Part shown: in pieces, positions 1-21,769 of the stretch
Layout: every line of letters begins with the position of its first letter
Numbering within the stretch: the first letter of the stretch is position 1
Virus record (IMG/VR): IMGVR_UViG_3300048591_001189
Span: 1-21,769 of that record
Origin: a virus
DNA length: 21,769 nucleotides
Reading direction: 5' to 3' (one strand)
Position numbers and translations under genes: made by a program
Notes under the pieces: model-generated
What the model saw: the letters and a program-made list of their open reading frames with translations, nothing else
The model's database searches: none
Told to the model about the DNA's origin: nothing

Positions 1-74
1 GAACCCTCCTGAACCCCCTCTGCCTCCACACACACCCCTCCCCCACTGAGTCGCTCACTTTGGGGGGATTTCGC
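1..74. other. Probable host flank outside the prophage
   Basis: This short stretch lies outside the tRNA-derived attachment sequence. I see no gene in it. It is pyrimidine-rich on the plus strand with runs of C and CA. That it is host chromosome is inferred from its position relative to the attachment site and integrase. Confidence 0.5.
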
Positions 75-119
75 TGGAGGCGCGGGCGGGAATCGAACCC
101 GCGAATAAAGGTTTTGCAG
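75..119 (-). other. Phage attachment site: displaced 3' half of tRNA-Cys (GCA)
   Basis: Read on the minus strand, this segment is a tRNA 3' half. It has the anticodon loop CTGCAAA (anticodon GCA at 117-115), the 3' strand of the anticodon stem ACCTT, a five-base variable loop and a T arm (GCGGG, TTCGATT, CCCGC). The acceptor strand CCGCGCC, discriminator T and an encoded CCA (77-75) follow. The bases 5' of the anticodon loop do not pair with ACCTT and do not supply the GGCGCGG needed to close the acceptor stem, so the tRNA gene is not complete here. A tRNA 3' half next to a tyrosine recombinase gene is the usual mark of an integrated element. The homology appears to start at the anticodon loop, which would be the crossover region. 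An intact tRNA-Cys gene is expected at the far end of the prophage, outside this window. Confidence 0.8.
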
Positions 120-164
120 CACCCGGAGCATCCCCTCCTGCTCAACACCTTAGCCAGGAAGCAA

Positions 165-174
165 GACGCGCGTC
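165..174. repeat. 10-bp perfect palindrome between att site and integrase gene
   Basis: GACGCGCGTC is its own reverse complement. It sits between the integrase stop codon (190-192) and the tRNA-derived core. It could be an arm-type recombinase or accessory-protein site, or chance in GC-rich DNA. Nothing else supports a function. Confidence 0.3.
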
Positions 175-189
175 CACCGTCTGTCCGGT

Positions 190-753
190 TTACCAGTCTC
201 GCAGGCGCCTGTCCCGGGCCTGCCGGCGGGGATTTGTGATGCGGGCGTAGATCAGGGTGTTCTGAATGTTCACGTGGCCCAGATGATCCTGCACATCCTC
301 CAGCGGCTCTCCCCGTTCCAGGAGGTGTGTTCCACAGGAGTGCTTCAACACGTGCATGTGCCGCCGCTCGGCAGGTATTCCCGCCGCCGCCCCATACTTC
401 TTGATCAGCACATCGAGCATCTGCCTGCTGATCCCATTTCCCTCCCTGGACAGGAAGAGCGGGCCCGGCGCGGTACCGCGGACGCGGAGCCACGCGCGCA
501 GCGCTCGCACCTCGTTCTTCGTCAGGTGAAACTCGCCCGAAGACGAGCCCTTCCGCCGGCGCACATACAGGCGATCGCTCTGCTGCCGGTAGTCCGAAAC
601 ATCCAGGAGTCCGATCTCGCTCGCCCGCAGTCCTCGGTGGTACGCCAAACGAAACATCGCAGTGTCCCTCGGGTCCCGGATCGCGCTGAAGAGACGGCGG
701 ATTTCCTCCTCCGACAGGTATTTCACCTCATTCGAGGCTCGATTCTTGGGCAT
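190..753 (-). CDS. int: Short tyrosine recombinase (FimB/FimE-sized phage integrase)
   Basis: This 187-residue protein is the catalytic domain of a tyrosine recombinase, which would insert and excise the prophage at the adjacent tRNA-Cys site. The catalytic residues are visible: R43 in GLRASE, K68 in the beta-hairpin, H134, H160 in LGH, and the nucleophile Y169 in TLIYA. The expected box-II HxxR is HVLK here (H134, K137), so a lysine replaces the second arginine. There is no N-terminal SAM-like core-binding domain or arm-binding domain; most phage integrases have 300-400 residues, and this length matches the FimB/FimE invertases. It is the last gene of the minus-strand array, 127 bases after the fibre gene. 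No Shine-Dalgarno sequence precedes the ATG, and two hairpins abut it (754-803). Assignment as the integrase of this element rests on family and position. Confidence 0.88.
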   Translation of the reverse strand: MPKNRASNEVKYLSEEEIRRLFSAIRDPRDTAMFRLAYHRGLRASEIGLLDVSDYRQQSDRLYVRRRKGSSSGEFHLTKNEVRALRAWLRVRGTAPGPLFLSREGNGISRQMLDVLIKKYGAAAGIPAERRHMHVLKHSCGTHLLERGEPLEDVQDHLGHVNIQNTLIYARITNPRRQARDRRLRDW

Positions 754-771
754 GGCAGACGTGGGGCTGCC
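754..771 (-). promoter_or_regulatory. Hairpin directly abutting the integrase start codon
   Basis: GGCAG (754-758) and CTGCC (767-771) form a 5-bp stem with an 8-base loop. It ends on the base next to the ATG of the integrase gene (751-753). There is no purine-rich ribosome-binding site in this segment on the minus strand. If the stem forms in the mRNA it would hinder initiation. This is an inference from sequence only. Confidence 0.4.
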
Positions 772-803
772 GGGTTGGTCACAATAGCCATTCTGACCAA
801 CCC
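772..803. promoter_or_regulatory. 10-bp perfect inverted repeat upstream of the integrase gene
   Basis: GGGTTGGTCA (772-781) and TGACCAACCC (794-803) are perfect inverted arms with a 12-base spacer. The element lies between the fibre stop (881) and the integrase start (753) and directly abuts the smaller hairpin at 754-771. As RNA it would be a stable stem-loop, but no T-run follows on either strand, so it is not a canonical intrinsic terminator. As DNA, two TGGTCA half-sites 22 bp apart could bind a dimeric regulator or an excisionase/integrase accessory factor. Confidence 0.5.
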
Positions 804-880
804 ACAGCGCGGCTTTAACACAAAATCAACAACTTACGAGGCTCACCAGCCCCGGAGAAACTCACTGTAATGTCCAACTC
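804..880. other. Intergenic remainder between fibre and integrase genes
   Basis: This stretch follows the fibre stop codon and is more AT-rich than its surroundings (around 813-836). I looked for a promoter for the integrase gene and found no convincing -35/-10 pair. I see no ORF of note. Confidence 0.4.
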
Positions 881-2143
881 CTACGGACTGATCCGGTAGT
901 ACGCCAGCAGGGCATCCCCCTCCGTCGGGGCGCATGTCACACAGAACAGGATGTCCGTTCCATCCAGGCTGAAGTCCACATTGCGGCGGAGGAGGATGCC
1001 GTTTCGGAACAGTCGCAGCGAATAGGGAGTGACCGGCGGGCTCGGCAGAGTGAAAGCTCTGTTCACACCATCCACGACCCCGGCAGGCACGACCTCCTCG
1101 ACCCAATCCCCGGACGAGCCGCTGGCGGCGCCGCCGGAGGAGTTCACTACCCACCTTCCGGATTGCGCCACTGCAAACTCGACCTCCACGTTGTTCGCAT
1201 CCACAACTCGCACTCGATGCCCCTCGACTCGGTTCCCGGCCGTGTCGAAGATCTCGATCAGAACCGCGGTCGTATTCCTGTTGTGTTGAATGCTCAGGAT
1301 CGTCAAATCGGTGAACTCGCCGGAGTCATTTGGAATCGGCGGCCCGGCCGGACCCTGAGGACCCTCCGGACCAATCGGACCTTGCGGACCAGTTGGACCC
1401 GGTGCTCCATCCGCGCCGGCAGGGCCGGCTGGACCCTGCGGACCCTCCGGACCAATCAGACCTTGCGGACCAGTTGGACCCGGTGCTCCATCCGCGCCGG
1501 CAGGGCCGGGCGGGCCAGTCGGTCCTGTTGGACCTGTGGAACCTTGAACTCCTTGGGGTCCGGGCGGTCCGGTTGGGCCAGCAGGGCCGGCCGGACCTTC
1601 TGGGCCGGGCGGACCCTCTACCGTCTCCGGATCATCCCAGGCCGGCTTCCCATCCAGAACCCGAAGCACCTGGCCCACGGCGCCGATCGGCAACCGGGAC
1701 CAATGGAAGCCGCCGCGGTATAGCAAGTCCCCAGTCGCTGTGCCGACAGTGGTGATCTGGTGAAGCCCGAGAGTCCCTGCCGGAGTGGGCAGGGTGGCTC
1801 TCAGCACCTGGTGAATTTTCAGAGGTGTAGCGGAAACCGGCACGTACCAACTTTCGATCCATCCCGATCCGCGCCGCGGCGTGTACCGCGCCTGGTAGTG
1901 CGTCCCCTCCGGTTGACTGCCCTCATTGGGCTCCAGATCGAGCTGGAGGACCCCATCCGTCACCACAATGTCCTGCTGCCATCGCTTGAGAGTGACCCCG
2001 CCCGCGGTGGTCATGTCTGGGGCGTACACGGTGATGGTCCCGGAAAAAGGCTGGTCGCCGATCCCTGTGCGAACCGGCCCTTCGATTCGCGTCGCGGCCC
2101 CCAGGATAGAGGCCGCCATCCACAACAAAAGAAGCCTCTTCAC
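881..2143 (-). CDS. Collagen-like tail fibre/adhesin with an N-terminal signal peptide
   Basis: This 420-residue protein starts with a basic, hydrophobic stretch (residues 1-18, [15 protein letters not shown]) that looks like a Sec signal peptide. A globular N-terminal region follows, containing a segment near 135-170 like those in phage fibres. Residues 177-269 are 31 uninterrupted Gly-X-Y triplets, rich in GPP, GPQ, GPA and GAD. This is a collagen-like triple-helix rod that implies a trimer. The C-terminal 70 residues (about 350-420) form a compact domain of the kind seen at the ends of phage tail proteins, possibly for trimerisation or receptor contact. The start is GTG (2143-2141), overlapping the previous stop by four bases (GTGA) with GGGAGG upstream. 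Collagen-like rods are known in phage fibres; the signal peptide is unusual for a virion part. A host-surface protein expressed from the prophage is an alternative. Confidence 0.78.
1359..1510 (-). repeat. 81-bp tandem duplication within the collagen-like region
   Basis: A unit beginning at 1359 is repeated from 1440 with a period of 81 bp, that is 27 residues or nine Gly-X-Y triplets. Across the shared part (about 71 bp) I see a single base difference, which changes one Pro to Leu (GPIGP versus GLIGP). Near-identity at the DNA level, including third codon positions, indicates recent duplication rather than protein-level constraint. Length change by slippage or recombination is a known property of collagen-like genes. 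Confidence 0.85.
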
Positions 2144-2358
2144 TGCCCACCTCCCGGAGTCTCGCCGGCCGGCCGGATCACTACCGGCGGGTTCGGCATT
2201 TGTTCCACCGCCCGGGCAGCCGCCATCGCCGCCGCCCTGCCCACCGCCGATCTGATCTGCTTCGCGATGAACACTTCAGCCCCCTCTCCCGCCGCCGCGG
2301 CCTGCAACTGCCCGTAAACCTCTTCGGTCAGCGTGATCTCCACCGTCACGTTCGCCAT
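2140..2358 (-). CDS. Small protein of unknown function between tail tip and fibre
   Basis: This 72-residue protein has a beta-strand-like start ([16 protein letters not shown]), then Ala-rich helical sequence (about 18-52) and a Pro/Gly-rich tail. The strand-helix-helix order faintly resembles ribbon-helix-helix DNA-binding proteins, but no conserved residues prove this. It starts directly after the tail-tip stop codon (2359) and its stop overlaps the fibre start (GTGA), so it is translated as part of the tail operon. Its position suggests a fibre assembly or attachment accessory role. That is inference. The tight coupling on both sides is the main reason to accept it as a real gene. Confidence 0.6.
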
Positions 2359-5300
2359 CTAGACCTCCAGTGCATCCAGCCTGCTCTTGATCGCGACAAT
2401 CTCGTTCCAGAGCAGCCAAAGTTCATTCCCGACGGTCGAGAAACCTCCGTAGTCGATCTCTTCCGCGCCGTGCGAGTGGTCTCCAGCCGCCACCTGGTCC
2501 GCCCCTGACCCGACGTTTTTCGTCGCAGCGGTGCCTAACCCGCTGATGGCCGCTGCCGGGTGTCCATGGCCCGTATCAGACTTGTTCGCGAGAGCCGAAT
2601 CCAGGCCGGTCACTTTCGCTGTCGTCAGCCCGTACACCGCACCGCTCTGATTGAAGTCCACCGTCCCGTTGGCCACGAAGCGCAGTGCACCCTGGACCTG
2701 CAATTCGTTACCTGCGACCGTCAACAGGGGGAAACCGCCGCCAGAGCCCAGAACCTGGAGCCCGTACGCCGTCACCCAATTGCTGCCCAGAATCAGAGTA
2801 GTCCCACCCCCGGTGATCACCACCCCGTCCGGAGTGACGTTCGTGCTGTTGGCCCCACGGACCGCCGAGAACCCATTCGCATCGAGCAGAATGTACGCCT
2901 GCGACTCCGGGTGGGACACCCTCATCACGCCCAGCAACTCAATGTACGCCGTCAGAAGCCTCTGGATCACCGCGTCCTTCAGCTTCACCCTGCCCGTCCC
3001 GTCCTGCTCGAAGTCGTTTTCGCTGAGACCCCATTGTTCAAGAAAGGTGAGAGCCAGGTTCACGAGCCTGCCCTGCTCATCGACGAGGAGGGTTGGCCCC
3101 AGTTTCTGTTGAGGGATCCCAGCCGGATCGAATCCAGTGGACGGCTGGATTGTCATGTTCACAAAGTAGGGGTTCTCGTTGTTAGGCTCCCCGGCCTGAT
3201 TGACGGCTCGGAACCTCCAGCGAAGGTGCTGCGCCTCATTGGGAACATCCCACTCGTAGTCAGGCTGCGTGTGAGGGGATGAGTCTGGGCCGAAGTAGCC
3301 GTTCTCCTCGTAGGATTGCCCCGGCAGCGGGTTGTACTGCTCATCGGTGAAGACGCGGTCAATCCGGCAGTACCAGAACTCCGGGCTGACGGTTGGGCCG
3401 AAGGTGAACTTGAAGCGGCCCTTCAGGATGCCGCTGATCATCTTCGTCTCCACCACCACACTCGCCGCCGTGATCTGGGGCGCCATCGATCGGGGATCCA
3501 GCAGTACCGAGACGACGGTCGCCGCCCCCAAACCGAACCAGATCCCAAGCCCCTGCCCGTGGCCAACGACCGCAATCCATAAGCGCTCGGCGTCTTGGCC
3601 CGCTGGGCGCTTCGCCCAAAACTCCTCGAATGAGAAGGCCGCGTTGGGAGTGACATCAAAACCGCCGCCCGGGTTCTCCGGGTTAGCCTCCCCGAATGCC
3701 TCGGCGGCGGGTTGGGCGGCCCCGTCCTCGGTCCGGACGGTGTGGATGTTGACGCGGTCGTTATTGGTTCCTGCCGTTCCGGAGATACGGATCCGGGCCC
3801 ATTGCTCGCCGGCGGTGTCGGTCCGAATCCCGATCACCTGTGCCGTGATACCCGCTGGCTGGGTGACCACTGTCCCGCGGTCCCCCACTAGAACAGGAGC
3901 CGAGTCCACCCATTCGCTCACGCCTCCAGGCTGGTCCGGGTAGGCGCTCCGGCCGCGGACCCCAAAAACCGCATACTGGCCTGCCTGCGGCTTGTCCCAA
4001 TACCCGTCGAACCAGCTCTCGGTGTCGTAGCCATCCTGAGTCCCAGGGTATTTGTAGGGGCTCACCGGTCCAGTCATCGCCTTATCGGCGAAGAAGCCCA
4101 CCCGCGTGTCATAGCCGATCGTCCCGCCTTGGGTTTCTGGCTTCAGCCAGCCCGCCTGGAGTCCGTACTTCGAGGCGTCATCAGGCTTGTCCAGGACCGT
4201 CAACGTCACATTAGTCGGCGGGAACGCGCGCCCGTCTTTTCCGGCGCTCCGGAACTGAATCACTGGCGCCGTCGCGGCATCCGCCGCCGCCTGCCGATTC
4301 TCCGCCACCAGCCGGACGAGTTCATCCACATCAGTGAATGGGGCGTTGTGCTCGATCGTGAACTCGATCCCTTCCGCCCCCACTGGCCCGCGGTGCTCGA
4401 ACAACCCCTTCGGCCGTTCCGTCCCGTCCGCTTCGATGTAAGTCGCCCGGACTCCGTGGAAGTCCTCGTTGCGTGGCTCACCAGCAGGCGGCGCATTGTA
4501 TCGGACGGTGATCTCGTTCAGGACCTGGCCCCGGACCACCTTCTGGGTCTGCCCGATCACCGCGGCATTAGTCACGTGATCGGGTGCCTCGGCCCCGCTA
4601 CCCTCTTGCGGCTGCCCAACCGCTGTCGGCACTCCATCCGCCGCCGCCAGACCCTGGAAGAACTGCACCGCATCGCCAATGATCGGCCCCGCCACGGCCT
4701 CGATCAGGTACGCCAGGTGAGGAAGGCCGGGCACATCGTACACCCGGATCTGCCGGATGATGTAGCTCAACGGGTGAAACCACCCCCCGCCCCCGTAACT
4801 CCCGGCGGCGGTCGATCCCACCAGATCGAATTCGTCCCGGCTGACGTTCCCCACCGACCAGGTCCCGTCCGCCTCATCCACCCCCGTGATCAGGACTCGC
4901 TCGCCCGCCAGACGGCCGTGGGCCGGCGCCATGATCCTCACCGGCGAACCATACGCCACCCCGGTGATCGACCGCCCCCCGAAGATGTAATCCGAGACGT
5001 CGATGTGGATCCGCTGCCCCACTCGGGCCGTTGACGCCAAAGGCTCCCGGATCGTGTTCAGCGCCACTTCAGCCGTGGCGCTCAGTTCGTCCACCTGGTC
5101 CAGCAGGCTCTCGGCGAGCTGCTGGGCCTGGCTGCGCGTGGTGGGGTCGTTCGCCGTCCGCAGCGTCTCGTACCACCCCGTCCCGCCTTCGATCGTCGCT
5201 CGGAGGGTCATCTCATCCGGGTTTTCCGCGAGCGCCCAGTTCTGCTCCACCCCAACGTAGGTCACTTCCAGGACGTCGCCCGTCGCCAGCGGCGTTGCCT

Positions 5301-6174
5301 CCGGATCCTGCTCCAGGTTCCGGCTCTGCAGGCTCCAGTACCAGTCCCGGGTCTGGTCAGTCCCCCAGATGCCCACCGTCTTGGGTGACCCGTTCACCGT
5401 CACCTTGGGTTCAGCTCCCAGCGGGTGAGTCACCCAGAACCGGTTGCGCTCTCCATCCGGCGTCAGACTCGCATCCGCCTCTTCACCCTCTCCGGACCGG
5501 CCCGCGCTATCGAATCGCGCCGTCTGCTCCGGCCGGAGGAACTGCCCGAGCCGGACCAGCATCCGGTTTGCGTACTTCTCGCGCGTGGACCGCACGCCCA
5601 GGCTGGTGAAGTTCGCATCCTGGTTGTTCAGTTCGAACGGGCAGGCATAGGTCTCCGGGCTGAAGAAGCGGAGGTTCTTCTGGTAATCCACCAGCCAGAG
5701 CATCTTCGCCACCCGCGCCACCTGGTCGATCGCCTCGGCCACCGTCGGGTAATCGATCGAGAACTCCTCGATCACCGGCCCGTCCTGGACGAAGGCGGTG
5801 TCAATCCCTTCGCCCTGGAGGGAGTTATTGCAGATGTCCCGGACGATCTGTCCGGCCGTCTGCTGCTGCCAGTTGTACTCTCCCGCCAGGCGCCGGTCCA
5901 GAATCCGGTGATGGTCGATGCAGCTCACCCGGTGCAGCACGGCCGCGTTGCCGTGGTACCGGATCACTTCCACGCTTTCGATCGAACCGGCAAACAGGCG
6001 GATCGCGCCGTCCAACACCACCACATCGACGCCCACATAGGGCGCCCACCCCTCACCCTGTAGGATTTCGAGCGAAAAGTCGCACGTCGAGCGGCCGCCC
6101 AGGGTCTCCACGATCCCCAGCGTGCCGTTCTTCCAGCGGCGCGAGATGCCGCCAATCAGAAGTGAAAGTGCCAT
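2359..6174 (-). CDS. Large tail-tip/hub and host-specificity protein
   Basis: This 1271-residue protein lies downstream of the tape measure gene, where siphophages encode the tail-tip hub and central fibre. The N-terminal part (about 1-200) looks like a baseplate-hub domain, with strand-rich segments and a stretch on mini-cell-puncturing-like architecture (IDYPTVAEAIDQVARVA). The middle (about 550-1000) has repeated beta-sandwich-like segments suggestive of fibronectin-III modules. The C-terminal part has fibre-like sequence, including GHGHPAAAISGLGTAATKN (from about 1202) and a second HSHG motif; HxH motifs of this kind can bind metal in trimeric fibres. A short heptad-like helix ends the protein. 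No Shine-Dalgarno sequence precedes the ATG, and a stable hairpin ends 12 bases upstream (6187-6206). Family and position make a tail-tip role likely; domain boundaries are estimates. Confidence 0.75.
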   Translation of the reverse strand: MALSLLIGGISRRWKNGTLGIVETLGGRSTCDFSLEILQGEGWAPYVGVDVVVLDGAIRLFAGSIESVEVIRYHGNAAVLHRVSCIDHHRILDRRLAGEYNWQQQTAGQIVRDICNNSLQGEGIDTAFVQDGPVIEEFSIDYPTVAEAIDQVARVAKMLWLVDYQKNLRFFSPETYACPFELNNQDANFTSLGVRSTREKYANRMLVRLGQFLRPEQTARFDSAGRSGEGEEADASLTPDGERNRFWVTHPLGAEPKVTVNGSPKTVGIWGTDQTRDWYWSLQSRNLEQDPEATPLATGDVLEVTYVGVEQNWALAENPDEMTLRATIEGGTGWYETLRTANDPTTRSQAQQLAESLLDQVDELSATAEVALNTIREPLASTARVGQRIHIDVSDYIFGGRSITGVAYGSPVRIMAPAHGRLAGERVLITGVDEADGTWSVGNVSRDEFDLVGSTAAGSYGGGGWFHPLSYIIRQIRVYDVPGLPHLAYLIEAVAGPIIGDAVQFFQGLAAADGVPTAVGQPQEGSGAEAPDHVTNAAVIGQTQKVVRGQVLNEITVRYNAPPAGEPRNEDFHGVRATYIEADGTERPKGLFEHRGPVGAEGIEFTIEHNAPFTDVDELVRLVAENRQAAADAATAPVIQFRSAGKDGRAFPPTNVTLTVLDKPDDASKYGLQAGWLKPETQGGTIGYDTRVGFFADKAMTGPVSPYKYPGTQDGYDTESWFDGYWDKPQAGQYAVFGVRGRSAYPDQPGGVSEWVDSAPVLVGDRGTVVTQPAGITAQVIGIRTDTAGEQWARIRISGTAGTNNDRVNIHTVRTEDGAAQPAAEAFGEANPENPGGGFDVTPNAAFSFEEFWAKRPAGQDAERLWIAVVGHGQGLGIWFGLGAATVVSVLLDPRSMAPQITAASVVVETKMISGILKGRFKFTFGPTVSPEFWYCRIDRVFTDEQYNPLPGQSYEENGYFGPDSSPHTQPDYEWDVPNEAQHLRWRFRAVNQAGEPNNENPYFVNMTIQPSTGFDPAGIPQQKLGPTLLVDEQGRLVNLALTFLEQWGLSENDFEQDGTGRVKLKDAVIQRLLTAYIELLGVMRVSHPESQAYILLDANGFSAVRGANSTNVTPDGVVITGGGTTLILGSNWVTAYGLQVLGSGGGFPLLTVAGNELQVQGALRFVANGTVDFNQSGAVYGLTTAKVTGLDSALANKSDTGHGHPAAAISGLGTAATKNVGSGADQVAAGDHSHGAEEIDYGGFSTVGNELWLLWNEIVAIKSRLDALEV

Positions 6175-6186
6175 GGAAATGAGAAG

Positions 6187-6206
6187 GCCCGCCCCGAAGG
6201 GCAGGC
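6187..6206 (-). terminator. UUCG-loop hairpin before the tail-tip gene (possible attenuator)
   Basis: On the minus strand GCCTGCCC, TTCG and GGGCGGGC form an 8-bp stem (one G-T pair) with a stable TTCG tetraloop. The following bases CTTCTCATTTCC are pyrimidine-rich but not a true T-run. It lies between the stop of the 183-residue gene (6232) and the start of the tail-tip gene (6174). Partial termination or translational control are both possible. Confidence 0.5.
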
Positions 6207-6231
6207 CCGGTGAAATCAGTTGGGGAGGCCG

Positions 6232-6783
6232 TTACTGCGTTGGCGGCTTCTCCCGCTCCTCCGCCGTCTGGCGGTCAATCACGTCCTGGTGGACGAGGTT
6301 GAGAAGACCGGCCGCGCGGATCGACTCACGGAAGAGGAGGGCAATTCGCTCCTCGGCTGAGCCCGTACTCTTGAACCGCTCTGGACCATCACTGAAAAAG
6401 CTGCGCTTCCAACCTGCCCAGTCCATGTCGATCCGGACCAGGCAAGAGCGCGTGCCGTCCCGCCATCCGGGGATGTTGACGTCGTAGTAGTGCACTTCCG
6501 CCCGGTACGGCCGGAGGCCATGCACGGTCACCAGTAGCCCTTCCCCTGTCTGGGCTACCTGTCCAGCCTTCGCTGCGAAGGTCTTCCATTCGCGGGTGTT
6601 GTACGCGTGCTGAAAGATCACCGTGGTGCCCATGCTTCTGCCGCCAATGATCTCGAAACCCAAAGACTGCATCACGTCCGTGGTCCTGTCCCATACTGGA
6701 GCACACGGCGCGGCAAGGTGGGTTTCTCCACCCTGCAGACCGGAAGCCGCGGCGAGAAGAATCGAAAGGTAGATGGCACGCAT
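6232..6783 (-). CDS. Secreted-looking protein of unknown function in the tail module
   Basis: This 183-residue protein begins with a typical Sec-type signal peptide: RAIYLSILLAAASGLQG, with likely cleavage near residues 17-20. The mature part has Cys at about 27 and 114, a mixed alpha/beta pattern and a charged C-terminus (EEREKPPTQ). I do not recognise a family. It has a good ribosome-binding site (AGGAG about nine bases before the ATG) and sits alone between the tape measure stop (6828) and the hairpin before the tail-tip gene, so it is flanked by gaps on both sides, unlike its neighbours. Export suggests a lysogenic-conversion or superinfection-exclusion factor, or a periplasmic assembly helper. 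A moron-type insertion into the tail operon is plausible. None of these roles is shown by the sequence. Confidence 0.7.
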   Translation of the reverse strand: MRAIYLSILLAAASGLQGGETHLAAPCAPVWDRTTDVMQSLGFEIIGGRSMGTTVIFQHAYNTREWKTFAAKAGQVAQTGEGLLVTVHGLRPYRAEVHYYDVNIPGWRDGTRSCLVRIDMDWAGWKRSFFSDGPERFKSTGSAEERIALLFRESIRAAGLLNLVHQDVIDRQTAEEREKPPTQ

Positions 6784-6827
6784 GGCTCTGATCTCCTACT
6801 CTGCCGACGTGGCCGGTGGATGTCCCG

Positions 6828-9800
6828 TTACACTCCTCGCTGCCGCAAGCGCCGCGCCAGTTCATCCAGGAATGCGTCGAGATCGCGGAATCCGATGAAG
6901 CTGGCCCCAGCCATGTTGATCGTGGTGCCTCCCCCGCCACTAATCCCCGCCCCGACCACTTCCAGAGGAGAGTCCGTAGTAAAGACCCTGACGCCGAGAT
7001 TCCTGATCTCCATCAGGCGTTCGTGGATGCCCTGCAGCGCGGGCAGGTACCGGTTCATCTGTTCGTTCAGGCCCGTCGAGTTGCCCACCAGTCCAATGAT
7101 CCCGCGCGTCGTCTCTCCCAGCAGCTTGTTCGTCTTCGCCGTCTGGAAGTTCCCGAAGATGCTGGAGACCATGGTCCCCAGACTGCCAATTGCCCCCAGA
7201 GTCCCCATCAGGCCGGAAGTCGCGGTCCCGAGGGCCGCGTTCAGGCCCCCGGTTGAGTTGACCGCCGTATTGGCAGCGGCGGGCGCAGCGCTCTTGGAAC
7301 CACTCAGAATCTTCCCCAGTGAGCCAAGGCCCGGAAGCTGCGACCCCAACTTAGCCAGACCTGTTCCCATGGACTTGAACAAGCGCTCCAGACCGAGTTG
7401 GGTAAGCCCTTTCGCGAACTCGGTCAGGATCTTCTTCATCCGGTCGCTGAACTTGCCGCCTTCCCACAACAGGTCACCGATCGACTTGGAAACCTGCTGA
7501 AACACTTGCTCCATCCGCCGCCCGACCTCGCTCCACACGGATTCCACCACCTTCCCTGTGTCCTGTGTGCTCTTCTTCAACTTGGCGAGCTGCTCTTCCT
7601 CCGACTTGGAAAGGACCTCGCCAGCCCGCTTTCGTGCCTCCAGAACCTTGATCTGGGCGTCATTGCGCTCGTTGGCGGATCCTTGTTTCAGCACTACCTC
7701 CAGATCCTTCTTCATCTGCTCGAGGTTCGGCCCCTTCTGCACCCCAAGCCGCGAAAGCGCCTCCGCCAGCTCCTTCGCATCGCGAATCTGCTGCCCGAAC
7801 TGGATCTCACCGGCGTTCTCCGCCGCCCGCTGCAAGCTTTGGCTCAGGCTCTCCACGTACTGCTCCACAGACAGCGCCTGGCGGCCGAAGTCCTCCAGGT
7901 TCGGAGGCTCGATCAGCCGCCGCTTTCCCGCATGCACCTCGTCAAGCCCCTGAACCCAGGCGGACACGAACTCCTCGCTCGCTTTCCGGTCCGCCGCCCG
8001 CTGATTCAGGTCTTCGATCGCCTGGCGGAGACTCACCACCGGGCCCAGCGTCCGCTCGGCCGCCTGATAAACCAGCCGCTGCGCCTGCGCCAGATCCTCC
8101 GCCGAGGCCCGCCCGCGCTTGTACGCCTCCTCGATCACCCGGAGGTTCTCCACCGCCCGCTTCTGTCCCGCCTCCAACTCCCGCGCCGACTCGAACCCCA
8201 ACTCCTGATACGCCTGCTTCAGCCGGTCCACTGCGCCTGATGTCTGGCTCGCCTCCGCCTTCACCCCCTGAAGTGCCCGCTGCAGCGCCAACTGTGCCTT
8301 CTGCAAGTCCTCCGCGGTGGCCATGCCTTCCTGATAGGCCTTCTCGATGATGGTGAAGGCTTCCCGCGCCGCTTGGGCATCTGCCTGGACATTCGACGAC
8401 GACTTCACCCCGAGGGTCGTGAATGCCCCCTCCAGCTTGTTGTCAACCTTCGCATCTCCAAGCGTCTTCGCCAGTTGGATCAGCTTCGCGCGGTACTCAT
8501 CGATCGAGATGATCCCCTGCCGGTAGTCCCGGCGCAAATCGCCAATGTCCTGGCCATGCGCCCGCAGCCTGCCTTCCAAAATGCGCAGTGCGCCGATTTC
8601 GCTCTCTACAGCCCGCCTCTGGGCATCCCTCGCGGCATACAGCGCGGTCATGCCGGAAACCACCCTGTAGATCCCCGCCGCCGCACCCAGAGCCGCAATA
8701 CTGACCGCGGTCAGTCCCGCCGCAAGTGCACCAACGCCGGCCGTTGTTCCGGCGAGTGCTGCAGGGGTTAGCCCTGTGGCGATCGCTTGGGCTACGCCGA
8801 GCAGTTTGGCGCCGGCCGCCGCCGCACCCGCAACCAGAAGGGGCCAGGCCTTGATAAGATTCCCGATCTGCCCAGCCATGAAGCCGAGTCCAACCGATGC
8901 GGGTCCGATCACGGCCAGCAATCCCGCAATGCCCACCGTCGCGCCCTTCGCGTAATCAGGCAGTTCCTTGAACTGCTGGGCCAGATCACCCGCAAACCGG
9001 GCGGCTGGAATCAGGCCATCTCGGGTGAGTCGCTCCAGGCCTGATACCAGCACTTCCCCCACCGGTGCCGCGGCCGCAGTGGCCTCGTTCTTCAACTGCC
9101 TCAGCCTGTCCGTCAGCGTGAGCGCATCCTCGGCAGACCGGTTGATCGTTTCGCTGCTCGATCCAACGACATCAAGCAGCTCGGCGAACTCGAAGCGGCC
9201 CTCGCGGATCGCGGCTGCCATGTCGGGGCCAGCCTCTGCCCCAAAGTACTTCATCGCGATTGCCGTCGCTTCTCCCGCCGAGCCGACTGACCGAATCTTT
9301 TCCATCAGGTCCAGCAGTGCGGACTTCGTGTCTGTGACGCCTTCGCGCGAGAAGTTCGTCAGGGCCTGGCGCATGCTGCCCAGCACCAGTTCGGTGTTTA
9401 CGCCTTCCTTCTCGAACTTGCCCATCATCACGGCCGCTTCGCTGAACGAGAAGCCCATTTGGCGGAGCGGTGCGCCGAACTGCACCAGGCGCCCCGCCAA
9501 CTGGTTCACCCCAATGCCGGTCGTCTGGCTCACCTTGAACAGGTAGTCCATGGTGTCCCCGGTCTTTTCAGCGGACACGCCCCAGTCCCCCATCACTCGC
9601 GACGTGGACTGGATCAGGGGTTGCACCTGCTCTCCCGTGATCCGGGCAAGGTTCAGCACCTGAATGGATAGCTGGCGCAGCGGATCACCCGTCAGGCCCA
9701 GCCTGGTATTGAGGTCGGCAATCGCAGTAGCCGCCTCCGCCGCCGAATTGGGCACGCTGCGAAAGACCGCGGTGAAATCCTTTTGAAGTCCATCCAGCGC

Positions 9801-10085
9801 GGCGCCGGTCGCTCCGGTACCGGTCCGGATCGTCGCCATCGCCTGATCCACCTGCAGAGATGCTGCTACCGCCGTCCCTCCCACCGCAAGCAGAGGCACC
9901 GTAAGCCCCTTGGTGATCTGGCTCCCAAAGCCCGAGAGCGAACTGCCGAACTGACGAAGAGATCCGCCGATCCCTTTCGCGTCAGATCCGAACTTCTTCA
10001 GATCGACCGCGGCTGAGCGCAAACCGGACTCGAACCCGCCCTTGTTCAGGCTCAGCTTCGCCGTCAGTTCTGCAATTCTCGACAT
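6828..10085 (-). CDS. Tail tape measure protein (TP901 type)
   Basis: This 1085-residue protein sets tail length and is ejected with the DNA. Residues 60-350 match the phage-TP901-type core (for example a stretch on GLTVPLLAVGGTAVAAS, then SRVMGDWGVSAEKTGDTMDYL). Residues about 380-475 are a run of hydrophobic, Gly/Ala-rich segments able to span or insert into a membrane, as expected for DNA ejection. Residues about 480-880 are long charged helices, probably coiled coil, and include two copies of a roughly 45-residue repeat (about 560-604 and 629-675) ending AEDLQKAQ/AEDLAQAQ. The C-terminal part returns to Gly/Ala-rich sequence. Its position after the gpG/gpT chaperones, which coat it during assembly, is canonical. 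The ATG follows the gpT stop by two bases. Confidence 0.93.
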   Translation of the reverse strand: MSRIAELTAKLSLNKGGFESGLRSAAVDLKKFGSDAKGIGGSLRQFGSSLSGFGSQITKGLTVPLLAVGGTAVAASLQVDQAMATIRTGTGATGAALDGLQKDFTAVFRSVPNSAAEAATAIADLNTRLGLTGDPLRQLSIQVLNLARITGEQVQPLIQSTSRVMGDWGVSAEKTGDTMDYLFKVSQTTGIGVNQLAGRLVQFGAPLRQMGFSFSEAAVMMGKFEKEGVNTELVLGSMRQALTNFSREGVTDTKSALLDLMEKIRSVGSAGEATAIAMKYFGAEAGPDMAAAIREGRFEFAELLDVVGSSSETINRSAEDALTLTDRLRQLKNEATAAAAPVGEVLVSGLERLTRDGLIPAARFAGDLAQQFKELPDYAKGATVGIAGLLAVIGPASVGLGFMAGQIGNLIKAWPLLVAGAAAAGAKLLGVAQAIATGLTPAALAGTTAGVGALAAGLTAVSIAALGAAAGIYRVVSGMTALYAARDAQRRAVESEIGALRILEGRLRAHGQDIGDLRRDYRQGIISIDEYRAKLIQLAKTLGDAKVDNKLEGAFTTLGVKSSSNVQADAQAAREAFTIIEKAYQEGMATAEDLQKAQLALQRALQGVKAEASQTSGAVDRLKQAYQELGFESARELEAGQKRAVENLRVIEEAYKRGRASAEDLAQAQRLVYQAAERTLGPVVSLRQAIEDLNQRAADRKASEEFVSAWVQGLDEVHAGKRRLIEPPNLEDFGRQALSVEQYVESLSQSLQRAAENAGEIQFGQQIRDAKELAEALSRLGVQKGPNLEQMKKDLEVVLKQGSANERNDAQIKVLEARKRAGEVLSKSEEEQLAKLKKSTQDTGKVVESVWSEVGRRMEQVFQQVSKSIGDLLWEGGKFSDRMKKILTEFAKGLTQLGLERLFKSMGTGLAKLGSQLPGLGSLGKILSGSKSAAPAAANTAVNSTGGLNAALGTATSGLMGTLGAIGSLGTMVSSIFGNFQTAKTNKLLGETTRGIIGLVGNSTGLNEQMNRYLPALQGIHERLMEIRNLGVRVFTTDSPLEVVGAGISGGGGTTINMAGASFIGFRDLDAFLDELARRLRQRGV

Positions 10086-10087
10086 GG

Positions 10088-10390
10088 TTACTTCCCAGCC
10101 AGCGCCCGGAACCGGGCGATGATCTCAGCCCCCGAGGTGGGCTTCTTCTTCTCCGGCGGCGCCGTCGGCATGAAATCCCGGATGCTCAGCCCCTTCTGCT
10201 CCGAATACCGGCTAGCAAACAGATAGGGCATCTGCGCCTCACGCCAGTCCTCCACCAGGTCCCGCGCTTTCAAACGCTCGCACAACGCATGGAACTGCCG
10301 GGGCGTCAGCCTCCAGAACTCCTCGTCGCTCAGCCCGAGGTCGAAGCGTCCGACGCCCCATCGATCGAGCCACCATTGCTCCCGGCTTCG
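10088..10390 (-). CDS. Tail assembly chaperone gpT-like domain, made by -1 frameshift as gpGT
   Basis: This frame is open from just after a TGA (10432-10430) to the stop at 10088-10090, but it has no ATG near its beginning. Its first conserved part (SDEEFWRLTPRQFHAL) lies upstream of any usable start and is a hallmark of the gpT-type second domain of tail chaperones. It is in the -1 frame relative to the gpG gene and overlaps its last 61 bases. An exact slippery heptamer (10390-10396) joins the two frames. A ribosome shifting there would add 100 residues (starting RSREQWW) to the first 133 residues of gpG, giving a gpGT fusion of about 233 residues. In lambda and relatives such fusions recruit tail tube subunits to the tape measure. 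A separate start at TTG (10285) would give only 65 residues and lose the conserved motif. Confidence 0.85.
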   Translation of the reverse strand, partial: RSREQWWLDRWGVGRFDLGLSDEEFWRLTPRQFHALCERLKARDLVEDWREAQMPYLFASRYSEQKGLSIRDFMPTAPPEKKKPTSGAEIIARFRALAGK

Positions 10391-10788
10391 AAAGGGGCCT
10401 CGCCATCCCCGGGCGTGTCCGCCTCCTTCTCATCCCCCAGAATCTCGGGCAGAGCCGCGGCGAAGGCCTCCGCCACCACGGCCTCGATCTCCGCGGCGTT
10501 CTTGAACGTCACGTGCTTCCGGAGGTCATCGAATTGCAGATCGGGATACAGGTGCATCAACCCCACAAACAGAAGCACTTTCGTCTGGTAGGCCTGAGCG
10601 CTCTTGGCCCAGAACTCCGCCGCCGGCAACCCCAGCAGCGGCTTGCCGAGACGGTATTCCGCCTCGGCAAAGTCCGCATGCTGGAAGCTCAGCGGGATCG
10701 GGAGTTCGCTGAGCAAGGGCAGGGAAACTGTAAAGACCGGCGCCACAGGATTCGCCGCCGGCGTGGGTGTCCTCTTCTGGCTCTTCAT
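10330..10788 (-). CDS. Tail assembly chaperone gpG-like protein
   Basis: This 152-residue protein sits between the tail tube and tape measure genes, the fixed place of the gpG chaperone. It has a globular part (about 15-115) with sequence such as AEFWAKSAQAYQTKVLLFVGLMHL and YPDLQFDDLRKHVTF. A low-complexity, acidic, Gly/Ser-rich tail (about 120-152) follows. Low-complexity tails after the shift point are common when the long form is made by frameshifting. The ATG is one base after the tail tube stop (TAG C ATG). The shift site falls at codons 132-133 (Pro-Phe), so the last 19 residues are specific to the unshifted form. Family assignment is by position, length and the frameshift cassette. 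Confidence 0.82.
   Translation of the reverse strand: MKSQKRTPTPAANPVAPVFTVSLPLLSELPIPLSFQHADFAEAEYRLGKPLLGLPAAEFWAKSAQAYQTKVLLFVGLMHLYPDLQFDDLRKHVTFKNAAEIEAVVAEAFAAALPEILGDEKEADTPGDGEAPFEAGSNGGSIDGASDASTSG
10390..10396 (-). promoter_or_regulatory. Programmed -1 ribosomal frameshift slippery heptamer
   Basis: On the minus strand the sequence is C CCT TTC in the gpG frame, an exact X XXY YYZ heptamer (CCCTTTC). Slipping one base back re-pairs the tRNAs on CCC TTT and continues in the gpT frame with CGA AGC CGG. It is within the only stretch where both frames are open (10429-10330). Short GC-rich stems could form just downstream (for example GAGC/GCTC around 10371-10385), but I see no strong pseudoknot. 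Confidence 0.82.
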
Positions 10789-10789
10789 G

Positions 10790-11206
10790 CTACGGGGTCA
10801 CCGTCACCGCGCCGTTGATCTTCACCGTCACTTCCACGCTGGCGCCCGCGTTCTTCTGCAGGTTCCACTTCCAGCCGTTCACGCTGCCCTCGAAGTCCAC
10901 CACCGCCGCGCCGGCGTCGGCACAGGTGATCTGGAACTCATCGCTCGAGTTCGGCGTGTTGTAGCTGGTCAGCAGGTGCTGGTGCGTCGGGTCGCTGGGG
11001 TCCCAGAACATGTTGAACGTGATCTCGCCATAGTCCGGCAGACCCGTCACGTACTTCGCGGCCGTGTCGTTCAGCGCCGTCACCTCGATCTGCTGCTTCG
11101 TGCCGGTGGGGCCGCTAATCCCCTCCGCGCCCGGAATCAGCGTGAACACTTCCGCAATCTTCACCTTGAGTTGGGTCCCCTGAGTGGACCAAGCCTGATA
11201 CGGCAT
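10790..11206 (-). CDS. Major tail tube protein
   Basis: This 138-residue protein forms the hexameric rings of the tail tube. The sequence is beta-rich with a tube-like pattern: KIAEVFTLIPGAEGISGP near the start, then KQQIEVTALNDTAAKYVTGL and a central GEITFNMFWDPSDPTHQ. The end is strand-rich, with VDFEGSVNGWKWNLQKNAG. This matches small siphophage tube proteins of the gpV/TUP type. A very strong ribosome-binding site (TAGGAGG, seven bases before the ATG) overlaps the stop codon of the preceding gene and fits its need for high expression. Position between the tail terminator and gpG is canonical. Confidence 0.88.
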   Translation of the reverse strand: MPYQAWSTQGTQLKVKIAEVFTLIPGAEGISGPTGTKQQIEVTALNDTAAKYVTGLPDYGEITFNMFWDPSDPTHQHLLTSYNTPNSSDEFQITCADAGAAVVDFEGSVNGWKWNLQKNAGASVEVTVKINGAVTVTP

Positions 11207-11215
11207 CCTCGCCTC

Positions 11216-11626
11216 CTAAACGAACTGAATTTCGAACTCCAACAGAACCAGCACCACTCCGATCGAGGGCTCCTCCTGGTCCACCACGTCCTGCAACGTG
11301 CAGGACTCCACCCAGATCCCGTCCTCGCCGCCCATCCGCCCCTTGAAGTAGCTCAGGGCCGCAATCACCGCCTCCGCCGCTTCGTGCGCCGTGTCATAGT
11401 CGGCCGTCAGGACGGCCACCTCCCAGATCGAACGCGCGAGCGTCCGCTCTTTCCGGAGGGTGATCTCATCCCGCCGCCCCGCCAGTCTGAAAGCGATCGA
11501 CGGCTGCAGGTCCTCGCCTGGGGGCCTCTGCGGAAGCCCCAGCGGGTACACCCGGTCTTGAACAAACGCCTGCACGCCGGGGTTCTCCACCAGGTGGCGG
11601 AACAGGGATGCTGCCGCCGTCTTCAT
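11216..11626 (-). CDS. Tail terminator / tail completion protein (DUF3168-like)
   Basis: This 136-residue protein has the DUF3168 pattern: an N-terminal helix (LFRHLVENPGVQAFV) leading to DRVYPLGLPQ, a strand PSIAFRLAGRR, a region ARSIWEVAVLTADYDTAHEAAEAVIAAL, and a C-terminal strand ending EIQFV. Members cap the tail tube and mediate joining to the head. It overlaps the upstream gene by four bases (ATGA) and its stop overlaps the ribosome-binding site of the tail tube gene. Head-proximal position just before the tube gene is usual. Confidence 0.82.
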   Translation of the reverse strand: MKTAAASLFRHLVENPGVQAFVQDRVYPLGLPQRPPGEDLQPSIAFRLAGRRDEITLRKERTLARSIWEVAVLTADYDTAHEAAEAVIAALSYFKGRMGGEDGIWVESCTLQDVVDQEEPSIGVVLVLLEFEIQFV

Positions 11627-12138
11627 TCGCCGTCCGCCGCCTTCTGGATGATCTTGAGAGTTTCCCGCTTGGCCCGTTCAAGCGCGGCGGGACCGGAACG
11701 GTCCACTGCCCGCTTCCAGAATGGGTTCGCCGGCATCCGCCCCACCGTCCGCGGCGTCAACCAACCGCCACTCAGCCCTGCGAAGCGCAGCCGCCCTGCT
11801 TTCTTTGGCCGCCGCGCACCCTCGGTCCCAAACTCCGCCAGGTGGGCGTGAGGCGCCCGCCACCCCCGCCCCTTCTTGATATTCACTCGCGCCACCGCGG
11901 CCGGACCCAGCATCTCGGCCCACCGCCGCCCGCTCAGGGCCACAATCGATTCCCGCAAACGTCCCGCGCCATCCTTCTTCGGCCACCGGGACATGGGAGC
12001 CTCCGCCTTCGCCGCATCCCGGACCGCACGGGCAGCCTCCAGGTACACCCGGCTCATTTCTGCAGTACCGAGCGACGCCGTCATCGCCTCCAGACGGGCA
12101 TTCACTTCCTCGATCCCGAGCACTTCGACGTCGATCAC
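11623..12138 (-). CDS. HK97 gp10-like head-tail/minor tail protein
   Basis: This 171-residue protein resembles the HK97 gp10 family: an N-terminal stretch with IEEVNARLEAM, a long helix (about 27-48, YLEAARAVRDAAKAEAP), and then RLRESIVA followed by basic loops. The C-terminal motif MPANPFWKRAVDRS is characteristic (a Pro-rich turn, then a helix). In the HK97 family this protein works at the neck or tail top. Four-base overlaps link it to its neighbours on both sides. Very rich in Arg and Lys, probably contacting DNA or acidic partners. Confidence 0.82.
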   Translation of the reverse strand: MIDVEVLGIEEVNARLEAMTASLGTAEMSRVYLEAARAVRDAAKAEAPMSRWPKKDGAGRLRESIVALSGRRWAEMLGPAAVARVNIKKGRGWRAPHAHLAEFGTEGARRPKKAGRLRFAGLSGGWLTPRTVGRMPANPFWKRAVDRSGPAALERAKRETLKIIQKAADGE

Positions 12139-12467
12139 CGCGGCAACACTCCCTCTTTACACAGCGCCCGGATCTCAATGCCCCGCTCTTCGACGTCGAT
12201 CACGCTCAGGATTTCGAACCACCGCCCCTTCGCTCGGATCCGCCAGCGCGGATCGAGCGTCAGCGGCCCGCGAAAGACAACGACCTGCGTCGTTTCCGCG
12301 TTCATCTGCCTCGCCGCGTAGAACTCCCGCCCGAGCTGCGGCAGCATCGCCGCCCAGCGCTCAGCCACCACTTCCCAATTCGACCTGGTCGCTCCGCTCT
12401 CGCTCCGCTCGATCCGGTTCTCCAGAATCTCCACCCGGTGCCGGAGCATGCTCGATCGAATCGCCAT
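12135..12467 (-). CDS. Head closure protein (phage head-tail joining family)
   Basis: This 110-residue protein fits the SPP1 gp16/HK97 head-closure family. It starts with LRHRVEILENR, then WEVVAERWAAMLPQLGREFYAARQ, a strand pair around TTQVVVFRG, and ends with a strand-rich WFEILSVIDVEERGIEIRAL. The usual family length is 100-115. The start ATG shares one base with the stop codon of the connector gene upstream, and the end overlaps the gp10-like gene by four bases. It would seal the connector after packaging and provide the tail docking surface. Confidence 0.85.
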   Translation of the reverse strand: MAIRSSMLRHRVEILENRIERSESGATRSNWEVVAERWAAMLPQLGREFYAARQMNAETTQVVVFRGPLTLDPRWRIRAKGRWFEILSVIDVEERGIEIRALCKEGVLPR

Positions 12468-13045
12468 TACCAGCGCACCAGCCGCCCCGAGTCGAATAGG
12501 GCCTCAATTCCAAACGGAAGCCGGATCGCTCCCGCTCCTGGCTGCGGCGCCTGGTCGCGGTTGTCGTACCATTGCGCCACCAGCATCTTGATCCCTGCCA
12601 CGATCCCCGCCGGCACGCCGTCAGGTTCGTACCCCACGATGCACCGGATCCGCACCGGCAGACCGGGGCCAAGCTCCGCCGACGGCCAGGTTGCCCCACG
12701 CGCCGGCCTCACTCGCCCCGGCTCGGAGGTGGTGTCCACCACGTATTGATCTGTGGCGACCACCACCTCCTCGCCATCCGCTGTCCGGTAGTAAATGGAG
12801 GTGACCGAAACCAGCGGATCCGCCAAGTCGAAATCTCCCAATGGCCACCCGGGGAAGAAAGCATCCAGGGTCTTCCGGGCCAATTCCCGGCCTTGGTGCA
12901 GTTCCGCCTGCTCCCGCGCCGCCCTGATCAGCCCCAGAATCTCCTGGTCCTGATCCGTCGTATCCACCCGCAAATAGTCCTTCATTGCTGCGAGACTGAC
13001 GGGCTCATCGTCCACCGTCGGCGGCGTCACCAGGCGGAAGCTCAT
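12467..13045 (-). CDS. Head-tail connector (gp6/gp15-like adaptor)
   Basis: This 192-residue protein matches the HK97 gp6/SPP1 gp15 adaptor family. An N-terminal signature VSLAAMKDYLRVDTTDQDQ leads into a helix bundle (EILGLIRAAREQAELHQGREL). A central beta part (SVTSIYYRTADGEE, then QYVVDTT) and a C-terminal helix near AGIKMLVAQWYDNRD follow. The protein ring binds below the portal after packaging. The ATG overlaps the 74-residue gene by four bases. Confidence 0.86.
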   Translation of the reverse strand: MSFRLVTPPTVDDEPVSLAAMKDYLRVDTTDQDQEILGLIRAAREQAELHQGRELARKTLDAFFPGWPLGDFDLADPLVSVTSIYYRTADGEEVVVATDQYVVDTTSEPGRVRPARGATWPSAELGPGLPVRIRCIVGYEPDGVPAGIVAGIKMLVAQWYDNRDQAPQPGAGAIRLPFGIEALFDSGRLVRW

Positions 13046-13266
13046 CGCTTCTTGCCTTTCTTCGACGCGGTGACTCGCGCCGGCGCCTGGGCCTGGGCCT
13101 CCTCCGGCTTTTCCACCGCCAACGGGGCCGCTTCAGGGGTATCCACCTCAGTCGCCAGCCCGCTCTGAACCCACGTCGCGCCCTGCTCTGCGCCCATCTC
13201 CACCACTTGCCCCCGGCGATAGCTCCAGTGGGGAGAAGCGATCGCCTGATTGATCTTCACTCTCAT
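13042..13266 (-). CDS. Small protein between capsid and connector genes
   Basis: This 74-residue protein has an N-terminal part (1-40) that looks like a small SH3-like or beta-barrel domain: VKINQAIASPHWSYRRGQVVEM, then ATWVQSGLATEV. A low-complexity Ala/Pro/Glu stretch and a basic tail (TASKKGKKR) follow. Similar small genes of unknown role often sit between the major capsid protein and the connector in HK97-type phages. It is the first gene after the capsid terminator and has a good ribosome-binding site (GAGAGGTGA) directly after the T-run. Function is not known. Confidence 0.68.
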   Translation of the reverse strand: MRVKINQAIASPHWSYRRGQVVEMGAEQGATWVQSGLATEVDTPEAAPLAVEKPEEAQAQAPARVTASKKGKKR

Positions 13267-13278
13267 CGCTCACCTCTC

Positions 13279-13306
13279 AAAAAGAGGGGCGGGCCGAAGC
13301 CCGCCC
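13279..13306 (-). terminator. Intrinsic terminator after the major capsid gene
   Basis: On the minus strand GGGCGGGC (13306-13299), TTCG and GCCCGCCC (13294-13287) form a perfect 8-bp GC stem with a TTCG tetraloop. After three bases comes TTTTT (13283-13279). This is a canonical Rho-independent terminator 28 bases after the capsid stop codon. Because the connector and tail genes continue in the same direction without an evident new promoter, it probably works partially and boosts the ratio of capsid to connector transcripts. Confidence 0.85.
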
Positions 13307-13333
13307 GCCATCACAGGAGGAAGTCGCAGCCGC

Positions 13334-14545
13334 TTAGGACGCCGCGTTCTTGTAGTGCTTGATCGGGCCCATCCCCGCGTCCACCTGGCGGCCGTCGCCC
13401 CGGTAGAACGCGATGAAGCCCACCTGCCCGGACTCGATGTACTTGTCCGAGATCCGGAAGAGCTGCATGTCCATCACGTCGCGGATCATGTAGGTGCTGA
13501 AGTCCCCAAAGAGGATCGACTTCGCCCCGGCGGCCATCACCGGCATGTGGTTGTTGATCTTGTAGGGGTAGCCCAGAATGGTGTCCGGCTCGCGCACCGC
13601 CAGGCCCGGCAGCCAGAGGGGGCGCTCCTGCTCGTCCTTGAGCATCTTCAGAGCCTTCAGCGTCAGATCGTGCATCATCCACCGGGCATTGTTGCGGTAG
13701 GCAATGTCCACCGAGTGCTGCAGGTCCACCAGGTCCGCCACGATCACCGACGTGGTCTGGCCATTCGCGCCCACTTTCCCTTCCGCCGAGGCCGTCACCA
13801 CGCCCTGCGGCTTGTCGGTGTTGTCCCCGATCGTGAAGTGCTTGTTCGAGATCCGGCCCAGGCGCTCGCCCAGCTTCCGGCTGATCATCTCCTCCAGGTT
13901 CACCGCTTCGTCCTGCAGGAGTTCGAACGGCACCAGGAGAGTCTTCGAGGAGTACTTGAAAGCCTTCAGGATCACCCGGTTGAACGCCAGATCCTGCGGG
14001 TTGGCCGCCGTGTTCTCACCCAGCAGCTCGCCTTCATTGCCCGTGTCGTCATTCGTCGGAACCGGGATGTCGTTGCCGCTCTGGGTCGGCAGAGTCGTGG
14101 CCACCTCACGAACCCCGCTGAAGTCCTTCATGGCCTCCACTACCCGTCCGAAGAAGCCCTGGGGAACAACGAAGCCACCCGCACTCCCCGTGATGGCAGA
14201 CTGAGCCCGGTGCTGGGCCAGCAGCACACGCTGTTCCGGCGAGCATTCCTGCATTCCCCCGCGGGCCCAACGGGTGAAGGCGTCATGGTACGCCCGCTCG
14301 TCCGGCGCGGCCTCCGCCGAGCCGTCCCGCTGAATCGCCCGGGTGCTCTCCGCCAGATTCGCCTCGGCCCGCTCCAACCGCTCCGCCGCCTCGATCTGGC
14401 GCAGCATGGCATCCGCATCGTCCATCATGCGGGTGAACTGCTCCTGCTGTTCGGACGTCAGGCCGTCTGGCCCCGCCCCGTTGTGAATCGCCCGCGCCTG
14501 TTCGATCAGGGCGGCGCGCTGCCGGCGCATTTCCTTCGTGTTCAT
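13334..14545 (-). CDS. HK97-fold major capsid protein
   Basis: This 403-residue protein builds the capsid shell. The N-terminal ~115 residues are charged and helical (coiled coil about 30-75), the delta scaffold domain that the prohead protease removes. The HK97 core follows from about 120 (SAGGFVVPQGFFGRVVEAM), with the E-loop region near 155-185 and typical core motifs YSSKTLLVPFELLQD, GEGLG-like ERLGRISNKHFTIG and a C-terminal MDMQLFRISDKYIESGQVGF. The reading frame is open further upstream (to 14866), but that part is antisense-like shadow sequence over the protease gene. The ATG at 14545 with GAGGTAAGAGG upstream is the natural start. It lies 14 bases after the protease stop and is followed by a strong terminator. 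Confidence 0.93.
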   Translation of the reverse strand: MNTKEMRRQRAALIEQARAIHNGAGPDGLTSEQQEQFTRMMDDADAMLRQIEAAERLERAEANLAESTRAIQRDGSAEAAPDERAYHDAFTRWARGGMQECSPEQRVLLAQHRAQSAITGSAGGFVVPQGFFGRVVEAMKDFSGVREVATTLPTQSGNDIPVPTNDDTGNEGELLGENTAANPQDLAFNRVILKAFKYSSKTLLVPFELLQDEAVNLEEMISRKLGERLGRISNKHFTIGDNTDKPQGVVTASAEGKVGANGQTTSVIVADLVDLQHSVDIAYRNNARWMMHDLTLKALKMLKDEQERPLWLPGLAVREPDTILGYPYKINNHMPVMAAGAKSILFGDFSTYMIRDVMDMQLFRISDKYIESGQVGFIAFYRGDGRQVDAGMGPIKHYKNAAS

Positions 14546-14559
14546 CCTCTTACCTCGTT

Positions 14560-15204
14560 TCAGATTTCCCGCTCGGCCAGGTCCAGGCGACGGCGCATCG
14601 CTTCCAGCGCGCGCTTCGCCTCCGCGGGCGGGGCCGCTGCGGGTTCTCCGCCCTCTTCCATCTCGATCTCGCAGGCGCAGGCCTGCTCCACACGGATTCC
14701 CGATTTCGGGTCCGCTCCCACGGGGACCAGGCTGATCTCCATCGGTTCCCAGTCCTCCGCCAAAAGCCGTTTCATCTTGTCCTGGGCTTGGGTGACGTCC
14801 CGGAACTTGTGCACCTGATAGCCCACGCTGACGTTCCGGATGATGCCGTCCGCCACGTCCTTCCACACCGGATCCACTTCCGGCCGGTTGGAAAACCGGA
14901 CCCTCGCCCGCCCTTCGCCTTTCGCCACCCAGGCGCTCTCGACGACGCCAAGCACGTTATTCAGACTCCACTGGGCGTGGGTATTCAGCAGCGGAGCCCC
15001 CGCGTTCAGCCGGTCCAGCCGCACATGCGCCGGGTCCATCGACAGCTCCTCGATAAACACCCTCTCGGTCATCCAGTCGAACCGCCGAACGGCCGCCCCG
15101 GTGCTCCATACCAGTTCGAACGTCCGTTCCTCTTCGTTCAACGTGCCAGGCGCCACCGCCGCGGCCCTAATCTGCACAGGCACGTCCACCAGTTTCTTCT
15201 TCAC
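14560..15204 (-). CDS. HK97-family prohead protease (U35)
   Basis: This 214-residue protein is the maturation serine protease that trims the capsid delta domain. The catalytic His is H76 in LLNTHAQW and the Ser is S126 in IIRNVSVGYQ. The conserved WEPMEISLVPVGADPKSGIR block (from about 152) carries the acidic residue that completes the site and is a family signature. The C-terminal ~40 residues are Ala/Glu-rich. The start is GTG (15204-15202), overlapping the portal stop by four bases (GTGA). The frame extends upstream to 15471, but that part is a shadow of the portal gene. Position between portal and capsid genes is canonical. Confidence 0.92.
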   Translation of the reverse strand: MKKKLVDVPVQIRAAAVAPGTLNEEERTFELVWSTGAAVRRFDWMTERVFIEELSMDPAHVRLDRLNAGAPLLNTHAQWSLNNVLGVVESAWVAKGEGRARVRFSNRPEVDPVWKDVADGIIRNVSVGYQVHKFRDVTQAQDKMKRLLAEDWEPMEISLVPVGADPKSGIRVEQACACEIEMEEGGEPAAAPPAEAKRALEAMRRRLDLAEREI

Positions 15205-16427
15205 TCTTCGGCCCCCTCTTCTGCCGCCTTGCCTTCTTCCACGGAGATCATCTGGGCCTGAATCCGGTGAACATCGCCGCCGGGAATCGGGTTCATGTTC
15301 TCCTTTTCCCGGCACTCGTTGATCGAATAGAGGCCATCCCGAAGCCCGATATTGTAGGACTGAATCCGCGAGAGAGAATCGCCTCGCAGCAGGACGTCGG
15401 TCAGAAATTCGGCGTAAAACTCCCCAGAAAGCAGCTTGCGGGTGATCTCCTGCTCCCAGTTCGTCATCCACGGCAGCATCGTGAACTGCACGAACTCAAT
15501 GGCCTGCTGCTCGATATTCGCCTTCGTCGCTTTATCCAGATCCCCAATCATGTGCGGTGGAATGCGATAAATCGACGCGACTTCCGAGCGCTGGTACTTC
15601 CGGGTTTCCAGGAATTGTGCATCATCAGGCGGGAAGCTGGTGCTCACCCACTTGGAGCCATCGTCAATAACCAGAGTCCGGTGCGCGTTCTGCACGCTTT
15701 CGTGCTTCGCATTGAAGTCCGCCTCAAACCTCGCCCGGTCTTTCAGCCGGCCTGGCACCTGGAGGATGCCGCCCACCCGGGCCCCGTTCGAGAACAGCTT
15801 CGCGCCGAATTGCGAGGCCGCAATCCCAGTCCCGATCGACTCGCGCGCCAGGCGGATAGGACTGTACCCCACCAACTCATCGCCAAGAGTCCGGATATGC
15901 AGGACTTCGTCTGGCGCCCAGGGGCCGCTCCAGCGATCGCCGCTCCGCCGGTACCGGTAAACCACTTTCCCCGCCACCCGTTCAACCGTCATGAACTCTG
16001 GCCGGAGTGGCCAGATCGCCCTCGGCCGGCCGCCCACGGTCCAGTCGATCAGGCTGTACGCATTCCCCCATCTGGCGGCGTTGTTCATCATGATTTCCCG
16101 CCAGGTGTAACTGCTCATCTCGGGGTTCGGCTCCATTCGCAGAAGCCGGTAGGCGTAGTGCCCGTGCGCCTTTTCCCGGCCCCGGTCCAGCCTCTGGTAC
16201 ACATGCAGGGGCAGACACGCGAGCGTTTCCGCCAGCACTTTGACACAGGCCAGGACCGCCGAATAGTTGAGCGCCGTCGTCTCGCTTACCCCTACGCCGG
16301 CGGATGTCCGTCCACCCCCTGTCAGGGCGTCCCAGGGCCAGCTATCGGGCGTGGCCGTCGCGAGGCTCTGTTCGGCGCGCTCAGCCGGTCCTCCCAGCCA
16401 CCGCAAGATTGAATGCCACACGCTCAC
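15201..16427 (-). CDS. HK97-family portal protein
   Basis: This 408-residue protein forms the dodecameric portal through which DNA is packaged. Family features run in order: an early ALNYSAVLACVKVLAETLACLPLHVYQ, then TWREIMMNNAARWGNAYSLI, PDEVLHIRTL with SPIRLARESIG, a stretch near 260-290 with TSFPPDDAQFLETRKYQRSEVASIYRIPPHMIGD, and a C-terminal REKENMNPIPGGD. The length is typical of HK97 portals. The start is GTG (16427), overlapping the terminase stop by four bases. The Glu-rich C-terminus overlaps the protease start. Confidence 0.94.
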   Translation of the reverse strand: MSVWHSILRWLGGPAERAEQSLATATPDSWPWDALTGGGRTSAGVGVSETTALNYSAVLACVKVLAETLACLPLHVYQRLDRGREKAHGHYAYRLLRMEPNPEMSSYTWREIMMNNAARWGNAYSLIDWTVGGRPRAIWPLRPEFMTVERVAGKVVYRYRRSGDRWSGPWAPDEVLHIRTLGDELVGYSPIRLARESIGTGIAASQFGAKLFSNGARVGGILQVPGRLKDRARFEADFNAKHESVQNAHRTLVIDDGSKWVSTSFPPDDAQFLETRKYQRSEVASIYRIPPHMIGDLDKATKANIEQQAIEFVQFTMLPWMTNWEQEITRKLLSGEFYAEFLTDVLLRGDSLSRIQSYNIGLRDGLYSINECREKENMNPIPGGDVHRIQAQMISVEEGKAAEEGAEE

Positions 16428-17971
16428 AGCAGCACCACCGTCGGATCCGAGTAGCCATCCCCGCCATGCACGATCATCCGGGCCAGAGCATTCACCAGGG
16501 CCACTATGCCGTCCACTTTCTTCCTCGAGTTCTTCCGGTCTGGCTTGACGGGCATGATGAGCCCCGATCCGTTTTCCCGGACTCCCACACTGTCTGCCAT
16601 CAGGTTCAGAACCGGGTGGTTTCCATGGCGCATGGTGTGATCGGTGAAACGGCGCTCCAGCTCGCGCGCCGCGGGATTCATCCCCTGCGGCGTCTGCCGG
16701 ATCGGAACCATCGTCACGCCCTCGGTGTTCAGCTCCGTCGCGGTCTGGTTGGCGTTCCAGGGGTCATAGCCCACCTCAACTAGGTCGAACTCGTCCGAGT
16801 ACTCCAGGATCCGCCGCTTCACCACTGTGTAGTCCACCGTGTTCCCCTTCGTCGCCTCGATCAGCCCGTCCCGCACCCAGCGGTCATACGGATAGCCGTC
16901 CTTCTTCGTCCGCTCTTGCACAGCCCGCTCGGGCATCCAGAAGTGCATCAGCACGTCGATATACCCGTCTCCGTGCGGAAACACCATCGCCAGTGCAGTC
17001 AGGTCGATCGACGTCGATAGATCGAGGCCTCCGAAGCACCGAGCCCCCCTCAGCGCCGAACGGTCCACTTTCCCGCCGCACTGCAGCCAGTCCTCCATCG
17101 GAATCCAGCGCGTCTCCTGCTGCACCCACCGGTTCAGCCGAAAGCGTAGGAACTTGTTCAGTTCGCCCGGGTTCTGTTTTGCCCGGAGCGCCGCCTCCCG
17201 CACCTTGTCCTCGCTGAGGAAGTCTCCCATCGCCGGGTTCGCTTTCGCCCAGACCTTGGGGTCCTCCCAGTCGTCCCCGTCCTCCGCCGCGTAGATGATC
17301 GGCAAGTACGCCGGGTTCTCGAAGACGCCCCGCTTCAACTGGCTTGCGTACTCGTGCTGATCCCAGCACAGAGGGCTCTCGTCCATCACACCGGCCGTCG
17401 TTGTCGCCACCGTCAAAGGCTGCTGCCGCGTGTCGCCCCCGAGCGTCAGAATGTCCCATAAGTCGCTGTTCTTCTGCCGGTGCAGTTCGTCGAAGATCAC
17501 CCCAGAGGGGTTGATCCCATCCTGCGTTCCAGCATCCGCCGAGATCGCCCGGTAGAAGCTGTCTGTGGGCCCGAAGACGATCGTCTTTGTCGAGTTCACC
17601 ACCTCACACCGCCGCTTCAACTGGGGGCAAAGCTGCACCATCCGTCTGGCCGCACGGTACACGATGCCTGCCTGTTCCCGGCAGTTGGCGGCGCCGTACA
17701 CTTCGGCGCCTACTTCACCATCAGCCGTCAGCAGGTACAGGGCGATCCCCGCCGCCAGTTCCGTCTTCCCGTTCTTCTTCGGGATCTCGATGTAGCACGT
17801 GCTGTACTGCCGGGTCCCATCGTCCTTCACCCTCCCGAACAGCTCCCGGATGATTTCCGCCTGCCAGGGAGGCAACAGAAATGGCGCCCCCGCGTATCGG
17901 CCTATGCCGTGCTTCAGGTACCTCTCGAAGAAGGCGACGGCCCGGTCGGCTTTCTGCTCATCGAATGGCAC
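16424..17971 (-). CDS. terL: Terminase large subunit (ATPase and nuclease)
   Basis: This 515-residue protein is the packaging motor and headful/cos nuclease. The Walker A motif is the variant IPKKNGKTEL (63-72), the Walker B is GVIFDE (157-162; D161, E162), and coupling motif III is TVATTTAG (187-194). The C-terminal nuclease (from about 310) has metal-binding Asp residues at D317 (GGLDLS), D403 (VGYDPWNAN) and D487 (KKVDGIVALVNA). The group resembles the HK97/lambdoid TerL-1 type rather than T4. The start is GTG (17971), sharing one base with the TerS stop (TAGTG). It follows TerS and HNH, the arrangement found in many cos phages. Confidence 0.95.
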   Translation of the reverse strand: MPFDEQKADRAVAFFERYLKHGIGRYAGAPFLLPPWQAEIIRELFGRVKDDGTRQYSTCYIEIPKKNGKTELAAGIALYLLTADGEVGAEVYGAANCREQAGIVYRAARRMVQLCPQLKRRCEVVNSTKTIVFGPTDSFYRAISADAGTQDGINPSGVIFDELHRQKNSDLWDILTLGGDTRQQPLTVATTTAGVMDESPLCWDQHEYASQLKRGVFENPAYLPIIYAAEDGDDWEDPKVWAKANPAMGDFLSEDKVREAALRAKQNPGELNKFLRFRLNRWVQQETRWIPMEDWLQCGGKVDRSALRGARCFGGLDLSTSIDLTALAMVFPHGDGYIDVLMHFWMPERAVQERTKKDGYPYDRWVRDGLIEATKGNTVDYTVVKRRILEYSDEFDLVEVGYDPWNANQTATELNTEGVTMVPIRQTPQGMNPAARELERRFTDHTMRHGNHPVLNLMADSVGVRENGSGLIMPVKPDRKNSRKKVDGIVALVNALARMIVHGGDGYSDPTVVLL

Positions 17972-18414
17972 TACCCGAACATCCCGTCAGGATCATCCGC
18001 CGGCTCCGACTTCGGCACGCTGATCCTGCCCCGCGGCGCCGGGGCAAGGCCAAAGAAGTCCACCCACCGCTGCAACGCTGCTCGGTACTGCCTCGCGATC
18101 TGAAGCGCCGGGTTCTTCACTAGACCACGCTGGCCCTCGATCAGGACCCCGCGCTTCCCAATGTCCTCTTCGCACTGCTTCAGCCTGAGCGTGCACAGGC
18201 AGTAATCCGCCAGCGCCGCCTGGTCCAATTCCGACAGGTCGCCTCGCTGCTTGAGCAGCTTGGCCACACGGGCCCACTCGGCCCGAGCATCTTCCGGCAA
18301 TGATGCGGGTGCTTCGGGCACCCCAGGAAGAAGCGGCGCGGTCTCACCGCTCCGCTTCCCCGGATTCCCCGCCAACTCCTTCGCCTTCACCGCCTTCGCC
18401 CGTCCCGCCATCAC
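17971..18414 (-). CDS. terS: Terminase small subunit (P27 family)
   Basis: This 147-residue protein recognises the packaging site and regulates TerL. It matches the P27 family: a basic N-terminus (AGRAKAVKAKELAGNPGKR), Pro-rich linker, then LPEDARAEWARVAKLLKQRG, LDQAALADYCLCTLRLKQCEEDI, and LVKNPALQIARQYRAALQRWVDFFGL near the C-terminus. The GTG at 18414 and the ATG at 18411 are adjacent in frame, with GGGGG just upstream; either could start, giving 147 or 146 residues. The gap before it (18415-18472) is a candidate packaging site. Confidence 0.92.
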   Translation of the reverse strand: MMAGRAKAVKAKELAGNPGKRSGETAPLLPGVPEAPASLPEDARAEWARVAKLLKQRGDLSELDQAALADYCLCTLRLKQCEEDIGKRGVLIEGQRGLVKNPALQIARQYRAALQRWVDFFGLAPAPRGRISVPKSEPADDPDGMFG

Positions 18415-18472
18415 ACCCCCATCAAAAATTCACTTTCAAACTGCGGCCGCTCACAGATGACTGCGACGTGGT
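18415..18472. other. HNH-terS gap: candidate packaging (cos) region
   Basis: These 58 bases are the only non-coding stretch in the packaging block. They include an 8-bp palindrome GCGGCCGC (18443-18450) next to an AT-rich stretch (18421-18440), which gives a sharp GC/AT boundary. In phages with HNH-TerS-TerL order, cos is commonly close to these genes. The sequence alone does not show a nick site. Confidence 0.3.
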
Positions 18473-18874
18473 CTAGGCGGCCAGCTTCGAGGTCCGACCC
18501 ACCCCCCTTGGGTCAGCACACGCGCGCCCGAAGCCGCCATCCTCCACGGCCGTCTTCCGGTCATGGCACCGCTTGCATAGCGCCTGCCAGTTTGACCGGG
18601 CCCAAAACAGATGCGGGTCTCCTCGGTGTGGGGAGACGTGATCAACCACCTCAGAGACCCGCAGTCCGCCATGCGTCTTGCATCGAACGCACAGCGGATT
18701 CTCGCGCAAAAAAGCCTTACTCACCCTCTGCCACTGCGCCCCATACCCGCGCGCCGCCGATCCGGCCCGCGGCGCCTGCATCACCCGCGCAGGCCGGTGC
18801 AGCGCACAGTACCCACGCTCCACCAGGGCTGCGCACCCCGGCCATCGGCACGGCCTCAGCGGCGCCTCGGGCAT
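18473..18874 (-). CDS. HNH endonuclease of the DNA-packaging machine
   Basis: This 133-residue protein has an N-terminal Cys/His cluster (C9, C14, C23, H26) that may bind zinc. A basic helix follows (QWQRVSKAFLREN), then a complete HNH fold: C62-x2-C65, VVDH (D78, H79), N95 and C100-x2-C103-H104. H79, N95 and H104 are the expected catalytic/metal residues. HNH proteins next to TerS and TerL are known to be needed for terminase cleavage in many cos phages such as HK97. The start chosen is ATG 18874, which shares one base with the stop of the preceding gene (TGATG). The frame is open upstream to 18928, but that would overlap the previous gene. Confidence 0.9.
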   Translation of the reverse strand: MPEAPLRPCRWPGCAALVERGYCALHRPARVMQAPRAGSAARGYGAQWQRVSKAFLRENPLCVRCKTHGGLRVSEVVDHVSPHRGDPHLFWARSNWQALCKRCHDRKTAVEDGGFGRACADPRGVGRTSKLAA

Positions 18875-19080
18875 CAGACTCGCTCCTCCGCGGGCGGCCA
18901 CCGCCTCAGTCTCGCATTCGCCTGGCACAGCGCCTTCGTCTGATACTTCTCCTCCACCTGGCCCAGAATGCTCTTCTCCATCTTCAGCAGCTCATTCTTG
19001 ACCCACAGCACCAGGTATCCCAACCCCAACTGCGCCAGCAGGTTCAGCAGCCCCAGCACCACCCCCATATCCACGGTCAT
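18874..19080 (-). CDS. Small single-span membrane protein (holin-like candidate)
   Basis: This 68-residue protein has one hydrophobic helix (about 5-28, MGVVLGLLNLLAQLGLGYLVLWV), then a charged, probably coiled-coil helix (about 29-60) and a short basic tail. The start ATG overlaps the zinc/HTH gene stop by four bases (ATGA), and its stop overlaps the HNH start. The reading frame is open far upstream (to 19569), but that extension is out-of-frame shadow of the zinc/HTH gene. Small membrane proteins of this kind in phages include holins, pinholins, exclusion proteins and unassigned morons. No endolysin lies beside it, so a holin role is not supported beyond size and topology. Confidence 0.65.
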   Translation of the reverse strand: MTVDMGVVLGLLNLLAQLGLGYLVLWVKNELLKMEKSILGQVEEKYQTKALCQANARLRRWPPAEERV

Positions 19081-19730
19081 TCGAAATACCCATCCAAGGG
19101 CCACAGGGCCACCGGCTTCATCTCGACAAAGGTTCGCCCCAACCGCCGCGCCACCACATCCGCCGCATGGTACGCCCGGTGGGCTGAGCCCAGTCCCAAC
19201 CGCCGCGCCACTTCGGCCAGCTCCAGCCGCCACACGAAGCGTAGCCGGAACACTTTCCACTCCTGTTCCGGCAGCACCCTTTTCGCGGTCAGATCCACGT
19301 CCGCCAGAAACTCTTCCACGGGCCGCCCATAGCTCCTGGCCCCGTGCGCCCCCGCTCCGACGATCCCAATCTTGGTCGTCGACGCATCCCCGCTGCGGAA
19401 GCTCAGTCCGTGGTACCGGTGCATCACTGCCCGGAATGCCGTCCGCTCCGCGCAGGCGCACGCCCGGAGCCTGTATCCACCGCGTGCCTTGTTCAACCCC
19501 ACCATGCCGTACCCCGTGCACACAGGGCATTTCGGATCCGCCAGACTCAGCGCCGCACCTCTCGGCCACCCGGGTGGATGGACGTCATCTTTCCACTGGG
19601 CCAGCACGAACTTCGCCATCTCCTGCCGTTTCCGGATCTTCGGAACGGGAATCGCCCTCGACAGTCCCGGGCTGGCCTCACTCATCCCGAAATTCCTCGG
19701 AACCATCACCACCTGTGCTGCTGTTGCCAT
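19077..19730 (-). CDS. Zinc-finger and sigma-region-4-like HTH protein (late regulator candidate)
   Basis: This 217-residue protein has a CPVC (C68, C71) and CAC (C91, C93) set separated by a Gly-rich hairpin (CTGYGMVGLN), resembling a DnaJ-type or rubredoxin-like zinc knuckle. The C-terminal part (about 153-201) reads LPEQEWKVFRLRFVWRLELAEVARRLGL, then a second helix, AYHAADVVARRLG. This is the layout of sigma-70 region 4 or RinA/ArpU-type phage late regulators. The N-terminal ~45 residues are basic. It sits directly between the region-4 protein and the packaging genes, where late activators are often encoded. It has no clear Shine-Dalgarno sequence and starts five bases after the previous stop, so re-initiation is likely. 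The exact family is not certain. Confidence 0.68.
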   Translation of the reverse strand: MATAAQVVMVPRNFGMSEASPGLSRAIPVPKIRKRQEMAKFVLAQWKDDVHPPGWPRGAALSLADPKCPVCTGYGMVGLNKARGGYRLRACACAERTAFRAVMHRYHGLSFRSGDASTTKIGIVGAGAHGARSYGRPVEEFLADVDLTAKRVLPEQEWKVFRLRFVWRLELAEVARRLGLGSAHRAYHAADVVARRLGRTFVEMKPVALWPLDGYFE

Positions 19731-19735
19731 GGGAA

Positions 19736-20023
19736 TCAGAGAACATCGGTCAGACGGCTCACGCCGCGCGCGGCCAATAGGCCGCGCAAACGAGCCAAAG
19801 CCCGGCAGTGCATCGCATGCACCGCCGGTACCGAGACCTCGCAGATCTCCGCGATCCGCACCAGACTGTGCCCGTCGCCGTATCGCAGGATCAGCACTCT
19901 GCGCTGCCCCAGCGTCAGTTGGGCCATGGCGGACAACAGCAGCCTCTCTCGCTCGGCCGCAGCCGCCATCTCCGAGGGGCAGTACTCAGGACCCGCCTGC
20001 AGTGTCGGAATCTCGACCCGCAT
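19736..20023 (-). CDS. Stand-alone sigma-70 region 4-like protein
   Basis: This 95-residue protein is essentially a sigma region 4: SAMAQLTLGQRRVLILRYGDG, then HSLVRIAEICEVSVPAVHAM (the HTH, about 53-72), then CRALARLRGLL. There is no region 2, so it cannot melt a -10 element by itself. It might bind -35 elements with the core enzyme, act as an appropriator or adaptor, or work with the region-2-bearing factor encoded 740 bases upstream. The ATG is preceded by AGGAAGAGG. It overlaps the end of the small membrane-protein gene by 38 bases. Phage late activators with this architecture are known. Confidence 0.78.
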   Translation of the reverse strand: MRVEIPTLQAGPEYCPSEMAAAAERERLLLSAMAQLTLGQRRVLILRYGDGHSLVRIAEICEVSVPAVHAMHCRALARLRGLLAARGVSRLTDVL

Positions 20024-20228
20024 CCTCTTCCTGTCCGTCCGCCGCCTTGATCAACCCCGCCGCCGCCAGCCCCTGGATCGTCAGGTCCACCGTCCGCTCA
20101 TGCAGCGCGGTCTTGGGGTTGGACGCCACCTGGACGCCCACCAGCCCCAGAATGGCCCATCCCGCCAGGCTCGTTCGCCAGCCCTTCTTCTTACGCCGCT
20201 TTCCGCCCACGTCCGCCACGCTCAGCAT
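19986..20228 (-). CDS. Small membrane protein of unknown function
   Basis: This 80-residue protein has a strongly basic N-terminus (KRRKKKGWR at 10-18), one transmembrane helix (about 19-37, TSLAGWAILGLVGVQVAS), an amphipathic stretch (49-62) and an acidic, Gly/Ser-rich C-terminus. The charge pattern predicts the N-terminus inside. The start at 20228 is chosen because upstream frame sequence (to 20366) is a shadow of the orphan gene. The gene overlaps that gene by 38 bases at its start and the region-4 gene by 38 bases at its end. A holin-like or regulatory membrane role is conceivable but not shown. Confidence 0.55.
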   Translation of the reverse strand: MLSVADVGGKRRKKKGWRTSLAGWAILGLVGVQVASNPKTALHERTVDLTIQGLAAAGLIKAADGQEEDAGRDSDTAGGS

Positions 20229-20721
20229 TAGGCCACTCCTGAATCTCCGTGAAAGTCCACACGCCCTTCGGATTGTGTTCCGTCTCCCGGTTATGACTGG
20301 CGGACCGGCCATGCCATCGGCGTCTGGCCGGCGGACCCTCCGCCAGGCCCGCCGGCCGCCGTGCATGACTTAGAACGCGCACTGTCCGTACGCGCTTCCG
20401 GGTCCCCAGCAGCTCCACTTGCCCCGCTTTCAGCCACCCGCGGACATCGGCTTCCGTCGCCCAGCCGAGCGCTTCCCCTTCTTCGTCGATCAGGGAAATG
20501 CGATCGGCCATCGGCCGTGGGTCGGTCTCTGGCTGCACGGGTAGACTGTCGTTCGGTGACCGGAAGTCGAAGAGTTTTAGGCCGCTCTCCTCGCGGCCAT
20601 GCGCCATTCCGGAAGGCGCTTTTCCGGAAATTCGGGAGCTCTCCCCGGAAAAGGTATCTGTCTGATTGTACGGCTGGGCCGGGAATTCTTTAACGGGGGG
20701 AGGGCCGTTTCTTTTCGCCAT
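20191..20721 (-). CDS. Orphan protein in the sigma-like gene block
   Basis: I do not recognise this 176-residue protein. The N-terminal third is polar and probably disordered (Pro/Ser/Asn-rich). Residues about 71-110 (ADRISLIDEEGEALGW, then EADVRGWLKAGQVELLG) look folded, alpha/beta with a helix. After that it is Arg/Gly-rich, ending with a folded-looking GVWTFTEIQEW and a basic tail (RGGRGRKAA). It starts 43 bases after the sigma gene with AGAGGG before the ATG, and is most likely co-transcribed with it. The basic tail suggests nucleic-acid or partner binding. The codon-level pattern is consistent with a real gene, but no function can be assigned. An anti-sigma or sigma-partner role is only a positional guess. 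Confidence 0.6.
   Translation of the reverse strand: MAKRNGPPPVKEFPAQPYNQTDTFSGESSRISGKAPSGMAHGREESGLKLFDFRSPNDSLPVQPETDPRPMADRISLIDEEGEALGWATEADVRGWLKAGQVELLGTRKRVRTVRVLSHARRPAGLAEGPPARRRWHGRSASHNRETEHNPKGVWTFTEIQEWPNAERGGRGRKAA
20607..20653. repeat. Cluster of TTCCGGAA palindromes and a 9-bp inverted repeat
   Basis: TTCCGGAA occurs at 20607-20614 and again at 20622-20629, 15 bases apart. CTTTTCCGG (20619-20627) is the inverse of CCGGAAAAG (20645-20653) with a 17-base spacer. All lie within the orphan gene, where they encode a repeated Ser-Gly. They may be an intragenic operator or RNA hairpin, or coincidence. Confidence 0.35.
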
Positions 20722-20763
20722 GCCCTCTCAGTCGCCAGAATCCACCCTTCGGATCGGTTCGGA

Positions 20764-21273
20764 TCACCGAAAGAGCTTCTTGAGCCGGCCGATGCCTTGG
20801 GCTTTCAACTCACTCGCCCGCGGTCCTGAGATTGCCAGTTCCGCCGCCGCCAGCTTGAGCGAATCGCCATCCAGGATCCCGCCGATCACGCGCGCCTCCT
20901 GGGTGGGCAGCGTCCGCAGTGCGGCACGAACCCGCGTTACCCGCTCCGCCCGCTCCGCCAGCTCGTCCGCCGCCGCCCGGCCGTCCCGAATTTCGACTGG
21001 CACTTCCGCATGCTGCGCGTGGATCCAGTTCCGCCTCCGGATCGAGTCCAGCATCGCGCCACGCACCCGCGCCCTGGCAAAGAGCCGGAATGGAGCCCGC
21101 CCCCGTTCGAAACTCCCGGCCGCCTGCACCAGACCCACCATCCCCGCCTGCACCAGGTCCGCCAACTCGATCGACGCCGGCGCTCGCCGCGCCACCATCC
21201 GCGCGATCGGCTCCACCAGATCCAGATTCGCCTCCACCAAACGGTTCCGCCGCGCCAGCGAGTGCCCTGCCAT
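20764..21273 (-). CDS. Phage-encoded small sigma-70-type RNA polymerase sigma factor
   Basis: This 169-residue protein is a compact sigma factor. Region 2 is clear: LVEANLDLVEPIARMVARR, then ELADLVQAGMVGLVQAAGSFE (about 37-56) and FRLFARARVRGAMLDSIRR (62-80), as in FliA/SigF-type factors. Region 4 (about 112-169) contains ALRTLPTQEARVIGGIL and an HTH, LKLAAAELAISGPRASELKAQG. Region 3 is shortened or absent, which makes it smaller than FliA (about 240 residues). It would direct host RNA polymerase to phage promoters. It is preceded by a ~240-base leader with a promoter and two inverted repeats. The ATG is at 21273 with GAGGGG immediately before it, close spacing for a ribosome-binding site. 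Confidence 0.87.
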   Translation of the reverse strand: MAGHSLARRNRLVEANLDLVEPIARMVARRAPASIELADLVQAGMVGLVQAAGSFERGRAPFRLFARARVRGAMLDSIRRRNWIHAQHAEVPVEIRDGRAAADELAERAERVTRVRAALRTLPTQEARVIGGILDGDSLKLAAAELAISGPRASELKAQGIGRLKKLFR

Positions 21274-21311
21274 CCCCTCAGCGTATCAATAACTTAGACA
21301 GAGCAACAGCC

Positions 21312-21329
21312 AGTGTGTCCGCGCACACT
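21312..21329. promoter_or_regulatory. Inverted repeat (operator candidate) upstream of the sigma gene
   Basis: AGTGTG (21312-21317) and CACACT (21324-21329) are perfect 6-bp inverted arms with a 6-base GC spacer, an 18-bp operator-like dyad 39 bases before the sigma start codon. It shares its edge with the next hairpin (21328-21348), so the two could be alternative RNA structures or adjacent DNA sites. Confidence 0.5.
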
Positions 21330-21348
21330 CTACCCTGAAGAGGTAGAG
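21328..21348 (-). promoter_or_regulatory. 7-bp hairpin in the sigma-gene leader
   Basis: CTCTACC and GGTAGAG pair with a 7-base loop. On the minus strand the transcript from the predicted promoter would include it. It is not followed by a T-run, so it is not a canonical terminator. It overlaps the adjacent dyad by two bases. Confidence 0.45.
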
Positions 21349-21430
21349 CGCGATTCAGTTCGAAAGTGGGCCTCGGGACGCCTCATGCTTGCCGGCTGCT
21401 GGTGTCCTTGGCTCAGGTAGGTTCAGCCGG

Positions 21431-21460
21431 AGTGTACCACCCATGCCGAACCCTTGCCAA
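21431..21460 (-). promoter_or_regulatory. Predicted sigma-70-type promoter for the sigma-led operon
   Basis: On the minus strand TTGGCA (21460-21455) and TACACT (21436-21431) are separated by 18 bases, and TG precedes the -10 by one base (TGG TACACT), an extended -10. It lies in the gap between the membrane-protein stop (21509) and the sigma start (21273), giving a leader of about 150 bases that contains both inverted repeats. The match is good for host-type housekeeping promoters, but it is unproven. Confidence 0.5.
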
Positions 21461-21508
21461 TTGTTCGCCGGGATGTCAGCCGGCCTTGCGCTTCCGAGGG
21501 CGGGCCGG

Positions 21509-21769
21509 TTACCCCTCCCGCGCGACCGCCCGCAAAATCGCTGACAGGATCCGCAAGACCCGCACTGTCGCCAACCCAGTCGCCGCCACGACGAACACCC
21601 AGATATGGAAAATCCAGCGGAAGTGGGGGGACGCCGTGTCCGCCATCGCCGCCACCGCCGAAAGGCAGGCCGTGATCAGGCACAGCCACACCGCTTGGAT
21701 CAGGAAATGCACGAAGCGGAGGTAGTAGCCCGCCTCCTTGCTTCGCTGTATCACCCATTTCTCGTCCAT
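21509..21769 (-). CDS. Small two-span membrane protein at the window edge
   Basis: This 86-residue protein begins at an ATG formed by the last three bases of the window, so an upstream extension cannot be excluded. It has two hydrophobic segments: about 15-41 (FVHFLIQAVWLCLITACLSAVAA) and about 52-77 (WIFHIWVFVVAATGLATVRVL), with a short polar loop and a basic C-terminus. Two spans, small size and a charged tail resemble class II holins, but there is no endolysin in the window to support that. It lies upstream of, and separated by a promoter from, the sigma gene, so it belongs to a different transcription unit. Confidence 0.6.
   Translation of the reverse strand: MDEKWVIQRSKEAGYYLRFVHFLIQAVWLCLITACLSAVAAMADTASPHFRWIFHIWVFVVAATGLATVRVLRILSAILRAVAREG

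Follow-up and report, generated by a model that had tools for sequence, protein, structure and literature searches.

Organization of the probable tail chaperone locus

The stretch of DNA analysed here, referred to as the window, is a 21.8-kb virus record in which the tail genes lie on the minus strand; all features described below are on that strand. A tail tube (major tail) protein is encoded at 10790-11206 (PF16460, E 1.1e-15; phrog_158 major tail protein, E 1.3e-21). Directly downstream of it is the open frame of gpG (10330-10788; 152 aa), a putative 0-frame tail assembly chaperone, which has an ATG start and a TGA stop at 10332-10330. The -1 frame behind gpG opens at 10429, after a stop at 10432-10430, runs to 10091 and ends with TAA at 10090-10088, which bears out the opening at 10429 reported by a first-pass annotation of this DNA. 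By their stop positions, both frames are open across 10333-10429. A tape measure protein (6828-10085; PF10145, E 9.5e-13; phrog_991 tape measure, E 4.2e-35) is encoded directly downstream of T. The gene order of tail tube protein, G, T and tape measure protein, with two overlapping frames of which the second is in -1, is canonical.

The overlap contains an exact slippery heptamer, C CCT TTC (10396-10390), as the first-pass annotation had claimed, and this is the sole in-phase X XXY YYZ sequence in gpG. Its CCT is Pro132 and its TTC is Phe133 in the 0 frame. The T domain after a -1 shift extends over 10091-10396, with 102 codons from the heptamer, and carries PF09550 and a conserved motif. The predicted gpGT fusion (10091-10788) would be read from 10788 to 10390 in frame 0 and then from 10390 to 10091 in frame -1, with base 10390 read twice; the two frames give 133+100 = 233 aa, in agreement with the length of about 233 residues proposed earlier. 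No ATG, GTG or TTG occurs in the -1 frame before the TTG at 10285, and the motif SDEEFWRLTPRQFHA lies upstream of this TTG, both as initially described. The description of TTG 10285 as the only possible start needs correction, since it is the first of several, followed by TTG 10273, GTG 10255 and ATG 10231.

Identity of the G and T proteins

The T protein of the window matches PF09550 (Phage_TAC_6) with 23.8 bits, narrowly above the cut-off of 23.4, and matches TIGR02216 (rcc01693) below the cut-off. The lambda profile Phage_tail_T (PF06223) gave no match to the window T. Among the 37 aligned T members of the family, PF09550 matches 35 (E <= 0.01) and PF06223 matches 20, with a best E of 1.2e-8. 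Further, with the T of a relative as query, the T regions of HK022, HK140, mEp235 and mEpX2 were matched (E 7e-4); the HK022 annotation treats this region as part of a joined frameshift product, and the site is G GGA AAG. A direct tblastn search of window G or T against deposited phages returned no convincing match.

The window gpG has no Pfam or PHROG match, including PF11836 (Phage_TAC_11/GTA-gp10). Of 33 aligned gpG relatives, 31 match the phrog_2115 tail protein and nine match PF11836. A model of gpG (pLDDT 81.8) matches models of viral tail assembly chaperones (best E 1.5e-4), and a fold search of this model in the PDB gave no match.

The earlier statement that such products are overlooked or truncated by standard gene callers is exemplified by the mEp235 record and by that of a Syntrophomonadaceae phage (PV036453.1). 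In the latter, C CCA AAC is located between G and T (24397-24696 and 24053-24394), the layout is as in the window, and T appears in the annotation as a separate, shortened hypothetical protein. Carnobacterium phage cd2 was also considered as a relative and was rejected because of a weak match (E 2) and a different frame relation. In this phage, two hypothetical proteins overlap (2107-2553 and 2486-2833) in the interval that separates the major tail protein from the next large gene; their frame relation is apparently +1 (or -2), and the pair is perhaps another chaperone frameshift.

Conservation of the heptamer and selection on the T frame

By chance, the overlap would hold one or more in-phase heptamers with a probability of 0.19 under synonymous recoding of gpG, or 0.23 under base shuffling. 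Thus, the heptamer alone cannot carry the claim, and the case for this putative slip site is a comparative one. A second record, near-identical to the window with two mismatches in 6386 bases, has the same frames. Three relatives, whose tail tube proteins are 67-70% identical, are all laid out in this way, each with C CCT TTA or C CCT TTC at the corresponding position, and their T frames have in common a PF at the heptamer followed by WL..W.....DLG.....FW..TPR. In the window, the conserved T residues W..LW....DLG....FW..TPR precede any start codon. When seven loci of this heptamer type are aligned, no invariant block is longer than CCCTTT. At L005 and L006, the heptamer contains TTA, a rare codon there: it accounts for 5 of the 340 leucine codons in the long open frames of L005, and for 4 of the 388 in those of L006.

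Loci L010 and L012 are 57% identical over the 30 nt that precede the heptamer, and this rises to 84% between the heptamer and the end of gpG. The changes in the latter segment fall seven times on third positions of T, three times on third positions of G and never on the remaining position, and most substitutions beyond the end of gpG are at T third positions. This pattern shows that the T frame is under protein selection from the heptamer on, before any possible start codon of its own. The comparison with homologues suggested by the first-pass annotation found no close relative with separated frames and a strong independent start for T. Instead, the upstream ORF is in a frame that can be joined to T by a -1 shift, C CCT TT[A/C] is kept, and conservation of the T frame in the close relatives begins at the heptamer.

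These observations bear on the possibility that T is translated separately, with no fusion, either from TTG 10285 or from a non-standard start such as CTG 10333. Four start codons are indeed available in the T frame, at 10285, 10273, 10255 and 10231, and some distant relatives have an ATG approximately 51 nt before the FW motif. However, the conserved T residues already start at the heptamer, and a protein initiated as far downstream as 10285 would lack them. In addition, the stretch from the heptamer to the FW motif has no ATG, GTG or TTG in the window, and the corresponding stretch has none in 22 of the 42 loci with an assigned site, while a free start leaves the in-phase slip sites unexplained. 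Separate translation is therefore considered highly unlikely.

Since the source of the record is metagenomic, the frame break might also reflect a sequencing or assembly error, or T might be a decaying remnant. The identical frames of the near-identical second record, the same -1 relation at many divergent loci and the concentration of substitutions at T third positions after the end of gpG leave this explanation with negligible probability, and a frameshift between G and T is preferred.

Candidate slip sites in the wider T-domain family

The T domain is encoded at 75 viral loci and at one locus in an Acidobacteria genome. A Pfam search of 297 genomes of the phylum of this one genome match found that genome only, and a genome scan with the tail tube protein found no relative. 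At nearly all T-domain loci, the upstream ORF is in the frame that would be joined to T by a -1 shift; the T frames of L010 and L078 are open far upstream.

Slip-site statistics were obtained for 47 non-redundant T-domain loci by synonymous recoding of gpG in 2000 runs. An in-phase heptamer is present in the overlap at 21 of the 47 loci (recoding mean 6.2), an in-phase C_CCT or C_CCC at 35 (mean 19.9), and at least one of the two at 45, compared with 22.3 expected. The observed numbers were reached in none of the 2000 recodings, and the combined count in the other two phases was 8 and 12 loci. Assignment by hand gave 18 heptamer sites and 24 sites with C_CCY only (17 C_CCT and 7 C_CCC), 16 of the latter 24 being preceded by GGA. 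It left five loci (L072, L074, L078, L079 and L081) without a slip site, at some of which T may have a start of its own. Binomial values for the hand-assigned sites were set aside as circular, since a CCC had been a criterion in choosing them.

The heptamers of the family are CCCTTT[ACG], CCCAAA[AC], GGGAAAC, AAAAAAC and CCCCCCA. At loci L017, L022, L026, L027, L036, L053 and others, which have no X XXY YYZ sequence, C_CCT or C_CCC is in phase, frequently within GGACCC, and the site precedes the FW motif by 72 to 99 nt. Approximately half of the relatives are of this heptamer-less kind, with an in-phase C_CCT or C_CCC at which only the proline tRNA could re-pair, which suggests single-tRNA slippage. 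Evidence for single-tRNA shifting on C_CCY comes from a study in which the tetramers C_CCU and C_CCC were tested in reporters and ranked as the more shift-prone of the proline tetramers (PMC4066793); these are the two forms present in the heptamer-less relatives. It is proposed that the slip site alternates between two-tRNA heptamers and heptamer-less C_CCT or C_CCC, and that a branch of these phages uses natural single-tRNA (proline) frameshifting on C_CCY, a proposal for and against which we consider the chances to be about equal.

Proposed mechanism and comparison with known systems

The locus is very probably a lambda-type G/GT tail assembly chaperone cassette with a -1 frameshift and a predicted gpGT product. 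The frames, the heptamer and its conservation, the selection on the T frame, the domain identity and the gene order are observed; slippage, its rate and a chaperone role are inferred. In principle the cassette is an ordinary one, of a known kind, with a C CCT TTC heptamer.

For most ribosomes, translation would end with gpG at 10332-10330. At C CCT TTC, a minority would slip as the tRNAs for proline and phenylalanine move back by one base (CCT to CCC, TTC to TTT), and would continue in the -1 frame to give the 233-residue gpGT. In lambda, gpG and gpGT differ by a -1 shift, the G part binding the tape measure protein and T binding the tail tube protein (PMC5009743). By analogy, the G part of the window product may bind the tape measure protein and its T part may recruit the tail tube protein.

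With a strong stimulator, 61 of 64 X_XXZ_ZZN heptamers shifted in Escherichia coli reporters; C_CCU_UUC was not among the three failures, and motifs composed of only pyrimidines or only purines were favoured (PMC4066793). CCC_UUU_C sites of fungal viruses were considered as parallels and were rejected, as they have been proposed for +1 shifting (PMC9029208). No downstream fold stimulator is evident in the window (z +0.95 for folds free of pseudoknots), and a Shine-Dalgarno-like AAGGAGG is located 25 nt upstream of the heptamer, outside the usual 6-17 nt. Across the loci, downstream hairpins and upstream Shine-Dalgarno sequences showed no consistent pattern (mean z approximately -1.0). A stimulatory element, either a downstream structure or an upstream Shine-Dalgarno sequence, is not always present in bacteria.

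Slippage of RNA polymerase on CCCCTTT, rather than of the ribosome, would likewise yield a G-T fusion. With four C and three T only, the site falls short of the slippage runs cited, which have >7 A or >8 T (PMC3711429). Moreover, the phase of the site relative to the gpG codons is conserved, as a codon-based mechanism needs, so that polymerase slippage can hardly be given any weight and ribosomal frameshifting remains the preferred reading.

The window shares with lambda G/GT and HK022 gp13/gp14 the order of tail tube protein, G, T and tape measure protein, a T in -1 and an X XXY YYZ site. It differs in its heptamer, C CCT TTC instead of G GGA AAG, as the first-pass annotation had pointed out for the lambda GGGAAAG type. 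It also differs in that the window T has no direct match to these proteins and is linked through PF09550 only, although the T of a relative does match that of HK022. In the RcGTA, tail chaperones 1 and 2 are g10 (rcc01692, PF11836) and rcc01693 (TIGR02216/PF09550). The likeness to the RcGTA consists of the window T matches to PF09550 and, below cut-off, to TIGR02216, together with the PF11836 matches of some gpG relatives, whereas gpG of the window itself does not match PF11836. Similarly, the HK97-like tail assembly chaperone cluster (Antonov et al., 2013) has the same kind of -1 fusion in a different protein subfamily; frameshifting of 6% and 7% was measured for two genes of this cluster (PMC3711429).

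Significance

The predicted frameshift corrects the annotation of the locus; without it, the 233-residue product would go unrecognized or T would shrink to an ORF of 65 residues. It also adds a C CCT TTC example to a family linked to the lambda T and RcGTA tail chaperones. The apparent use of both heptamers and C_CCY sites across the relatives is the most interesting side result. The authors of PRFect reported that most frameshift overlaps in their set had no XXXYYY motif and that the alternatives were hypothetical (PMC10885494). An aligned family with both heptamer and heptamer-less sites provides a test set for the requirements of -1 shifting by bacterial ribosomes.

Other genes in the window

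A tyrosine recombinase (phage integrase, E 1.8e-31) is encoded at 190-753, near the end of the record, which suggests a temperate phage. Downstream of the tail genes, a 420-aa protein with collagen-like triple-helix repeats (881-2143) is possibly a tail fibre. Two sigma-factor-like proteins are also encoded, one with sigma-70 region 2 (20764-21273; E 7.9e-13) and a small one with region 4 (19736-20023; E 7.4e-12).

Follow-up and report, generated by a model that had tools for sequence, protein, structure and literature searches.

A candidate late-operon control module of uncultured tailed phages combining a compact sigma factor, a structured leader RNA and two further region-4 proteins

Three proteins resembling parts of sigma factors are encoded beside the packaging genes of the IMG/VR virus record IMGVR_UViG_3300048591_001189, raising the question of whether they and the genes between them form a single regulatory set, as the preliminary description of this DNA proposed. 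The stretch analyzed here (the window; 21,769 nucleotides) carries about 20 kb of packaging and structural genes on a single strand. The packaging genes encode the large terminase subunit [16424..17971 (-), 79% identical to its counterpart in contig L002] and the small terminase subunit [17971..18414 (-)] and an HNH endonuclease [18473..18928 (-)]. The order of the three region-4-type proteins was found to be kept in other phages, again beside packaging genes, in agreement with the proposal of one set. A slightly less than even chance is given here to the reading that these tailed phages share a conserved module for control of the late operon, consisting of the sigma factor, a promoter, a leader RNA, an orphan protein, and two region-4 proteins.

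The search for the same gene set in other viruses, suggested in the preliminary description, identified the series orphan, stand-alone region-4 protein (R4-only), and zinc-motif protein (Zn protein) directly 5' of the terminase genes in four other virus contigs. Synteny was seen in L002, L032, L033, L042, and L007. The sigma gene lies upstream of the series in three of five phages, the window included; in a sixth phage, L007, a divergent sigma is located elsewhere, downstream. In L033, the promoter-like site and the RNA are followed by all three downstream genes, and because no region-2 protein is encoded in its 9.6 kb, another sigma may serve this phage. Of the whole set, L015 has the Zn protein alone, without sigma or R4-only, and L043 has the RNA and the orphan, without R4-only and the Zn protein. 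Comparison of the open reading frames of the related phages showed two kinds of TerL behind the module, which therefore moves as a unit. Neither the Zn protein nor the orphan was matched by any protein encoded in an INPHARED phage. A hit in L018 (E 0.02) falls in an aminotransferase-like region and was set aside as chance. The gene set, promoter-like site, and RNA shared by these related uncultured phages look like a dedicated late-gene switch.

The first component is a compact FliA/WhiG-like sigma factor [20764..21273 (-), 169 aa] with homologues in L002, L042 (L046/L047), and L007. The regions 2 and 4 ascribed to it earlier were both recovered: region 2 matches Pfam Sigma70_r2 in the window (7.9e-13), and region 4 is degenerate in the window (0.061; 13.3 bits, with the cut-off at 24.1) and sound in the L002 homologue (4.7e-8). 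Region 2 is of the FliA/WhiG type (TIGR02479, 2.8e-20) and has the R-x-R-G-A-M-L-D motif of these sigma-28 factors, which are the closest profile and PDB relatives, although the score of 73 bits is far below the family cut-off of 189.6 bits; among solved structures, FliA comes closest (profile E 1.5e-26; PDB comparison 2.5e-15). Regions 2 and 4 are separated by about 30 aa compared with about 91 aa in Pseudomonas aeruginosa FliA, indicating that the phage-encoded protein, unlike FliA/WhiG, lacks domain 3. A scan of genome contigs yielded distant region-2 matches only; L008, the match that was inspected closely, is a WhiG locus of Pseudonocardia. The sigma gene is preceded by a sigma-70-type promoter-like site [TTGGCA-N18-TACACT, with TG preceding the -10; 21431..21460 (-)], identified by consensus match only, and a gene for a small 2TM-type protein [21509..21769 (-)] that is open at the end of the record and has a counterpart in L002 (42% identity).

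Between the sigma and orphan genes lies a second promoter-like site, TTAAAG-N17-TACAAT [20665..20693 (-)], which is conserved at the same place 5' of the orphan in six phages as T[T/G]AA-N2-N17-TANNNT. The pattern was initially built from the sites themselves, and a leave-one-out PWM was run to limit that bias; the held-out sites ranked 2, 5, 1, 1, 1, and 7 in the six loci. We consider it most likely that the phage sigma directs RNA polymerase to this site behind its own gene. Alternatively, the host housekeeping sigma might read the conserved promoter, with the phage sigma serving others and the region-4 proteins acting later. This arrangement, to which we give about one chance in four, is in line with the [T/G]ANNNT -10 and 17-bp spacing in all six phages and with L033, where a region-2 protein is missing from the sequenced 9.6 kb. 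The -10 element TANNNT is nearer to the housekeeping type than to that of FliA; a search for a FliA-type promoter (TAAAGTTT-N11-GCCGATAA), in the form TAAA-N14-17-CCGATAA, gave no match, and GCCGATAA-like sites are no more frequent than expected by chance. The -35 element, however, is T[T/G]AA- rather than TTGACA and is conserved across divergent phages, and in the window and L002 the sigma gene is located directly upstream.

Downstream of the promoter-like site is an RNA element of about 60 nt [20560..20619 (-)], predicted to form tandem hairpins, with the loop of hairpin 1 pairing downstream as a pseudoknot. Hairpin 1 pairs 20619-20615 with 20605-20601, hairpin 2 pairs 20598-20593 with 20585-20580 around the loop GAGGAGA, and the pseudoknot pairs 20612-20607 with 20565-20560. 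In the alignment of the element, 86.3% of the cells are paired compared with 33-57% when it is slid, and double changes at four pairs maintain pairing, with examples in both hairpins as well as in the pseudoknot. Searching with the RNA element alone led to two further phages, and the covariance model recovered the L043 copy, which was outside the model, right at the orphan gene of that phage (E 2.8e-4). The case for a structured RNA rests on this covariation and independent recovery, minimum-energy folding being no better than that of shuffled sequences. A pattern match in L034, with a poor covariance score and none of the genes, was dismissed as chance. No match was obtained among the 4,227 families of Rfam 15 up to E 5, and the leader appears to be a previously undescribed structured RNA. 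That the element is instead a DNA operator, or reflects coding conservation, seems improbable. Such a reading would accommodate the palindromic nature of TTCCGGAA and the hairpins, the open frame 5' of the orphan in the window and L002, and the folding energy equal to or worse than that of shuffles, but the element does not sit in the same reading frame in L037/L033 as in the window/L002, a stop falls within the element in L042, and the paired double changes retain all three helices. In its two adjacent stem-loops after a phage promoter, the leader resembles the HK022 put RNA (about 70 nt), which, however, needs no phage protein, has no described pseudoknot (PMC9378689), and is unrelated in sequence as far as Rfam shows.

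The gene that follows the leader encodes the orphan [20191..20511 (-)]. Its conserved start is 20511 rather than 20721, and the extension of the ORF to 20721 is not conserved in frame. The protein combines a PLMP/IF3-N-like N-terminal domain with an invariant tail, H-x-RET-x-x-N-P-x-x-V-W-T, and follows a conserved structured RNA, features that lend no support to the suggested role as an anti-sigma factor or anchor. When the predicted N-terminal domain was compared with the PDB, IscB/IsrB chains occupied ranks 1, 3, 4, 5, and 7 (best probability 0.99), with all Foldseek E-values above 0.05. The match to 7utn_D (47 columns, rmsd 2.0 Å, probability 0.99, E 0.07) includes the beta-beta-alpha-beta-beta fold of the IscB N-terminus, and an in-register hhalign comparison with PLMP gave P 0.0014. 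Pfam RRXRR did not match the orphan, and the P-L-M-P motif does not occur in the orphan alignment (A19). Judged from these models, the closest match of the N-terminal domain is to PLMP of IscB/IsrB. In IsrB, PLMP makes contact with tandem hairpins of omega RNA (PMC9581776), and in IscB with the terminal hairpins (PMC9640706). As with IscB/IsrB and omega RNA, a PLMP-like domain is encoded right after a structured RNA with tandem hairpins; unlike IscB/IsrB, the orphan is a stand-alone protein of about 100 aa that has its own conserved tail and neither a RuvC/HNH nuclease nor the PLMP motif, and the phage RNA is just about 60 nt. The orphan is probably RNA-binding, with the leader as its most likely ligand.

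R4-only [19736..20023 (-)] was confirmed as a stand-alone region-4 protein (Pfam Sigma70_r4_2, 7.4e-12, above cut-off); its top-scoring profiles are ECF-type, not FliA/WhiG. Could the two proteins form a split sigma, the compact factor providing region 2 and R4-only the working -35-binding domain, like RsoA/SigO? The degenerate region 4 of the window sigma next to a strong R4-only, the co-occurrence of both proteins in the window, L002, L042, and L007, and the resemblance of R4-only to the C-terminal part of the sigma (79 columns, probability 96) would fit, and the logic would be that of Bacillus subtilis SigO-RsoA, where a separate region-4 protein adjoins a region-2 protein (PMC10028694). 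Here, however, the region-2 protein retains its own region 4, which is sound in L002, and a third region-4 protein, with a zinc motif, is present. R4-only, with its ECF-type matches, does not look like the missing half of this sigma, L033 has R4-only without a region-2 partner in its 9.6 kb, and L015 has the Zn protein without either. We give a split sigma roughly one chance in five.

The Zn protein [19077..19730 (-)] contains a CxxCxGxG..CxC module, with C68, C71, C91, and C93 invariant in six aligned homologues, and a C-terminal sigma-region-4 fold (residues 137-204). The match to Pfam Sigma70_r4 is slightly under cut-off (3.6e-5), and structure prediction substantiated the region-4-like HTH noted earlier: the model has four helices (pLDDT 82-94) that superpose on sigma domain 4 of 3vep (1.4 Å, 57 columns, TMt 0.74, Foldseek E 0.42), 3hug, 5fgm, and 2h27. 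Relatives were found with alignments, the single-protein scan having retrieved none. No homologue was detected in 398 genomes of G004's phylum, a scan without a positive control that proves little. The location of the gene, directly 5' of the late genes, is that of Q in lambdoid phages, and lambda Q likewise has a CxxCxGxG motif and a region-4-like HTH (PMC7171158). Thus, the Zn protein might be a Q-type antiterminator, with sigma and R4-only independently regulating other phage genes, and its occurrence in L015 as the only region-4-type protein would agree. Q-family membership is nevertheless undetectable: the Pfam Q families (PF03589, PF06530, PF06323) were unmatched at E<=1 among the homologues scanned, and hhalign comparison with the lambda Q profile aligned just 11 columns (probability 2). 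We put this possibility at perhaps a quarter.

The small membrane protein of the preliminary description, an 80-aa ORF at 19986..20228 (-), is not convincingly membrane-spanning, and a role as an anchor gained no support. Its mean hydropathy over 19 residues reaches no more than 1.18, it is specific to the window at that position, with no counterpart at the same place in L002, L032, L033, or L042, and a homology to an L042 protein suspected by eye was not borne out on comparison. The conserved small membrane-type protein is instead encoded at 18874..19080 (-), behind the Zn gene. Small hydrophobic proteins follow the Zn gene also in L002, L007, and L033; they can be equated by their location only; compared by sequence, the L002 counterpart gave a negative result.

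Together, these components suggest a plausible cascade, judged from gene order, in which the sigma acts on the conserved promoter and R4-only and the Zn protein come next. The transcript would start with the pseudoknotted leader and continue through the orphan, R4-only, Zn, packaging, and structural genes. For R4-only and the Zn protein, the most likely target is the beta flap of the polymerase, the binding site of sigma region 4 and Q proteins. There they might provide recognition of the -35 element of phage promoters or, in the case of the Zn protein, sustain transcription along the whole length of the operon in the manner of Q. A small phage sigma working with a separate flap-binding late-gene coactivator is known from T4 gp55-gp33; gp33, however, is structurally unrelated to region 4 (PMC7892883), whereas R4-only and the Zn protein are related to it. 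More speculatively, and with about one chance in four, the module would be a new kind of RNA-protein switch. A pseudoknotted leader, bound by a stand-alone PLMP-domain protein related to the omega-RNA-contacting domain of IscB/IsrB, would cooperate with the phage sigma and with R4-only and the Zn protein, both binding the flap, in licensing or antiterminating the late operon as a whole.

Late-gene control is largely unknown beyond a few model phages. The module described here is compact and portable and comes with a testable promoter-like site and a new candidate structured RNA. With two extra region-4 proteins, the number of flap ligands per late operon becomes directly testable, and the stand-alone PLMP-like protein might shed light on how IscB/IsrB acquired the domain that contacts RNA.

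All genes of the stretch, an IMG/VR virus contig of 21,769 bases, lie on the minus strand. In the order of transcription, the listed genes are those for a 2TM-type protein (21769-21509) and for a sigma factor (21273-20764), then an orphan, whose conserved part spans 20511-20191, an ORF of 80 aa (20228-19986), and the genes for a stand-alone region-4 protein (20023-19736), for a zinc/region-4 (Zn) protein (19730-19077), and for a small protein of membrane type (19080-18874); an HNH endonuclease and the terminase subunits follow. A tail-end protein of the late operon (881-2143, minus strand) contains collagen-like Gly-Pro-Pro repeats. Near the opposite end of the record (190-753, minus strand), a tyrosine-recombinase-like protein, recognized by eye, points to a temperate phage.

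This gene set is conserved in other phages, more than expected by chance. The 34.9-kb virus record L002, with a terminase 79% identical to that of the window, shows the same order (2TM, sigma, orphan, region-4 protein, Zn protein, small protein, HNH, TerS, and TerL), and its regulators share about 38-44% identity with those of the window. L002 also contains an ORF between HNH and TerS that is absent from the window (7242-8489), and part of its TerS/TerL junction is repeated, with a second, short TerL match (9186-9300). The 50.6-kb contig L042, with a different kind of TerL, encodes sigma, one extra gene, orphan, region-4 protein, Zn protein, small protein, resolvase, TerS, and TerL. Because its two ends join within the sigma gene, L042 (L046/L047) probably represents a complete circular genome that carries the entire module, and it is the best choice of reference. 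Two other contigs (L032 and L033) share the order orphan, region-4 protein, Zn protein, small protein, HNH, TerS, and TerL; L032 stops just upstream of the set, and no region-2 protein was found within the 9.6 kb of L033. In L007, an orphan-like gene, region-4 protein, Zn protein, and small protein precede TerS and TerL, with a divergent sigma downstream; in L015, only the Zn protein and an orphan of weak similarity (by eye) precede them. Of all parts of the module, the orphan is the most widespread: family members with an invariant tail occur in three contigs lacking sigma-like genes (L039-L041), and in L039, the one whose neighboring genes were read, the orphan lies directly before the terminase genes.

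The preliminary description of three sigma-like proteins near the packaging genes was right and is better founded than it had appeared. The closest solved and curated relatives of the sigma factor are FliA and WhiG. Region 2 is clear (7.9e-13) and region 4 weak in the window copy; both are clear in the L002 homolog. The two regions are separated by ~30 residues, vs ~91 in Pseudomonas aeruginosa FliA, indicating that domain 3 is missing. The stand-alone protein (95 aa) is a plain region 4. Six homologs of the Zn protein share the pattern C-x-x-C-x-G-x-G...C-x-C, the cysteines of which suggest zinc binding, and a C-terminal half confidently modeled by AlphaFold2 as four helices that superpose on sigma domain 4. 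The top viral match over its full length is an uncharacterized phage protein (E 6e-7); thus, the family is present elsewhere, unnamed.

In six phages, the orphan is preceded by a promoter-like site with the consensus T[T/G]AA-N2, 17 bases, [T/G]ANNNT: TTAAAG/TACAAT in the window (20693-20665, minus strand) and TGAAGT/TATCCT, TTAAGT/TACACT, TGAAGG/TACAGT, TGAAGG/TATAGT, and TTAACA/GACAAT in the others. A strict pattern, derived from the very sites on which it was counted, occurs five times in 133 kb, always at this place (0.85 expected and at most 3 in shuffles). When the weight matrix was built without the locus under test and without its near twin, the true site ranked 2 (tied), 5, 1, 1, 1, and 7 in the six loci. 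A host sigma factor may read this site; its -35 element differs from the housekeeping TTGACA, and a search for FliA-type promoters found none. By eye, a protein resembling the host-nuclease inhibitor Gam is encoded directly upstream of the site in two contigs (L014:573-965 and L042:~210-615).

Some tens of bases downstream of the site, five of the six phages share a structured RNA element of ~60 nt (20560-20619, minus strand, in the window). Hairpin 1 (5 bp) has the loop UUCCGGRAU in four phages; two bases later, hairpin 2 (5-6 bp) carries a purine-rich loop with AGGAG or AGAAG, followed by an A-rich linker and UYCCGG, complementary to CCGGRA of loop 1. This pairing has A-U in the window where others have G-C and is kept around one bulged base in L042 and L043. 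A pattern-only search of the viral collection retrieved L002, one chance match, and two new contigs, both with the gene set. A covariance model recovered the five copies and a sixth at the orphan gene of L043 (E 2.8e-4). Across the six copies, from about four or five independent lineages, 86.3% of cells pair vs 33-57% with partners slid, and four pairs changed on both sides; broken cells partly reflect gap placement in the window and L042, and the arms pair throughout in a hand alignment. Folding energies are unremarkable, and Rfam 15 contains no match. Coding conservation is ruled out because the phages differ in their reading frame relative to the element, which in L042 also contains a stop.

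The RNA element goes with the orphan rather than with the region-4 proteins because in L043 (5073-6560) both precede an ECF-like sigma, with the region-4 and Zn proteins absent. In seven orphan homologs, the tail H-x-R-E-T-x-x-N-P-x-x-V-W-T does not vary, and the two tail-less orphan-like proteins of L007 and L015 also lack a detectable element. The N-terminal 46 residues are modeled as beta-beta-alpha-beta-beta (pLDDT about 80); hhalign aligns them in register with the IscB N-terminus (IscB sequence checked against the PDB; P 0.0014, but probability 18), with no match to Pfam RRXRR. The PLMP-like domain of a protein encoded behind tandem hairpins is a strong lead toward RNA binding, not proof. 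On present evidence, the orphan and the 80-aa ORF, first described as a small membrane protein, are not anti-sigma factors, one of the roles initially proposed for them.

Taken singly, the proteins belong to known kinds (sigma-28-like factor, region-4 protein, and Q-like position); no description of the combination was found in the open-access literature searched. The antitermination RNA put of HK022 has two stem-loops, but its description includes no pseudoknot (PMC9378689). The initial interpretation stands in part: a cascade is plausible, whereas a split sigma, as truly formed by Bacillus subtilis SigO-RsoA (PMC10028694), is unproven. In T4, gp55 works with the flap-binding gp33, which does not have the region-4 fold (PMC7892883). 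Alternatively, the Zn protein, given its position, may be a Q-type antiterminator. From the domains, folds, synteny, promoter-like site, and RNA, we infer a regulatory scheme in which the phage sigma would act at the conserved site and the orphan would bind the leader RNA transcribed from it. The region-4 and Zn proteins would act at the beta flap, either favoring phage late promoters or keeping the polymerase running along the late operon of roughly 20 kb.
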